From Gammaproteobacteria bacterium (GTDB lineage: Bacteria > Pseudomonadota > Gammaproteobacteria > Eutrophobiales > Eutrophobiaceae), in contig WLWS01000003.1 of the NCBI GenBank assembly GCA_012103475.1, positions 248,001 through 312,000 on the forward strand: DNA of 64,000 nucleotides, given 5' to 3'. This document shows positions 1 to 64,000 of the stretch, piece by piece. Numbering within the stretch: position 1 is the stretch's first letter; the number at the start of each line of letters is the position of its first letter. The notes under the pieces were generated by a model. The model was not told the DNA's origin, searched no databases, and saw nothing but the letters and a program-made list of their open reading frames with translations. The translations under genes were made by a program, and so were the position numbers.

Positions 1-154
1 TCACCAGCCAGATTGCATGGATGACCCCCGGCAAGAAGAAAAGCAAACACAAGACAATATTGATAATCAGATCCTTGCCAGCCCCTTTCTTCAGAAATAC
101 GGCAATTGGTGGTAGTAGAATTGCGAGTATTATAAGTACGATTTTATTATCCAT
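1..154 (-). CDS. Pmp3/YqaE family small membrane protein (C-terminus cut by window edge)
   Basis: Reading the reverse strand from an ATG at 154 gives 51 codons that run off the left edge with no stop. It is too short for the ORF track. The peptide has two hydrophobic stretches separated by a short polar turn: MDNKIVLIILAILLPP, then FLKKGAGKDLIINIVL, then a second helix with LPGVIHAIW. This is the Pmp3/YqaE (UPF0057) pattern of two transmembrane helices and a conserved PG.IHA segment. The family is linked in yeast and bacteria to membrane potential and stress; I infer nothing beyond that. A purine-rich GGGGGAAAGG lies just upstream of the ATG as a ribosome site. It diverges from the DUF4197 gene. 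Confidence 0.85.
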   Translation of the reverse strand, partial: MDNKIVLIILAILLPPIAVFLKKGAGKDLIINIVLCLLFFLPGVIHAIWLV

Positions 155-197
155 TACCCTTTCCCCCAAAATGTTGTGAATGTCGCTAAATTGAATT

Positions 198-206
198 TGT
201 TATACT
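198..206 (+). promoter_or_regulatory. Candidate extended -10 promoter for the DUF4197 gene
   Basis: TGTTATACT fits an extended -10 element (TGn followed by TATACT, five of six matches to TATAAT). It sits 42 bases before the ATG at 249. No good -35 hexamer is found at 16-18 bases, which is normal for extended -10 promoters. This is from motif inspection only. Confidence 0.4.
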
Positions 207-248
207 GGTGAAAACACAGAATCGTTTAACCCGGAGTTCACAAAGCCT

Positions 249-1025
249 ATGCTAACCAGAATTCAGACTTGTTTCTACGTAGTTTCTCTTCCTTTATTGC
301 TCCTGTTCAGTATTAATGCTCATGCAGGCTGGCGTGATCTACTTAAAGTCTTTGGTGGAGACGAGGAAGAGCCAGTTGAAATGGCGACTCAGGCACTGGG
401 TGGTTTGTCTGAATCTGACATCGTTGAAGGCCTGAAGGAGGCTCTTAGTAAAGGTACAAAGAGCGCTGTTTCGTTGCTGGGTCGGGAGGACGGTTTTTTG
501 GCAAACCCCAAAGTTAAGATTCCGATGCCGAAGACTCTCAGGAAGGTGGAAAAAGGCTTACGAAAAATCGGAAAAGATGAATTGGCTGACGATTTTGTCA
601 TGACCATGAACAGAGCGGCTGAAAAAGCGGTACCGGAAGCCGCAAGTGTGTTTGCTGATTCGGTCAAAAATATGTCTATTCAGGATGCCAAGTCGATATT
701 AAAGGGCGATGATGATGCCGCGACTCAGTACTTTCGAGAGAATAGCGGCGAGAAACTGAAAGAAAGGTTTTTGCCAATCGTTAAACAGGCAACCAGTCAG
801 ACGGGACTTACTTCGAATTACAAAAAGATGGTCGATAAGCTGGGCATGTTTTCAAGCTTCATAGACACCGACAGTCTGGATCTGGATAACTATGTAGCGG
901 ACAAAGCGATGGATGGATTGTTTACTATTGTCGCCGAAGAGGAAAAAAAGATTCGTGAGAATCCGCTCGAACGCAGTACCGAGTTATTGAAAAAAGTGTT
1001 TGGAAGTGCAGGCCTGGGTAATTAA
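249..1025 (+). CDS. DUF4197 family exported protein
   Basis: The 258-residue product starts with a signal peptide (basic MLTR, hydrophobic core, cleavage probably after SINAHA). The mature part opens with GWRDLLK and has the DUF4197 layout: ALGGLSESDIVEGLKEAL, a central stretch around FLANPKVKIPMP, then DDFVMTMNRAAEKA, SVKNMSIQDAKSIL and a C-terminal DNYVADKAMDGLF. DUF4197 proteins are common in Proteobacteria, helical, usually periplasmic or lipid-anchored, and of unknown function. This one has no lipobox cysteine, so a soluble periplasmic location is likely. It stands alone before acs, and its length matches the family. I am sure of the family; no role can be given. Confidence 0.88.
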   Translation: MLTRIQTCFYVVSLPLLLLFSINAHAGWRDLLKVFGGDEEEPVEMATQALGGLSESDIVEGLKEALSKGTKSAVSLLGREDGFLANPKVKIPMPKTLRKVEKGLRKIGKDELADDFVMTMNRAAEKAVPEAASVFADSVKNMSIQDAKSILKGDDDAATQYFRENSGEKLKERFLPIVKQATSQTGLTSNYKKMVDKLGMFSSFIDTDSLDLDNYVADKAMDGLFTIVAEEEKKIRENPLERSTELLKKVFGSAGLGN

Positions 1026-1028
1026 TGA

Positions 1029-1042
1029 TTGATTTAGATCAT
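1029..1042. promoter_or_regulatory. FNR/ANR-like palindrome upstream of acs
   Basis: TTGATTTAGATCAT differs from the FNR/ANR consensus TTGATnnnnATCAA only in the last base. It lies in the 66-bp gap before acs, with a TATAAA hexamer at 1058-1063 that could be the -10. If transcription starts near 1070, the box is centred at about -35, closer than the classical -41.5 activator position. Either oxygen-linked control or coincidence is possible. Confidence 0.3.
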
Positions 1043-1091
1043 CTGCTCAGGTTCGGCTATAAAGTAACATTTCGATTTTTGGAGGAAACTC

Positions 1092-3029
1092 ATGTTTGAA
1101 ACGAAGACCCATCAAGTGGCCGACGATGTTAAAAACAGAGCACACATAGATAATGAGAAATATCTAAGTCTTTATAAACGTTCGATTGAAGATTCTGATA
1201 ATTTTTGGGCCGAGCAGGCAGATCAGTTTCTAAGCTGGTTTAAAAAATGGGACAGGGTCGAAAATTGTGATTTCAGTACAGCTTCAATCAAATGGTTTGA
1301 AGGCGGTACCTTAAATGTCAGCTACAACTGTCTCGACAGACATCTCGACAGCAGAGGTGATCAGACTGCAATTATCTGGGAAGGCGATGATCCTGCGGTT
1401 GATAAACAAATAACTTATCGACAGTTGCATGAGGAAGTTTGTAAATTTGCAAACGTACTGAAAGCAAGAGGCGTGCGCAAAGGAGATTGCGTGTCTATCT
1501 ATATGCCTATGATTCCGGAGGCAAGTGTGGCAATGCTCGCCTGTGCCCGAATAGGCGCTATTCATTCGATTGTTTTCGGTGGCTTTTCACCGGAAGCTCT
1601 GAAAGACCGGGTCCTTGATTGTAATTGTAAGGTGATTATAACTGCTGATGAAAGTGTACGTGGAGGGCGCAATACACCTTTAAAGACCAACGCCGATAAG
1701 GCTGTTGCAAGTTGCCCTGATGTGCATACGGTAGTAGTGGTCAAAAATACCGGCGGCGAAGTTGCCTGGAATTCGCAGCATGATGTCTGGTATCACGAAG
1801 CAATGAGCGAGGCCGACAGCGAATGTGAGCCTGAGGCAATGGACGCTGAAGACCCCTTGTTTATTCTCTACACATCCGGCTCAACAGGAAAGCCGAAAGG
1901 TGTTCTGCACACCACAGGCGGCTATTTGCTTTACGCTGCAATGACGCACAAGTATGTGTTTGATTATCATGATGGTGATGTTTATTGGTGCACAGCCGAT
2001 GTAGGCTGGGTGACCGGACATTCTTATATCGTGTACGGGCCACTCTGTAACGGGGCGATAACATTGATGTTTGAAGGCGTGCCTACTTACCCGGATGCCG
2101 GGCGTTTCTGGCAGGTTGTGGACAAGCATCAGGTTAATATTTTTTATACCGCACCAACCGCCATTCGCGCGCTAATGGGGCAGGGGGACGAATTTGTTAG
2201 CAAGTCGAGTCGCAGTAGCCTGCGACTTCTGGGCTCGGTGGGTGAACCGATCAACCCGGAAGCCTGGGAGTGGTATTACCATGTGGTTGGTGAGACAAAC
2301 TGCCCCATTGTCGATACCTGGTGGCAGACAGAAACCGGCGGCATTTTGATTACTCCCTTACCAGGCGCAACAGCGTTAAAGCCGGGTTCTGCGACCAGGC
2401 CTTTTTTCGGTGTTGAACCCTGCCTTGTCGACGATAAAGGCAATGAAATTGAAGGCGCGACGGAGGGTGCACTGTGTATAAAACGTTCCTGGCCGGGGCA
2501 GATGCGAACTGTTTATGGTGATCATGAGCGTTTCATTGATACCTACTTCAAGATGTTTCCTGGAATGTATTTCAGTGGAGATGGAGCACGGCGAGATGAG
2601 GATGACTATTACTGGATTACCGGTCGCATCGATGATGTGATCAATGTCTCTGGTCATCGAATGGGCACAGCCGAAGTTGAGAGTGCACTGGTATTACATG
2701 ACAGCGTCGCTGAAGCTGCTGTTGTGGGATATCCGCATGATATCAAAGGGCAGGGCATTTATGCTTATGTAACTCTTATGAACAGCGTGGAGGAAAACGA
2801 CGCTTTGCTTAAAGAACTGGTTCAACATGTGCGTAAGGAAATCGGCCCAATTGCAAGTCCTGACATTATTCAATGGGCGCCGGGCTTGCCAAAAACCCGT
2901 TCCGGGAAAATTATGCGGCGGATATTACGCAAAGTTGCCGCGAACGAGCTGGATACCCTTGGCGATACCAGTACTCTGGCAGACCCCAGCGTAGTTGATC
3001 ATCTTATCGATAATCGTGTGAACAGATAG
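1092..3029 (+). CDS. acs: Acetyl-CoA synthetase
   Basis: This AMP-forming enzyme activates acetate with ATP and CoA through an acetyl-adenylate, in the cytoplasm. At 645 residues it is the usual length. Visible signatures are the ACS N-terminal domain with [13 protein letters not shown], the P-loop-like adenylation motif [15 protein letters not shown], the A5-type WWQTETGG, the A7/A8 region [20 protein letters not shown] with [10 protein letters not shown], and the C-terminal [11 protein letters not shown], whose lysine is the catalytic residue that is reversibly acetylated in this family. A GGAGG ribosome site lies seven bases before the ATG. The inorganic pyrophosphatase gene starts 17 bp downstream, so the pyrophosphate made by this reaction is removed by the next product. 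Acetyl-CoA would also feed the nearby PHA genes. Confidence 0.97.
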
Positions 3030-3046
3030 AATAGCAGGGAGAGCAC

Positions 3047-3595
3047 GTGAATCTGGATAGAGTAAACCGCGGGCGCAACCCGCCTGAAGAAATTAATGTC
3101 ATAATTGAAATCCCGCTGAATGGTGAACCCGTAAAATATGAACTGGATAAGGAAACGGGTGCAATGTTTGTCGATCGATTCCTGAATACGGCGATGCGCT
3201 ATCCATGCAATTACGGTTATGTGCCTAAAACGCTGTCTCTGGACGGCGATCCGGTGGATGTGATGATCGCAACTCCGGTGCCCCTGATTCATGGTTCGGT
3301 TATTCGCTGCCGGCCGATTGGCGTTTTGAAAATGACGGACGAAGCCGGTGATGATAGTAAAGTACTGGCGGTGCCTATCGACAGTGTCTCCAAATTCCAT
3401 CAGCAGGTTCGCAGTCATCAGGACGTTCAACCTGCATTGCTTGAGCTGATCACACACTTCTTTGAGCATTATAAAGATCTGGAGCCGAATAAATGGGTGA
3501 CGATTGACGGCTGGGCCGGACCAGAAGCGGCTTGTGAGGAAATCCTTGATTCCATTCAGCGTTATGATGAGCTGGACGAAAAACCTCACTTCTAG
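3047..3595 (+). CDS. ppa: Inorganic pyrophosphatase (family I)
   Basis: The 182-residue soluble enzyme hydrolyses pyrophosphate to two phosphates and needs magnesium. The family I signature DGDPVDVM supplies the metal-binding aspartates, and [18 protein letters not shown] and [11 protein letters not shown] are the conserved N-terminal segments. The start is a GTG preceded by GGGAGAG. A 17-bp gap from acs suggests one transcript, which would couple PPi removal to acetate activation. Length and motifs are typical of the bacterial hexameric type. Confidence 0.95.
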
Positions 3596-3655
3596 AGCTC
3601 TGTAACATGCTGTAATTATTAAAGAAAAAACCTAATTTAAATTTCTGTCGACAAA

Positions 3656-3674
3656 GATTGACAGATTGTCAATC
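3656..3674. promoter_or_regulatory. Perfect palindrome overlapping the phasin promoter (candidate operator)
   Basis: GATTGACA and TGTCAATC are perfect 8-bp inverted arms around GAT. The palindrome covers the whole -35 element and part of the spacer, the position expected for a repressor. Phasin genes are often repressed by PhaR-type proteins that also bind PHA granules; assigning this site to such a protein is inference, and no phaR gene is seen in the window. Confidence 0.5.
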
Positions 3675-3686
3675 ATCCATTATTAT
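3658..3686 (+). promoter_or_regulatory. Sigma-70 promoter of the phasin gene
   Basis: TTGACA (3658-3663) is a perfect -35. It is followed by a 17-bp spacer and TATTAT (3681-3686), five of six to the -10 consensus. The predicted start is near 3693, giving a leader of about 64 bases before the phasin ATG. It lies between ppa and the phasin and is the best-formed sigma-70 promoter in the window. Confidence 0.65.
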
Positions 3687-3756
3687 GCACTGCAATATTA
3701 ATGATGCAACGCAACATAACTTACTTAACACAGCCTGCAGCAATGGAGATTTTGAA

Positions 3757-4164
3757 ATGAACAATGAATTTATCAGCCAGTTCAACGACAGTAGCAAAGC
3801 TTCGTTGGAAACCCTTCAGAAATTCAACGCTATGAACGTAGCAGCCATGGAAAAACTGGCCGCCCTGCAGTTCAGCCTAACCACACTGAATGTAGAAAGT
3901 ACAGTGGAGCAGGCCAAGCTTTTCGCGAGCGCAAGCACGCCTGACGCGATCATTGAAGCAGAGTCTGCACTGGCAAAGAACTATGGTGAAAAGTTTATTG
4001 AACTCACCAACGAAGCAAATTCAGTAATAACAGATTCACGTGAGCAATTCGTTGCTTTTGCAGGAAAAACTTTTCAGGCAGCAAATCCTGCCAACGAAAC
4101 CGAGAAGCCGGCAGCGAAAACCACTAAGAAAAAGACAACTAAAAAAGCAGCCAAAAAAGGCTAA
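3757..4164 (+). CDS. Phasin (PHA granule-associated protein) with lysine-rich tail
   Basis: I choose the ATG at 3757, not the upstream ORF start at 3658: GGAG lies eight bases before it, and the upstream 33 codons lie over the promoter. The 135-residue product opens MNNEFISQFNDSSKASLETLQKFNAMN and has the phasin_2-type amphipathic helices (MEKLAALQFSLTTLNVESTVEQAK, then FASASTPDAIIEAESALA). It ends in an Ala/Lys/Thr-rich tail (KTTKKKTTKKAAKKG) like the PhaF/histone-like tails that bind nucleic acid. Phasins coat PHA granules and limit their size. The tail suggests the granules could also be tied to DNA. A strong terminator follows, and phaE-phaC lie next. Confidence 0.88.
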   Translation: MNNEFISQFNDSSKASLETLQKFNAMNVAAMEKLAALQFSLTTLNVESTVEQAKLFASASTPDAIIEAESALAKNYGEKFIELTNEANSVITDSREQFVAFAGKTFQAANPANETEKPAAKTTKKKTTKKAAKKG

Positions 4165-4186
4165 TAGCCCGCCTTCTCTGATAAAG

Positions 4187-4221
4187 ACCGGTCACTTCAG
4201 TCGAAGTGACCGGTTTTTTTT
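4187..4221 (+). terminator. Rho-independent terminator after the phasin gene
   Basis: A perfect 12-bp stem (ACCGGTCACTTC / GAAGTGACCGGT) with an AGTC loop is followed by eight T residues. It separates the monocistronic phasin transcript from phaE-phaC. Confidence 0.9.
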
Positions 4222-4255
4222 CGGCCGGTCATTTTCGCCGTACAAATGAATCCTC

Positions 4256-4261
4256 TATACT
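4256..4261 (+). promoter_or_regulatory. Weak -10 candidate for phaE-phaC
   Basis: TATACT lies about 30 bases before phaE, just after the phasin terminator, so a separate promoter is needed here. The corresponding -35 position has no good match, so this is only a candidate. Confidence 0.25.
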
Positions 4262-4289
4262 GCTGCTAATTTAAAGCAGATAAATCTGA

Positions 4290-4973
4290 ATGAATTCAAA
4301 CTGGCAGCAAGAATGGCTTAAATTGCAGAAGCACTATACGGAAGCACTGGCTATTGCCGGTAAGTCTGTTCTTAGCAGCCATTATAATATTCCGGGAACC
4401 AGTACAGACTGGAGCATCAATGTTGACAAGCCCTTAGTGCACACCTGGGAGATGCTCAGTAGCCAGTTTGCAGAATTATTAACGGTATTAAACGGAAATA
4501 ATCGTGAGGATTTCGATTGGGAATCGGCTTTAAGAGGTTATGTTAAAACTGCTAAAGAGCGGATTAAGGTCGATATGACTCGAATTAAACCGGGTGTTCT
4601 GCAGGTTGAGATTCTAAGTTCCTTTGAGAAATTATTTGAATCAATGAGCAGTGGCCCCGGTTTTTCAACAGACAAGCGTTTACAGGAAATTTATCGATAC
4701 TGGACGCACTATCAGCAAAACTGTCAGCGATATCGTCATTATCTGAAAAACGTCGATCTGGCATCTTTGGATATAGTTCAGGAAAAGTTAATTCTTATTG
4801 CCGAAGGAGAAGATAATATCTCCAGCCTACGTGAATTTTATGATCTGTGGGTTGATTGTTATGAAGAAGCCTACGAAACAATTATATTGAGTGACGAATA
4901 CTCTGAAATATACGGAGAGATGGTAAATTCATTGCTGGAATATAGAGTGCGTAGTCAGGATTTCTCATTGTGA
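4290..4973 (+). CDS. phaE: Class III PHA synthase subunit PhaE
   Basis: PhaE is the non-catalytic partner that activates PhaC in class III PHA synthases. The 227-residue protein is helical and lacks a lipase box. It starts MNSNWQQEWLKLQKHY and has the PhaE-type C-terminal half (FYDLWVDCYEEAYETIILSDEYSEIYGEMVNSL). It is shorter than many PhaE proteins (often about 350 residues). It ends four bases before the phaC start, so the two are surely co-translated. Identification rests on the C-terminal pattern and on adjacency to class III phaC. Confidence 0.87.
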   Translation: MNSNWQQEWLKLQKHYTEALAIAGKSVLSSHYNIPGTSTDWSINVDKPLVHTWEMLSSQFAELLTVLNGNNREDFDWESALRGYVKTAKERIKVDMTRIKPGVLQVEILSSFEKLFESMSSGPGFSTDKRLQEIYRYWTHYQQNCQRYRHYLKNVDLASLDIVQEKLILIAEGEDNISSLREFYDLWVDCYEEAYETIILSDEYSEIYGEMVNSLLEYRVRSQDFSL

Positions 4974-4977
4974 GTAT

Positions 4978-6048
4978 TTGACATTGAATCCTTTTAATTT
5001 CAATCCTGAAGATATTGTTGAAGAAATAGAGGTTTTCGGACGCAAATTTTCTGAGGGAATGTCAACACTGGCACAAATGGAGACACCCGAAGTTGGTGTT
5101 TCAAAAAAAACATGTGTCTATGAAGAAGATAAATTGCAACTTTTTCGTTACGCGCCCCGCACTGAAACACAGGCAAAAACCCCACTACTGATTGTTTATG
5201 CTTTAGTCAATCGACCATACATGGCAGATTTGCAAAAAGACCGCTCACTCATACAGGGTCTACTGGATTCAGGGCTTGATATTTACCTGATTGACTGGGG
5301 TTACCCGGATGATTCAGATCAGGAACTTTCTCTCGACGATTATATAAATCGTTATCTTAACAACTGCGTTGAACATATTTGTCTGGAACATAATCTGGAA
5401 AAAATTAATTTACTGGGTATTTGTCAGGGAGGAGTGTTCTCGCTATGTTATTCAGCATTGCATCAGAATAAAGTTGCGAACCTGATTACAACTGTCACAC
5501 CAGTTGATTTTCACACGCAGAATGATCGTCTCAGCAATTTGGTCAGACATATTGATATTGACTTATGCATCGATGCGTTCGGCAATTTGCCGGGATCATT
5601 TTTAAACTCGGTGTTCCTGTCCCTTAAACCTTATCGTTTGCTGGGACAGAAATATGTTGATTTGGTCGACATTATCGACAATGAAGAGAAAGCAAAAACA
5701 TTCATGCGTATGGAAAAATGGATATTCGATAGCCCGGACCAGGCTGGCGAAACCTTTCGGGAATTTATCAGTCAATTTTATCAGAATAATGGATTAATCA
5801 AGGGAGCTATTAAGATTGGTGACTGGGTTGTCGATTTGCAGAACATCAAAATTCCGGTACTGAATATTTTTGCTCGAGATGACCATCTGGTCCCAACGAA
5901 ATCCAGTAAAGCTCTGGCTGATTGTATTGGCAGTGATGATTATTCGGAACTTGAATTGGCGGGTGGTCATATCGGAATATACGTGCGTTCGAACAAGACC
6001 AATCCTCTGCCAAAGGCCATAAAAAAATGGGTGGAAGAGAGAAATTAG
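4978..6048 (+). CDS. phaC: Class III poly(R)-hydroxyalkanoic acid synthase subunit PhaC
   Basis: PhaC polymerises hydroxyacyl-CoA into PHA at the granule surface. The 356-residue alpha/beta-hydrolase has the lipase-like box GICQGG with the catalytic cysteine, the conserved LLIVYALVNRPYMADLQ, IDWGYPD, a catalytic aspartate in FARDDHLVP and histidine in GGHIGIYV. Short length plus a neighbouring phaE marks class III, typical of purple sulfur bacteria and relatives. The start is a TTG at 4978 (a second TTG at 4984 is possible); the next ATG would remove the conserved N-terminus. With phaE only four bases upstream, translational coupling probably compensates for the weak start. Confidence 0.95.
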   Translation: MTLNPFNFNPEDIVEEIEVFGRKFSEGMSTLAQMETPEVGVSKKTCVYEEDKLQLFRYAPRTETQAKTPLLIVYALVNRPYMADLQKDRSLIQGLLDSGLDIYLIDWGYPDDSDQELSLDDYINRYLNNCVEHICLEHNLEKINLLGICQGGVFSLCYSALHQNKVANLITTVTPVDFHTQNDRLSNLVRHIDIDLCIDAFGNLPGSFLNSVFLSLKPYRLLGQKYVDLVDIIDNEEKAKTFMRMEKWIFDSPDQAGETFREFISQFYQNNGLIKGAIKIGDWVVDLQNIKIPVLNIFARDDHLVPTKSSKALADCIGSDDYSELELAGGHIGIYVRSNKTNPLPKAIKKWVEERN

Positions 6049-6114
6049 CAGGTAATTGAATTAGAATATAGTACTGGTGGAACTGGACAAATCCAATATA
6101 ATAATTATGAGATC

Positions 6115-6363
6115 ATGCTGATAATAAAATTAGTCTTTAAATTCGTATTTACTTACCTTCTATTCATACCCGTTACCTATGCTTATATTGACTCGGGTTC
6201 GGGAAGCATAATCGTTCAAACTATGATAGCAGGTGTTTTGAGTATTGCTTTTGCTATCAAAATGTACTGGTACAAATTGAAAGCTGCCTTTTTTAAATTG
6301 ATAGGTAGAAAAAAAGAACCTCTTACTATATCTGAAGAGCATGACGAATCCGAAAGTGAATAG
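6115..6363 (+). CDS. Small inner-membrane protein with YIDSGSGS motif
   Basis: The product has 82 residues: an N-terminal hydrophobic segment (possible signal or helix), then AYIDSGSGSIIVQTMIAG running into a second hydrophobic stretch, a basic region (MYWYKLKAAFFKLIGRKKE) and an acidic tail. The YIDxGSGS-hydrophobic-KMYW pattern is one I associate with small uncharacterised membrane proteins near surface-glycan and methyltransferase genes; I know no function. A perfect TATAAT at 6097-6102 lies only 12 bases before the ATG, so the leader would be very short. It precedes the broken methyltransferase and YidC paralogue and probably belongs with them. Confidence 0.7.
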   Translation: MLIIKLVFKFVFTYLLFIPVTYAYIDSGSGSIIVQTMIAGVLSIAFAIKMYWYKLKAAFFKLIGRKKEPLTISEEHDESESE

Positions 6364-6498
6364 TCACCAGCTAATGCTGGGATGAAATTGTTTTGACCTG
6401 ATCGTTTTACGATTCAATACTATTTCAGTTAATTTTCCAATTATTTCTCTCAAAATGTCTGCGGTTCCGGAGAACTTTTTTCAATATGGTGTTTTATA

Positions 6499-7840
6499 AT
6501 GTCTCGTGAAAATGAAAATAATGTTTTCTCTTCTTTTAGAGACTCCAGCGGATATTTGTTTTATCGTGACAATATTCTTTTTCGTCAAATTAACCAGTCT
6601 TACAAAGAGGATTACCAGTTACTAAAGGAGTCAGGGCTTTCAGTCCCTGTGTAATAAGAACTGGATGGTAAGTCATGAAGAGACCTCTGAAGAAGCCAAC
6701 TCACCGGATTGCCTCCTGGTTATACAACCTCGTAGAATTCCTTTTATTTCCTATCCTTATGAGTGGAGTTTCAGTCAGTTAAAGGATGCAGCTATTCTGA
6801 CTCTGGAAATTCAGCAGGAAGCACTGTCAAAAGGGATGACCCTTAAAGATGCTTCGGCATATAACGTTCAATTCACTAAGGGCAAACCGGTGTTTATTGA
6901 TACTTTGTCCTTTGAATCATACCGTGATGGTGCGCCCTGGGTCGCTTATAGACAGTTTTGTCAGCACTTTCTTGCCCCATTAGCATTGATGTCTCACGTT
7001 GATGTACGCATGAATAAAATGCTGGTCAGCTATATTGATGGAATTCCTCTGGATCTGGCGAGTAAATTGTTGCCGGGCAAAACAAAACTTTCGTTCTCTT
7101 TAGGTTTGCATTTACATCTCCACGCGAAACAACAGCTCAAAAGTGGTGACGCAGAATTGGATAAGAAAAAAGTAAATACCAGTATGCCTATGCGCTCACA
7201 ACTAGCACTACTTGACGGGCTACTCAGCAGCGTCAAAAAACTGGATTGGTCAGCTAAAGACACAGAATGGCATGATTATTACAGCAATAATAATAACTAT
7301 GAGAAGGAGAGTCTTACTGAGAAAGAGAAATTGGTTTCTGATTTTATTCAGACTGCAAGTCCAGACATCGTGTGGGATTTAGGGGCCAACGATGGTCGAT
7401 TTAGTCGAATTGCAAGCCAATTTTGCAAGTCAGTCATCAGTTGGGATATTGACCCTGCATGCGTTGAGAATAACTATTTAACAGCGAAAGAAAGAGGGGA
7501 AGACAAGATTTTACCTCTGCTAATGGATTTGACGAATCCAAGCCCTGATATAGGCTGGTCGAATAGTGAAAGGGACGGATTTATGAAAAGGGGACCATGT
7601 GATGCACTACTCGCGCTGGGTCTTGTCCATCACCTGGCAATCGCAAATAATTTACCGCTGGACTATATTGCGAGTTCATTTTGCCAGTTGAGTAGAACCC
7701 TTGTTATAGAGTTTGTTCCCAAAGAAGACAGTCAGGTGATCAAACTTCTTAAAAACAGAGTGGATATTTTCGATAATTACACCCAAATCAAGTTCGAAGA
7801 AATATTTTCAAATTATTTCTCAATAGAAAGTCACAATTAA
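6499..7840 (+). pseudogene. Class I SAM-dependent methyltransferase, split by a one-base frameshift
   Basis: The ORF track shows only codons from 6665, but an ATG at 6499 opens a frame (MSRENENNVFSSFRDSSGY..., then YQLLKESG) that is the missing N-terminus. Both halves join smoothly if one G is dropped from the GGG at 6634-6636: KESGFQSLCNKNWMVSHEE. As given, frame one stops at TAA about 6652. The rest holds a long N-terminal domain (RRIPFISYPYEWSFSQLKDAA, typical of this large methyltransferase type) and a Rossmann SAM site VWDLGANDGRFSR with VISWDIDP. The substrate is unknown. It sits between a small membrane protein and a YidC paralogue. The break may be a sequencing error, a true mutation or a phase-variable tract. 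Confidence 0.8.
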
Positions 7841-7893
7841 TTGAAGGTACAGTAAGGACACTGTATTTATTTAAAAGCCTCACAAAACAATAA

Positions 7894-9429
7894 ATGCACA
7901 GTATAAAACTGCCTGTGACTATTCAGTCATGCAAAACTGGCTATTTCCTAGTTATTTTTGTGCTATTGCTCCTGACATTTTTCGTTGGTCCGGAATTGCA
8001 TGCCGATGAGAGTGTCGAATATGGAGGGAGGGAGAATCTATTAGAGTTGGAAACGGAAGCGACCAAGAAACTGAGATCCGAAATTGCACTATTTTCACTT
8101 GAATTCAAAGTAGATGGTTCTGCTTTTGAATTGCAACCCGAAAAAATGCTTGTGGATGATGTTTCAAGGTCGGACAAGGTGGAAAAAATATCAGGTTATG
8201 AGCGTAATGCAGCCTATGAGGTTAGGTATACAATAACAAAAGAGACAAACAATGCTGCAATTGAACTCAAGGTAGAACTTGTTTCTGCTGTCAATATTGA
8301 TACTCCGGTAGTCAACTTGAGACTACACGCAGGCCAAATCAAAGAGAGTGAGAATCAACATGGCTTCGCTAGCCTCTATTCCTATCTTAAACCGATTCTG
8401 CTAAATCAGGAGGAGCAAGTCGATCTGGATAATGAAACAGAGATAGAAGACAGAGCATGTCTAAATTGCTGGATAGGATATAGAACTCAAAGTGCTGCCT
8501 ATCTTGTACGCGATACGTCATCGGAAACGACGACTGTTACACTAGAAGATGGATCGATTATTAAATCACTTGCTATCAAGCCGGTAATTACTAATCAGCC
8601 GGGTAGTCAAGGTGAAATTCACGTAGCCTCAGTGTTTGTGTATAAAGGACCTGTTGAATTTGTGACTCTGTCTGGCACAAACGAAAAAAGTCTCATGAAC
8701 ATGATGTACTCGCATTTATGGGACTGGGTTAGGTTTATTGTTTTCGGGGTAAAAACCCTGGCTTATTTTTTGTTTTCACTAGTTGGTAATTGGGGTTTCA
8801 CGATAGTATTTCTGGCATTTAGTTTAAGAATTATTATTCTTCCGCTCAGTCTGATGGCTGAAAGATATCAGAAGGAGGCCATACAAAATCAACAACTGCT
8901 TAAACCGGAGATTGCTAAAATAAAGAGCAAATACAAAGGTGAAGAGCAGAGTATTCATCTTTTTAAACTCTATGAATCCCATGATATTCATCCATTGTCA
9001 GGATTCAAAGGCTTCCTGGGACTGGCGATTCAGTTACCCATATTAATCGCAATATTTGCGTTTTTGAGCGAATTGCAACCTATTAATGGCGTGTCTTTTT
9101 TATGGATAAAAGACCTCAGTCTGTCCGATACCCTATTTACATTGCCTTTTGTCATACCGTTTTTTGGAGACTCCTTCAATTTACTACCATTCATCATGTT
9201 GTTGATTAGTAATCTATCGTCCTATATTGGTATAGATCCGTCCCTTGGTAGTGATGCGCTCAGAAGCCAGAGAAAAAACACTTTTCTTTTGTCTCTGTTA
9301 TTTTTTGTATTATTTTACAGTTTTCCAGCAGCTATGGTTTTGTATTGGACTAGTTCCGTCCTCTTTGAGTTAGTACAACGAAACATTTTTTCAAAAATAG
9401 TCAGTAGCAAAGAAACTACAGGTGTTTAA
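7894..9429 (+). CDS. YidC/Oxa1-family membrane insertase paralogue
   Basis: The 511-residue protein has an N-terminal signal-anchor (FLVIFVLLLLTFFVG), a periplasmic beta-type region to about residue 270, and a C-terminal Oxa1 core of five membrane segments. The core shows GNWGFTIVFLAFSLRIIILPLS, which keeps the arginine of the hydrophilic groove, followed by the coiled cytoplasmic loop (QQLLKPEIAKIKSKYK) and LAIQLPILIAIFAFLSEL. YidC inserts proteins into the inner membrane. The housekeeping yidC sits with rpmH-rnpA, and none of that context is here, so I infer a dedicated paralogue serving neighbouring products such as the YIDSGSGS protein. It overlaps hpnA tail to tail by 4 bp. Confidence 0.87.
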   Translation: MHSIKLPVTIQSCKTGYFLVIFVLLLLTFFVGPELHADESVEYGGRENLLELETEATKKLRSEIALFSLEFKVDGSAFELQPEKMLVDDVSRSDKVEKISGYERNAAYEVRYTITKETNNAAIELKVELVSAVNIDTPVVNLRLHAGQIKESENQHGFASLYSYLKPILLNQEEQVDLDNETEIEDRACLNCWIGYRTQSAAYLVRDTSSETTTVTLEDGSIIKSLAIKPVITNQPGSQGEIHVASVFVYKGPVEFVTLSGTNEKSLMNMMYSHLWDWVRFIVFGVKTLAYFLFSLVGNWGFTIVFLAFSLRIIILPLSLMAERYQKEAIQNQQLLKPEIAKIKSKYKGEEQSIHLFKLYESHDIHPLSGFKGFLGLAIQLPILIAIFAFLSELQPINGVSFLWIKDLSLSDTLFTLPFVIPFFGDSFNLLPFIMLLISNLSSYIGIDPSLGSDALRSQRKNTFLLSLLFFVLFYSFPAAMVLYWTSSVLFELVQRNIFSKIVSSKETTGV

Positions 9430-10418
9430 TTTGAAAGATATCCATTTAACTGAAACCATTTGATTGCGTCGGATATAGCTTCATGAGCGGGTCTGCTTTG
9501 GTAACCCAGTTTTTCTTTAGCTTTTCTACTTGAAAAGAACATATGTTTTTTTGACATTTTTATTCCGTCAACTGTAGCGAGTGGTTCAATTCCACACATA
9601 TCTGCCCACAGTTCGAATAATCTGGCAAAAGGAAGAATCAGGTTGTGCGGGATGCTTATTTTAGGGGAGGGGCGATTTCCGGCTTCGCATATTTTTTGTA
9701 GTATTTCTTTCAAACTCATGTCGTCGCCTCCGAGAATATAACGCTCTCCGATTTTTCCTTTGTCCAGTGCCAGAATATGACCGCGAGCAACATCATCGAC
9801 ATGGGCTATATTTAATCCGGTGTCAACATAGGCCGGTATTTTTCCATTTAGGCAATCAACAATGATTCTTCCAGTTGGTGTGGGTTTAATATCTCTGGGC
9901 CCAATAGGAGTTGAAGGATTGACAATGGTGACGGGGGCACCTATATCAGAAACCAGTTTAATTACTTCTTGTTCTGCCAGGTATTTCGAACGTTTGTAAT
10001 GTCCGATCATGTCGTTAAGGCTGACAGGAGAATCTTCGTTAGCTGGTGAACGATCAGGATGAATGCCAAGTGTGGCTACGCTACTTGTGTAAACTATTTT
10101 TTTAACTCCATGTTCAGTTGCATGTCGAAGGAGATTGTGCGTTCCTTCAACGTTTGCTTTGTACATTTGTTCGGGATCAGGTACCCAAAGACGATAATCG
10201 GCCGCTATATGAAACAGATATCTACAATTGGCTACGGCATTATGCAGAGAACCTGAATCACAGAGATCGCCTTCCACAATTTCGAGTTCAAGACCGCTCA
10301 AATTGGCGCGATTACTACCGCGCCTGACCATAGCGCGGACATCGTGACCGCAATCAAGTAGTAACCTGAGAACTGCTGAACCGACTAAGCCACTGGCGCC
10401 AGTTATGAGCGTTTTCAT
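9426..10418 (-). CDS. hpnA: HpnA, hopanoid-associated sugar epimerase
   Basis: HpnA is an extended short-chain dehydrogenase/reductase similar to dihydroflavonol reductases and is found in hopanoid gene clusters, where it is thought to act in side-chain sugar chemistry. I use the ATG at 10418 (MKTLITGASGLVGSAVLRLLL) rather than the longer ORF, which would overlap hpnN. The product is 330 residues. Motifs are the NAD(P) site TGASGLVG, the catalytic YKRSK (YxxxK) and the serine in VYTSSVATLG. The start lies 2 bp after the hpnN stop, so the two are translationally coupled. Confidence 0.92.
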   Translation of the reverse strand: MKTLITGASGLVGSAVLRLLLDCGHDVRAMVRRGSNRANLSGLELEIVEGDLCDSGSLHNAVANCRYLFHIAADYRLWVPDPEQMYKANVEGTHNLLRHATEHGVKKIVYTSSVATLGIHPDRSPANEDSPVSLNDMIGHYKRSKYLAEQEVIKLVSDIGAPVTIVNPSTPIGPRDIKPTPTGRIIVDCLNGKIPAYVDTGLNIAHVDDVARGHILALDKGKIGERYILGGDDMSLKEILQKICEAGNRPSPKISIPHNLILPFARLFELWADMCGIEPLATVDGIKMSKKHMFFSSRKAKEKLGYQSRPAHEAISDAIKWFQLNGYLSN

Positions 10419-10420
10419 AG

Positions 10421-13063
10421 CTAATCTTCTGCCGCGATCTGGCTGGCAAGCATACTTGGTAAAATAAATAGCATACAAATAAGCGTCATGGCGACGCCAA
10501 TTGTCAGTAATTTGCCCATACTAGCGGTTCCGAGTTGCGGAGAAAATGCCAGATTTCCAATACTACCCATAGTCGTCATTGAGCTGACGACAACGGCGCG
10601 AGCGGAACTGGTACCAAGTAATCCAAGATCAGATGGCATGGCGGTTCTAAACCGATGCAGTATATGGATACCGCTATCGACACCAATACCCAGTATCAGT
10701 GGTAAAGCGATCACATTTGCGAAATTTAGCGGTAAATCGAAAACCACACTCAATCCACCAGTAAGTATTGCAGCCGTCAATAAAGCGGAAACGATATAGA
10801 ATGCATCGCGTTTATGCCTAAGCAGGACGAGCAAAAACAAAGTTATGACTATCAGGGCATAAGTGAAGGCTTGTTGAAATGCCTTGATAACAGCATCACT
10901 TGCTTCAATATTTATTATGGGAGAGCCGACCACGCGGGAATCTGCTGCCTGTAGCTGAGTAACAAAACGTCTCATTGCTGCGTTATCCTGAATGTTTTCT
11001 GCAGGATAAATTTCTATGAGAAAACGTTCGTTGTCACGATTTACCCAGCGTTCAGTCAGCTCATCGGGCAAATTATTATAATTAATATAGTCTGCATTCA
11101 GAGAAGCCGACAGGGTATTCAAACGTCCTGGCAGGGATGCGAGTAAACTGCCTTCGAAGCGAGCAAGTTTTTTAGCCAGACTATCGCTATTAGTTTGCTG
11201 ATTGAGACTAACAAAATCAGCAAGATTCTGTTGTAGTTCCAGTAAAAGAGGATCAGATTGCGTGAGTGGAGACTGTTGAAGCCGTTTAGAAAACTGAAGC
11301 AATATTTGCAAACGCTGTTGGTCATTTAGCTGACGGGTATCGGAGGCCGATGTGAGATCCCCTAACAACAGATCCATTTCTTCTATAATAGAAAGCTTAT
11401 TGTCCTGATCTTCTGGAATGAAGTCATCAAGCCAGACAAGCTTTCTAACAAGGGGTAATTGTGAAAATTTATCTACCAGCTCTTTTGATTCTTCCTTACT
11501 CGAGCCAAGAATAATACCAGTCCAGGGAGAGGTGTCGCTATCGGCAAGCAGAGACTGATAGACTTTAACAGATTCATTGCTCTGATCCTGAAGATTGAGG
11601 GTGTTGTAATCAAATTCCACCTGTGTGATAAAACCAAGCAAAATACATACTGTCAGCAATGTCGCGAGTTTAATTTTGCCCGCGTGAGTAAATGGAAGCG
11701 TAAACAACCAGTCAAAACGCCGGTTTGATTTGCGTTTAACAGATTTATTACTTTCTGGTAGAGGCATCAGATTTAATAAGGCGGGTAACAGTGTTAGCGT
11801 CACTATCAGGGATATGAACATACCACCACCGGAAATCCAGCCGAGTTCAGCAACTCCGTCGTAGTCGGTTGGCATAAACGCAAAGAAACCGGTTGCCGTC
11901 GTAGCGGCGCAAAGAAACAGGGAACTACCGATATTCATCGAAGACTCCTGGATAGCCCTCAGGTTGTCATGTCCGCTGTAGCGAAGTTCGCGATAACGCA
12001 AACAGTAATGTATCGCGAAATCTACCCCTAATCCTATATAAAGCACGGCAAAGGCAACTGATATAAGGTTTAGTTTTCCGACAGTTGCGGTAGCGAAGGC
12101 AGCAGTAAGAATCAGACCAAATACCAATGTTAGCAGTGTCGCTACCACCAGTCTTAACGAGCCCAGTCCCACTAACATGATGATTGAGACCATGGAAAAA
12201 GCGAGAATCATCGCTATTTCTGTTCCTCTGGTCACCGAGAGCAGATCTTCGTGCGAAAGAGCCGCACTACCACTTAGGCGAAGTTTCGCGCCAATGCTTT
12301 GCTCAAGCTCAAGTTCACGGCCGAGTTGTCGAATTCGTTCGATGTGACTGGTAGCCGGGAGCAAACTACTGTAGTCAAGAGTCGGTTGCAAAATAATAAA
12401 CTGACGGTAAACGCTTTTGGGATCATCAGCACCCTCATTGTTCATCAGCTGATGCCAACTTACTCTGTAAGCTTCATTCTTCTCCGCAGCAGTAATAGCA
12501 TCATTGATTTGTCTAAGCAGTAATTTGATATCAATTTCATCACCATCTTCACGGGCTTTCAGGGCATCTTCGAGCATGTGAAAAAGACCACGCAGGGTTT
12601 GATCTCGAGTAAGTCTGCCAAGAAAAGGCTGGATAGTAGCCAGATTGTCAGCCAAATCCTGCAATTCTTCAGTATCCAGAAACAACAAAGCCGATTCTTT
12701 AAAAATAGTCAGTTCACTGGGGTAATAGACGGACTTAAATAAGGTCTTTTCCTTTAGCAGTTCAGGATAGAGAAGATTGGCTGCATCGATGGCCTGATCC
12801 GGCGTGCCAGCTTCGATTACAATAAGAAGATTATCGGTGTACTGAGGAAAGTTCTTCTCATACTCAAGATCCAACTGTCTCCAGGCAAGATCTGCCGACA
12901 ACATATCTTTGGTGTCCGTATTCATTCCAAGATTATTCTTGGTGTAATTCAGAGCGAGAATGGCAAGCATGACACAGGCAAGTATGACCCAGAGATCAAA
13001 CCTCTGGATTAAGTCTATCCAATGCTTCAGAAAAAGAAGAGATTTGTCTTTAATGTAGGACAT
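10421..13063 (-). CDS. hpnN: HpnN, hopanoid transporter of the RND superfamily
   Basis: The 880-residue inner-membrane protein has the RND/MMPL layout: an N-terminal helix, a large periplasmic loop, a six-helix sterol-sensing-like block (AMILAFSMVSIIMLVGLGSLRL through LLPALLNLMPLP), a second loop and a second six-helix block ending in LICMLFILPSML. Conserved RND motifs include GLGVDFAIHYCLRYRE and the mirrored GIGVDSGIHILHRFR. In Rhodopseudomonas and Burkholderia HpnN moves hopanoids to the outer membrane. The ATG at 13063 follows a TTG at 13066. It is upstream of, and coupled to, hpnA. Length matches the family. Confidence 0.95.
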   Translation of the reverse strand: MSYIKDKSLLFLKHWIDLIQRFDLWVILACVMLAILALNYTKNNLGMNTDTKDMLSADLAWRQLDLEYEKNFPQYTDNLLIVIEAGTPDQAIDAANLLYPELLKEKTLFKSVYYPSELTIFKESALLFLDTEELQDLADNLATIQPFLGRLTRDQTLRGLFHMLEDALKAREDGDEIDIKLLLRQINDAITAAEKNEAYRVSWHQLMNNEGADDPKSVYRQFIILQPTLDYSSLLPATSHIERIRQLGRELELEQSIGAKLRLSGSAALSHEDLLSVTRGTEIAMILAFSMVSIIMLVGLGSLRLVVATLLTLVFGLILTAAFATATVGKLNLISVAFAVLYIGLGVDFAIHYCLRYRELRYSGHDNLRAIQESSMNIGSSLFLCAATTATGFFAFMPTDYDGVAELGWISGGGMFISLIVTLTLLPALLNLMPLPESNKSVKRKSNRRFDWLFTLPFTHAGKIKLATLLTVCILLGFITQVEFDYNTLNLQDQSNESVKVYQSLLADSDTSPWTGIILGSSKEESKELVDKFSQLPLVRKLVWLDDFIPEDQDNKLSIIEEMDLLLGDLTSASDTRQLNDQQRLQILLQFSKRLQQSPLTQSDPLLLELQQNLADFVSLNQQTNSDSLAKKLARFEGSLLASLPGRLNTLSASLNADYINYNNLPDELTERWVNRDNERFLIEIYPAENIQDNAAMRRFVTQLQAADSRVVGSPIINIEASDAVIKAFQQAFTYALIVITLFLLVLLRHKRDAFYIVSALLTAAILTGGLSVVFDLPLNFANVIALPLILGIGVDSGIHILHRFRTAMPSDLGLLGTSSARAVVVSSMTTMGSIGNLAFSPQLGTASMGKLLTIGVAMTLICMLFILPSMLASQIAAED

Positions 13064-13084
13064 CAACGCTGGAACAAATACAAC

Positions 13085-13828
13085 TTAAACTCTGAAGACA
13101 TAATCTTTATCGGCATCTCGTTCAATGTCTGGCGGATAGCTGGCACGCTTATCTTGATAATATTGCCTGCGCTGATCACCTTCCGATAGCCGGTTGTACG
13201 TCACATACAGTACCCGTCTGGCTTTATCAGTCAGGTTGGGTGCGGAACGATGTGGAGCAAAAGAATCAAAGAAAACGGCATCCCCAGGCTCTGTCGGCAC
13301 TGATACATAGTTAAGAGCATCTTCGTCAAGGGGCTGCCACTGTTCACCAATCAATCCCTGCTTATGCTGACCAACTGCCATTTCAAGACAACCATTTTCT
13401 GCTGTGCTTGCATCAACACTGAGAAGAACAGTGATGTGGTATTTTGCGTAGCGATCCCATCCTGCCTGCACATCCTGATGCGCTTTGAAACCATCGCCGC
13501 CGGGCATCTTGAAATTGATCTTATCTTTGTACAGTACAGCCTTTTCATTGAATAGTTGTGAGGTATAGCCTTTCATTCGTTCATCATTGAAAAGCCGGCT
13601 GAACCCTTGATGATAGGGTTCAAAATCCTCCATCCTTGAGAGTATTCGCTGGTTTTCATCGAGGCTGCTTTTCTCGAAATACATCATGTATTTACCCGGG
13701 ACTTCAGGGAAGTTTGTGACTTCTTCGGTCCATGCAAGCACGTCTTCCATTTCATTCTTGTCATAGAGTGCTTTGACGACGAGAAAACCATCTCGTTCAA
13801 AATCTTTTAATTGTTTATCACTTAACAT
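13085..13828 (-). CDS. Phytanoyl-CoA dioxygenase (PhyH)-family oxygenase
   Basis: This 247-residue protein (start taken at MLSDKQLKDFERDG, the usual PhyH N-terminus) is an Fe(II)/2-oxoglutarate-type oxygenase. The metal triad is visible: HQD (HxD) in GGDGFKAHQDVQAGW and the distal histidine in FFDSFAPHRSAPN, with a nearby arginine (KARRVLYVTYN) for the 2-oxoglutarate carboxylate. Such enzymes hydroxylate small lipids or secondary metabolites. Lying between hpnN and hpnG on the same strand, it may hydroxylate a hopanoid or its side chain, but this is inference; the substrate cannot be read from sequence. It is not part of the well-known hpn set. Confidence 0.85.
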   Translation of the reverse strand: MLSDKQLKDFERDGFLVVKALYDKNEMEDVLAWTEEVTNFPEVPGKYMMYFEKSSLDENQRILSRMEDFEPYHQGFSRLFNDERMKGYTSQLFNEKAVLYKDKINFKMPGGDGFKAHQDVQAGWDRYAKYHITVLLSVDASTAENGCLEMAVGQHKQGLIGEQWQPLDEDALNYVSVPTEPGDAVFFDSFAPHRSAPNLTDKARRVLYVTYNRLSEGDQRRQYYQDKRASYPPDIERDADKDYVFRV

Positions 13829-13907
13829 ATGAGCTTTTTTATAGGTGTATTTTAATTCTGCGACGGTTTTATAAACCACTTAAGCGTATATAACAAGATC
13901 TGACTAT

Positions 13908-14621
13908 TCACAAACGTAAAAACATCTGCTCTGCATGTTTCCCAACCCAGAGCATACTTGTTTTGGCCCGACTGAAAGCGCGTCCGAGAGTGACCAAATC
14001 CATGACAAGACGGGGTTGTCGAATAACAGTCAGTAGCAGTGACGCAATATTGACCTGACCATATTCATCTGTATTGTCGAGAACCGGCTGTGGAATGCTG
14101 ACATGGGCTTCATCCACAACAACCCTGAGTGACAGGGCAGGTATGTTGTTTTTCTGAGCGAACTGAAAAACAATGGCACTTTCCATGTCGACGGCTATCG
14201 CATCCGTTTGCTGCGCGAGGGTTAATTTATCGGCAGGGGAAGTAATTACGGAACTACTGGAATAAATATCCCCTTCATGAATTGGTATGTCGTTCTCGTT
14301 CAGGTATTTTTGGATCGAGTCGCGCCAGGATTCAGCTGACAGAAATCTATCGTTATTTGTTGTTAAAATTCTTTCGGCAAGTATCAAATCACCTGAGTTT
14401 ATGTTTTCTGTAAGCGCGGCGCAGGTACCGAAACAAATCAGACCCTTAACATTTTTGTTGAGCAATAACTCACAGGCGTGTCTGACATTGTCTTCTCCCA
14501 TCCCACACAAAATCGTGTCAATATCCTTAGTGAGCGGATAAACATGCATGGGTGTCAGTCTGGTGCCGGTCAGGCTATTAATCTCCGAATTAAGGGCACT
14601 GACTATTCCTATCGTCTTCAA
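13908..14621 (-). CDS. hpnG: HpnG, hopanoid-associated nucleoside phosphorylase
   Basis: HpnG removes adenine from adenosylhopane to give the ribosylhopane precursor of bacteriohopanetetrol. The 237-residue protein has the purine phosphorylase/MTA nucleosidase fold: IGIVSALNSEI at the N-terminus, the glycine-rich LCGMGEDNVRHA, ICFGTCAALTENINSGDLILAE and the ribose-binding VDMESAIVFQFA. The start must be a TTG at 14621, because the frame is closed by a TAG upstream with no ATG between. It lies downstream of the squalene synthase gene (43-bp gap). Family assignment is firm and function follows from Methylobacterium/Rhodopseudomonas work. Confidence 0.9.
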   Translation of the reverse strand: MKTIGIVSALNSEINSLTGTRLTPMHVYPLTKDIDTILCGMGEDNVRHACELLLNKNVKGLICFGTCAALTENINSGDLILAERILTTNNDRFLSAESWRDSIQKYLNENDIPIHEGDIYSSSSVITSPADKLTLAQQTDAIAVDMESAIVFQFAQKNNIPALSLRVVVDEAHVSIPQPVLDNTDEYGQVNIASLLLTVIRQPRLVMDLVTLGRAFSRAKTSMLWVGKHAEQMFLRL

Positions 14622-14663
14622 GAGCGCAGTGGTCTCGGTAGACGAGTCTTTGACATTGTCAGA

Positions 14664-15734
14664 CTAAATGGTATTGGAAGGAAAGTTGTCACTTAATTTT
14701 TCCGTGGGAAGGCCTGATGAGGAAACTCTGAAAAGAAAGCGCAGGATTCCATTTTGTCTCGTAAACAGGTTGCTGAAGAATATTGTCGCTTTTACACTGC
14801 GTCTCGAAATTTTTACCTGCTTGCCGGCGATAAAATCAGGATTTCGGTTAATTTTGCGCAAAGTCAGCACTGCCATTCCCAATGCCCACAAGCAAAAGCG
14901 TCTCATTCCAATTTCGTTTTTCGGAAGGAGCAGAGTGTAATGCAGCGCGTTACTCAGATGAGAATGTGCCAGACCGATAAGTTCCTGCAAGGCATCTTCA
15001 AATTCGGGTGAATTACGAGCCTCGCGCAGACGACTTAGAGCAATTCCGTGTTTCTCAAAAAGCTCGGCAGGTAACCAGCACATTTCACGTTCCTGATCCT
15101 CCCAGATGTCCTTCAGAATGTTCGTCATTTGCAGACCCTGACCAAATGAGACAGCTAAGCTCATCAGCTCATCGTGACGGGAATTAATCTCGCTTGAATA
15201 ATCACAAAACAGTTCAGTCAGCATTTCGCCAACGACGCCGGCGACGAAATAACAATAGCGGTCCATATCGCCCTGATCCTTCAGGCCATTTTTCACATTG
15301 GATTCCTGATATTGAGACATACCATCTGACATTAAACGAATGCAACGCTCAAGAGCCTGACGCTGGCGTTGATTGAAACTATGACTGATACGAATAACAG
15401 CGGCGGTATTTTTTATCAGGTCTTTTTCATCTTCTGATGTGGAAGCTGACAGAAGAGGGACTAGCTTTGCGGCAAAATCCTTTGCCTCATCGCTACCTTT
15501 AACAACATCAATGAAACGACTTGAGTAGTGTTTTTTATCAGGAAATGCGAGGTCTTTATCGTCCTCTATTGTGTCGGCGATACGACAGAGCAAGTAGGCA
15601 TTACTGACTACGTCTGACAAAGCATCTGGCAGTTGTGGAATGGTCAGGGCAAAGGTTCGGGAGACACCCTGCAGAATGTGATTCTGATAAGTATAATCGC
15701 TGTTACTCGGTCTTGGCTTACTGCGCTTACTCAT
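14664..15734 (-). CDS. Squalene synthase (farnesyl-diphosphate farnesyltransferase)
   Basis: The enzyme condenses two farnesyl diphosphates to squalene, the hopanoid precursor. The 356-residue protein carries both aspartate-rich magnesium motifs: CRIADTIEDD in the first and LQMTNILKDIWED in the second, with SRTFALTIPQLP near the N-terminus. The length and the single-gene form are like the eukaryotic/methanotroph SQS type rather than the shorter HpnC/HpnD pair that needs HpnE; I see no hpnC, hpnD or hpnE here, which fits. It begins the hpn block with hpnG directly after it. No squalene-hopene cyclase lies in the window. Confidence 0.9.
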   Translation of the reverse strand: MSKRSKPRPSNSDYTYQNHILQGVSRTFALTIPQLPDALSDVVSNAYLLCRIADTIEDDKDLAFPDKKHYSSRFIDVVKGSDEAKDFAAKLVPLLSASTSEDEKDLIKNTAAVIRISHSFNQRQRQALERCIRLMSDGMSQYQESNVKNGLKDQGDMDRYCYFVAGVVGEMLTELFCDYSSEINSRHDELMSLAVSFGQGLQMTNILKDIWEDQEREMCWLPAELFEKHGIALSRLREARNSPEFEDALQELIGLAHSHLSNALHYTLLLPKNEIGMRRFCLWALGMAVLTLRKINRNPDFIAGKQVKISRRSVKATIFFSNLFTRQNGILRFLFRVSSSGLPTEKLSDNFPSNTI

Positions 15735-15834
15735 GTCCGGCTACTATTTAAGATTAAGTTCTATTATGGCAAATAAGTCTTTGATTGAAAAAATATTTCA
15801 GTTTTAATCCGAATCTTTTTGAGAGATTTCCTGT

Positions 15835-16812
15835 TTATGCAGGTTTAGATTTTGAAAACTGTCTTGCTTCAATCTGATGAAAATATAAAAGACCGGCAGG
15901 ATCCAGCAAGAGATCGCGAATACGCAGGGCCAGCGCTACAGCCAACGCGGTATTGGCATCGAGACCGACCAGTGAGCCTACAACGATATAGGCACCTTCC
16001 TGAATGCCATATCCATTGGGAATAACGAAGGCGATGTCGCGAAGAGTCGCAGTTAGGCTTTTCAACATCATCGCTTCAAGCAAGCTGATCGGGTGTCCGA
16101 ATAGGTAACAGGCAAGTATTACCTCAGCGGTTTCAAGGATTAGTGCCACTGTTCTGAAAAATACACCGGCCAGAATGTCTGGCATGTTCCGATACATTTC
16201 TGCAATGACGCCATCAATTTCCTTTGCGTTGAGACTGACACCCTTCCAGATATCAGTTTTGATCAGTTTTCCCCCCAGGCGGGTCAGAATGCTCAGCAAA
16301 CCGGCTTTTTGCGCATAAAGAAAGCCAATCGCACAACAGCCGACGATCAGGAAACCTATTAAGGCATAAACCGCTAACTCATTGTCCTGTCTCGTAAATA
16401 AAAGGATGCAGACGCCTGTTAGGCCCCAGATTACAACGGATATAGCCTGAACGACTTTATCCACCATCACCGATGCCGCGGCATCTATGCCGCTTATTCC
16501 CCAAAGACTTATCAATCTTGCTTTCGCGATCTCACCGCCGATGCTGGCAACAGGCAGTAAATTGTTGACTGCCCGACCCATCCACATAGCCATTATGGCG
16601 TGCCTGAATGTTGGTTGTTTACGCGAGCGTAGCAGGACCCGCCAACCCTCTGTTGCCGGTAAAAAGCTTGGTAACCAGACCAGTGGCAGCCATAACAAAC
16701 TCCAGCCGGACGTAAATATGAGCCGCACAACGTCCAATGCGCCTTGCCAAATCAATAGGGCAATCAGCAGCAGCAGGCCAATCAGCAGCCCAATGTGGGT
16801 AATAAATTTCAT
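15835..16812 (-). CDS. HpnL-like / lysylphosphatidylglycerol synthase TM-region membrane protein
   Basis: I use the ATG at 16812 (MKFITHIGLLIGLLLLIALLIW); the longer ORF start lacks support. The 325-residue protein is made of about seven or eight transmembrane helices with the flippase-like pattern of the LPG-synthase TM family (WRVLLRSRKQPTFRHAIMAMWMGRAVNNLLP and a C-terminal FVIPNGYGIQEGAYI). In hopanoid clusters this family is called HpnL and has no proven role; flippase activity is a guess from fold. It is upstream of the squalene synthase on the same strand (100-bp gap). Confidence 0.8.
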   Translation of the reverse strand: MKFITHIGLLIGLLLLIALLIWQGALDVVRLIFTSGWSLLWLPLVWLPSFLPATEGWRVLLRSRKQPTFRHAIMAMWMGRAVNNLLPVASIGGEIAKARLISLWGISGIDAAASVMVDKVVQAISVVIWGLTGVCILLFTRQDNELAVYALIGFLIVGCCAIGFLYAQKAGLLSILTRLGGKLIKTDIWKGVSLNAKEIDGVIAEMYRNMPDILAGVFFRTVALILETAEVILACYLFGHPISLLEAMMLKSLTATLRDIAFVIPNGYGIQEGAYIVVGSLVGLDANTALAVALALRIRDLLLDPAGLLYFHQIEARQFSKSKPA

Positions 16813-17001
16813 TATGTAGTAATTTTTTCCGGGCCCGTCGAAATGGCATGGGCTAGCAGAATTCACTAGCCCAGTTCACAGTGGGCTGGCAGTGTAGCGA
16901 TATTTTATGATAATTCCAGCTTTCAACCGCCGGGCCGCAAGTATAAATAATTTAAATGCTTTATCATCATGTTTTTATTAATAAATATGCGAAAGCATTG
17001 C

Positions 17002-17030
17002 TTGCTGACGAAAGCAAACTACACTATCAT
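17002..17030 (+). promoter_or_regulatory. Candidate sigma-70 promoter for galE
   Basis: TTGCTG, a 17-bp spacer and TATCAT (five of six to the -10) lie 64 bases before galE. The -35 is weak (three of six). TTGCTT and AAGCAA arms around the -35 form an inverted repeat that might be an operator. Confidence 0.35.
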
Positions 17031-17093
17031 TGCAGTGCACAAAAAGTACTGACACTAACATAAAACACAGTTCCTCAATCTGGCTTGAAAGTA

Positions 17094-18086
17094 ATGTCTG
17101 AATCTCCAATTCTGGTAACCGGTGGAGCCGGTTATATCGGTAACCATGTCGTCCATGCTTTGCTTGATCTCGGTTTTTCGGTTGTCGTTCTGGATAACCT
17201 GTCTACTGGCCGGCGTGAAGCGATACCGGATAATTGTGAATTTGTATTAGGGGATGCAGGGGATAAGGAACTGCTTGCGAAGGTCTTCAAAGAATATGGA
17301 ATTAACTCAGTATTACATTTTGCAGGCTTCATTATTGTTGAAGAATCCGTAGAAGATCCGCTTAAGTACTATCAGAATAACACGCTGGTATCGCTAAAGC
17401 TGATTGAGTCTTGCGTTGAAGCGAAAATAGACAATTTTATTTTTTCATCGACCGCGGCAGTCTATGGTGATGCCAGGGAAATTCCGGTACTTGAAAGTTC
17501 GTCTCTGGCGCCCTTGAATCCCTACGGTTTTTCAAAAGCAATGACCGAGCAGATGCTGCGAGACGCTGCTGCTGTGTCTTCCCTGAATTATATTATTCTT
17601 CGCTATTTCAATGTCGCCGGTGCCGATCCGCAAAGACGGACCGGCCAGCGTTCTAAACAATCGACCCACCTGATCAAGCTGGCCTGCGAGACAGCTCTGG
17701 GCAAAAGGGAACAAATTACTGTTTTTGGCAATGACTACCCCACCCCTGACGGTACTTGTATACGGGATTATATTCATGTCAGCGACCTGGCCATGGCCCA
17801 TGTTAAAGCATTGGAATACTTGCAAAATAACCAAAACAGCCTGTTACTCAACTGTGGTTATGGCGAAGGGTCTTCAGTTAGTGAGGTGCTGACCACACTG
17901 CAAAAGGTAATAGGTCGCGAAATCAACATTGTTCAGGGCCCCAGACGCGCTGGTGACGCTGCAGAACTGGTTGCTAATAACTCCAGACTGCTATCTGAAC
18001 TTGACTGGGAACCGCAATATAATGATTTAAAAACAATAATTTACGATGCTTTAGAGTGGGAGAAAATTTACTGCGAGGGAATGTAA
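17094..18086 (+). CDS. galE: UDP-glucose 4-epimerase
   Basis: GalE interconverts UDP-glucose and UDP-galactose with bound NAD, giving sugar donors to the glycan genes downstream. Starting from the ATG at 17094 the product is 330 residues. It has the Rossmann site VTGGAGYIGNHVV, the catalytic YGFSK (YxxxK) and the serine region FSSTAAVYG, plus the GalE-specific GTCIRDYIHVSDLA and NCGYGEGSSVSEV. The upstream TTG at 17085 has no advantage. A hairpin terminator follows, so it is probably transcribed separately from the exopolysaccharide operon. Confidence 0.94.
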   Translation: MSESPILVTGGAGYIGNHVVHALLDLGFSVVVLDNLSTGRREAIPDNCEFVLGDAGDKELLAKVFKEYGINSVLHFAGFIIVEESVEDPLKYYQNNTLVSLKLIESCVEAKIDNFIFSSTAAVYGDAREIPVLESSSLAPLNPYGFSKAMTEQMLRDAAAVSSLNYIILRYFNVAGADPQRRTGQRSKQSTHLIKLACETALGKREQITVFGNDYPTPDGTCIRDYIHVSDLAMAHVKALEYLQNNQNSLLLNCGYGEGSSVSEVLTTLQKVIGREINIVQGPRRAGDAAELVANNSRLLSELDWEPQYNDLKTIIYDALEWEKIYCEGM

Positions 18087-18108
18087 GACCGCCTGGACGC
18101 CCTGAGTG

Positions 18109-18128
18109 CCTGATTCAGTCAGGTTTTT
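18109..18128 (+). terminator. Hairpin terminator after galE
   Basis: CCTGA and TCAGG form a 5-bp stem around TTCAG, followed by five T residues, 23 bases after the galE stop. The stem is short, so strength is uncertain. Confidence 0.5.
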
Positions 18129-18158
18129 AGTTCTTCACCAGTTTTCAGTTTTTTCACT

Positions 18159-18180
18159 TCCGACGAATTTTTCTGTCGGA
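18159..18180. promoter_or_regulatory. Inverted repeat TCCGAC-N10-GTCGGA
   Basis: Perfect 6-bp arms lie about 230 bp upstream of the sigma-54 promoter. The location suits a distal enhancer site, but no T-tract follows, so it is not a terminator. Function is inferred from position only. Confidence 0.3.
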
Positions 18181-18210
18181 CCCTGCAAAATAGGAAGAGA
18201 GTCTTAATAT

Positions 18211-18230
18211 GTGTCTCCTGACGGTGACAC
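18211..18230. promoter_or_regulatory. 20-bp near-perfect palindrome, candidate PrsR enhancer site
   Basis: GTGTCTCC-TGAC-GGTGACAC pairs at seven of eight arm positions. It sits about 180 bp upstream of the sigma-54 promoter, in the range used by NtrC-type activators such as PrsR, encoded 4 kb downstream. The binding protein is inferred. Confidence 0.4.
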
Positions 18231-18388
18231 AAAGCTCGCTGACGTTCGCGACGTAGTTGATGGAAGTTCCATTGCTCTCTGAATCAGTCATTTTTCCCTT
18301 CAATCACCATCATGTAAGCATTTGAAATTAAAGGACTAAATTTTATTACAAATTACTTTTGAGAACCTGTTCACAAAAGCTCTGTGAT

Positions 18389-18404
18389 TGGCACTGATGT
18401 TGCT
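18389..18404 (+). promoter_or_regulatory. Sigma-54 (RpoN) promoter of the exopolysaccharide locus
   Basis: TGGCACTGATGTTGCT matches the sigma-54 consensus TGGCAC-N5-TTGCW at every defined base, with GG and GC exactly 10 bases apart. It drives rightward, with a predicted start near 18415 and a leader of about 90 bases before the priming sugar transferase. PrsR, encoded in the same cluster, has the GAFTGA loop that contacts sigma-54, so a PrsK-PrsR-RpoN circuit is the natural reading. Confidence 0.8.
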
Positions 18405-18436
18405 GACTAGATTGGTAATAAAAGATTCTCAAGCTC

Positions 18437-18447
18437 TAAACGGGTTT
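18437..18447 (+). repeat. 11-bp motif TAAACGGGTTT, shared with prsK upstream region
   Basis: The same 11 bases occur, in the opposite orientation, at 20192-20202 inside a perfect palindrome before prsK. Here the copy lies in the leader, about 22 bases after the predicted sigma-54 start. Such pairs of sites can be operators for one regulator; this copy is not itself a full palindrome. Confidence 0.35.
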
Positions 18448-18506
18448 GTAACTAATAAAAACGAACATTAACAACATTTAAAAAGTTAACCAGGGAAATC
18501 AAGATA

Positions 18507-19907
18507 ATGTACAGAATATTCGGACACTACGTCCCCAAGACTATGTTTATTTTTGGCCTTTTCGAAGCGCTGGTATTACTGGTCTCAGTTCATCTGGCTC
18601 TGTTCATTGGTTTGCAATGGAATTACTTCGATTTGAGTTTTCAAATTTCATACGCCAATCTACCACTGAATACGATATTTTTTATCTGTGCGATTCAGGC
18701 CGCCATGTTTGCCATGGGGCTTTATAGCCGCGACTTGAGAGACAGGCCTAGACTGGTTGCTGTCCGTATAGCATTAAGTCTGGCGCTGGGTTTACTTGTG
18801 CTCAAAAGCATGGATTTGTTATTACAGGTGAGATTACTTGAATTCAATATGCAACTAATCGCTCTGGCATGTTCTTTTATAGGAATACTGTCTAGCCGGC
18901 TGGTCTTATATAAACACACGGAAAAAGTGTTAAAGCACAAAACTGTAATCGTCGGAACTGGTGAGAAAGCACAATATATTGAAAGACTTCGACGCAGCAC
19001 CGATAGTTTTGGCGTCGAGATTATGGGCTACGTAGATATTAGCGAGCAGAAAAATCATTTCGTTGCGGAAGATAAAACTATCAAACTTGAATCTTCACTG
19101 GCCGATTACATCAGAGAGAATGAAGTTGAAGAAATTGTCGTCGCAGTTGACGACAGGCGATCGACAATCACGCATGATGAGTTACTCGAATGTAAAATGA
19201 TGGGTGTTAATATTATCGACGTTAACAACTATCTGGAACGTCAGCTAGGAAAGATTTCCCTTGATACTTTTCAGCCAAGCAGCTTCGTATATTCCGATGG
19301 TTTTTCTCAAGTTGCCAAGCAAAAATACAAACGTGTACTCGACGTCGTAATCAGTTCGACAATGCTTCTTCTAAGCGCGCCAATTATGCTCCTTGCTGTA
19401 CTTTCTGTTTTAATTGAAAGCAAGGGTAAGGGGACTGTACTTTATCGTCAGCAACGAGTGGGCGCGCATGGCAAAACTTTTGAGATTCTTAAATTTAGGA
19501 GCATGACTGAAGACGCTGAAAAAGATGGCGTTGCGGTCTGGGCTGCTAAAAATGATGCCCGTGTTACTAAAGTCGGTGAGTTTATTAGAAAAACACGAGT
19601 TGATGAATTGCCCCAGCTATTTAACGTACTAAAGGGGGAAATGAGTTTTGTCGGACCGAGGCCAGAGCGCCCACAGATTGTCAACGATTTAGCTCGTGAT
19701 ATTCCTTTTTATTCTCTTCGACATCATGTCAAGCCTGGTATCACCGGTTGGGCACAAATTTGCTATCCTTACGGCGCCAGTGTCGAAGACTCTCGGCAGA
19801 AGTTGCAATTTGATCTCTACTATTTGAAGAATTACAGCTTCTTTCTTGATTTAGTTGTATTAGTTCAGACAGCTACAGTGATCCTTTGGGGTAAAGGGGC
19901 GAGATAA
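18507..19907 (+). CDS. Polyprenyl-phosphate sugar phosphotransferase, XrtA/PEP-CTERM type
   Basis: This enzyme primes exopolysaccharide synthesis by moving a sugar-1-phosphate to undecaprenyl phosphate at the inner membrane. The 466-residue protein has four N-terminal helices, a central CoA-binding-like Rossmann region (TVIVGTGEKAQYIERL) and a C-terminal bacterial sugar transferase domain with KRVLDVVISSTMLL, the catalytic LKFRSMTEDAEKDG, RKTRVDELPQLFNVLKGEMS and VGPRPERP. The arrangement resembles TIGR03013, the priming transferase tied to PEP-CTERM systems. It is the first gene after the sigma-54 promoter and is followed by prsK. Sugar specificity cannot be read. Confidence 0.93.
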   Translation: MYRIFGHYVPKTMFIFGLFEALVLLVSVHLALFIGLQWNYFDLSFQISYANLPLNTIFFICAIQAAMFAMGLYSRDLRDRPRLVAVRIALSLALGLLVLKSMDLLLQVRLLEFNMQLIALACSFIGILSSRLVLYKHTEKVLKHKTVIVGTGEKAQYIERLRRSTDSFGVEIMGYVDISEQKNHFVAEDKTIKLESSLADYIRENEVEEIVVAVDDRRSTITHDELLECKMMGVNIIDVNNYLERQLGKISLDTFQPSSFVYSDGFSQVAKQKYKRVLDVVISSTMLLLSAPIMLLAVLSVLIESKGKGTVLYRQQRVGAHGKTFEILKFRSMTEDAEKDGVAVWAAKNDARVTKVGEFIRKTRVDELPQLFNVLKGEMSFVGPRPERPQIVNDLARDIPFYSLRHHVKPGITGWAQICYPYGASVEDSRQKLQFDLYYLKNYSFFLDLVVLVQTATVILWGKGAR

Positions 19908-19920
19908 GAGGGCGCGATTA

Positions 19921-19939
19921 AAGAGAATCAAATTCTCTT
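19921..19939 (+). terminator. Hairpin after the sugar transferase gene
   Basis: AAGAGAAT and ATTCTCTT form a perfect 8-bp stem with a 3-base loop, 14 bases after the stop codon. What follows (GTTCGTTTGG) is only modestly T-rich, so termination may be partial. Confidence 0.4.
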
Positions 19940-20189
19940 GTTCGTTTGGAGTACCTGATAGCGAACTTTCCATATAAATCCTGCAATTAAGGCGGAAACG
20001 CTAACACAACATACTCAGGCAATTACACGTTGAATTGTTCGGAGGAATGACGTTGTTGTGCCGACATTCAGAAAATACCAAAGAGACACCATTTACCACC
20101 AAGAGTGTAACTCAAGGTAAATCCACAATGTTCAATTGTCAGTAGCTTAAACCCATGAAATCCGAGTAAATAAGGCTACTATTTAGGAA

Positions 20190-20203
20190 GTAAACCCGTT
20201 TAC
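20190..20203. promoter_or_regulatory. Perfect palindrome GTAAAC-CC-GTTTAC upstream of prsK
   Basis: Six-base perfect arms flank CC. The reverse strand contains TAAACGGGTTT, found also in the leader of the sugar transferase transcript. A second, wider inverted pair (TTACAATTC / GAATTGTAA) begins inside it. It is a good operator candidate for control of prsK-prsR. Confidence 0.45.
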
Positions 20204-20406
20204 AATTCCAGCATCCCCGAATTTACGTTTTGGTAGAGAATTGTAAGATTTTGGCGGGGCGTAAAGTTGCTTAATGACATCTACAAATACATCAAATATT
20301 GATTCTCTATGAAAATCAATTTGAAACTAAAAGCAATTACCAGGGAGTGAGATAGGTTTAAAAATTTTAAGTGGAGCGACATTTAAAAATATTAGACATG
20401 AATTAC

Positions 20407-22488
20407 ATGGACAACATATCGATAATCAGTAATCTGCTCGGTGCTGCATTTTTCTTGCTCCTGGCAGTGTTACTATTAATAAACTGGCGACATCAATTAG
20501 TTGGTGCCTTACTAATACTCTGTTCTTTAATTTCTTCAGTTTGGTTTTCATTTATTACCTACAATACATTGTCCGGTGATATACCACTGATATGGATAAA
20601 AGTGGTGGAAACAGTTCGCGATTGTTCCTGGTTGGTATTTTTATACGTAGTTTTGAAACAACGTCCTGATATCAGTATCTCGACACGCTTCAAGATCATG
20701 ATCCCATTTGCCATTTCCTTTTTAACTTTGGCTCTCATTACGCTTATTATTTTCCAGAATAAGTTTGGTAATTTTCAGTTAGAAATTCTTAATAAAGTAA
20801 GTATTAATTATATCGGTTATTTATTGGTGGCATTACTTGGTCTTTTATTAGTAGAACAGCTATATCGCAGCACATTACCAAGCGCCAGATGGGCAGTAAA
20901 ATTTCTATGTCTTGGCATTGGAGGGATTTTTGCCTACGACTTTTTTCTATATTCAGAAGCTCTTTTGTTTAACCGCATTAATTCCGATATTTGGTTCGTA
21001 CGTGGAGCTGTTAATGCCATGTGTGTGCCTCTAATTGCCGTTGCTGTCGCCAGAAACCCGCAATGGAAAATGGAGTTGTTCGTGTCAAGGCACGTTGTTT
21101 ATCAAAGCACAGCTACTTTTGTTGCTGGCGTGTATCTCATGTCAATGGCAATAATTGGTTATTATATACGTAATTTTGGTGGCACATGGGGAAGCGCCCT
21201 GCAGATTGTATTTATTTTCGGGGCATCGTTATTTCTTGTTGTATTTATTTTCTCAGAACAAATGCGAGTTAGACTGAAAGTCTATCTGGCAGAGCATTTT
21301 TACAAAAACAAATACGATTACAGACAGGAATGGCTTGGTATAACCAGAATATTATCTGAGAACAAAGACGATAACGAACTTTACGGAAACATTATTCGTG
21401 CTGTAGCCAAAATCATGAATAGCCCCGGTGGTGGTATTTGGCTTGAAGATCATACTAAGCTTTATAGAAAAACTGCTTCATTGAGTTTTCATGAAAATGT
21501 CGATGAGGAAATCCATCTTTCACCAGAGCTGATCGAATTAATGACATCAAGTCATGCTGTAATCAATCTAAGCAGATATAGAAAGCAGCCCGAGGTTTAT
21601 AAAAAAATAGAACTTCCTGCAAAACTGTCTTCTTATGACGATATTTGGTTAATGGTGTCTCTAATAAATGGTGATTCTTTACTTGGGTTTTTATTGATTT
21701 TACGTCCGCACACTGAAATCTCATTTGAAGCAGAAGATATCGACCTTCTCACGACTGTTGGTAAGCAGATCGCAAGTTACATTGCTTTATTACAAGCAAC
21801 TGAGAATTTGGCAGAAGCAAGGCAATTTGAAGCTTTTAACAGGTTATCTGCTTTCGTCGTTCACGATATTAAAAATCTGGTAGCACAATTATCACTTATT
21901 AATACAAACTCAATTAAATTTAGAAATGAACCAGAGTTTATTGATGATACTTTTTTAACTATAGAAAATTCCGTCAGTAAAATGAAACGTTTGCTTGCAA
22001 ACTTACGCAAAGAGGAAATACTCGGAACGCAGGTAAATCAGCAAATTAGTGTGAACGAACTACTTCGGCGTGTTGTTACTATCAGAAGTGTTGAATTACC
22101 AGTACCAATAATCGAAAAAATGGAATCGGATTTATTACTGACTCTCAATAAGGATGAACTGGAATCCGTTCTGGAACACCTTGTTCAGAATGCCCAGGAA
22201 GCAACAAGTGACGATGGTAATGTGACTTTATCATCGTCACTTGTAGACAATGAGATTAGAATCTACGTTCGTGATAATGGATCGGGTATGGATGACGAGT
22301 TTATTCGTAAGCGGCTATTTAGACCCTTTGATACGACAAAAGGAAATGCGGGAATGGGAATAGGGGTATACGAAAGTAGAGCGATTGTGCAAGCGATGGG
22401 TGGAAGAATACGGGTTGAAAGTAAAGTCGGAAAGGGGACAGTTTTTACAATTTGTTTACCCCTAACCAAGATAAAATCAGAAGATTAA
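20407..22488 (+). CDS. prsK: PrsK, PEP-CTERM system sensor histidine kinase
   Basis: PrsK is the membrane kinase paired with PrsR in XrtA exopolysaccharide loci. About eight transmembrane helices fill the first 300 residues, then a GAF-type domain, then a histidine kinase core: phospho-acceptor FVVHDIKNLVAQLS (His near codon 498 of the ORF), N-box LVQNAQEATSDDG, and G-boxes DNGSGMDDEF and GMGIGVYES. The start is unsure: GTG 20371, ATG 20398 and ATG 20407 are all in frame with no clear ribosome site; I prefer 20407 because MDNISIISNLLGAAFF fits the usual N-terminus. prsR follows after 22 bp. The signal sensed is unknown. Confidence 0.92.
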   Translation: MDNISIISNLLGAAFFLLLAVLLLINWRHQLVGALLILCSLISSVWFSFITYNTLSGDIPLIWIKVVETVRDCSWLVFLYVVLKQRPDISISTRFKIMIPFAISFLTLALITLIIFQNKFGNFQLEILNKVSINYIGYLLVALLGLLLVEQLYRSTLPSARWAVKFLCLGIGGIFAYDFFLYSEALLFNRINSDIWFVRGAVNAMCVPLIAVAVARNPQWKMELFVSRHVVYQSTATFVAGVYLMSMAIIGYYIRNFGGTWGSALQIVFIFGASLFLVVFIFSEQMRVRLKVYLAEHFYKNKYDYRQEWLGITRILSENKDDNELYGNIIRAVAKIMNSPGGGIWLEDHTKLYRKTASLSFHENVDEEIHLSPELIELMTSSHAVINLSRYRKQPEVYKKIELPAKLSSYDDIWLMVSLINGDSLLGFLLILRPHTEISFEAEDIDLLTTVGKQIASYIALLQATENLAEARQFEAFNRLSAFVVHDIKNLVAQLSLINTNSIKFRNEPEFIDDTFLTIENSVSKMKRLLANLRKEEILGTQVNQQISVNELLRRVVTIRSVELPVPIIEKMESDLLLTLNKDELESVLEHLVQNAQEATSDDGNVTLSSSLVDNEIRIYVRDNGSGMDDEFIRKRLFRPFDTTKGNAGMGIGVYESRAIVQAMGGRIRVESKVGKGTVFTICLPLTKIKSED

Positions 22489-22510
22489 TCAAAATACTTA
22501 AGGGAAGCTT

Positions 22511-23875
22511 ATGGCGAGATCAAAAACAGAAGTTAGAAAGCTCTTGGTGGTTGAAGACGACGCAGGCTTACGTAAGCAATTAAAATGGTGCTTTTCTGAT
22601 TACAAACTATATATGGTAAGTGATCGTAAAAGCGCTATAACAGAAATACAAAACAATCAGCCACCAGTCGTAACACTGGACCTGGGATTACCACCTGATC
22701 CAACTAATGCAGCAGAAGGTTTGGCGACCCTGGAGCAAATACTTTCAATCGAACCGAATACAAAAGTAATTGTTGTTACAGGTAACGATGAAAAGGAGAA
22801 CGCACTGAAAGCGATAGCGATGGGTGCTTATGATTATTATCAAAAACCTGTCGATCCCGAAATATTGAGTCTGATTGTAGAAAGGGCTCATAATTTGTGT
22901 AGCTTGGAGCAGGAAAACAGAAAGTTAATTGAGGAAAAATCCAGCAGAGCTTTGAAAGATTTTGTTACTGCAGATCCTCGAATGGTTAAGATGTGTCAAA
23001 CAATTGAGAAGGTGGCACCGAATGATGTGAGCGTATTATTGTTAGGAGAAAGTGGCACTGGTAAGGAATTACTGGCTCGTGCTCTTCATGAGCATAGTCA
23101 TCGAAAAGATAATTCGTTTATTGCTATTAACTGTGCAGCCATTCCTGAAACATTACTGGAGAGTGAGTTATTCGGTTATGAGAAAGGCGCATTTACCGGT
23201 GCTCAGAAGAAAACGCTGGGTAAAATCGAATATGCACATGAAGGCACGCTTTTTCTGGATGAGATTGGCGATTTGTCTCAGGCTTTGCAGGCCAAACTAT
23301 TAAGGTTTTTGCAGGAACGAGTTATAGAACGTGTTGGCGGGCGGGAAGAAATACCAGTCGATGTACGAATTATATGTGCTACACACCAGCAACTGGAAAC
23401 TAATATGAAATCCGGTACTTTCAGGGAAGACCTTTTTTATCGGATTAGCGAGGTTACTATAGAAATTCCTCCACTACGTGAAAGAGTCGGGGATGCAGTT
23501 CTACTGGTTAAGTATTTTATGGAAATGAGTACTAGTGATAAAACTAAGCCCCTCAGGTTGAGCGAAGAAGCAATAATGGCAATAGAGCAATATGACTGGC
23601 CCGGGAATGTTAGAGAGCTAGAGAATAAGGTGAAACGTGCTACAATTATGTGCGAAAACAGTCGCGTTAACGCTGAAGATTTGGAACTTAATGTCGTTGA
23701 CACTGATGAGCTTGGTTTGAACCTGAAATCCGCCAAAGACAAGCTCGAGCACGAACTATTATCCAGAGCTCTGTTACGCGGTAATGGAAAGCTGACTCGC
23801 GCTGCAGAGTTACTCGGTGTCAGTAGACCCACATTGTATGACTTACTGGACAAACATGATCTGAAAGAGAAATAG
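22511..23875 (+). CDS. prsR: PrsR, sigma-54-dependent response regulator
   Basis: PrsR activates sigma-54 promoters after phosphorylation by PrsK. The 454-residue protein has a receiver domain (LLVVEDDAGLRKQL with the phospho-aspartate in VTLDLGLPPD and lysine in YYQKPVD), an AAA+ domain with Walker A GESGTGKE (about residue 179), the sigma-54-contacting GAFTGA (about 226), Walker B LFLDEIGDL and arginine-finger region, and a C-terminal Fis-type helix-turn-helix (KLTRAAELLGVSRPTLYDLL). AAGGGAAG forms the ribosome site. The sigma-54 promoter at 18389 is its obvious local target. Confidence 0.95.
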   Translation: MARSKTEVRKLLVVEDDAGLRKQLKWCFSDYKLYMVSDRKSAITEIQNNQPPVVTLDLGLPPDPTNAAEGLATLEQILSIEPNTKVIVVTGNDEKENALKAIAMGAYDYYQKPVDPEILSLIVERAHNLCSLEQENRKLIEEKSSRALKDFVTADPRMVKMCQTIEKVAPNDVSVLLLGESGTGKELLARALHEHSHRKDNSFIAINCAAIPETLLESELFGYEKGAFTGAQKKTLGKIEYAHEGTLFLDEIGDLSQALQAKLLRFLQERVIERVGGREEIPVDVRIICATHQQLETNMKSGTFREDLFYRISEVTIEIPPLRERVGDAVLLVKYFMEMSTSDKTKPLRLSEEAIMAIEQYDWPGNVRELENKVKRATIMCENSRVNAEDLELNVVDTDELGLNLKSAKDKLEHELLSRALLRGNGKLTRAAELLGVSRPTLYDLLDKHDLKEK

Positions 23876-23967
23876 GATGGCTTGGAGTTAATTGATGATC
23901 GGGGAATTACTTAAAGAATGTTCAGGTAATTCTGTGTTTTCTTCAGTTACATTTTATACATGCGCTT

Positions 23968-23983
23968 GAATATCTGGATATTC
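23968..23983. promoter_or_regulatory. Perfect palindrome GAATATC-TG-GATATTC before the export gene
   Basis: Seven-base perfect arms around TG lie 31 bases before the export lipoprotein start, in the only sizeable gap (139 bp) after prsR. It is placed to control the downstream export and assembly genes. It has no T-tract and is not a terminator. Confidence 0.45.
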
Positions 23984-24014
23984 ACTCTTAGTTAAGTATC
24001 GGGAGACTATTACT

Positions 24015-24659
24015 ATGGGCTTACACAAGCTAGCACTTTCAAATTTAAATTTATCTCTATTGGCAATAATAATTTTGATTACTGCCGGTTGTAATATGAC
24101 AGGTGCAAAAAACTCACTGTCAGTTGATCAGATGCCTGCTAGTGCACCCGAATTCGACTATCTGATTGGACCGGGTGATAGATTGAATATATTCGTCTGG
24201 CGAAATGCAGATGTATCGGCTGATGGTATACCCGTAATGCCAGATGGACGTATATCATCTCCTCTGGTTGGAGACATGATTGCTAGTGGCAAGACCCCGA
24301 TACAATTGGCAAAAAATATTGAAGAAGTGCTATCTGAAGTTATAAAAAACCCTTTGGTTACGGTTACTGTGACTAACTATGTTGGAGGTTATGCTCAGCA
24401 GGTAAGAGTTGTTGGTGAAGCGACCACACCAAGAGCTTTACCTTATAACAATAATATGACTTTACTTGACGTCATGATCGCTGTTGGAGGATTGACTGAG
24501 TTCGCGGCAGGAAACAAAGCAGTCATCGTTCGTGAAGTCAATGGAGTTGAAACTCAATTCAACGTCAAGCTTGAGGACTTGTTGAAAGGTGGTGATATCA
24601 GTGCCAATGCAAAGGTAGCGCCGGGTGACATAGTCGTAATCCCAGAATCCTTGTTCTGA
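24015..24659 (+). CDS. Polysaccharide export outer-membrane lipoprotein (Wza-like, XrtA-associated)
   Basis: This 214-residue protein begins with a lipoprotein signal (LAIIILITAGC, lipobox cysteine near residue 27) and has the Poly_export domain (FDYLIGPGDRLNIFVWRN, VMPDGRISSPLVGDM) and one SLBB domain (VRVVGEATTPRALPYNNNMTLLDV). It is short for Wza because the C-terminal barrel helix is absent, as is usual in the TIGR03027-type proteins of XrtA loci. It should form part of the periplasmic/outer-membrane conduit with the TIGR03016-like barrel downstream. GGGAG provides the ribosome site. The chain-length gene follows after 45 bp. Confidence 0.93.
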   Translation: MGLHKLALSNLNLSLLAIIILITAGCNMTGAKNSLSVDQMPASAPEFDYLIGPGDRLNIFVWRNADVSADGIPVMPDGRISSPLVGDMIASGKTPIQLAKNIEEVLSEVIKNPLVTVTVTNYVGGYAQQVRVVGEATTPRALPYNNNMTLLDVMIAVGGLTEFAAGNKAVIVREVNGVETQFNVKLEDLLKGGDISANAKVAPGDIVVIPESLF

Positions 24660-24704
24660 CAAAAAATAAAGAACCTGCTTTATTAATAAACGCACGTATT
24701 TTCA

Positions 24705-26288
24705 ATGAGAGAAATTGCCGAACAGCTTCGAGCACAACTGTGGATCATTTTACACCACAGATATATAGCTTTAATAACTGCAATAGTTATTTGTAGTATT
24801 GGCTGGGTTGGCATTAATTTTATTCCTGATGAATATCAGGCTGAAACCAAGGTATACCTTGATACACAATCTGTTTTGAAATCACTGCTTCAAGGACTTG
24901 CTGTTGATAATAATACACGAGAGCAGTCAGCAGAGGTTATGCAGCGAACTTTAATCACCCGTCCGAATATGCAGAAAGTGGTACTTGAAACCGATTTGAA
25001 TTTAAAACTCAACGGGCCACAAGAAACAGAACGCATGATTGATTCACTGATGAAAAACATCAAGATAAATTCAATTTCACTCTTAAAGCAACGGGATAGT
25101 AACAGTAACTTGTATTTAATCCGCTATACCAATAGAGATCCGGAAATCGCGAAGAACGTTATTGTCGTTCTATTAAATATTTTTGTTGAGAGTATTCTGG
25201 GTGATAGTCGAAAGGATACACATGAGGCAGAAGAATTTCTCGATGAGCAAATCCGTGATTATGAGAAAAGGCAGTATGAGGCCGAAGAAAGATTAAAATT
25301 ATTTAAGCAGAAAAATATTGGCGCAATGCCTGAAGACGGTCGTACCCAGTATCAAAAAATTGCTACTTTAGATGCAAAAATTGAAGCAACAAATCTGGCG
25401 CTCTCTGAAACTGAAAATCGTATAGTCGAACTAAAGAGACAAATTAAAAATCTGGTGACATCGACTTATAACTCAGATACAGGTCCTGCTCTACTTAACC
25501 CACTGGATATAAGAATCGGTGAGATGGAGACAAAACTGGACGAGTTAATGCTGCAATATACTGAAAACCATCCGGACGTTATTAATACAAAATTGATACT
25601 GGATCAATTAGAGCAGAAGAAACAATCAAAAAATCAGCATAGTCCAGACGATTCAGCAGAAAAATCCGTGGACAACAATGTTCTGAGTCTGCCCTTATAT
25701 CAGGAATTGAATGTGATGTTAGGACAAGCACAGTCAGAAGCGGTAGCCCTGAAGACCAGAAGTGCGCAGTATGAGAAACAACGCGCAGAAAAAGCATCGT
25801 TGTTAAAGACGCTCTCAGAAGTAGAGGCTGAATTGTCAAACTTGAACAGGGATTATGCTATAAACAAGAAAATGTATGAAGATCTTGTGGTGAGAAGGGA
25901 ATCTTCAATACTATCTGCGAAGGCTGATCAAAGTGGAGACAAGCTTCAGTTTAAAATTATCGAACCACCCAGAAAACCACTTATTCCTTATAGCCCCAAC
26001 AGGATATTGTTAACTACTCTAGTGATGCTGGCGGGTATAGGCGGTGGTATTGGCGTTGCTCTTTTCTACGAACAGATTCGACCTACTTTTTATACACGTA
26101 AACAGGTAATTGACAGTATGGATATACCTGTTCTGGGCAGCGTATCCATGTTTTGGACTGCCGAAGAAAAAATGAAAAGACGGTTTGGACTGGCTATTTT
26201 CGGAACCATTGGTTTTATACTACTTGGCTCATATATTGGTGTACTGATTTATAATGGTTTGCCATTTGATATTCGCGATTATATGTAA
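24705..26288 (+). CDS. XrtA-associated chain-length determinant (Wzz/PCP family)
   Basis: This polysaccharide co-polymerase of 527 residues has a transmembrane helix near each end (YIALITAIVICSIGWVGINF and FGTIGFILLGSYIGVLIY), with a third hydrophobic stretch near residue 435. Between lies a long coiled-coil periplasmic domain. YQAETKVYLDTQSVLKSLL and PRKPLIPYSPNR are typical of the TIGR03007 type. It would set polymer length and link the export lipoprotein to the tyrosine kinase encoded 27 bp downstream. Confidence 0.93.
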   Translation: MREIAEQLRAQLWIILHHRYIALITAIVICSIGWVGINFIPDEYQAETKVYLDTQSVLKSLLQGLAVDNNTREQSAEVMQRTLITRPNMQKVVLETDLNLKLNGPQETERMIDSLMKNIKINSISLLKQRDSNSNLYLIRYTNRDPEIAKNVIVVLLNIFVESILGDSRKDTHEAEEFLDEQIRDYEKRQYEAEERLKLFKQKNIGAMPEDGRTQYQKIATLDAKIEATNLALSETENRIVELKRQIKNLVTSTYNSDTGPALLNPLDIRIGEMETKLDELMLQYTENHPDVINTKLILDQLEQKKQSKNQHSPDDSAEKSVDNNVLSLPLYQELNVMLGQAQSEAVALKTRSAQYEKQRAEKASLLKTLSEVEAELSNLNRDYAINKKMYEDLVVRRESSILSAKADQSGDKLQFKIIEPPRKPLIPYSPNRILLTTLVMLAGIGGGIGVALFYEQIRPTFYTRKQVIDSMDIPVLGSVSMFWTAEEKMKRRFGLAIFGTIGFILLGSYIGVLIYNGLPFDIRDYM

Positions 26289-26315
26289 TGATAAAAGGAA
26301 TTCGAAACTAATATA

Positions 26316-27209
26316 ATGAGTATTATAGAGAAAGTAATCGAGAAGCTTGATCAAGAAAAGCCGGCGAGCACCGATAGCAGGAAAAAAGTTATCGACGTAA
26401 AGTCAAAGCGCACTAAACCCTTAAATCAGTCTAATAATCCTTCCGAAAGTAATGGGCAGGTTGGTCCGCTTGATGATGAGCAGGAAAACTATTATGAGCT
26501 CGACTTTCAACGACTTAACAATCATGGAATCCTTACACCGGATTCGATAAACATTACTCTTTCAGAGCAGTTTCGAAGGATCAAACTTCCCGTTCTGGCA
26601 AATGCTTTTGGCGAAAATACGCTGAATGCTGAAGGCAGCAACATGATTATGGTGACTAGTTCCCTGCAAAATGAAGGTAAGTCGTTTACATCATTTAATT
26701 TGGCAATGAGTATAGCTAAAGAATTTAATCATACAGTGCTGTATATAGATGCGGATATTAGGCAAAGGATGATGGAAAGCTTTCTCGGTATTGGTGAACG
26801 GTCAGGTCTCGTTGATTATTTGCTCGATGATAGTATTGCTTTAGGTGATTTGTTTGTTAAAACAAATGTGCCCAGATTGACATTACTTCCTTCTGGACGA
26901 CGCTATGACCGGGTAACAGAACTGTGGTCAAGTCAAAGAATGAATCAGTTAATGTCTGAATTGTCTCAGCGATATAGTGACAGACTAATTATTTTTGATG
27001 CGCCTCCATTGTTGCAAGATTCATCTGCGTCAATACTGGCTCGTTTGGTAGGGCAAGTCATTATTATCGTTGAAGCGGAAAAAACGCCCAGACATATTGT
27101 CGAAGAAGCAGTCACTATGCTGGACGATTCTACTTATGTCGGACTGATATTGAATAAAAGTAATCAACGTGATGTGGCTGATAATGTTTACTACTATGGC
27201 GATGCTTAA
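26316..27209 (+). CDS. XrtA-associated tyrosine autokinase (BY-kinase)
   Basis: The 297-residue cytoplasmic kinase controls polymerisation through its co-polymerase partner. It shows a P-loop in SSLQNEGKSFTSFNLA, the Walker A' region VLYIDADIRQ and Walker B IIFDAPPLL. The last residues (YYYGDA) give a very short tyrosine cluster, in place of the long one in Wzc. An N-terminal linker of about 60 residues with EQFRRIKLP matches the TIGR03018 type. It is co-directional with and 27 bp from the chain-length gene. Confidence 0.92.
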   Translation: MSIIEKVIEKLDQEKPASTDSRKKVIDVKSKRTKPLNQSNNPSESNGQVGPLDDEQENYYELDFQRLNNHGILTPDSINITLSEQFRRIKLPVLANAFGENTLNAEGSNMIMVTSSLQNEGKSFTSFNLAMSIAKEFNHTVLYIDADIRQRMMESFLGIGERSGLVDYLLDDSIALGDLFVKTNVPRLTLLPSGRRYDRVTELWSSQRMNQLMSELSQRYSDRLIIFDAPPLLQDSSASILARLVGQVIIIVEAEKTPRHIVEEAVTMLDDSTYVGLILNKSNQRDVADNVYYYGDA

Positions 27210-27285
27210 CGCAATTAGCTAATCTCGACATAACTTATCTGTTGATTCCTATGATTCAAATATCCAGGGTGTTTTTGGACAAGCT

Positions 27286-28740
27286 ATGAATCAGCTATTT
27301 TTCATACCACATTTATGCAAGCGCAGCCCAGTCCTCCTTTTGTATATGGCCTCATTCTGGCTTGGTGTCGAGCCTTTAGATGCATCTGACTGGGTGATAA
27401 ACCCGGCAATCGAAGTCCGGGAGGTTTATACAGACAATGTGCTTTTAAGTCCTGCTAATCTTGCAGAAGATGATTTCATCACTGTTATCACTCCCGCCAT
27501 AGCGATTAGTAATATACGCAAGCGAACTGAAATTAATCTGGATTATAGTTTGCAGAATATCTTGTACTTGAATAGCGGGGAGCGAAATACGCAATTTCAT
27601 CTCCTACATGTAGATGGCAAGGGAGAAATTTATGAAGACAGATTATTTCTGGATATCTTCCTGGATAGGAGTACGCAAAACCTGAACAATACGGGGAATA
27701 CGGCACTTGATAATTTGTCTGTTTCATCAGATAGAGGCACAGTATTAACCTATGGTATATCGCCCTATTGGCAACAACGTGTCGGAGGGCTAATGGAAAT
27801 AGATGCACGATTTAAATGGGATGAAGTAGATTCGAGCAGTTTTTCTCAAAGTCGGGCGACTGATGTGAAAATAAGTCTGTCAAGTGGAGCTGATTTTAAT
27901 CGTTTGTTGTGGGATATTAATTTCAAAAATCATAAAGTAAAGAATAATTCGGCTCGTTCAACCTTAATACGTAATTCCCAGTTTCAGCTAAAGTACCTTC
28001 TGTCCAGAAAATTGGCTATAGTTTCTGAAGTAGGATATGACGATAATAATTACGAGAACTCGAGGGGAAATATTAGTGGTGTCTCATGGAGTATCGGAGC
28101 GGAGTGGAATCCCTCTACACGGACTTCACTGAAAAGTACTTACGGCGAAAGGTTTTTTGGCGATGATTTGGAGTTGCGCCTGACCCATAGAAGTAAAAGA
28201 ACCCAAACCCAGATTTCATATGAAAAAGTGCCAACAACAACCAGAGCTTCATTGTTGGAAAGACAGGCTTTTAATTCGACTGATATATTTGGTGTTCCAA
28301 TAGTGGACCCTGGCGTACAGGAAATAAGCGATCTGGATTTGAGTATCGTTTCTCAATCAGCAGAAACAATAATACGCAGCAGATTAACCGGCGCTTTTAG
28401 TTACAACCTTAGAAAACATATACTGAGTCTGTCTGCGATGTATGAAGAAGTTGATTATCAGTTTACCCGGCAGACAGAATTTTTACGCCGTTTTAATCTC
28501 AGTTGGAACTGGCAAATTATACCGAAAACAAGTTCTAGTATGAGCCTGGGGTGGAATAAAAATAATCAGAGAAATGCAAGAGATGAGAAATATATAATAG
28601 CTGAGCTTCGACTGGATTATAAACTTAGCACAAACATCGAAGTAGGCGTGGGCGCTCGTTTTGTCGATAGGCAGTCAAATATTCGACAATTTGAATACGA
28701 TGAAAGTCGAATTTTTGCAGATATAAACAAGAGATTTTAG
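27286..28740 (+). CDS. TIGR03016-like outer-membrane beta-barrel of the XrtA system
   Basis: The 484-residue product has a signal-like N-terminus, then SDWVINPAIEVREVYTDNVLL and a long series of amphipathic strands ending in a C-terminal phenylalanine (FADINKRF), the hallmark of outer-membrane barrels. The VYTDNVLLSP opening and position after the tyrosine kinase match the PEP-CTERM-associated TIGR03016 family, taken to be the outer-membrane export channel (PelB/AlgE-like role); that role is inferred. In standard loci a secretion-type ATPase gene (TIGR03015) often follows it, but here the deacetylase gene follows directly. Confidence 0.87.
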   Translation: MNQLFFIPHLCKRSPVLLLYMASFWLGVEPLDASDWVINPAIEVREVYTDNVLLSPANLAEDDFITVITPAIAISNIRKRTEINLDYSLQNILYLNSGERNTQFHLLHVDGKGEIYEDRLFLDIFLDRSTQNLNNTGNTALDNLSVSSDRGTVLTYGISPYWQQRVGGLMEIDARFKWDEVDSSSFSQSRATDVKISLSSGADFNRLLWDINFKNHKVKNNSARSTLIRNSQFQLKYLLSRKLAIVSEVGYDDNNYENSRGNISGVSWSIGAEWNPSTRTSLKSTYGERFFGDDLELRLTHRSKRTQTQISYEKVPTTTRASLLERQAFNSTDIFGVPIVDPGVQEISDLDLSIVSQSAETIIRSRLTGAFSYNLRKHILSLSAMYEEVDYQFTRQTEFLRRFNLSWNWQIIPKTSSSMSLGWNKNNQRNARDEKYIIAELRLDYKLSTNIEVGVGARFVDRQSNIRQFEYDESRIFADINKRF

Positions 28741-28774
28741 GACAAGCCAACATTGTTGATTAGAACAAAAAAAG

Positions 28775-29620
28775 ATGACTAAATTAAAAAACGCTATGAC
28801 TGTCGATGTAGAAGATTACTTTCAAGTATCTGCATTCGAAAATTATATTAGCAGGGATAGCTGGAATAAGTTAAATACGCGTGTTGAGGCCAATATAGAG
28901 CGCATACTTCTAATTTTTTCTGATCACAATGTTTCCGCAACGTTTTTCACTCTAGGCTGGATAGCAGAGCGACATCCGGAAATGGTAAAAAAGATTGTTG
29001 ATGCTGGGCACGAATTAGCAAGTCACGGTTACTCTCATATCAGGGTAACCCAGCAAAACCCTTCAGAATTCAGAGAAGATATAGTCAAAACCAAGGGCTT
29101 ACTAGAGGATATTGGCGGTGTCGAAGTGCAGGGGTATCGAGCGGCAAGTTACTCGATAGACAGTAGCAATCACCAGTGGGCCCACGAAGCACTAGATGCT
29201 GCGGGTCATAAGTATAGCTCCAGTATTTATCCTATAAAGCATGATTTATATGGTATTCCCGACGCACCAAGGCATCCCTATAAGATTACGAATCTGGACC
29301 TGCTGGAAATACCAATATCAACGATTAGTATCTATAATCATCGCCTGCCATGTGGTGGTGGTGGTTTTTTCAGATTATTCCCGTATATGATTTCCCGGAA
29401 AATGATTGAGCATGTAAACCAGAAAGAACAGGAACCATGCATGTTTTATTTTCATCCGTGGGAAATTGATATCGACCAACCAGTTGTCAAAGGACTGAAT
29501 TTTAAATCAAGATTCCGACACTATCTGAACCTGAAAAAGATGAACACAAGATTAACCCGACTACTGGATGATTTTACCTGGGGCAGGGTTGATTCGGTTT
29601 ACCTGGACAGGATCGCTTAG
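28775..29620 (+). CDS. XrtA-system polysaccharide deacetylase (NodB fold, DUF3473 tail)
   Basis: The enzyme is expected to remove acetyl groups from the exopolysaccharide. The 281-residue protein has the catalytic MTVDVEDYFQVSAFE, the metal histidines in ELASHGYSHIRV, GYRAASYSID, and the DUF3473 C-terminus with MFYFHPWEID and LNFKSRFRHYLNL. These match the TIGR03006 type that belongs to XrtA loci. No signal peptide is visible, so it probably acts in the cytoplasm or on lipid-linked units. It starts 34 bp after the barrel gene. Confidence 0.93.
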   Translation: MTKLKNAMTVDVEDYFQVSAFENYISRDSWNKLNTRVEANIERILLIFSDHNVSATFFTLGWIAERHPEMVKKIVDAGHELASHGYSHIRVTQQNPSEFREDIVKTKGLLEDIGGVEVQGYRAASYSIDSSNHQWAHEALDAAGHKYSSSIYPIKHDLYGIPDAPRHPYKITNLDLLEIPISTISIYNHRLPCGGGGFFRLFPYMISRKMIEHVNQKEQEPCMFYFHPWEIDIDQPVVKGLNFKSRFRHYLNLKKMNTRLTRLLDDFTWGRVDSVYLDRIA

Positions 29621-29649
29621 AAGAACTTTATATACCTGGATTGAGTTGT

Positions 29650-30795
29650 ATGGAAATAATATTCTGGTTTCTCGTCCTTGCGACTTTGTACAGTTATTTT
29701 ATTTACCCACTTGTACTTTATACTCTAATCTTGTGTACTGGGAAAAGCCCACTTCTCACGAGTGAGGTCGAGAATTATACCAAGCCCAAGCTGACACTTA
29801 TAATTACAGCGCACAACGAGGAGAGTAGAATTGCTGAGAAATTGAAGAATAGTCTCACGATTCGTTATCCGCACGATAAACTACAAATTCTGGTTGCCTC
29901 AGATTGTTCGACTGACGAAACCGACACAATAGTTCAGGAAGCTTCAGCTCACGGAGTTGAATTAGTGAGGGCTGAAACTCGCAGAGGTAAGGAATATGCT
30001 CAATGGCTGGCAATTAAGCAGGCTACTGGAGATATTCTGATATTTTCAGACGTGGCAACTAATATTCCGGAAGACGCATTTAGTGTGATATCGGAAATAT
30101 TTATCGACCGTGATATAGGTGCAATCTCAAGTGAAGATAAATTTGTTACGGAAGATAACCGGATTGTGGGCGAAGGGCTGTATGTAAGATATGAGATGTG
30201 GCTTCGTAAAATCGAGTCACGTTTACGAGGTGTTGTTGGTCTAAGTGGTTCTTTTTTTGCGGTTCGTCGAGAATTATGCGAGAACTGGGATATTCTGGTG
30301 CCAAGTGATTTCAATACGGCTCTGAATTGTGCCTCACTTGGCTATGTCGCTGTATCAGATAATCGGCTTATTGGGATATTTAAAGATGTAAAAAACCCCA
30401 AAGGTGAATATGAGCGAAAAGTCAGGACTATAATAAGAGGTATTACGGCCTTATCGCGTAAACTGGAAGTACTGAACCCGGCCAAATATGGCATCTTTTC
30501 GTTTCAAGTCTGGAGCCATAAAGTGATGCGATGGTTGGTACCCTGGCTAATGCTTTTTACATTTTCAGTCAACACGCAATTGTTATCAAAACACTGGTTT
30601 TATGTTTTATCATTGATCATTCAAATATGTTTTTATGTCATTGCTATCTGTGGTTTCCTCTCTGAATCTTCCAGAAATAGAATTATTGTAAGACTGCCTT
30701 ATTATTTTATGCAGGCGAATATTGCTATCGCTCACGCAACAGTAACCTTTATTTTTGGTAAAAGAGTTACTGTATGGACGCCGAGCATTCGATAG
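29650..30795 (+). CDS. Membrane-bound glycosyltransferase family 2
   Basis: From the ATG at 29650 this 381-residue protein has an N-terminal helix (MEIIFWFLVLATLYSYFIYPL), a GT-A domain with LTLIITAHNEESRI, VASDCSTDETDTI and FSDVATNIPEDA (DxD-like position), and three C-terminal helices. The layout is like processive or membrane GT2 enzymes that use nucleotide sugars at the cytoplasmic face. It lacks a clear QxxRW motif, so processivity is doubtful. Donor and linkage are unknown. It starts the glycan-tailoring part of the operon. Confidence 0.88.
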   Translation: MEIIFWFLVLATLYSYFIYPLVLYTLILCTGKSPLLTSEVENYTKPKLTLIITAHNEESRIAEKLKNSLTIRYPHDKLQILVASDCSTDETDTIVQEASAHGVELVRAETRRGKEYAQWLAIKQATGDILIFSDVATNIPEDAFSVISEIFIDRDIGAISSEDKFVTEDNRIVGEGLYVRYEMWLRKIESRLRGVVGLSGSFFAVRRELCENWDILVPSDFNTALNCASLGYVAVSDNRLIGIFKDVKNPKGEYERKVRTIIRGITALSRKLEVLNPAKYGIFSFQVWSHKVMRWLVPWLMLFTFSVNTQLLSKHWFYVLSLIIQICFYVIAICGFLSESSRNRIIVRLPYYFMQANIAIAHATVTFIFGKRVTVWTPSIR

Positions 30796-30801
30796 TACGA
30801 C

Positions 30802-31956
30802 ATGTCTGTTTTTTATCAGCATACTCCGGTTGGAGAAAGAATTCATTTAGCAGGCGTATTTAAAGGTCATGATGAAGTAAGTAATTATTTTGAGCCCTAT
30901 GGTGTGGAGTTTTATAACTCTGGAACAGAGGCACTTGCTTCAGCAATTGTTCGTTGCCTGAAAGAGGATGATTCAAAAAATGAAGTCCTTGTCCCGGCAT
31001 ATACCTGTCCGGATTTGATAAGCGCAATTATATTTGCCGGTGGACAGCCAGTGCTAATAGATTTCGAAGAAAACAGTAGCTGGATGAACTTAGAAGAACT
31101 CACGAACAAAATAGGCCCCGCTTCTGCTGTAATTATCGCTGTTAATTTCCTTGGTATCAGGGAAAGAATTGAAAAATTGAGGTCGATAGCCAGTGAAAAG
31201 GGGCTTCGACTTATTGAAGACAGTGCGCAATCATTTCCCCTTAATATGAGAAAATATGTCGATTCTACTGATCTGACTGTACTGAGTTTTGGTCGAGGTA
31301 AACCTGTGAACATGGGTTCCGGTGGCGCTGTTATTTATAACAAATCTGATTCGATTCCGGCTAGCGGAAACGAAACGAATTTATCTGATTCAACTATAAA
31401 GAAAATTAGCTATTACCTGCGGTCGTCCCTATACAATGTGGTACTGTCGCCTTTTGTATTTGGCTTTGTCAGATATGTACCACTGTTAGGTATCGGACTC
31501 ACACGTTATAAGCCTCTCGCAAGTATCCAACCAATGGATACAACAATTTCTTCCTGTCTCGATCAGAATATCAAGCAGTTTTGTTCGAAAGGTATAGATA
31601 TACAGAACTCTTACAGAGAGCGAATATCCGAATTAGGCGCTAAGAAGGTTATTAATCTTCCTGTAAAAACAAATATGGACAAAGACATTCCTCTCCTTCG
31701 TTATCCAATTCTAATCCTTGATTCAGGTAAGCGTGTGCTAGCTCATGATAGATTGAATGCAGAAGGTCTTGGCGCTTCTATAATGTATCCCGCTATATTG
31801 CCTTCTTTAAATGGATTAGAAGATGTGCTTGTGAGTCAGAAGGGGTTTGTGAACGCGCAATATTTTGCCGAACGAATACTTACGCTGCCCACACATCGAC
31901 GAATTTCATTAAGGGATGTCGACAAGATCATTACTATCTTGCAGGATATTTTGTAA
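30802..31956 (+). CDS. DegT/DnrJ/EryC1/StrS-type aminotransferase
   Basis: This is a PLP fold-type I enzyme that normally makes amino sugars from keto sugars. The 384-residue protein shows YNSGTEALASAIVRCL, VLVPAYTCPDLISAI (substrate/PLP site), RLIEDSAQSF (PLP-stacking region with the conserved aspartate) and SFGRGKPVNMGSGG, where the lysine is the likely Schiff base residue. The GRGKP context differs from the commoner FSFxxxK, so substrate choice may differ. It starts 6 bp after the GT2 gene and ends 13 bp before the deacetylase. Confidence 0.85.
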   Translation: MSVFYQHTPVGERIHLAGVFKGHDEVSNYFEPYGVEFYNSGTEALASAIVRCLKEDDSKNEVLVPAYTCPDLISAIIFAGGQPVLIDFEENSSWMNLEELTNKIGPASAVIIAVNFLGIRERIEKLRSIASEKGLRLIEDSAQSFPLNMRKYVDSTDLTVLSFGRGKPVNMGSGGAVIYNKSDSIPASGNETNLSDSTIKKISYYLRSSLYNVVLSPFVFGFVRYVPLLGIGLTRYKPLASIQPMDTTISSCLDQNIKQFCSKGIDIQNSYRERISELGAKKVINLPVKTNMDKDIPLLRYPILILDSGKRVLAHDRLNAEGLGASIMYPAILPSLNGLEDVLVSQKGFVNAQYFAERILTLPTHRRISLRDVDKIITILQDIL

Positions 31957-31969
31957 GTTATTTGTAGAT

Positions 31970-32989
31970 ATGATTAAGAAAGTAATAAAAAAAATAGCAC
32001 ATTTGATATTCGCTAGTATAGGCAGACATCATATTTCCTATCATTCTCATGATTTATTAGTGCTTACCTACCATCGCGTATTACCTGCGGATGATCGCAG
32101 AGCCGCATCTGAACAGCCTGGGATGATGGTGTCTCCTGGCACCTTCAAAATGCATCTGCAGATTCTTAAGGAAAAATTTGAAATCGTCAGCCTGAGTGAA
32201 TGGTTGGAAAAATCAAAAGAGCCAGCTACGCTACCAAGACGTGCTTGTGCAATAACTTTTGATGATGGATGGAAGGATAATTATGAGTTTGCGTATCCTA
32301 TTCTTAGGCAGGAGCAAGTACCAGCAACAATATTTCTTGTTTCTGACTATCTCAACAGAAGTAAAGAATTCTGGCCAAATAAACTCAATAGTTTACTAAG
32401 GCAAATTGCTTCTGAGCTACCAGAATACTGGGATGATCATGTTTTCAACAAAGTACGCGAAGTTGCTCCGGATTTAGTTAGAAATAAAAAAATGCCGGAT
32501 AAAGACGAAATAGATAGAATCATTAATCATTTCAAAAAATATACCGATATTGATAATCACACATATATTGATCACATCTATCATAAGTTCAATATAGAGC
32601 AGGAAGTTTCAGACAGAGCGTTACTTAACAAGTCTGAGGTTAATGAAATGCTAAAATCTAATGTTTTCGAAATAGGTTCACACACTTGTGACCATACCAG
32701 ATTACTTGGAGGACTTTCCATGAATGTTCTGAAACATCAGGTAGCAGACTCAAAAAAAATATTACAGGACACATTTGGTGTAGAGGTATCCCTGTTTTGT
32801 TACCCAAACGGAGATTACTCCGAAGATTCGATGCGTTTGGTGGCTCAGAATTACACTGGGGCATGTACAACAGAATCTGGCTGGAATACTCCAGATTCCA
32901 ATTATTTTTTACTCCGACGAATAAATATTCATGAGGATATGACTCAAACAAAAACCCGTTTTCTGTCAAGAATAAGCGGTTTTATATAA
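31970..32989 (+). CDS. Polysaccharide deacetylase family protein
   Basis: I use the ATG at 31970, because the ORF start at 31916 overlaps the aminotransferase. The 339-residue product has LVLTYHRVLP, the NodB catalytic ITFDDGWKDNYEFA, ATIFLVSDYL and metal histidines in EIGSHTCDHTRLLGG, then LFCYPNGDYSE. A basic N-terminus without a clear signal peptide points to a cytoplasmic or membrane-associated site. It is the second of three deacetylases in this locus and has an insertion of about 80 residues between the third and fourth motifs. Confidence 0.88.
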   Translation: MIKKVIKKIAHLIFASIGRHHISYHSHDLLVLTYHRVLPADDRRAASEQPGMMVSPGTFKMHLQILKEKFEIVSLSEWLEKSKEPATLPRRACAITFDDGWKDNYEFAYPILRQEQVPATIFLVSDYLNRSKEFWPNKLNSLLRQIASELPEYWDDHVFNKVREVAPDLVRNKKMPDKDEIDRIINHFKKYTDIDNHTYIDHIYHKFNIEQEVSDRALLNKSEVNEMLKSNVFEIGSHTCDHTRLLGGLSMNVLKHQVADSKKILQDTFGVEVSLFCYPNGDYSEDSMRLVAQNYTGACTTESGWNTPDSNYFLLRRINIHEDMTQTKTRFLSRISGFI

Positions 32990-33003
32990 AATGGCTAAGC
33001 GAT

Positions 33004-34137
33004 ATGAGTTCTTCAAAGACACCTGTTGACCGACTTATTCAGATTACTTCGGGTGATTTATGGGCCGGAGCTGAAGTTCAGTTTTTCAATCTGCTGCTTG
33101 AATTGCGAAGATTACATTACGAAATACATGTTGTTTTATTGAACGAAGGAGTTTTACAAAAAAAACTTTTGGAAGAGGGGGTATCTGTAACTGTTATAGA
33201 TGAAAAATCGACAAGCAGTTTCAATATTTGTCGCAAACTAATCTGTTTGTTTCGCTCATACAAACCGAATGTAATTCATACACATGGCTACAAAGAAAAT
33301 ATACTGGCTTCCTTCTCTAATTATCTAAGTGTCCGTTGTAATTGTATACGCACCGTTCATGGTGATACGGAAAGTAGTATCAGTTTCCTGAGACTGGATA
33401 AACTTTTAACGAAGTGGTTAAATTATTTCAGCGGAAATATTTTGCAGGATCGGATAATCGTAGTTAGCGAGCCACTTGCGAAAAAACTGGAACAAGAATA
33501 CAGGGTAACCAGGATATCTGTTATTGAGAACTCAATTGATACTGAGAGAGTAGTGTCAGAAAGTAATTTACCTATTGAATACAACTATCCTGAGGATTGT
33601 ATCAAGATTGCTATGGCCGGCCGGCTAGTAGCACTTAAAAGGCATGAACTGATAATTCAATGTATGCCTGCAATTCGTGAGGCAAGCCGGCAAAAAGTAG
33701 TATTGTATATTTATGGTGCCGGTCCTCAGCGAAGCAATCTGAAGTCACTTGTTGAAGCACTGCATCTGGAAGAAGAGGTCGTATTTATGGGGGATTGTAT
33801 TCCCCTTTATCCTCATATAAAGCAAATGGACATGTTACTGATGCCTTCAGATCACGAGGGCTTACCGATGATTATATTGGAAGCTATGATTCTGGAAGTT
33901 CCCATTATTGCGCATGCAGTAGGTAGTATCCCAAAGTTATTAGATGAAGGCGCGTTTGGCATACTTATCAGGGAGCATGAGCAATGTGCATACCGAGACG
34001 CTATTATTGAAGTCTTGTCGGATCCAGCGAGTGCGACAAACAAGGCATTATTGGGTTCCAGATATATTAATGATAATTACGGAATTCAACAGCAGATATA
34101 CAAGTATGATGAAATGTATAAAAGTTTGACCAGTTAA
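33004..34137 (+). CDS. Glycosyltransferase family 4
   Basis: The 377-residue GT-B enzyme has an N-terminal acceptor domain with the glycine-rich LWAGAEVQFFNLLL and a C-terminal donor domain with IAMAGRLVALKRHE, YIYGAGPQRSNL and the E-x7-E type LMPSDHEGLPMIILEAM. It moves a sugar from a nucleotide donor with retention of configuration. It lies 15 bp after the deacetylase and 13 bp before another GT4, all in one transcription unit. Sugar specificity is not readable. Confidence 0.9.
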   Translation: MSSSKTPVDRLIQITSGDLWAGAEVQFFNLLLELRRLHYEIHVVLLNEGVLQKKLLEEGVSVTVIDEKSTSSFNICRKLICLFRSYKPNVIHTHGYKENILASFSNYLSVRCNCIRTVHGDTESSISFLRLDKLLTKWLNYFSGNILQDRIIVVSEPLAKKLEQEYRVTRISVIENSIDTERVVSESNLPIEYNYPEDCIKIAMAGRLVALKRHELIIQCMPAIREASRQKVVLYIYGAGPQRSNLKSLVEALHLEEEVVFMGDCIPLYPHIKQMDMLLMPSDHEGLPMIILEAMILEVPIIAHAVGSIPKLLDEGAFGILIREHEQCAYRDAIIEVLSDPASATNKALLGSRYINDNYGIQQQIYKYDEMYKSLTS

Positions 34138-34149
34138 ATTAGCAACAGA

Positions 34150-35268
34150 GTGAATAAAAAATTGCGCATAGGACATTTTATCGAAACGGAAGTACCTGGA
34201 GGCGCTGAAAAGCTTGTACTCGATATATGTGCGAGGTTGCCAGCTCACGACATAACTCCGGTCATTCTGCATTTCAATCATCCGTATTTCAGGGATTACT
34301 GTGAATCACTTAATATTGAACAACATGTCGTACCCGGCAGGTCCCATTTCAAGTCTACGTTTACTCTACCTTTGTTTAGTTGGGGATTTCGCGGATTTCT
34401 AAAACGAATAAAAATTGATGTCTTACATTCGCATTTGTTTGGGCCGGTGAGCGGCGCAGCTATGGGCTGTAAAATGGCCGGGATTGCTCACGTAGGCACT
34501 CTTCATGATGTGCACATGATTGAGGAAAAACCTAATAGAATCAGATTATTACAGCTAGCCGCTTTTTTGGGAACGAAGCTGGTGACTGTTTCATCAACCA
34601 TGAAAGATTTTTATCATTCACATGCCAGTTTTTCCTCTGCAGCACTGAGAAGCATAGCCAATGGAGTCAATCTTCCACCGCTAGCGGATTTGCAAACGAA
34701 ATCTGAGATAAGAAAAGAATTAGGTATTGAGCTCAATACAGTTCTGTTTATCAATGTAGGCAGATTAGTGCCACTTAAACGACATGATTTATTGATTCAG
34801 TCATGTCGTATGTTGCCAGACGACGTGAATTACAAAGTACTGATAGTAGGAGATGGCCCTCAGCGTCAATATATAGAGCAAGAAATTCAGGAAAATAATC
34901 TGTTAGATAAAGTTGTCATGACAGGACAGCGCGAGGACATTGCCTCTTTATTAAATGCTTCTGACTGTTTCATACAATGTTCAGATACAGAAGGACTTTC
35001 GATGAGTATTATGGAGGCAATGGCGGCTTCTCTCCCTTGTATAGTGACTGATGTCGGAGGTAATGCAGAGCTGGTAGTAGACAACGAAAACGGGTGGTTA
35101 CTGAGTAGTAGCTCGAATCAATTTGCAGATAAGATGCAACAATTGATAGCTGATGAGAATTCAAGAAAAATAATGGGAAAAAATTCTAAGGAATTTATAA
35201 TGAGCAAATATTTGCTTGAAAAGACCGTTGAGAGCTACGTCTCATTGTATAAATCAACACAGATTTAA
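34150..35268 (+). CDS. Glycosyltransferase family 4
   Basis: This 372-residue GT-B enzyme starts at a GTG. It has FIETEVPGGAEKLVLDI at the N-terminus, FINVGRLVPLKRHDLL and VGDGPQRQYIEQEI in the donor domain, and CSDTEGLSMSIMEAMAASLP as the E-x7-E motif. The region around VPLKRHDLLIQSCR strongly resembles the matching segment of the previous gene, so the two may be old duplicates. It is in the same operon. Confidence 0.9.
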   Translation: MNKKLRIGHFIETEVPGGAEKLVLDICARLPAHDITPVILHFNHPYFRDYCESLNIEQHVVPGRSHFKSTFTLPLFSWGFRGFLKRIKIDVLHSHLFGPVSGAAMGCKMAGIAHVGTLHDVHMIEEKPNRIRLLQLAAFLGTKLVTVSSTMKDFYHSHASFSSAALRSIANGVNLPPLADLQTKSEIRKELGIELNTVLFINVGRLVPLKRHDLLIQSCRMLPDDVNYKVLIVGDGPQRQYIEQEIQENNLLDKVVMTGQREDIASLLNASDCFIQCSDTEGLSMSIMEAMAASLPCIVTDVGGNAELVVDNENGWLLSSSSNQFADKMQQLIADENSRKIMGKNSKEFIMSKYLLEKTVESYVSLYKSTQI

Positions 35269-35294
35269 TAAACTCGAAATATACAGGATAGAAA

Positions 35295-36527
35295 TTGAAA
35301 ATACTTTGGTTGTCACACCTCGTACCTTACCCTCCAAAAGGAGGAGTCTTGCAAAGAAGTCATAACCTGATCAAGGAATTGGCAAAATATCACGAAGTTC
35401 ATCTCATATCATTCATTCAAAAAGATATGATTGAATCAATGTTTCCCGATTTGGAAACAGGTCTGACAGAGGCGAAATCTGAGCTGGAGAAATTTTGCGG
35501 ATCCGTAGAATTATGTCCGATACCAAGTGAATTGGAGAAATTTGGCAAATATCGTCTGGCAATAAAAAGTTTGTTCAGCCGGGATTCCTATACCATCAAC
35601 TGGCTAAAATCACGCAGATTTACAGAGCTTGTGAAAACCAGTGTAAGAGAGAATACTTTTGATGCAATCCATGTCGATACTATCAGCCTCGCTCCTTATA
35701 TCTACCTGTTTCCCGAAGCAAAGATGATACTTGACCACCACAATGTGGAATCTCATATGATGTTGAGAAGAGCTGGCACGGATAATAACTGGTTACGGAA
35801 ACTCTATTACTATCAGGAAGGATTAAAACTACAACATTATGAAAAAAAAATATGTCCTCAGTTTGACATAAATGTGACTTGCTCAGATCTTGATGCTGAA
35901 CGTCTTAGTCAAATAGCGTGTGACGTTCATACTGTAACAATTCCGAATGGGGTTGATACAGATTATTTCATTTCAAAAAATGCCGATAAAGAATCTAACA
36001 CTATGGTTTTTGCCGGCGGCTTGAACTGGTACCCGAATGCAGGTGCCATGCAATATTTCATAGATCATATATGGTCAGAATTAAAACAAAAAGCCCCAGA
36101 TGCAAAAATGTATCTTATAGGCAAGCATCCAAAGGAGAAATTCATAGAATTATCCAAAAATGATGAAAATTTTGTTTTATGTGGTTTCGTTGACGATGTA
36201 AGGCCTTATATAGATAGAGCAACGGTATATGTTTGTCCGATACTTGAAGGTGGAGGCACGAAATTGAAAATACTCGATGCACTCGCAATGGGTGCAGCAC
36301 TTGTAGCCAGCCCTGAAGCCTGTGAAGGTATAGATGTTACGAATGAGAAAAATGTGTTGATAGCGCATTCTCCGAATGAATATGTCGCACATATTCTGAA
36401 ATTATTTGCAGATAAAAACCTTGGGGAAACTCTGGGTAATAATGGAAGAATCTTAATGGAACAAGGCTATTCCTATCACGCAATCGGCAAGGAGTTTTCT
36501 TCTGTCATAGAAAAACTGGCATCCTGA
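35295..36527 (+). CDS. Glycosyltransferase family 4 (XrtA-cluster type)
   Basis: The 410-residue product begins at a TTG (MKILWLSHLVPYPPKGG) with AGGAT nine bases before. LVPYPPKGGVLQRSHNLI and VFAGGLNWYPNAGAMQYF, with CPILEGGGTKLKILDALAMG, are typical of glycosyltransferases in PEP-CTERM loci (TIGR03087-like). The donor domain keeps ILEGGGTKLKILD in place of the usual EG.P.v.lEA. Role in the repeat unit is unknown. The CapK-like gene follows after 6 bp. Confidence 0.88.
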   Translation: MKILWLSHLVPYPPKGGVLQRSHNLIKELAKYHEVHLISFIQKDMIESMFPDLETGLTEAKSELEKFCGSVELCPIPSELEKFGKYRLAIKSLFSRDSYTINWLKSRRFTELVKTSVRENTFDAIHVDTISLAPYIYLFPEAKMILDHHNVESHMMLRRAGTDNNWLRKLYYYQEGLKLQHYEKKICPQFDINVTCSDLDAERLSQIACDVHTVTIPNGVDTDYFISKNADKESNTMVFAGGLNWYPNAGAMQYFIDHIWSELKQKAPDAKMYLIGKHPKEKFIELSKNDENFVLCGFVDDVRPYIDRATVYVCPILEGGGTKLKILDALAMGAALVASPEACEGIDVTNEKNVLIAHSPNEYVAHILKLFADKNLGETLGNNGRILMEQGYSYHAIGKEFSSVIEKLAS

Positions 36528-36533
36528 GAAAGA

Positions 36534-37877
36534 ATGAACAAGTATCTTTCAAAGTACCTGTTTTATTATCCTTCTACCTACCTTCGGGGAGAAAGAATTA
36601 GCGGACATCTAGAGCAGTATGAGAAAAACCAGTGGTTCCAATCTGGCGAACTTAAAAATTACCAATTGGATAACTGTAATAAACTTTTAGACTATGCTTT
36701 CAAGAAATTTCCTTTTTATCGTGATAGTTTTAATCGGAACAATCTTGAATCGTTTTCTCTTGGAGAGTTACAGGATCTGGGGAAACTGCCTTTTTTGACC
36801 AAATCCGACATCAGCAAACTTTATCAACAACAAAGTTTTTTCGGCAGGCAATTTTATTCGAAAAAAACAACGGGCGGCTCTACCGGGCAGGCAGTGACTA
36901 TACTAAAAAATGCTGATGCGATGGCCAGGGAGAGAGCAGCAACATGGCGAAGCTATCGGTGGGCGGGAGTCGATATTGGCGATCCACAAGCCAGGTATTG
37001 GGGAGTTCCCATTTCAACACGTAATCGACTTTTCTACAATCTGGTTGATTTTATAGCGAACAGGAAAAGACTCTCGGCATTCAATGTCAATGCTGAAAGT
37101 ATGGAAAAACATTATTATGAAATGGAAAGATTGAAACCGAGGTATCTGTATGGCTACGTTTCAATAATACGCGAGTTTGCAGAATTTCTAACTAACAATT
37201 CCTTCTCTTTGCCAACATCAGTTATTAGTATTATTACGACGTCAGAAGTGTTGGATGATGATAGTCGTACAAAAATTGAGTCCGTAACAGGGCTTCGAAT
37301 TTACAATGAATATGGGTGTGGTGAAGTAGGTTCAATAGCTCATGAATGTGAACATGGGGAAATGCATTTAGTTGCAGATAATCAGATAATTGAAATTATC
37401 GACGAAGAAGGAAAGCCTGCAACGACAGGGGAAATTGTTGTCACAGATCTATTTAACTATGCGATGCCACTAATACGATATCGACTCGGGGATTATGCGA
37501 CGCTGAGTGAGAAGAAATGTCCATGTGGCAGGGGCTTACCGTTGATCGAAAAAATACATGGAAGAGCCTATGACATGATTGTTGACTCTACAGGTAGTCG
37601 CTATCATCCAGAGATAATATTATATATTTTTGAAGAAATTAAAGAGAGAAATAATGACATCAAAGGATTTCAGGTAGTACAAAAAGACAAGAGTAACTTA
37701 TTGATTAATCTGGTTATTACCACAGACAAGCATAAGATGGAAAATGAGGAATTTGTAAAAAATAGAGTACGCAAAAATATAGACGATAATTATAATTTTG
37801 AGTTTGTATATTTACCATCTATTGAAAGGGAAAAATCAGGAAAATTGCGTCTGGTTAAATCAGAATTAAAAACGTGA
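36534..37877 (+). CDS. Phenylacetate-CoA ligase-like (CapK family) adenylate-forming enzyme
   Basis: The 447-residue protein has the adenylation motif TTGGSTGQAVTI, NEYGCGEVGSIAHEC and PLIRYRLGDYA, with a C-terminal lysine-bearing EREKSGKLRLVKSE. CapK-like members occur in capsule and exopolysaccharide clusters, where activation of an acid for attachment to the glycan is suspected. A small zinc-like cluster is hinted by CEHGE and KCPCGRG, as in other members. Its last 12 bp overlap, tail to tail, with the SGNH gene on the other strand. The acid substrate is unknown. Confidence 0.87.
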   Translation: MNKYLSKYLFYYPSTYLRGERISGHLEQYEKNQWFQSGELKNYQLDNCNKLLDYAFKKFPFYRDSFNRNNLESFSLGELQDLGKLPFLTKSDISKLYQQQSFFGRQFYSKKTTGGSTGQAVTILKNADAMARERAATWRSYRWAGVDIGDPQARYWGVPISTRNRLFYNLVDFIANRKRLSAFNVNAESMEKHYYEMERLKPRYLYGYVSIIREFAEFLTNNSFSLPTSVISIITTSEVLDDDSRTKIESVTGLRIYNEYGCGEVGSIAHECEHGEMHLVADNQIIEIIDEEGKPATTGEIVVTDLFNYAMPLIRYRLGDYATLSEKKCPCGRGLPLIEKIHGRAYDMIVDSTGSRYHPEIILYIFEEIKERNNDIKGFQVVQKDKSNLLINLVITTDKHKMENEEFVKNRVRKNIDDNYNFEFVYLPSIEREKSGKLRLVKSELKT

Positions 37878-39062
37878 ACCAGGCAAAGTCTGGTCTTCTG
37901 TATCTAAAAGTATTATTTCCTCTAAATGCTCGGCGATAATCCGGTTCCCAACAGCGGTATAATGCTGATTGTCTCCTGAATAAATTATCGAATTCTTTAT
38001 GCCACTCTGTAGAAATATATCTCGAACTGAAACAACTGGAAAACCATTGTCTTTAAACAGTTTCTGTCGAATTCCATAACGGTCCGGAAATTTGCCCATT
38101 AGTCGGCCAGGCTCAATGTCAGCGCGGTTAGGCATATAGATAAAAATTACCCTTTTTCCAGAGCCCTCGATCGTACTGACCGTAGTTTCCATAAGTTCCA
38201 GCAGCAAATCAGTATTGTCAGTTTGAGTGTTCAAATAATATCGCAAGGATTCAGTTTTACTCCGAACACTATTTAATAAATTGGCTATGGGTGTAATACC
38301 CAGGTGTTTAAAAAGTGAAAATTGAGTGTAAAAATCATCATGCCTGGAGAGAAAACTGAGTATGCTTGAATCGCTGGTAATATTCTGAAGCATTGAAGGA
38401 TCAATTCTCACTAATTCAAGAGAAGAGTTCTTTAGTTCATACCGGGGTTTTAAAAAAGGCATATTAACTTCCCTTGAATCTCTGAAGGGAATATACAGAT
38501 TACCTAAAACTGAAACCGGGTTGGAATCAAGTCCAATTATGATTATATCAGGGTTAAACTTTTTCAAATTATGCGTATAGAGAAGAAAAGACTGATCAAG
38601 CCCGTATAACATAGTGCCAAAATTTAATGTTTCTATTTCTTCATTTTCAAGGTAGGCAGATATTGTTTCATAATTTTCAACATGGGTTCCGCCATTAATC
38701 ATCGAACTACCTAAAAACATAATTCGATAATTATTATTTCTTGTTAAACTCACCTCTGAGGAAGAGCGTGAACCGTAAGAATCTGTTCTCCATTTTGCTT
38801 TATGCGTCGAAGCCCTGTTACGCCATCCCGTTACTGAATCAGGTGTTAAAAATGATTCGTTGTTGAGAAAATCGTTTGTGGATTTCATGGCTTTTTCTTT
38901 CAGGAAAAAGCCCAAATAAACATGATCAGGTATAAACAGTGGAGCACATATCGCGATAAATTCTAAAGCTAATAGGACAAATATGGTGCGGTGTATTGCT
39001 GGCATATTCAGTTTATTCAGTAATTGAGGTAGAAATAAACTGGATTTAAGAGAATTGGACAT
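37866..39062 (-). CDS. SGNH-fold membrane-anchored protein (AlgJ/AlgX-like O-acylation partner)
   Basis: The 398-residue product has one N-terminal helix (IFVLLALEFIAICAPLFIP) and a periplasmic SGNH-type domain: nucleophile region IMFLGSSMINGGTH, IIIGLDSN and a catalytic DxxH-like GDNQHYTAVG. It is 12 bp downstream of an MBOAT gene, the arrangement of alginate and cellulose acetylation systems, in which MBOAT passes acyl groups across the membrane to an SGNH enzyme that puts them on the polymer. That role is inferred. Confidence 0.82.
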   Translation of the reverse strand: MSNSLKSSLFLPQLLNKLNMPAIHRTIFVLLALEFIAICAPLFIPDHVYLGFFLKEKAMKSTNDFLNNESFLTPDSVTGWRNRASTHKAKWRTDSYGSRSSSEVSLTRNNNYRIMFLGSSMINGGTHVENYETISAYLENEEIETLNFGTMLYGLDQSFLLYTHNLKKFNPDIIIIGLDSNPVSVLGNLYIPFRDSREVNMPFLKPRYELKNSSLELVRIDPSMLQNITSDSSILSFLSRHDDFYTQFSLFKHLGITPIANLLNSVRSKTESLRYYLNTQTDNTDLLLELMETTVSTIEGSGKRVIFIYMPNRADIEPGRLMGKFPDRYGIRQKLFKDNGFPVVSVRDIFLQSGIKNSIIYSGDNQHYTAVGNRIIAEHLEEIILLDTEDQTLPGSRF

Positions 39063-39074
39063 TTTTCTGTAATA

Positions 39075-40478
39075 CTAAAATTGAAAATATATAAATGGAT
39101 TGGCTTCTTCAACTTGTCCATGAAAAAGCATGATCAACATTGTCGCGTATACAAATGGTAGTATTTTATTGAAGTTATTTTCTCTGAGCACAGGAAATTG
39201 TTCGCAGCAGAGGCCATATACATGATCAACTATGAAAGAAGCGATGCACAAATAAAGTATGACAGGTAAGTAAATAGTGGTACCCGTTTGTGCTGAAAAA
39301 AGACCACGAAAAAACTCTATAGCAGATTCAAAATTAGGTGAGCGAAACAAGATCCAGGCGAAGCAAACCAGTAATTGAGTTGATAACCAGCCAAAAATCA
39401 GCGCGAAAGCTACGTTGAGTTTCTGGATATGTTCATTTAACTGATGATTTAACGCAATATAGAGACCGTGTAGACCGCCCCAGGCGACGAATGTCCAACT
39501 GGCTCCATGCCAGAGCCCACTAACAAGAGTAGTAACTGCGAGATTGACAAGAGTTCGGATCTGACCTCTGCGGTTTCCTCCCATCGATATATATATGTAA
39601 TCCCGAAAGAAACGTGACATGGTCATATGCCAACGTTGCCAGAAATCCGAAAAGTTTGTTGCCAGATAAGGAAAATTGAAATTCTCAGGTAGTTTGAAGC
39701 CAAGCATCCTCGCGCAGCCTATTGCCATATTCGAATATCCTGAAAAATCTGCATAAATTTGCACACTGTATCCAAGCATGGCAAACCATAGAATCCCGCT
39801 GGAATAGCTGCCAGGATTAGAAAAAACAGGATCTACTAGATGCACAGCCAGATTATCGGCAATAAAAACCTTCTTGAAAAAACCCGACAGGAATCGAATC
39901 GCTCCTTGTTCAAAATCAGAGCTGTTAAATTTACGCTCTGATTCCAGCTGGTATAGAAACTCAGTAGCTCGAACTATCGGACCTGCAACTAATTGCGGGA
40001 AAAAGGCGACAAATGTGGCGAAATCAATCAGAGAATAATTAGGTGTCAGCTTGTTTCTATAAATATCCAGACTATAGCTAAGGCTTTGAAAAATATAGAA
40101 AGAAATGCCAACCGGGAGTGTTATTTCAAGAGTAACTCTGGAAACGCTTATCCCAGCTTTCTCAAACATTAGCATCAGACTGTCGACCATAAAGCCGGCG
40201 TATTTAAAGTAAACAAGTATCCCGATATTAACGACGATGGCCACGATTAGCCAAAACCGTCTACTTGAATTTTTGTTGTTCGCAAATATTAACTTGCCAC
40301 AATAGTAATTAGATAAGGTAGATATAACTATAAGAGAAAGAAAACGCCAGTCCCAGAAAGCGTAAAAGAACCAGCTTGCTAACAATAGAAAAATATTTTG
40401 TTTTGTGCGGGGAAGATTCCAGTAAACAAGCAGAACAAATGTAAAAAAAATAAAAAAATGTATGGAAGCAAAATTCAT
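39075..40478 (-). CDS. MBOAT family O-acyltransferase (AlgI-like)
   Basis: This 467-residue polytopic protein has about eleven helices and the MBOAT signature: FRDYIYISMGGNRRG, then VSGLWHGASWTFVAWGGLHG with the catalytic histidine, and an N-terminal FILLASWFFYAFWDWRFL in AlgI style. It should transfer acyl groups from a cytoplasmic donor across the membrane for glycan decoration, with the adjoining SGNH protein. It is transcribed against the main operon, with a methyltransferase gene 27 bp upstream. Confidence 0.93.
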   Translation of the reverse strand: MNFASIHFFIFFTFVLLVYWNLPRTKQNIFLLLASWFFYAFWDWRFLSLIVISTLSNYYCGKLIFANNKNSSRRFWLIVAIVVNIGILVYFKYAGFMVDSLMLMFEKAGISVSRVTLEITLPVGISFYIFQSLSYSLDIYRNKLTPNYSLIDFATFVAFFPQLVAGPIVRATEFLYQLESERKFNSSDFEQGAIRFLSGFFKKVFIADNLAVHLVDPVFSNPGSYSSGILWFAMLGYSVQIYADFSGYSNMAIGCARMLGFKLPENFNFPYLATNFSDFWQRWHMTMSRFFRDYIYISMGGNRRGQIRTLVNLAVTTLVSGLWHGASWTFVAWGGLHGLYIALNHQLNEHIQKLNVAFALIFGWLSTQLLVCFAWILFRSPNFESAIEFFRGLFSAQTGTTIYLPVILYLCIASFIVDHVYGLCCEQFPVLRENNFNKILPFVYATMLIMLFHGQVEEANPFIYFQF

Positions 40479-40505
40479 TATTTTAATACAAGATATTTGT
40501 TCGTC

Positions 40506-41294
40506 TTATACTTGCAGTGTCTTTTTAAATAGCAAGTGTATCCAGTTAGGGTGAGGCTTAATAAAAGGTCTTTGAAAAAATCTCGAAAGCATACCCAGTT
40601 TGGTAAAAATTTTCCGAGTCATATTACGTTGCGGAGGTGATATCAATTTGCCCCCACAATGAATACAGGGTTCTTCCTGTGTGTATGAGCCATAGGGGTT
40701 TCCTGCCAGATCGAAAAACCAGCGGGAAACAGAGTTTGTAGCGAGGCTATTTTCACCAACGAATGATTCTTCGATAACAGTAAAGTCTGGAAATAATTCG
40801 ATAATCTTCTTTTTGTCAAAACTATTGACGTGGCCCCAGGGTGGATTTTTCCCTCCGCAGGTGAAGCAAGTAGTACGACCGACTCTGATATCTTGCATTA
40901 GCGGTACACCGATTAGTAGGTAGTCAGCACTGACGCGACTCAATTCTGCACAGGCCCTGGATAGCAATGGAGTAGGTATATGTTCAAGTACTTCCGTGCA
41001 AAGTATAAATTCAACTGAGTTATCGCTAAACTTGAGTTTCGTTAAATCTCCTTGTACACATTCGACTCGTTCATGGGTAAGTACAGGGACTGACAAGTCT
41101 AAAGCAGTTACTTTTTTGAAGTATTCGGTAAGTAGTACGGAGAAATAGCCATCTCTGGCACCAATATCGAGCGCATGGTCACCGGTTTTTTCCAATAGCG
41201 TTATAATTCTAACTATATCTTCGGTTCTTTCTAACTCTGCATTGCTCTCTCTAAACTGCTCAAATTCCATAGTGTAGTCCGCTACCGTGATCAC
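40506..41294 (-). CDS. Class I SAM-dependent methyltransferase with zinc-ribbon-like cysteines
   Basis: The 262-residue protein has a SAM site ALDIGARDGYFSVLL, VTALDLSVPV and the post-motif VEFILCTEVLEHIPTP. Downstream are CFTCGG and CIHCGG, two CxxC pairs that could bind one zinc. Methylation of a sugar or of a glycan-bound group is likely from context; the substrate is not known. The start is GTG 41294 or ATG 41270, neither with a good ribosome site. It leads the minus-strand MBOAT-SGNH unit. Confidence 0.83.
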   Translation of the reverse strand: MITVADYTMEFEQFRESNAELERTEDIVRIITLLEKTGDHALDIGARDGYFSVLLTEYFKKVTALDLSVPVLTHERVECVQGDLTKLKFSDNSVEFILCTEVLEHIPTPLLSRACAELSRVSADYLLIGVPLMQDIRVGRTTCFTCGGKNPPWGHVNSFDKKKIIELFPDFTVIEESFVGENSLATNSVSRWFFDLAGNPYGSYTQEEPCIHCGGKLISPPQRNMTRKIFTKLGMLSRFFQRPFIKPHPNWIHLLFKKTLQV

Positions 41295-41648
41295 TTAGTT
41301 TAAATTTTAAAATATTTTTACAGTTTATCAATAATTTCCAGACAGAGTTGATAATTCCGCTCCTGTGGCCCTCATAGTCCTGGTTTATCTCAGGTAGGAA
41401 AGGAGCGCCAAATCTGTTCTCAATTGCAGATTGGTTTCAAAGTTAAGCTCAGAGAGACTCGTGACACGTCGGAAATACTCTATATCTGGAACAAAAGAAA
41501 ACTGGAAAATCAGAGCCAGTTTTACCAGAGCAGGTTGAGGAAAGGGAAACTAAATTGATGCTGCAACAGGCAGAAAGCTGTTACTTTAATATAAGCAGAA
41601 CGAGGGTCGGTATACGACCCTCGTTCTGAGATAAATACCTATTTGTAT
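41295..41648 (-). other. 354-bp spacer between methyltransferase and beta-helix genes
   Basis: No coding frame is supported. It holds the perfect hairpin at 41596-41628 next to the beta-helix gene end and presumably the promoter for the methyltransferase-MBOAT-SGNH unit, which I could not place with confidence. Confidence 0.6.
41596..41628 (-). terminator. Perfect 14-bp hairpin after the beta-helix gene
   Basis: CAGAACGAGGGTCG and CGACCCTCGTTCTG pair without mismatch around a GTATA loop, 20 bases past the stop of the minus-strand beta-helix gene. On that strand CTTATATTAAAG follows, not a clean T-tract, so termination could be factor-assisted or the stem may protect the mRNA 3' end. Confidence 0.6.
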
Positions 41649-43433
41649 TTAAAATGCACCTAGATCAACACCCCCAACTCCACTCCCTTTGGCTGGTGAA
41701 CTGCTTTCCAGCCTTAAATCCGGCAGAGTGGGGTTGGTATCCTTGAACTGAGGATCAGTAGTCAGTGAATTGGATTCACCCAATACTGTGGTACCCGCAT
41801 TAAAGCCGTAGTTTACACCCTGATGCACAAGAAACTTCACTGTGCTCGCCGTATAATACAGGTTGTTACTGCTCGACCAGCCGGTTAATGGGAAATTCAC
41901 ACTTGCGTATGGACCCAGAGAATAGGGCGTGACTGTGGCGGTATTATAGAAAATATTATTGTACGAACTTACGTTGTGGGCATAAGCGGTGTTGTCGTTT
42001 CCAGTTCGAATCATAGACTTAGCATCCATCACCGTATTGTTATAGAAGCTAAGGTTCATATCGCCATTCTGGTTTTCTTGCTCGATTTTAACCGCAGCAA
42101 CCTCCATGTCATACATAACATTGTGGTGAATAATATTATCTTTGTAGGCTCTTAAGTAAAATCCGTTATAACTGTCAGACAGATAGTTACTGTAGACTTC
42201 TGTAATAATATTACCTGAGTGCTTGTGTCTTATTGAATAAATTTCATCGTGAATGGTATTACCTTTTATAGTGACCTTCGAGCCATCAAGGGCTGATGTT
42301 TCACTCAAAATACCGATTCCGCCAATGTTATTGTTGATTGCAGTAAAAAAGCCTACTCCATTTGAGTTTCTGTGATTTGCATAAATCAGACTGTTACAAA
42401 GACTGTGGTTGTGGACAGAATCGGTTTGCCTGAACTGGATTGCTCCACTGGTGCTACTGCCCGGGACAATAGCGGTATCATGAATCTCAACTCCGGCAAT
42501 AGTGACATTTGCAACCAGTTCTTCAACACTTATCCCTCTGCCTTTGGCGTTTTTGATTTCTATATTCTGGACCACTATACCCTCATTGCGAATACTGCCA
42601 TTGGCGCGAATTGTTATCGGGGTGGTCTGGAATTCACCGTCAAACACCGCTCTTGCTTGTCCGCGGTAACTTTTTATGACAGTTGGTTCAGCATACGAGC
42701 CTCCCTGAGTGCCTCTGCCAAAAATCATTTCTTTGGACTTGAAGGTGCCAGTCAGATAAATATAGTCGCCTCCGTTAACCTGTCCGGTATGATAACTGCC
42801 GCTTTTTTCATAGCCGACAAGTACATCAAATGTATTGTAAGGGCTTGTAAAGCTCCCATCGCCGCCATCGGGAGCAGCTGCATCAACATACCAGCATGTG
42901 TTTCCAGAAGGCGCTTCGCAGACCTGAGGATCGCCTGGTTCAATACCATCGGGGAAAAGCAGTCCTATGCTGAACTGGTTGGTTGCGGCGTAGTCAACGT
43001 CAAACCGGGCACCATCAACAATGCCACACCAGCCTACGTAGGATACGCTGGTCGTCGGAGCACCACCTGAACTGGAGGAACCTGAACCAGAGCTGCTACC
43101 ACCACTTGAGCTACCGGAGCTGCTACCACCACTTGTAGTACTGGAACCGCTGTTTTGGCTTGAACTACCGGTACTTGTGGAAGAAGAATCGCTAGTGTTG
43201 CTTGATGTTCCTGAACTGCCATCCGAAGTAGTCGTGCTAGTACTTGTAGAAGTGGTTGTACCACTACTCGTATCGGAAGAACCACCCGAAGAACTTCCAC
43301 CTCCAATCGGGTTGCTGGATCCAACCGCACCACCGCCACCACCACCACTTGCGCCAACACCGCCCTCAGCGTACAGAGAGCCTGCGCAGGATAGGGAAAA
43401 AAGTATAATTAACAAAGTGTTAAACTTTCTCAT
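41649..43433 (-). CDS. Secreted right-handed beta-helix protein with Ser/Gly-rich linker
   Basis: The 594-residue product has a signal peptide (LLIILFSLSCAGSLYA), then about 110 residues of Gly/Ser/Thr low-complexity linker, then a domain from about residue 135 onward with CWYVDAAAPDGGDGSFTSPY, typical of the start of parallel beta-helix proteins, and many Asn/Ile rungs (IHDTAIVPG, IIHHNVMYD, FYNNTVMDA). It ends SSPAKGSGVGGVDLGAF, a common terminus for this fold. Polysaccharide lyases, epimerases and surface adhesins share it; catalytic residues cannot be assigned. There is no PEP-CTERM signal. Inside a glycan locus, action on or attachment to the polymer is likely. Confidence 0.85.
   Translation of the reverse strand: MRKFNTLLIILFSLSCAGSLYAEGGVGASGGGGGGAVGSSNPIGGGSSSGGSSDTSSGTTTSTSTSTTTSDGSSGTSSNTSDSSSTSTGSSSQNSGSSTTSGGSSSGSSSGGSSSGSGSSSSGGAPTTSVSYVGWCGIVDGARFDVDYAATNQFSIGLLFPDGIEPGDPQVCEAPSGNTCWYVDAAAPDGGDGSFTSPYNTFDVLVGYEKSGSYHTGQVNGGDYIYLTGTFKSKEMIFGRGTQGGSYAEPTVIKSYRGQARAVFDGEFQTTPITIRANGSIRNEGIVVQNIEIKNAKGRGISVEELVANVTIAGVEIHDTAIVPGSSTSGAIQFRQTDSVHNHSLCNSLIYANHRNSNGVGFFTAINNNIGGIGILSETSALDGSKVTIKGNTIHDEIYSIRHKHSGNIITEVYSNYLSDSYNGFYLRAYKDNIIHHNVMYDMEVAAVKIEQENQNGDMNLSFYNNTVMDAKSMIRTGNDNTAYAHNVSSYNNIFYNTATVTPYSLGPYASVNFPLTGWSSSNNLYYTASTVKFLVHQGVNYGFNAGTTVLGESNSLTTDPQFKDTNPTLPDLRLESSSPAKGSGVGGVDLGAF
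43090..43135. repeat. Direct repeat in the Ser/Gly linker coding sequence
   Basis: GAGCTGCTACCACCACTTG occurs twice (43090-43108 and 43117-43135), 27 bp apart, so each unit is nine codons and keeps frame. Such tracts can expand or contract by slippage and change linker length. Confidence 0.7.
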
Positions 43434-43744
43434 GATGCATAATCCTCATTTATATATAAGTAGCAGAATGCCGAGCTAGGAAATAATCTTTGGTAGCGGA
43501 GTATGGTTACTTTATATACCGGTATCTAGTGCAATTTACCAGTAATGTGACCAATTTCCGAATTTACGACAGCCTATAAAGCTCTGTTTGACGGTGAATA
43601 CCCCTTAGTCGCCATTCGCTCTATTTAATTCCTGTTGCTTGTAAAAATCATTATTATTCAATATGTTACATATTAACAATTACTTCTATTCTGATCTGGT
43701 TTTCTAGTCTCCCGGTCACATTTTCAAATAGTAAAGGGTAGGCT
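43434..43744 (-). other. 311-bp spacer upstream of the beta-helix gene
   Basis: No gene is supported. It contains a 10-bp palindrome ATACCGGTAT (43516-43525) and an AT-rich stretch (TATATATAA) close to the minus-strand start, which may be promoter. I searched for a minus-strand sigma-54 element and found none. Confidence 0.5.
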
Positions 43745-45199
43745 TTAGCTTTCCTTCCTGAAAAGCTTGCGGAGACCATACTTAATTTCTTCAATTTCTC
43801 CTTTGAACAACAAAAAGTAGACAGCGGTGTAAGAAAGTCCTCCGACCAGAATGTCGGCTGTTAACCGGATAAGCCCTGCCTCGAGAGCTACTGCCTCGCG
43901 AAATGAATGTATAGTCAGTACCATAAGTAGAGTAGCTATACATGCTGATTTCATGCTTCCGAGATACTCGCCTAGTTTAACCTCGAGTTCATTTAAACAG
44001 ACGATGGTGATACCGAGATATAGCAAAGGGTAGATTACCAGCCAGGCTAACAGAACGTGGTGAATGGAGTATTGCGCACCTACAAAAAAACCAAACGACA
44101 ATGAAAGTGTCGATATTGTAGTAAAAATCAATATTTTTCCAGCGTGACCTCTGGCCAGAAGCACAGGACTGATTAGAATGACGCTGATACGCAACAAGTT
44201 AATGACACATAGTATTTGTAATATGGGGGTTGAAAAAGACCATTTATCAGTCATAACGAGTACGATTAGATCTTCCGCTATTAATGCTAGTCCTGCGAAC
44301 ATCGGATAGGTTATGGCGAGTAAGTACTTGTGAGTGTCCAGATAAAATTTCCTGGATGTAGGCAGGTCATCCTGCATTCTGGAAAATGCTGGGAATGCCA
44401 CTTGCGTAAAAATAGAACCTATCTTGTCGAGAGGCATAGTAGCCAACTGCATGGCCATACTGTAGTAACCGAGAATTGACTCACTTAGATAGCGTGCAAT
44501 AAAAAATGCATCAGCTTTCCCGGAAAAAAAGTTCATAATTGTTGCAAACATCAATTTATATCCAAATTCAAGGACAGAGGAGATCTCAGTCCAGTTGAAT
44601 TTTAGTCTCGGAAGCCGATCAAACTTTACAAGAAAGAGTGTCGCGTCCGCGATGCGGTTTATTACGAAGCCCCACATTAGACTCCAGACACCGTAACCGG
44701 AATAAGCCAGAATCAGAACGGTGAGCATGCCGAGAAAATTTCGTACGAGTTCTACGATAGAACGATAGCGAAAGTCCATTTCTCTCATACATCTACTAAA
44801 CGGGACAGTTCTGATAACTGTAAGGATCAAACCGAGTCCACCTAGACGTAGCATATCCGTTAATATGTCGACCTCGTAATATTCGGCAATATAGGGCGCA
44901 AGTTGATAAAGCAGGGCGTAAGTCAGGATGCCGAGGAGCATGCTAAAAACAAATATTCCGTCTTCCGTCTCGACACTGACCTGCTTTTTTTGAATAAGCC
45001 CCTGACCGAGGCCTACCTCAGCGATGACCATAAGTAGGCCCGTGAAGAGACCTGATAGAGCGACAATGCCATAATCAGCAGGAGAGAGTATTCGCACTAC
45101 AAGAATGGTGGATACCCAGGAGAAAGTTTGCACGAAAAACTTGGTCAGGCTTTGCCATGCAAAACCTGACAAAATTCGTTCTTGCATATTATCAAGCAT
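43745..45199 (-). CDS. Polysaccharide flippase (MOP superfamily, WzxC-like)
   Basis: This 484-residue protein has about 12-14 hydrophobic helices and the usual opening of WzxC-like exporters: GFAWQSLTKFFVQTFSWVSTILVVRILSPADYG, followed by GLGQGLIQKK. It would flip lipid-linked repeat units across the inner membrane. It lies on the minus strand, divergent from the acyltransferase 3 gene, with 253 bp between. Only one such flippase is seen in the locus. Confidence 0.92.
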   Translation of the reverse strand: MLDNMQERILSGFAWQSLTKFFVQTFSWVSTILVVRILSPADYGIVALSGLFTGLLMVIAEVGLGQGLIQKKQVSVETEDGIFVFSMLLGILTYALLYQLAPYIAEYYEVDILTDMLRLGGLGLILTVIRTVPFSRCMREMDFRYRSIVELVRNFLGMLTVLILAYSGYGVWSLMWGFVINRIADATLFLVKFDRLPRLKFNWTEISSVLEFGYKLMFATIMNFFSGKADAFFIARYLSESILGYYSMAMQLATMPLDKIGSIFTQVAFPAFSRMQDDLPTSRKFYLDTHKYLLAITYPMFAGLALIAEDLIVLVMTDKWSFSTPILQILCVINLLRISVILISPVLLARGHAGKILIFTTISTLSLSFGFFVGAQYSIHHVLLAWLVIYPLLYLGITIVCLNELEVKLGEYLGSMKSACIATLLMVLTIHSFREAVALEAGLIRLTADILVGGLSYTAVYFLLFKGEIEEIKYGLRKLFRKES

Positions 45200-45281
45200 A
45201 AGTATTGATTTTTTCAGCAGTGATGGTTGATGACTCTGAGTGCAGAAAAATTGTTTGCGACCAGCCTAAACGAAGAGGCAT

Positions 45282-45310
45282 GGTTATACATCAAATTGAT
45301 GAAAATAACC
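45282..45310. promoter_or_regulatory. Nested inverted repeat in the divergent flippase/acyltransferase gap
   Basis: CATCAA-A-TTGATG forms a perfect core, flanked by GGTTAT and ATAACC arms with a one-versus-three-base bulge. It lies between two divergent starts, where one regulator could act on both. Function inferred from position. Confidence 0.35.
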
Positions 45311-45452
45311 ACGCTTATGCAGTATATTACCTGTTGTAAGAAGCGCAAATACTAAATGTGTCTTCGTTAGACTAAAATACCTTATTTAAATCAAACCGGA
45401 ATATATATTCTCTAAAACAAGTCTTGACCATTTGAAGTATAAATAAAATATT

Positions 45453-46592
45453 ATGACCGCGAATATAACAACCAAGGCTCATTTTGGGGCGCTGGAGTCG
45501 TTAAGGGGCGTAGCTGCGCTGTGTGTAGTTTTCTACCATCTTGACTGGGTTAATTCTCTTACCCAATTGAATTTTTTTAGAAATTCTTACCTTATGGTCG
45601 ATTTCTTTTTTGTATTGTCAGGGTTTGTCATTTATCACAGTTACCAGGGTAAAATCCTATCGGGCAAGGCAGCAGTGAAATTCATATTTCTTAGAATTGG
45701 CAGGCTGTACCCACTGCATTTATTTACATTGCTCGCATTTTTAGGTATCGAATTATCGAAATATTTTGTTGAGCTACAGTTTGACTTGAAAGCAAATACG
45801 CCAGCTTTCACAGTAAATAACATCTACAGTTTCAGCACCAATTTTTTTATGATTCATGCATGGAACCTGCAGGACAGACCTACCTGGAATGGGCCAAGCT
45901 GGAGTATCAGCGCAGAATTTTTTGCTTATATTACTTTTGCGATAACATCATTTTTCTTGAGAAGTAAACGACCTTACTGGATAGTATTTTCCATATTCCT
46001 CTTTTCTAGTTGTTTCACTTATTTGTTTTATAACTATGATAGTTTGGATATTTTTGCGAAAGGCAGTTTGCTCAGATGTGTAGGGGGATTCTACCTGGGA
46101 GTGTGTACATATCATATTTACGATTTCATTAAGAACAACTTGAATTATGAAAATAAAATCGCGATTCTGAATTATGTTTTTCTATCGGTTTCCGTTTTAA
46201 TTGTAATACTCCTGTCAACAACATCTCATGGGCAGACTGATTTTTTTCAACCCGGTTTGTTCGCAATTCTTGTTCTCGCCGTTTCCTTGTGTCCATCTTC
46301 TTACGGTGTAAATCGATTGCTGAACAGTACGCCTCTCAGGTGGTTGGGGAGAATCAGTTATTCTGTGTATATGGTACACCAGTTAGTATTGTGGATTTCT
46401 ACACAGACTCTTAGAGTCGCAATGGATACGCCAATAAAAAAGGGACTTTTGAATCCTGAACCCTGGATTGGCAATTTATTTGTCATCGTCTCGGTTGCAA
46501 TTATTTTGCTACTCTCACATCTGACATTTATCTACATTGAAGATACATTCAGGAAAAAATCCAGAGTAATATCCGACAGAATCTTCAATTAA
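45453..46592 (+). CDS. Acyltransferase family 3 membrane protein
   Basis: The 379-residue protein has about ten helices and the family-3 N-terminal signature FGALESLRGVAALCVVFYH with the conserved arginine and histidine, then GPSWSISAEFFAYI and a C-terminal RWLGRISYSVYMVHQL. These enzymes O-acylate (often acetylate) surface glycans. It overlaps the next gene by one base (TAATGA), so it is co-translated with the polymerase/ligase. With the MBOAT pair this gives two separate O-acylation routes in the locus. Confidence 0.92.
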   Translation: MTANITTKAHFGALESLRGVAALCVVFYHLDWVNSLTQLNFFRNSYLMVDFFFVLSGFVIYHSYQGKILSGKAAVKFIFLRIGRLYPLHLFTLLAFLGIELSKYFVELQFDLKANTPAFTVNNIYSFSTNFFMIHAWNLQDRPTWNGPSWSISAEFFAYITFAITSFFLRSKRPYWIVFSIFLFSSCFTYLFYNYDSLDIFAKGSLLRCVGGFYLGVCTYHIYDFIKNNLNYENKIAILNYVFLSVSVLIVILLSTTSHGQTDFFQPGLFAILVLAVSLCPSSYGVNRLLNSTPLRWLGRISYSVYMVHQLVLWISTQTLRVAMDTPIKKGLLNPEPWIGNLFVIVSVAIILLLSHLTFIYIEDTFRKKSRVISDRIFN

Positions 46593-47869
46593 TGAAGGCA
46601 TCAACAAACACGCCTGTAGAAAATATAAGGCCCGGCAGAGTAAAAAAGTCATCTGCCAAGAAGAAGAGTAATGGCGCGTATTGGCTACTGATAATATACT
46701 TTTTTATTGAGTATATAAGACCGCAGGATTATTTCGGTGTTCTTGGTGTAATAAAGCCCGCAATGCTGATCAGTATTATGCTGATGTTGGTCTGGATTGC
46801 CGGCGGTGACAGATCGGCAATGAAAGAAACGCCGGTTTCCATGTTTATTGTGTTTATTATACTAGCCTTTATTTCCCTTGCTTTTGTGGTCAACCATTAC
46901 TTTGCATTTAATATCGCTAAAACGATGGTTTTTTATCTGACCGCAGGTGTGCTTCCCCTGATTGCTATTCTAGATACTGAAGACAGGTACAGCAGGTTCA
47001 TTGGAACCTGGATATTCATGCATCTTTTTGTGTCAATACTGGGAATGATTGGGGGGGGCAAGGGACCAGGCAGTTTTTTAGGAGATGAAAATGATCTTGC
47101 GCTGGCTCTGAATATGGCTTTGCCTTACGCCTGGTTATTGAGCCAGTCTTCTTTAGTAAGTAAAAAGAAAACACTTTTTTACTATGGTATTACTCTGGTG
47201 ATTATACTCGGAATTGTGGCGACTTTTTCCCGCGGTGGTTTTCTGGGCCTGATAAGCGTGATAGGCGGAGTAATAATTTTGTCCAGAAATAAATTTCGAA
47301 ATATTATCATTCTGAGTATTTTGATTGGACTTGTGAGTCTGAGTTTGCCGGATGCTTATGTGGACGATATGCAGACTATTACTGATACCGGTGACAAAAC
47401 TCGAAATGATCGAATTCATTCATGGAAAATTGGCTGGGTAATGTTTCTGGATAATCCAGTGCTCGGAGTCGGTACCGGAAACTACCCCTGGCAGGTAAGC
47501 AATTATGAGTTGAAAGATGACAGTATTGATCCTTCTTCAATAAGACTACATGGAGGAAGGGCTGCTCACTCCCTGTACTTTACCCTTATACCCGAATACG
47601 GACTCGCAGGCACGATTGTATATTTCATAATTATCATTTCAATGTGCCTGAGGTTGTTTCACATTATCAAAATCGCGAAGACTGCAGGGCCTAAGGCCGA
47701 GGACAAGATTGATTTTGAGCTGATGGCAAAAGCGTTACTGGTTTCCCTTGCCGCATTTCTGGTAACAGGAGCCTTTCTTTCGGTGCTCTATTACCCTCAC
47801 TTGTGGTATCTCATTGGCTTCGTAGTTGCACTGGATAAAATTGCGGCTAAAAAATATGCGAACACTTGA
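46592..47869 (+). CDS. O-antigen ligase/polymerase family protein (Wzy_C, XrtA-associated type)
   Basis: The 425-residue polytopic protein has about eleven helices and the Wzy_C-type periplasmic loop DNPVLGVGTGNYPWQ followed by GGRAAHSLYFTLIPEYGLAG. FIEYIRPQDYFGVLGVIKPAM and GDENDLALALNMALPYAW resemble the putative O-glycosylation ligases of exosortase A loci (TIGR03097-like). It could polymerise repeat units or link glycan to protein; sequence alone does not decide. The glycosyltransferase gene follows after 34 bp. Confidence 0.87.
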   Translation: MKASTNTPVENIRPGRVKKSSAKKKSNGAYWLLIIYFFIEYIRPQDYFGVLGVIKPAMLISIMLMLVWIAGGDRSAMKETPVSMFIVFIILAFISLAFVVNHYFAFNIAKTMVFYLTAGVLPLIAILDTEDRYSRFIGTWIFMHLFVSILGMIGGGKGPGSFLGDENDLALALNMALPYAWLLSQSSLVSKKKTLFYYGITLVIILGIVATFSRGGFLGLISVIGGVIILSRNKFRNIIILSILIGLVSLSLPDAYVDDMQTITDTGDKTRNDRIHSWKIGWVMFLDNPVLGVGTGNYPWQVSNYELKDDSIDPSSIRLHGGRAAHSLYFTLIPEYGLAGTIVYFIIIISMCLRLFHIIKIAKTAGPKAEDKIDFELMAKALLVSLAAFLVTGAFLSVLYYPHLWYLIGFVVALDKIAAKKYANT

Positions 47870-47903
47870 ACGCAAAGGTATCCACTGGTAATAGGGGATT
47901 AGA

Positions 47904-49076
47904 TTGAAAATGAACGAAAATGGAATACCAGTAGTCAAACCGGGCATGCTAATACTCGTGCCGGGCCCGAATTATTACATCGAGCACAGTTTCAAAAATA
48001 GATTGCTGGCACTTTCAAAGGACTTTGAAGGACTTCTCTTCACTACCGGTAGTACTCATCAGACTGTTCAATATGGGGATTTCCATGTACATGTAGTAAA
48101 TAATAATTATAAATTAGGAATTGTACGCTTCTTGAATTTCTGCACACGTTCGATTTTATACATTACAAAACTTCGTCTCCAGGATAGAAGAATAGATCTG
48201 ATAGTCACATACGATCCGTTGAAAACGGGGCTTGTAGGTGTATTTGCAAAATATATATTGAAAGCAAAATTAGCACCTGAAGTGAATGGAGACTACACCA
48301 ACTGGACCAACTACCAGGATGTGGCAAATCAAAAACTGCGAACCTTAAAAAGGGAGATCTACATCGCTATAGAACGTTATGTTCTGGGCAGGGCAGATGG
48401 AATAAAAACTACTCACATGTCACAGCTTGAATTTTTTGATTCATTGATTTTGGATAAATCCCTGTTGGCAAGTTTTAATTACTGTAACGTCGAATCTTTC
48501 ACCGACCTTGGTGAGGAGAAAACGGTCCTTCTGGTTGGTTACCCGCTATATGTCAAAGGTGTTGATGTACTCATTGAGGCTTTCAAAAAGCTAGCGTCCT
48601 CTCATCCGGATTGGCGACTTAAAATTATGGGCTGGTATCCGGACATGGGCCCACTGGAAAAACTGATAGGAAGCCACCCGCAGATATTTCATCATCCTCC
48701 AGTAAGCAGAGAGAAAGTTCCGGAACACATCGGTAAATGTGGCATCTTTGTTTTACCTTCTCGTACTGAGGGCGTTCCGAGAGTGTTAATGGAAGCTATG
48801 GCGGCGGGTAAACCGCGAATAGGAACAAAAGTCGGAGGAATTCCTCAACTTATCGAGCACGATGTGGATGGATTTCTAGTCCCGTCCGAAAATACTGAAG
48901 AATTGTCAAAGTACCTCGATAACTTGATGAGTGATGCCGGTTTACGACATCGTCTGGGTAAAGCTGGTGCAAAGAGAGCACTACGAGATTTCTCCATCGA
49001 CGCGTATTATGAAAAGGTGAAAGCCTTCTATTTTTCAGTTTTGGATGCGAAGGAAAAGAATCAATTATCGAAATAA
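47904..49076 (+). CDS. Glycosyltransferase family 4
   Basis: A TTG at 47904 has GGGG seven bases upstream; an ATG lies two codons later. The 390-residue GT-B enzyme has VLLVGYPLYVKGVDVLI, IMGWYPDMGPLE and the E-x7-E segment LPSRTEGVPRVLMEAMAAGK. RFLNFCTRSILYITKLRLQ in the acceptor domain is unusual and gives no specificity. It converges on the next gene with a 10-bp gap. Confidence 0.9.
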   Translation: MKMNENGIPVVKPGMLILVPGPNYYIEHSFKNRLLALSKDFEGLLFTTGSTHQTVQYGDFHVHVVNNNYKLGIVRFLNFCTRSILYITKLRLQDRRIDLIVTYDPLKTGLVGVFAKYILKAKLAPEVNGDYTNWTNYQDVANQKLRTLKREIYIAIERYVLGRADGIKTTHMSQLEFFDSLILDKSLLASFNYCNVESFTDLGEEKTVLLVGYPLYVKGVDVLIEAFKKLASSHPDWRLKIMGWYPDMGPLEKLIGSHPQIFHHPPVSREKVPEHIGKCGIFVLPSRTEGVPRVLMEAMAAGKPRIGTKVGGIPQLIEHDVDGFLVPSENTEELSKYLDNLMSDAGLRHRLGKAGAKRALRDFSIDAYYEKVKAFYFSVLDAKEKNQLSK

Positions 49077-49086
49077 GGCAAAGAAA

Positions 49087-50424
49087 TTACAGAGATTTAA
49101 TCAACTCGATGTACACATCATTTTGATGATCGCGACTGTAATTGTTAATAACAGGGTTTATATTGTCTGTGGCTTTTTCACTGTCAAAATGTTTGATATA
49201 CATATTGAGTAAGACATTGTCGATATTATCTGTATTGACATCCACTATGACACCACTCTGAGATTCCCTGATGAGGGTAGCGGAATCACTATCGTGTTCT
49301 GTTAAAACCAGACTTTTTTTCCCTGACCCGATATATTCGAAAGTTTTAGCTGGAATTTGTAGTGGTTGTCCCTGCGAAAAATTAATTAGAATATCAGATT
49401 CACCAATTTTCTCATGAATTGCTTCGGCGGATACAGGCGGGTGGATCTTGACTTGCTTACTCAATCCGTTTTCATCAATCCATTGCTTTATGTCTATTGA
49501 ATTCCAGTAATCGCACTTACCATAAAAAACAAACTGTATTTTATTGGGGTCGATTTTTTTATCGTTCAGCAATCTTTTTAAGCTTTCGAATAAAGGGAAA
49601 GGGTTTCGGTTATAGTAAAGCATACCTGCATATAAAAAAGTCATAACCGGACTTGAATCATTGCTTTGTTTTGGAGGTGAGGCTATATCAAAACCATTGT
49701 AAACCGTATGTAACTTGTTTTCGAAATTTGAGTGCCTCCCGGTTATTTCTTTAACAACACCAGGTGAAGTAGTAACAACAGAATCTGCTGAATTTAGCCA
49801 CTGCTTTTCCTGATAGAGTTCAATACTTTTTCTTATAGAGCTTTTAACTCCGGGTTCAAGAAAATTTTTATCCGGGTAAATTAAATCGAGGACAGGTAAG
49901 GGGTCTCTAAGATCGATAACCCACTTTGTACCAAAAATTTTATTCATCAACCATCCGACGTTATTCACGATCATTGGTGGGCCGGAAGTTATAATAAGGT
50001 CAATATTATTTCGAAACTTATGATTAACAACGACAGCGAAAACCATGAGTAGCCACAAGCTGAGAGATTCATTGATCGCCAGAATTGAAAAAATAATACG
50101 TTTAATCCGTTCAAGAAATGATTCCTGAGTGGCTGACTTGCTGTCGGTCTCTATTTGTCCGGAATTTTTTTGAATACGGGATCTTATTTTGCCCACAAAG
50201 TGAGCAAACATTTTTAGCAGATCCGGTGGTACCGGTACATATGTCACAGTGATATCGGCTACTTTCTTCTTGAGACTGGCTTCATTATCAGTTTTTGCTG
50301 CAACGACAAAGACATTTTGCCCGGATTCTTTGAGTTTGAGCGCGAGTTCGGAAGGTCGCTTTGCTCCTACAGTAGAACCAGGATAAAAGTGGTAGCTAAC
50401 AATGAGAATGTTTTTAATCTTCAT
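49087..50424 (-). CDS. Glycosyltransferase family 4-like protein
   Basis: The 445-residue protein has the WcaI/GT4-like opening ILIVSYHFYPGSTVGAKRPSELA, the segment VIDLRDPLPVLDLIYPD and a donor domain with FLYAGMLYYNRNPFPLF and KTFEYIGSGKKSLVLTEHD. It is of the type often found in capsule and O-antigen clusters. The linkage is not predictable. A deacetylase gene lies 20 bp upstream on the same strand. Confidence 0.88.
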   Translation of the reverse strand: MKIKNILIVSYHFYPGSTVGAKRPSELALKLKESGQNVFVVAAKTDNEASLKKKVADITVTYVPVPPDLLKMFAHFVGKIRSRIQKNSGQIETDSKSATQESFLERIKRIIFSILAINESLSLWLLMVFAVVVNHKFRNNIDLIITSGPPMIVNNVGWLMNKIFGTKWVIDLRDPLPVLDLIYPDKNFLEPGVKSSIRKSIELYQEKQWLNSADSVVTTSPGVVKEITGRHSNFENKLHTVYNGFDIASPPKQSNDSSPVMTFLYAGMLYYNRNPFPLFESLKRLLNDKKIDPNKIQFVFYGKCDYWNSIDIKQWIDENGLSKQVKIHPPVSAEAIHEKIGESDILINFSQGQPLQIPAKTFEYIGSGKKSLVLTEHDSDSATLIRESQSGVIVDVNTDNIDNVLLNMYIKHFDSEKATDNINPVINNYSRDHQNDVYIELIKSL

Positions 50425-50444
50425 GAAGTCAAAGTTGCGTATTG

Positions 50445-51473
50445 CTATAGATATGGAAAAGCCAGAGAAGAGGAATAGACGTACTTGTCGTGGCTTGGCT
50501 CAATATGCAGTCTTCTTAGTTCATACGGTAAGAGTTTTGACAGAGGGTTCGTTCCTTTTATCAAAGAGACACAAATCTTGTATCCACATTGTTTCGCCAT
50601 GTTAGCAACATGTTCGTTGAAATCTGACACTTGACCGTTGGGATAAGCTAGCGCTTTGATACTTTGGTCGATATTTCTTTCGATTATATTTTTTGACTCC
50701 TCAAGTTCATATCTCAATTGGACATCATCCAATGAGGATAATATCGGGTGAGTAACACTATGTGAGCCAAATTCGATTCCATGTTCATGCATTTCCTTAC
50801 ATTGAGCCCAATTCAGGGGTTTACTCAGGTTTTTTATTGATTCATCTTCAGATGAATAGCCATGCGCATATCGTTGCTCTATCTCTTCAAGTGCTGAAAG
50901 CCTGGTTTCATTTGAAACAGATTTCATTTTTTTAACGCAATCGCGATAGATTGTATTTTTATTCTGAAGTGGGTCATTCGGGTTGGATTTGAAATTAATA
51001 GCACCGATTTCAAATAGCTCGGACTTATTGGACTGCACAAGATATGAAAGCCAGTCGTACCAGAAAGGCATGTTCTTACCAATATAACCTGCTGTCAGGA
51101 ATATGGTTGCTGGTATACCCAGCTCTTTTAATACAGGGAAAGCGTTGTAATAATTATCATCATAACCATCATCGAAGGTTACAATAATCGGATTGTCTGG
51201 TAATTCGTTACTACCCTCAAGATAGTCAGCAAAGTACTTGAATGTTATCGGCTGATAATTGTCTCTGATAAAATTCATTTGCCATCGAAATTCACTTTCA
51301 GTCGCGTCTATCAGGCTTTGATCAAATGGGAATTTGTCTACATCTGTTATCTCCAGAATACGATGATAGTTCAAAACAGGGATCTCACGAAAATAATTTG
51401 AGCGAATGCTACGAACAAGCCTGCTAATGCCAGAATAATGCAGTAATCGGGAATTTATCTGTTTTTTTCGCAT
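50445..51473 (-). CDS. Polysaccharide deacetylase family protein
   Basis: The 342-residue product has PVLNYHRILE, the NodB motif IIVTFDDGYDDNYYNAFPVL, GIPATIFLTAGYIG and metal histidines in EFGSHSVTHPILSSL, then ALAYPNGQVSDF. There is no signal peptide. It is the third deacetylase in the locus and is of the same sub-type as the one at 31970, with a similar insertion before the SHSxxH motif. It pairs with the GT4 gene downstream and diverges from xrtA. Confidence 0.9.
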   Translation of the reverse strand: MRKKQINSRLLHYSGISRLVRSIRSNYFREIPVLNYHRILEITDVDKFPFDQSLIDATESEFRWQMNFIRDNYQPITFKYFADYLEGSNELPDNPIIVTFDDGYDDNYYNAFPVLKELGIPATIFLTAGYIGKNMPFWYDWLSYLVQSNKSELFEIGAINFKSNPNDPLQNKNTIYRDCVKKMKSVSNETRLSALEEIEQRYAHGYSSEDESIKNLSKPLNWAQCKEMHEHGIEFGSHSVTHPILSSLDDVQLRYELEESKNIIERNIDQSIKALAYPNGQVSDFNEHVANMAKQCGYKICVSLIKGTNPLSKLLPYELRRLHIEPSHDKYVYSSSLAFPYL

Positions 51474-51515
51474 TCAATTTATCTATTAGTTTCTGCCGAT
51501 TCAGAGAAATAATAA

Positions 51516-51545
51516 TTCACTTTCATTTAAAATAGACGGTATAGT
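51516..51545 (+). promoter_or_regulatory. Candidate sigma-70 promoter for xrtA
   Basis: TTCACT (four of six), an 18-bp spacer and TATAGT (five of six) lie 58 bases before the xrtA frame. A sequence TCCCATCAA...GGAAG just downstream recurs near wecB. Confidence 0.35.
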
Positions 51546-51602
51546 AAACTGTCCCATCAAGCGAAGGAAGAGTTTACGGCGATATATGGCAATTTCTAAT
51601 CA

Positions 51603-53150
51603 TTGATTGTGAAACACTTTTTTGTTAACCCTTTTCTTCAAATAATATTTCTGGCATTGGTCGCTCTTGGACTTTTTTTGCCAACAACACTTAGTTTTTT
51701 TTACATCTGGACTAGTAAGGAAAACCTGACTTATTCACACGGTTTACTGTTACTGGCTGTCTGTATTTACCTGATATATTTGCAATGGAACGATAATAAA
51801 AAATCGGTTGAAACACGATATAGTGTGTTTGGAGTTGCCGGGACCTTGTTGATGTCTCTGTTATGGTTTCTCGTGACACTTGGCAATGTGCAAATCGGCC
51901 AACAATTCTTTTTGATTTTTGTGATTATTTTTATTTTTATCGCGATATTGGGAATAAAGCAGGCGAAATTATTCTTGTACCCACTTTTTATATTGATCTT
52001 TGCAATGCCTGTGTGGGATTTTTTAAATATTTATCTGCGGACTATATCCACAAAGGCAGTTGGCATCATGCTGGGATATACCGATATAGTTTCCTTTGTT
52101 GAAGGTTTTACGATATTCATCCCGTCCGGCACTTTTCTGGTCGATAATGGATGTGCAGGGACAGGCCAGTTTATTACAGCCCTCTCGATTGCCTACATCT
52201 TTGTGTTTATGCAAGCAATGCAGTGGTGGTTGCGATTAAGCCTGATCGTGCTTGCTGTTATCACTGGTCTGGTTTCGAACTTTGTCCGGATATTCGTAAT
52301 TATAGTTAGTGGTCATTTGACAAATATGGAGCATTATTTCGTTACGGTTGAGCACGTTTCGCTTGGATGGGTAGTGTTTGCGATTGGTATAATGCTCTAC
52401 CTTTTTATAGCCAGTAAACTAGCAGTCCGTTTTGCATTGAAAGCTGTAGAGTCAGAGACCGATAACGAAGACGCAAGACAGGAGGGGGATGATGTGAGTC
52501 AAATAATGAATCATCGAATCCGACTGACCGTCGTCAGCGTTTTTCTGATATTAGCATCACTGTCTGCTGGACCAGCCCTGGCCTATTACTATCAACTGGA
52601 GAATGCCAGCGCTCTAGAGAGGATCGAATCAGTTATTCCAGAATTTGAGGAGTGGAAGTTAATTGATACCGATGTTCCAGGTACGAAGCTAGAGCCTGAT
52701 TTTAGAGGAGCTGATAGACACATGTATTCCTCCTATGAAGATGTTGATGGACACATCGTAGAGGTTAATTTTTATGAGTATTTCATTCAACATCAGGGTA
52801 AGGAAGCTGTTAATGACTTAAACGAGGTTTTCCTGGAGGAACAATGGAAGCTTCAATCCAGAATGAAGTACTCTCCGTCCACGGGTCCCGATGACTTTGA
52901 GCTCAACTTGTCAAAGATTGTGTCGAGATATGGTCAGGAGAAAATTGTCTGGCAGTGGTATGAAATCAACAATACATGGACTGCCAGCGATATTGCAGCA
53001 AAATTGCTCAATATCAGGGGTATATTGTTCCACTCCCCTAAAGTCCGTGTCATAATTGTATCAGCAAACGTCAATCAATCAGAAGACGCGACAAATGCCT
53101 TATTGACTGAGTTTGTTTCAAGAATGTCACATGGTCTTAACAGCTATTGA
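51603..53150 (+). CDS. xrtA: Exosortase A fused to an EpsI domain
   Basis: Exosortase A is the transpeptidase-like membrane enzyme that processes PEP-CTERM proteins. Residues 1 to about 285 form eight helices and hold the catalytic cysteine in DNGCAGTGQF (about residue 184), the arginine in NFVRIFVII and the histidine in EHVSLGW, the known exosortase triad. After a short acidic linker (ESETDNEDARQEGDD) a further helix and the periplasmic EpsI domain follow (EFEEWKLIDTD, then VNFYEYF). The start is TTG 51603 or GTG 51609. No PEP-CTERM substrate is encoded in the window, so it must act on proteins encoded elsewhere. Confidence 0.94.
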   Translation: MIVKHFFVNPFLQIIFLALVALGLFLPTTLSFFYIWTSKENLTYSHGLLLLAVCIYLIYLQWNDNKKSVETRYSVFGVAGTLLMSLLWFLVTLGNVQIGQQFFLIFVIIFIFIAILGIKQAKLFLYPLFILIFAMPVWDFLNIYLRTISTKAVGIMLGYTDIVSFVEGFTIFIPSGTFLVDNGCAGTGQFITALSIAYIFVFMQAMQWWLRLSLIVLAVITGLVSNFVRIFVIIVSGHLTNMEHYFVTVEHVSLGWVVFAIGIMLYLFIASKLAVRFALKAVESETDNEDARQEGDDVSQIMNHRIRLTVVSVFLILASLSAGPALAYYYQLENASALERIESVIPEFEEWKLIDTDVPGTKLEPDFRGADRHMYSSYEDVDGHIVEVNFYEYFIQHQGKEAVNDLNEVFLEEQWKLQSRMKYSPSTGPDDFELNLSKIVSRYGQEKIVWQWYEINNTWTASDIAAKLLNIRGILFHSPKVRVIIVSANVNQSEDATNALLTEFVSRMSHGLNSY

Positions 53151-53226
53151 CCATTGCTGAAGCCTCCGATGCCACGATATTACCCTCTGTTCAGATTCCT
53201 GGCTTTTTAATAAGTAACATCAATTA

Positions 53227-54258
53227 ATGAAAATATTTGAACTTAGTGATGCCGATAATGAGCGCTGGGATAATTACATTTCCGACGAATCGACTGCATC
53301 AATATATCACCTGTCTGGCTGGCGTAATCTTATACAAGAACAATTCGGACATCAGGCTTGCTATTTTTATGCCGAGTCAGAAGATGGCGTGGTTGAAGGT
53401 GTATTGCCGCTAATTCGACTGAAAAGTCTGCTATTCGGTGACTATATGGTGTCAGTTCCCTACTTCAATTACGGTGGTGTCATAGCCAGGGATAAAAGCG
53501 TTGAAGATGCTTTGATAGAACATGCCTATGCAATCGGTAATCAACTTGGCGTGAGCCATATTGAATTCAGGGATACCGTCCATAGAGAGCAATTCTCAGA
53601 TCTCAGAACTGATAAAGTAGCAATGGTCCTGGAACTACCAGAATTGGAAGAAGAGCTCTGGCAGGCGCTTGGGTCGAAACGCAGAGCACAGATAAAACGA
53701 CCGCTTCGCGAAAACCCGGAGGTCCATCAAGGCGGACTGGATTTACTTGACGATTTTTATCGGGTATTTGCTATTAATATGCGAGATCTCGGTACACCGG
53801 TTTACTCAAAAAAGTTCTTTTCGGCAATTATTGAAACCTTTCCATCTCATTGCCGCTTGATAGTAATTCGCTTGCAGGGAAAAGCCGTGGCGGCGGCATT
53901 TTTAATCGGCTACAAAGATCGTCTCGAGATTCCGTGGGCCTCTACACTGAGAAGTGTAAATTCAAGCAGCATGAATATGCTGCTTTACTGGGAAGTCATT
54001 AAATACGCAATTCAGAGTAAATTTCAATGTTTCGATTTTGGACGCTCCAGTGTAGACAGTGGAACTTTCCGATTTAAAAAACAATGGGGTGCTGTGCCTC
54101 AACAACTGTATTGGCACTACTGGCTAAAAGAAGGCGAGCCCATGCCCCAGCTTTCTCCTTCGAATCCTGCTTTCCAGCTGGCCATTCGTTGCTGGCAAAA
54201 GCTCCCTTTGTTTGTAAGTACAAGTCTCGGTCCCGGGATTGTTAAAAATCTGCCATGA
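53227..54258 (+). CDS. FemAB-family protein, XrtA/PEP-CTERM-associated
   Basis: The 343-residue protein has two GNAT-like halves. IYHLSGWRNLIQEQFGHQACYFYA, VSVPYFNYGGVI and the C-terminal CFDFGRSSVDSGTFRFKKQWG are typical of TIGR03019 proteins in XrtA loci. FemAB enzymes usually move amino acids from aminoacyl-tRNA; here an aminoacyl modification of glycan is suspected but unproven. It lies 76 bp after xrtA and 32 bp before a second FemAB-like gene. Confidence 0.92.
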   Translation: MKIFELSDADNERWDNYISDESTASIYHLSGWRNLIQEQFGHQACYFYAESEDGVVEGVLPLIRLKSLLFGDYMVSVPYFNYGGVIARDKSVEDALIEHAYAIGNQLGVSHIEFRDTVHREQFSDLRTDKVAMVLELPELEEELWQALGSKRRAQIKRPLRENPEVHQGGLDLLDDFYRVFAINMRDLGTPVYSKKFFSAIIETFPSHCRLIVIRLQGKAVAAAFLIGYKDRLEIPWASTLRSVNSSSMNMLLYWEVIKYAIQSKFQCFDFGRSSVDSGTFRFKKQWGAVPQQLYWHYWLKEGEPMPQLSPSNPAFQLAIRCWQKLPLFVSTSLGPGIVKNLP

Positions 54259-54290
54259 AGCTGAAGGTAGTTGCAAACTAAAAACATTCC

Positions 54291-55370
54291 ATGAATAGCA
54301 GAAGGGATAAAAAAAAATCAGAGGAACCTGCGCAATATCATTGCGTCGTGATTAAAGATATTGAATCAAATCAATATTCCACACAAATAGCCCGGTTTAT
54401 TGAGCAACAGCAATTCGCTTACCCGAAGCAGAAGCCGTTATGGGCAATATGTGATGCCGCGAATGAGCAATACTTTATTGTTTTAACTTTATACGAAGAA
54501 CAGATTCAGGCTTACTCTCTGATCCGCGAGCGCACTATCAGATTTCTGGGTAAATCCAAGTTTTTTATTGACGGTGGTCCACTGCTGGCGAGACATGATT
54601 TATTCATGATCCATTTTCAACATCTCCTGAAAAGTTTTTCCGGAAGAGGGCTATGGCTAAAAATTAGTCCCTATATCACTTCTGAACCGTTAGCAGAGTT
54701 AGACGAGATAGTAACAGCTGAGGGATTCGTACCCAGATTGAAAAAACCGGGTAACTATCTCTCCACTGTAGTTATTGATCTGGAGCTCCCGCTGGATGAA
54801 ATCAGGGCAGGATTTAGAAGATCGTTGAAAACTCAGTTGAACAAGTCGAAAAAAAGACAATTGATGGCGAAGCGCTGTGATTCTGAAGATGTTTTTATGC
54901 AATTTGTCGAATTACTCAATGTACAGGCTAGAAAGAAAGGATTTAGCGTTATTGAACCTGAAAAGGGGCAAAGAATATTTAACAGTTTTCTGAAAAATGG
55001 TCGACAGGGTTGTTTCATCGTTGTACAGGAGAATCAGAATCTATTGGGTGGACTTGTATTGCTGGCAGCTGGAAACAGAGTGATCTATGAATGGGGGGCA
55101 AGCACTCAGGACCCCGAATTTTCCAGACTTCCGATTGGACACGCTATGCAATGGGCTGCAATTATCTGGAGTAAGGAGCAGGGATTTAGAACTTACGATT
55201 TTGGTGGATACTGGATGGAACGTGGTGATGATGATCCCATTAATCGTTTCAAAACAGGTTTTTCGAAAACTATTGAGCTGGTAGCGCCGGAATACCTTTA
55301 TTACTTCGAGCGTTTAACAGGCAGACTGCTGGATATCCTGTCAGTATTGAAGAATAGCTGTCTGCGATAA
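54291..55370 (+). CDS. Second FemAB-like / GNAT-fold transferase
   Basis: The 359-residue product resembles peptidoglycan-bridge-type transferases: KFFIDGGPLLA, LWLKISPYITSEPLAELDEI, FRRSLKTQLNKSKKR and the C-terminal YDFGGYWMERGDDDPINRFKTGFS, which parallels the DFGRS...RFKKQWG of the gene before it. The two may be ancient duplicates with divided roles. No XrtA-specific family is known to me for this one. Convergent with wecB (38-bp gap). Confidence 0.82.
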   Translation: MNSRRDKKKSEEPAQYHCVVIKDIESNQYSTQIARFIEQQQFAYPKQKPLWAICDAANEQYFIVLTLYEEQIQAYSLIRERTIRFLGKSKFFIDGGPLLARHDLFMIHFQHLLKSFSGRGLWLKISPYITSEPLAELDEIVTAEGFVPRLKKPGNYLSTVVIDLELPLDEIRAGFRRSLKTQLNKSKKRQLMAKRCDSEDVFMQFVELLNVQARKKGFSVIEPEKGQRIFNSFLKNGRQGCFIVVQENQNLLGGLVLLAAGNRVIYEWGASTQDPEFSRLPIGHAMQWAAIIWSKEQGFRTYDFGGYWMERGDDDPINRFKTGFSKTIELVAPEYLYYFERLTGRLLDILSVLKNSCLR

Positions 55371-55408
55371 AACAAAGATGAGTTAAGAGTGGCAATAGAG
55401 ACTACAAA

Positions 55409-56537
55409 TCAGGACTGATATTTGTCTATGATAATGGCGGCAATTCGATCTGCTGAGTTACCATCCCAAAGATTCGGTGCGCTACCCTTGTTGCTCATTC
55501 CGGACTCGACATCCTTGATTGCCTGAATGATTTCATCGCTGGAATGCCCAACAAGACGATTAGTGCCCTCGGTGATAGTTATCGGCCGTTCGGTATTTGG
55601 TCGAATTGTTAAACAGGGGATTCCCAGTATGGTGCTTTCCTCCTGTATGCCTCCACTATCTGTAATGATAAGCGCTGATTCTGCCATTAATTTAAGGAAC
55701 TCCAGATAACCAAAAGGTCTGTGAAGTTGTATGCCATTTTTCTCGCTGAAGAGCTCATCCAGTTTATATTGCTCGAAGCGTTGTCGCGTTCGCGGATGTA
55801 CAGGGAAAATCACTGGTATTTTATTGCCAAGATAAGATAAAGCGTGACCAATCTCGTTTAAAACAGCAGGGTCTTCCACGTTATTCGGACGATGCAAGGT
55901 GACGACAGCATACTTTTGAATTACATCTTTGCTATCCAGCAAGTTCAGGTTACGAAGCACCGGGTTCTGCATTGCCTTATCTTTATGCTTAAGCAGACTG
56001 TCGATCATCACATTGCCTACAAAATGAATTTTATCTTCATTAACACCTTCTCTGGCAAGATTGGTATCAGCTATTTTGTCGGTGGTGAAGAGCATGTCGG
56101 CAATGCAGTCTGTCAGCAGACGGTTGATCTCTTCAGGCATTGACATGTCAAAACTGCGAAGCCCAGCTTCAACATGAACAACAGGGATTCCGAGTTTTTT
56201 TGCATCGATAGCACAGGCCATTGTCGAGTTAACATCGCCGACTACCAGAACCACATCCGGCTTTTCTTGCAAAAGAATTTTTTCAAACTCTTCCATTATT
56301 CTGCCAGTTTGCTGACCGTGTGGCCCCGAACCGATTTGCAGATTTATATCTGGTTCAGGTAATCCAAGCTCGTCGAAAAACAGCGCAGACATTTCTTTAT
56401 CATAATGCTGCCCGGTGTGAACAAGCAGTTGCTCAACCTTTTTATCGGGTTTTTTTATTGGCTCTGTTAAAAGAGTCAATGATCGGAGCGACCTTCATAA
56501 AATTTGGTCTCGCCCCAACTATATGGATTATTTTCAT
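55409..56537 (-). pseudogene. wecB: UDP-N-acetylglucosamine 2-epimerase, frameshifted in an A7 tract
   Basis: WecB interconverts UDP-GlcNAc and UDP-ManNAc. The track starts at 56479, but the true N-terminus MKIIHIVGARPNFMKVAPII begins at 56537 in another frame. Reading through six A residues instead of seven at 56450-56456 joins both parts as FNRANKKPDKKVEQLL, followed by the normal VHTGQHYDKEMSALFF. As given, the first frame stops four codons after the tract. The rest is intact: GDVNSTMACAIDAKK, HVEAGLRSFDMSMPEEINR and SGGIQEES. Starting at 56479 would remove the nucleotide-binding N-terminus, so it is no functional substitute. A sequencing error is the simplest reading. wecB genes are regular members of XrtA loci. 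Confidence 0.88.
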
Positions 56538-56566
56538 ACCACAATGTACCTGTTAATTAACTGTGT

Positions 56567-56587
56567 GTTTTCGCGATTTACGAAAAC
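56567..56587. promoter_or_regulatory. Inverted repeat GTTTTCG-N7-CGAAAAC upstream of wecB
   Basis: Perfect 7-bp arms lie 30 bases upstream of the wecB start in a 131-bp gap. It could be an operator. A plus-strand TAAAAT and the TCCCATCAA motif shared with the xrtA leader lie just beyond. Confidence 0.35.
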
Positions 56588-56668
56588 GTGAAAAATACTA
56601 AAATAGCACATCCCATCAAATGAGGAAGGTATCTGGGCTATATGCGCAGCCTAAATGTCTTCCCTGAA

Positions 56669-57394
56669 CTATTCCCGCTCAGACAGCATGTACTCTACCA
56701 ATAATTTACGCCAGACTTCATAGCCAGATCCATTGAGATGGAGGTCATCAAACGAATACCTGGCATCGAGCCTGTCATCAGAGCGCAGTGCCGAATTCGT
56801 ATCGATAAATATCAGCCCCTCGTGTTCAGCTAATTCTTCGAGCAGTTCGTTCACCTCGGCGACGACCGGATTTAGTTGCTTGTATCGCGCACCCGCATAA
56901 AAAATAGATTGTATGTGGACAGTCATACCGGACTGATTCAACATCCTGACAATGTTTGTGTAATTCGAAATAATTCTGGAGCTGGGAACCTGTCTTTTAA
57001 TATCGTTAATTCCAAGCATGATAAAAGCCTTGTCGGCTCGGGTAGCCAGTATGCTGTCAAGTCTATCCAGTACGCCGGCGGTGGTATCACCGTTAATACC
57101 CCGGTTGGCTATGGTTTTTTCCGGGAACAGATCTCCCCATTCAGCGGCGTCAGTAATACTGTCGCCCACCATGACAATCTCGTAATGATGACCATGATGT
57201 TCGAAGAACGATTTCTTATGGCGATAATGTGTCGAACGTAGTGCCGGAGAAAGCGGGAATAGGTCCTCCTTGAGCGATAGCAATTGCTGATAGGGAAACA
57301 GCTGGTTTCTATGGACAATAACTCCGTAACAGAAAGACAAGCCCATCAATGAAATAACCAGGAGAATAAACAGAAACTTATGGAACATTCGCAT
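56669..57394 (-). CDS. SGNH/GDSL hydrolase, membrane-anchored
   Basis: The 241-residue protein has an N-terminal helix (FLFILLVISLMGLSFCYGV) as signal-anchor and a periplasmic GDSL domain: block I VMVGDSITDAAEWG, glycine block II region ANRGINGDTT, block III FIMLGINDIKRQ and block V SFDDLHLNGSGYEVW with the catalytic Asp and His. This class includes esterases and glycan O-deacetylases. It may remove acyl groups placed by the MBOAT or family-3 enzymes; that is inferred. It is single, on the minus strand, at the edge of the glycan locus. Confidence 0.9.
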   Translation of the reverse strand: MRMFHKFLFILLVISLMGLSFCYGVIVHRNQLFPYQQLLSLKEDLFPLSPALRSTHYRHKKSFFEHHGHHYEIVMVGDSITDAAEWGDLFPEKTIANRGINGDTTAGVLDRLDSILATRADKAFIMLGINDIKRQVPSSRIISNYTNIVRMLNQSGMTVHIQSIFYAGARYKQLNPVVAEVNELLEELAEHEGLIFIDTNSALRSDDRLDARYSFDDLHLNGSGYEVWRKLLVEYMLSERE

Positions 57395-57801
57395 GCTATG
57401 GATCTAGATAAACCAAGTTTAAGATAGCATGCTCTGCTCTTCGATTCATTATACTCGACTCCTTTATAGCTCAATAACAGTATAAACTGTCTACCTAAGT
57501 CGAGATTTTCATAATTCCCAATTATGACCATTTATGGGAAAGATTTGGGCCCAACGTTTAGTAATTCCGCATCATTCAAACAGGTATAAGATAGCTTTCG
57601 AAACCCTGTTAACGGGAAAGTTCTGTGTACATCGTCTGCGAAGGCCCTTTATTCCACTGCTATATTTTAACTCTCAACTATCAAAAGTTTGGAGAAATAT
57701 AATCACATTTCTATTATGGCCAAATAATGAGTTAATACAGCATTAATCCCATTTCAATTCACGCTCTTTTCAGAATATTTACTATAGAATAAACACTCTC
57801 T
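57395..57801. other. 407-bp AT-rich gap at the glycan-locus/accessory border
   Basis: I find no credible gene. The 70-residue plus-strand ORF at 57534 lacks a ribosome site and any family features. One inverted repeat, CATAATT-CCC-AATTATG (57510-57526), is present. This gap is the most likely left border of the accessory segment, but no attachment-site duplication could be recognised by eye. Confidence 0.5.
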
Positions 57802-60800
57802 TCAGTCAGTTCTTATAAAGACGTCAGTCCAAGCAACGCCTTCAGTTAATGCAGGGTTCCTAGGCTCATTAGATGGACGCCCTTCTTCGCGTCTTTGACA
57901 TTCCAATTCAAGTAACAACTTTCTGGAAATTGTCGCAGACAAGTTTGTCTCTTTTGCTCTGATTAACAGGCTATTTCGCAATTCATTACAGGCTTTGGGA
58001 TGTATTTCGTAATTCGATTCATCTCCAATTGGCACATGAAGCGAAAACATATTTTTTAACATGTAGTAAGGGGACCCTCCTGAAGTTTCAATCCTGCCTG
58101 AATCTATGGCATCTAATCCGTATTTCATTCGAATGGCATCATGTTCTGGTGTTAATGATAGAATCTCGCACGCGAAATCATCGGCAGCAACTACGCTAGC
58201 GCTTTCGCAAGCTGCTAAGAAGGCATCTAGATATGAGTTATCTTTTTCAATTACATGCAACACTTTAGGAGCAATTCGTCTAAGATCCCAATTGCTATTA
58301 CACCATTTGAACCAAGTTCTATCGACAATATTGTGAAGGAACTCATTAAAATGAACGGAGCGAAGAGAAGATGCTAGGGCAGTTGCTAATTGTAGAGAAG
58401 ATTCCTTGTTAAGTTGTTGAGTCTTACCAAGCTCCAAAAGTAAACCCCAAGTCTCTTCTAACGGAATTAATTCAAGCTGTTGAATTATATTGCCGATGTA
58501 GGTAAATCGTTTCCATTCAATAACGTAAAAACTTAGTGACTTATTCAACAAAGATACAGGTTTGACGAAAAACATAAGTTGACATAGTTCCGACATCATC
58601 TGTTTCTTAGAATCGTCGAACCATTCAGCCTTGATCTCTTTATCAAACATAGCTTCAATTCTTGCAGCTACCGCTGGATCCTCAATAAAAATACCCTGAC
58701 CAATAAGTTTTGTTAATGTACCAACTAAGCTATAAATGTCAGTGTGGCCATTGGCTAATGCATACATTATAGGCTCTACTATTTCTTGACTCGGTATATT
58801 TGATACTGCGCCAAGCAGTTCCCTCATACGATGGATTGCATATTTTTCGTTCCACTCCGAATTATTAGAAGCTTTCTCTGATTGCAGTTGTCCAACAAGT
58901 CCGATCAATTTTGTAGATAAAGCTTTGGCTGTAACATCCGTCGTTTCTTGATAAGTTTCATCTGGTTGGCTGAGTACCCTTTTCGCTATTCGTCGTTCTA
59001 TCCCATCTTTGAAGTTATCCCCTATAGATTGGAACATCCCTTTCTTTTTACTTTGCCAAGGTTCTCCCACTATGGTTCCGATTATTGCTGGTATTAGTCT
59101 GTGTGCATGAGGATGCTCAAGCATTTCCACAAGGCAGGGAAGAGCTTCAAAACCCCAGTTTTCCATTGCGGATTTGAGATAAACCCCGAGATGCGGGTTG
59201 ATCGGGCGGTTTCCCACTCTACTCTTTTGCCATTGGTCGAATATATTGCTATAAGTTTCCCAAGATTCAAGATATAAACGACATCCCTCTAGCAGAAAGT
59301 CATTGAAGTCAGCTGGTGCTACGTGACTTGCAATTAAGCATAATAAGAGATGTACTTTATGCTGTGGAACTGCTTCTTCACTGCTAATCGCTCCAAAGGT
59401 TGCGATTAGGCTTTGAACAGACTCTATATTTGGCTTCCAATTGGTTTTATCTTGTTCATAATTCTCGTTGAGATTCATGCGATATTTTACTAGATCTAAT
59501 AATATGACCGCTTCTTCGTAAGAAGATTTGTCCCCGATTTCTATGACAATGCTGAGCAAGTCGTTTCCTGGAGCATGAGCAAGCAGATTGGCCAACTTTC
59601 TATCTCGATTTTTCTCAGTCTCAGATAGTTCACTTCGACTGGACTTCGAACAAGTTAACCACTTTTGAATGCTGCGGAGTGTTTGCTCACGATTGGAAAG
59701 AGGCCCTATTACCTCAGAACAAAAATTCGTGGGTTCTTCTTCATCAAGGAGAGTCCAAGCTTTCTCAAAAATATCGAACTTGTTCTCGACTGATTCAAGC
59801 AGGACAATATCACAGACCCAGTCAGCGACACGTCGTTTTGACAAGACCAATTCCCGTGCTAATGCATACATTCGATCAGGTGTACGCTTTTTCATGATCT
59901 CCATTATTTGTGTATCGTTGACGTCGAGATTCTTAGACAATCTAGCTAAGACAACATCTATAGCGTTTGGTTGAATCATTTTGGGGAATGTTATGATAAG
60001 TCGATATAGCAACTCTTCGTTCTTGAGTTCATGTGACAAACTTCCCAATTTTTTATTCACCTCATCATTAGTGACCCCCTGTTCCAATAAATATGCAATC
60101 ATACTGATGACATTTTGTTCAAGCTGCACTTCGAGTGGTGCATTTAACCATGCCCGTAATGTGTCATCAGATGCAGGGAAACTCCATGCAAGAGCAAAAA
60201 TGGCCGCTGCTCGAACCTCGTCTTCGATGGCCTCATTTGCCATTCGGACCAGAAATGCATAGTTTTCTGGATTGCCAGACAATTCATGTATCAACTCAGC
60301 TCGCAACTGTGGTGACCATGCTGCTATTCGTGTCTCCGCAGATTTGCCGAGTTGATTCAGTGAAATTCCTCCTCCGTTTAATCGATATGTTTTGAGTCTA
60401 ATTTGTTGATCCTCACTTTCTATAAGCGGCCAGAGTCGGTGAGCAAAGCCGCAAATGCCTGAGGTAATTACACAGATAATTCCGTAATCAATCATCTCGG
60501 GTAATGAGGAATCGCAGAGCTTATTTATATGCGTAACTAGGTCATGGTATAGGTCGCTATTGTCAGCTTCAGAAAATCCACAGGCTCCGGCCAAGTCGCA
60601 AGCAAACCCCACATCAACTTCCAAAGCTATTCTTATCAATAAACTCCTAGCTTTATTGTGACTATCTTTATTTTTTAACATTCCGCAAACTAATCGGAGA
60701 GCATCTTCCCAGAAAGGCTGATTAATGGCTTCTCTAAGTATCGGAAGGTTTTGCTCATTAGCATCGAGAATAAATCCCAATAATCTTGAAGCGGAAAAGT

Positions 60801-61419
60801 ATTCTTGAAATCGTTGATGGGCGAAACGAACAGTTTCTCCATCTACATGAATGAGATGATGATTACTTAAAACATCGATAACATTGTTCGGTTCAGGTGA
60901 ATTACCAAACCCATCATTGACGAGCTGATTGGCTGCTGCAGAAATTACACGTAATACTTCGCTAAACGAAGAGGTGGTTTCGCGATTTGAATTTAGGTGG
61001 CAGGCCAATTCCTCCAAATAATGTCGATGATGATTGAATAGGGGTGATTCCTTGAGAGTGAGCTGACGCTGTTCATCCTCTTCAAACTTATCCACAACAG
61101 AGCCAAGGAGTTCGTATACACTTGATGCTGTTATCTGACCTTTCTCCGCCTGGCCTAGTAATCCCCTAAGTATCAGAGGGTTTCTTGCTGCATGACGCAA
61201 ACGCGTATCCACAGCCAGTATTTTTAAGAGCGCTTTTGCCGATTCCTCATTTAACTCGGAGCGAATCACATTCCTTTGAGAGTGCCATGTTAAACCTTGG
61301 ACATGAATGCGTGTCTTAGTGTTTAGATCTGGGCAATCCACACGTGAACGCGTCACTATGACAGTATTCAATGAATGCATCATCGAGGTCAACTCTCTGA
61401 AACGCCCAAAACATGCCAA
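57802..61419 (-). pseudogene. NACHT-type STAND protein missing its P-loop half, with long HEAT-like C-terminus
   Basis: The 1205-codon frame has no good start (a TTG without a ribosome site), and in the same frame upstream only VELAGNQK precedes it before a stop. The N-terminus corresponds to the middle of a NACHT NTPase: FRELTSMMHSLNTVIVTRSR (sensor-1 like), NPLILRGLLGQ and the winged-helix end VRFAHQRFQEYFSASRLL. Walker A and B are absent from this frame and from the gene upstream. The remaining 950 residues are helical HEAT-like repeats (EDEVRAAAIFALAWSF), usually the sensor part. Such NTPases commonly act in anti-phage defence. I read it as the remnant of a DUF4062-NACHT-HEAT protein, possibly still expressed as a split form. 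Confidence 0.7.
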
Positions 61420-61426
61420 TTTCTGG

Positions 61427-62065
61427 TTACCAGCTAATTCTACCCATTTCTATTAGTGATAAGGCTACTTTTCGGAATCGATCCAACGTGGTACTGGCAA
61501 TTTGAGTTGGCGGTAAGATATCATTTAATTTTGACCGCAATAGCTCAACTGCTAATCGATCAGCATTGCTGAAATTAATTTCCGGGTACCTTTCGACTTG
61601 TGCCAAAGCTTTCAGATGAAGTTGTTGAGACGATTTCTGGTCGTCAAAGAGCCGGTACTCTTCGTACCGTGGTGTGTCGTCAAGGGGCTTTGCAATGATC
61701 AGCATTTTGCGGTGGTAAAGAGCCAGCCATGCCTCCCACTGAGTGTACGATAATACAAGCTCGGTCGATTTCAAATATGGTTTTAAGACCGGCAACCGTA
61801 CTGCAAGGTCCGGATAACGCCGCTGGATCAACTCTACAGAGGGTAATTGGGCGAAGGCGCCTGTCATGTCACCGACAAGATGGATCACAGCATCAGATTG
61901 ACGGATGTAATCATCCAATTTATCAAGAGTTTCCTCACCAGTTCCGATAAAATCCTCTTGCACGTTTACGGAGAGGTTAGGGCGAGTCAAATCCTTACGT
62001 AAAGAGTCGCGATAGTTTCGGAACTCAGCGCTAACTGCAGAGAGGAAGAGTTTTACATCAGCCAA
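61427..62065 (-). CDS. DUF4062 domain protein (N-terminal part of a STAND-type protein)
   Basis: The 212-residue protein starts at a TTG with AAAGG nine bases upstream; a TAA closes the frame before it, so no longer start exists. DVKLFLSAVSAEFRNYRDSL and QEDFIGTGEETLDKLDDYIRQSDAVIHLVGD are the DUF4062 pattern, a Rossmann-like domain often placed in front of NACHT or NB-ARC NTPases and thought to be an effector or adaptor. LPPTQIASTTLDRF is the usual linker that leads into the NTPase. Here the frame stops 7 bp before the NACHT remnant. This suggests one ancestral gene, split by deletion or frameshift. Confidence 0.82.
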   Translation of the reverse strand: MADVKLFLSAVSAEFRNYRDSLRKDLTRPNLSVNVQEDFIGTGEETLDKLDDYIRQSDAVIHLVGDMTGAFAQLPSVELIQRRYPDLAVRLPVLKPYLKSTELVLSYTQWEAWLALYHRKMLIIAKPLDDTPRYEEYRLFDDQKSSQQLHLKALAQVERYPEINFSNADRLAVELLRSKLNDILPPTQIASTTLDRFRKVALSLIEMGRISW

Positions 62066-62614
62066 GAGTACTTACCTTTGGGTTTGCCATTCCGTAATTT
62101 TAAGTGCTATGAGCATCAAGGTCACTGTTAAAACTAAGAAATTTGATGTGAGTTAAAATATACAGATAAGTAAAGTTTAGAAAACTAGGATTAAATGGGA
62201 AAATATCCCTTGTTCATTACTCAGGCAATATGGGGTATCAAATGGCAATCATAACTCCTTGTTGTATATACTTAATGCTAGTGTGTATCTTCATAAATGC
62301 CCGGTTGATACCCGCTAATTTGGCGTTGCAGACAGTAACCTTGTTAATATTGATCGATAGAAATCGCGCGTCCTAATGAGAAACATTTCTTCATGGCTTA
62401 TATCCCCTATGGTGAATACCCCCTTGCTCTAATTTGCGGGAAAATAAATGCGGCTAGAGCTACGGTCTAGGTAATTTCAATCGTAGAGATTTCACCCCCC
62501 CTACCCTGTTTGATAATGATTACCTAAAGAGTGATCACTTAATTTCAACCTCCGACACTAGGGACAATTCGCGAGATTGACACCCGTATTGCTTTAAAGT
62601 GTCAGAAGGACCCA
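62066..62614. other. 549-bp gene-poor stretch in the accessory region
   Basis: No credible gene was found on either strand. It should contain the promoter of the DUF4062 gene. A 34-codon plus-strand frame near 62267 has no supporting features. I see no integrase remnant, tRNA or clear direct repeat. Confidence 0.5.
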
Positions 62615-62890
62615 TCAATGTTTCTTTGATTTCATATCGATGTTAACAGCCCAGATACGTAATTCCTCAGAAGTCATTCTCCCAGTCTCAATATCTGATA
62701 TGTCCTCGGCTGATAGTTTTGCTACTAAATCTTTTTGTGAGAGCTGCAGACCTCTACATGCATTGCTTAATCTATCATTGATTCGGTGAGTATTACGTGT
62801 ATTTGTGGTTACTTTTAACTCACTGATACTTTTTGCCTGCCTTTCATTCGCGTTAATAGTAGAAAAACCCGTATTACTCGTAAAACTCAC
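62615..62890 (-). CDS. Small XRE-like helix-turn-helix protein
   Basis: The track starts at a TTG (62908), but the GTG at 62890 overlaps the primase stop as GTGA, a classical coupling overlap, and gives 91 residues. The C-terminal half, LQLSQKDLVAKLSAEDISDIETGRMT, fits the XRE helix-turn-helix pattern (sQ.eLa.kl....Is.iE.G). The N-terminal 45 residues are polar and match nothing I know. Small regulators of this kind are common in integrative elements. The HTH call is from pattern only. Confidence 0.6.
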   Translation of the reverse strand: MSFTSNTGFSTINANERQAKSISELKVTTNTRNTHRINDRLSNACRGLQLSQKDLVAKLSAEDISDIETGRMTSEELRIWAVNIDMKSKKH

Positions 62891-64000
62891 TGATTGTTGC
62901 AATGCCAAGCTTGCGCGCGATGTACTTCACCACCACGAGTGATACGTAAACCTTCACACACTCTTCCTTCCCACCGACTAATCCTCCTTCCTAATCGCCT
63001 AGTGTTGATTTTGTTTCCATCAGCTGCTATTACGTGGATAACATCACGAAGTGCATCATGCATTTCATCGCCCCCGCTTGATATATCCATAGCCATTTGA
63101 CGGACCAGAACTTCTTTGTCTTTATATAGATCCCACCAGGCAAGAAGAAATTCCCCTAATTGCTCCCGATCTGGATCAATTTGTTCGACACGACTTCTTG
63201 TTTCGCAGGGATCTGCGGCTCCGGCCCAAACAAGAGGTGAGCGAACCAAAGCATCCCACTCCTCGAATCTACCGAATGGCTTTAGGCCAGTATCTGGCCG
63301 ACCTGCAACTTGATAGGCTTTGAGTAACGTTAGTGCAGCATTCACAAATTCATATCGATTCGTTAATACATAGTCTCTTAGATTACTGCGTTTGAAAATT
63401 CGTTCCTCAGGATGTTCAACCACAGGGTCAAGACGCGATATTAAAATGCGAGTTGAAAGGTCCCCTCGAATAGTTAAATTATTCCCTGTTATAATCAATA
63501 CAACCGCAGTGGAAACGGCGATAATCTTTGTTTCTCCAAGCAACCTACCTTTAAATATTGGGCTTGTCGAGATAGTACAAAGTGTTTCACTCGTAATTAT
63601 ATTCTCCACATTGTCTATGACTAAAACTGGGTCACCTGCAAGGAGTACGGCTAGCAAACCCTTACCCATTTCTGTCTCATCTCGTGGCAGCGTCATGACG
63701 GCTGGTGACTGACCGTTAACTAAAAGACTAATTAGTGTTGCGAGGAATGTTTTACCAGACCCCATCACTGGCGCATCGAATCCAAAAAACGGAGCCGTTC
63801 TCAGTGACCAACGAATTAAAGCAGTTAACAGTGCAGCGAACCAGACTGATTCAGCTGCTGCGTCAATGAAAGGGAATTCACTTATGATTTCTCGTAATTT
63901 ATCTAGCGCCTTAACTGCATCTTCTTTAGTAAGGTTATCTTCGCGTTCTATCCTTATCCAATTTTTACTTTCTAGATACAGCGCTGTATCAAAATCGTAA
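62887..64000 (-). CDS. Plasmid/ICE-type primase-helicase AAA+ domain (N-terminus beyond window)
   Basis: The frame runs open from the right edge (YDFDTALYLESKNW...) past the track's ATG at 63768, so the listed start is internal. The part in view has ALLTALIRWSLRTAPFFGFDAPVMGSGKT as a Walker A region, Walker B VLVIDNVEN, and IITGNNLTIRGDLSTRILISRLDP, the sensor and arginine-finger segment of replicative helicases of phages, plasmids and integrative elements. FVNAALTLLKAYQVAGRPDTG and PLVWAGAADPCETR are hallmark downstream segments. It probably drives replication of a mobile element whose other genes lie to the right. Coupled by a 4-base overlap to the small XRE-like gene. Confidence 0.85.
   Translation of the reverse strand, partial: YDFDTALYLESKNWIRIEREDNLTKEDAVKALDKLREIISEFPFIDAAAESVWFAALLTALIRWSLRTAPFFGFDAPVMGSGKTFLATLISLLVNGQSPAVMTLPRDETEMGKGLLAVLLAGDPVLVIDNVENIITSETLCTISTSPIFKGRLLGETKIIAVSTAVVLIITGNNLTIRGDLSTRILISRLDPVVEHPEERIFKRSNLRDYVLTNRYEFVNAALTLLKAYQVAGRPDTGLKPFGRFEEWDALVRSPLVWAGAADPCETRSRVEQIDPDREQLGEFLLAWWDLYKDKEVLVRQMAMDISSGGDEMHDALRDVIHVIAADGNKINTRRLGRRISRWEGRVCEGLRITRGGEVHRAQAWHCNNQ

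What the first reader, a model, noticed from the sequence alone, without database searches (positions are those of the whole stretch)
57802..62065. DUF4062-NACHT-HEAT defence-like protein split in two, with the ATP-binding half gone
Seen: a DUF4062 frame stops 7 bp before a 1205-codon frame that opens inside a NACHT domain (sensor-1 and winged-helix segments present, Walker A/B absent). Known: DUF4062 is usually fused in front of STAND NTPases used in phage defence. Inference: an internal deletion of roughly 150-250 codons, perhaps with a frameshift at GAAATGGG near 61437-61444, turned one gene into two. If both parts are still made, this would be an unusual two-protein, ATPase-less arrangement.
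Basis: partly seen in the sequence, partly recalled or inferred. Interest (0 to 1): 0.62.

Follow-up and report, generated by a model that had tools for sequence, protein, structure and literature searches.

The report
Defence gene broken by internal deletion
A bacterial gene that probably once made a phage-sensing self-destruct protein has lost 392 bases, including its ATP-binding site, which leaves two fragments; this looks like ordinary gene decay and not a new two-part system.

Summary
A 212-aa DUF4062 frame (61427-62065, -) ends 7 bp before a 1205-codon frame (57802-61419, -) that begins inside a NACHT ATPase just after Walker B. An intact single-gene orthologue (L002, 1551 aa) aligns to both frames: residues 1-212 at 68% identity and 347-1547 at 55%. 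L002 residues 213-343, which carry the linker, Walker A (GEGGIGKT) and Walker B (NGWNEI), are missing from the window. The loss is 392 bp, out of frame, so the first frame meets a stop exactly at the junction and the second keeps its native frame without a proper start. No extra frameshift at GAAATGGG is needed. The lost block is not elsewhere in this assembly. A second full-length NACHT-HEAT homologue and three distant ones all keep the P-loop, and no homologue is split in the window's way. The gene sits inside a tRNA-Ser-linked integrase/primase element. Best reading: a recently inactivated copy of an NLR-like abortive-infection protein whose N-terminal effector is a TIR-like (DUF4062) domain. 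An assembly error cannot be excluded without reads. A working ATPase-less two-protein system is not supported.

The parts
61427..62065 (-). 5' fragment: DUF4062 (TIR-like) domain, 212 aa, TTG start with AAGG 9 nt upstream; its stop TAA (61427-61429) lies at the deletion junction
   Evidence: 68% identical to residues 1-212 of the intact L002 protein; candidate catalytic Glu111 in the invariant motif SYTQWEAWLA; AlphaFold2 model mean pLDDT 88
61428..61430 (-). Deletion junction: left arm homologous through the TGG codon (61430-61432), right arm homologous from AAC (61426-61428), one T ambiguous; 392 bp (L002 residues 213-343 with Walker A and Walker B) missing
   Evidence: DNA alignment to L002; L002 motif coordinates GEGGIGKT 261, NGWNEI 336, NQKL 344
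57802..61419 (-). 3' fragment: C-terminal part of NACHT (sensor 1, winged helix), helical HEAT-like sensor region and C-terminal NCAB2 domain, 1205 codons; no Shine-Dalgarno at the first TTG
   Evidence: 55% identical to L002 residues 347-1547
62887..64000 (-). C-terminal part of a 520-aa phage primase/helicase-like gene (continues beyond the window, L048:2888-4450), same strand, with its own GSGKT P-loop; not the missing NACHT block
   Evidence: phrog_29234 E 2e-99; phrog_19930 DNA polymerase/primase E 3e-24
62615..62908 (-). Small ORF, 97 aa, weak HTH-regulator similarity, between the primase-like gene and the DUF4062 fragment
   Evidence: phrog_2967, E 0.01, weak

Best explanation
The two frames are remnants of one gene for an NLR-like STAND protein: DUF4062 effector, NACHT ATPase, HEAT-like sensor, NCAB2. 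It was probably carried on a tRNA-Ser-linked integrase/primase element. A 392-bp out-of-frame deletion removed the linker, Walker A, the intervening strands and helices, and Walker B. Shown: the deletion relative to intact homologues, the premature stop at the junction, and the absence of the block elsewhere in the genome held. Inferred: the parent worked like other bacterial NACHT proteins, in which the C-terminal region senses a phage component, the ATPase oligomerises, and the N-terminal TIR-like domain depletes NAD+ to cause abortive infection. Without an ATPase and with effector and sensor unlinked, the copy is most likely inactive. The 3' fragment is probably hardly translated, because it has no start signal of its own. 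The rest of both frames shows no other decay, so the deletion is probably recent.
For: L002 (LNFF01000006.1) encodes an uninterrupted 1551-aa protein that covers both frames collinearly in one frame with GEGGIGKT at 261. The DNA alignment gives one gap of 392 bp in total between two well-matched arms. G736:C40 holds a second uninterrupted NACHT-HEAT core (48% identical to L002) with GAGGIGKT; three distant homologues (G645, Cupriavidus necator pBB1, Rhizobium sp. WSM4643) all have a P-loop of the type PPGTGKTT, PPGMGKTS or GPGTGKTT. At least 31 of 45 DUF4062 relatives carry a P-loop in the same frame. Other relatives are also broken, by apparent frameshifts (L003, L038, L043) or by two IS-like insertions (L007), so loss is recurrent. 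A search of the own genome with the intact protein found only residues 3-214 and 335-1546, at this locus. The 3' fragment keeps 38 of 43 residues invariant in five homologues, and its apparent rate excess disappears when composition-sensitive residues are excluded, as expected for a recent break. DUF4062 is reported as a TIR-like NADase in phage defence (PMC13174449, preprint).
Against: No reads were available, so an assembly error at the junction is possible. Only one close intact orthologue was found, at 55-68% identity, so the exact ancestral sequence and any microhomology at the junction are unknown. The long open 1205-codon frame without further damage would also be expected if the second frame were still selected.
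Confidence: 0.86

Rival explanations
1. Assembly artefact: the real genome has an intact gene and 392 bp were lost during assembly, for example by collapse between strain variants in a metagenome.
For: The host genome is an incomplete assembly (87% complete, 17 contigs) and no reads could be examined. The surrounding frame is otherwise undamaged.
Against: Both arms match L002 well right up to the junction, and no long direct repeat is seen there in the window. The contig is 632 kb long. Typical long-read errors are 1-2 bp indels, not 392-bp losses (general knowledge).
Confidence: 0.1
2. A working two-protein system: DUF4062 alone as effector and an ATPase-less HEAT/NCAB2 sensor protein, translationally coupled, acting without ATP.
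For: Both frames are open and on the same strand, 7 bp apart; all invariant DUF4062 positions are kept and 38 of 43 invariant positions of the second frame are kept. A short DUF4062 protein (Swarozyc) without NACHT works in phage defence (PMC13174449).
Against: No homologue with the same arrangement was found. The second frame starts mid-domain at an internal Leu codon with no Shine-Dalgarno. It retains half a NACHT fold, which is unlikely to be stable on its own (inference). The first frame ends without the Swarozyc-type auxiliary domain, which is required for defence in that system.
Confidence: 0.03
3. The two frames are joined by programmed frameshifting into one ATPase-less protein.
For: The two frames overlap openly for about eight codons around the junction.
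Against: No recognised slippery motif was seen by inspection. The product would still lack the ATPase core, and the overlap is a direct consequence of the deletion.
Confidence: 0.01

Closest known systems
Intact DUF4062-NACHT-HEAT-NCAB2 protein of Gammaproteobacteria bacterium Ga0077554 (L002:7001-11656)
   Same: Same domain order, 68% (N-terminal part) and 55% (C-terminal part) identical, same TTG start with AAGG upstream
   Different: Single 1551-aa frame with Walker A and B; the window lacks residues 213-343 and is out of frame
Bacterial NACHT (bNACHT) NLR-related phage-defence proteins (PMC12169576)
   Same: N-terminal effector, central NACHT, C-terminal sensor layout; remaining NACHT part aligns to intact homologues
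   Different: The ATP-binding half is deleted here; effector is DUF4062 (bNACHT25 and bNACHT32 carry a PD-(D/E)XK nuclease)
Swarozyc, DUF4062 TIR-like NADase abortive-infection system (PMC13174449, preprint)
   Same: DUF4062 domain with a conserved Glu in the proposed catalytic position
   Different: Swarozyc is a single protein with an HTH/winged portal-binding auxiliary domain; the window fragment has none
DUF4062 fused to other P-loop STAND-type ATPases (L004, L010, L016, L018 and others)
   Same: Same DUF4062 domain, about 59-67% identical, fused to a P-loop ATPase
   Different: Different ATPase and C-terminal region; no significant match to the window's second frame

Membership tests
NACHT STAND ATPase (bNACHT-type) | Walker A P-loop (GxxxxGK[ST]) | tested here: not met
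   Absent from both frames; present at L002 261-268 in the deleted block
NACHT STAND ATPase (bNACHT-type) | Walker B (hhhhDGhxE-like) | tested here: not met
   L002 LAVNGWNEI 333-341 lies in the deleted block; the second frame starts at residue 347
NACHT STAND ATPase (bNACHT-type) | Sensor 1, winged helix and C-terminal NACHT-associated region | tested here: met
   Alignment to five homologues; NCAB2 PF22726, 60.3 bits against cut-off 27
NACHT STAND ATPase (bNACHT-type) | Phage protection | not testable with these tools
   Needs an experiment
DUF4062 (TIR-like NADase) | Match to Pfam PF13271 at the curated cut-off | tested here: inconclusive
   23.3 bits against cut-off 24.7, E 7e-5; the intact L002 protein scores 15.9
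DUF4062 (TIR-like NADase) | Conserved catalytic Glu | tested here: met
   Glu111 in SYTQWEAWLA invariant in 13 homologues; its identity with E97 of KpSwz is inferred, not aligned
DUF4062 (TIR-like NADase) | TIR / nucleoside deoxyribosyltransferase-like fold | tested here: inconclusive
   Confident model (pLDDT 88); Foldseek matches to DNPH1, BcmB and TIR-APAZ are weak (target-normalised TM 0.66-0.72 for DNPH1 and BcmB, E about 2e-3 to 4e-3), mixed with Ras and FtsZ hits
Swarozyc | C-terminal HTH/winged auxiliary portal-binding domain on the DUF4062 protein | tested here: not met
   The fragment ends at residue 212; the model shows only one helix (191-206) after the domain

The most novel reading that the evidence does not exclude
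The deletion created a still-used two-protein locus, in which a free DUF4062 effector and a separate ATPase-less HEAT/NCAB2 sensor act together.
Probability: 0.03. Interest if true: 0.6.

Novelty: new member of a known kind. Interest (0 to 1): 0.17.

Why it matters
It is one more example of a probably costly abortive-infection type gene being switched off, here by removal of the ATPase core. Similar breaks in other DUF4062-STAND genes (frameshifts, IS insertions) suggest frequent loss. The intact L002 protein is a useful candidate for a bacterial DUF4062-NACHT phage-defence protein, a layout that PMC13174449 discusses for human TEP1 and NWD1. The broken copy itself is ordinary.

Tried and rejected
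A separate frameshift at GAAATGGG (61437-61444): rejected, since the left arm stays in frame through 61430. The P-loop of the neighbouring ORF as a third component: rejected, since it belongs to a 520-aa phage primase-like protein. Relaxed selection in the second frame: an apparent excess of changes on the window branch (164 against 88) fell to 26 against 20 once composition-sensitive residues were left out, and the DUF4062 half shows no excess, so no claim is made. A second attachment site for the element: no copy of the tRNA-Ser 3' end was found in the window. An empty site in same-genus genomes: the only hit, in G052, has no tRNA in the fetched stretch. Viral contigs gave no relatives of the second frame, phage records only one distant match to the L002 protein. 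PADLOC had no match for either frame.

Full report
What is there. The minus strand holds a 212-aa frame (61427-62065) and, 7 bp after its stop, a 1205-codon frame (57802-61419). Pfam gives DUF4062 for the first (E 7e-5, just under the cut-off) and NCAB2, a NACHT C-terminal alpha/beta domain, for the end of the second (E 3e-16). The first has a TTG start with AAGG 9 nt upstream, as has its orthologue. The TTG opening the second has no such signal.

The two frames are one gene with a piece missing. A scan of bacterial genomes with the first frame gave 45 relatives. One of them, L002, also matches the whole second frame. L002 encodes one uninterrupted 1551-aa protein. The first frame matches residues 1-212 (68%) and the second matches 347-1547 (55%). 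The DNA alignment shows 392 bp missing between the TGG codon at 61430-61432 and the AAC at 61426-61428, with one T ambiguous (the aligner scattered the last few left-arm bases, which the protein alignment places as EMGRISW against EVGRVTW). The gap removes residues 213-343, which include Walker A (GEGGIGKT, 261) and Walker B (NGWNEI, 336). Because 392 is not a multiple of three, the first frame runs into TAA at the junction and the second frame continues in its native register from an internal Leu codon. The region around 61437-61444 is collinear and in frame with L002, so no extra frameshift is needed.

Homologues keep the ATPase. A genome in the same class (G736) has an uninterrupted NACHT-HEAT core 48% identical to that of L002, with GAGGIGKT, behind a different N-terminal domain. 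Three more distant homologues (G645, Cupriavidus necator pBB1, Rhizobium sp. WSM4643) also have the P-loop. Among the 45 DUF4062 relatives at least 31 have a P-loop in the same frame. No homologue of the second frame was found in 53 genomes of the family (the order search, covered the same genomes), apart from the window's own. Searching the host genome with the intact L002 protein found only residues 3-214 and 335-1546, at this locus, so the missing block has not moved elsewhere in the assembly held.

Similar genes break often. In relatives the DUF4062-STAND gene is interrupted by apparent frameshifts (L003, L038, L043, L027) or by two copies of an IS3-like transposase element (L007). Some of the frameshifts could be sequencing errors, since several of these are metagenome assemblies. 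The IS3-like label rests on reading the 305-aa transposase frame, not on a database search.

Age of the break. The second frame keeps 38 of 43 residues that are invariant in five homologues. It first seemed to evolve faster than L002 (164 against 88 unique changes), but L002 and the outgroup are both GC-richer, and without composition-sensitive residues the numbers are 26 and 20. The first frame shows no excess. So there is no sign of long decay, and the deletion is probably recent. This test has limited power.

Setting. Upstream on the same strand lie a 97-aa ORF, a 520-aa phage primase/helicase-like gene (phrog_29234, E 2e-99), a 216-aa ORF and a tyrosine integrase next to tRNA-Ser(GGA). On the other side are an SGNH/GDSL hydrolase gene and an exopolysaccharide-type gene cluster. 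The locus is therefore probably cargo of an integrated element. No second attachment site was found, so its far end is undefined.

How the parent probably worked (inferred). DUF4062 is reported as a TIR-like NADase that acts in phage defence by abortive infection in the Swarozyc system and lies beside a NACHT ATPase in human TEP1 and NWD1 (PMC13174449, preprint). The window's DUF4062 keeps every invariant position, including Glu111 in SYTQWEAWLA, the likely catalytic residue. The predicted fold is confident, but its structural matches are weak and mixed: deoxyribosyltransferase-like and TIR proteins alongside Ras-like ones. Bacterial NACHT proteins link detection of infection with an antimicrobial response, in some cases through an N-terminal nuclease effector (PMC12169576). 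The intact protein therefore probably senses a phage component through its C-terminal region, oligomerises through NACHT and depletes NAD+. The window's copy has lost the ATP-binding core and the physical link between effector and sensor, so it is most likely inactive.

Verdict. Remaining doubt is mainly whether the 392-bp loss is in the organism or in the assembly.

Noticed in passing
L048:2616-6982 (window 62615-64000 and beyond): tRNA-Ser(GGA), tyrosine integrase, 216-aa ORF, 520-aa primase-like gene and a 97-aa ORF lie directly upstream of the broken gene: an integrated element that probably carried it. No second attachment site was found in the window.
   Followed up: partly
L007:7708-8995 and 10557-11811: A Nitrosomonas DUF4062-STAND gene is interrupted by two copies of the same IS3-like element (305-aa transposase frame), in opposite orientations.
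   Followed up: partly
L059:6504-11219 (G736): A full-length NACHT-HEAT protein homologous to the L002 core has a different, unidentified N-terminal domain in place of DUF4062, a sign of effector swapping.
   Followed up: no
L002:7001-11656 and L059:6504-11219: In both intact close homologues the first acidic residue of Walker B is Asn (NGWNE), whereas three distant homologues have DGWNE.
   Followed up: no
L048:8771-9385: A CheY-like response regulator frame is preceded in frame by about 70 residues that look like a transposase helix-turn-helix segment; possibly an upstream remnant or a start-codon question.
   Followed up: no
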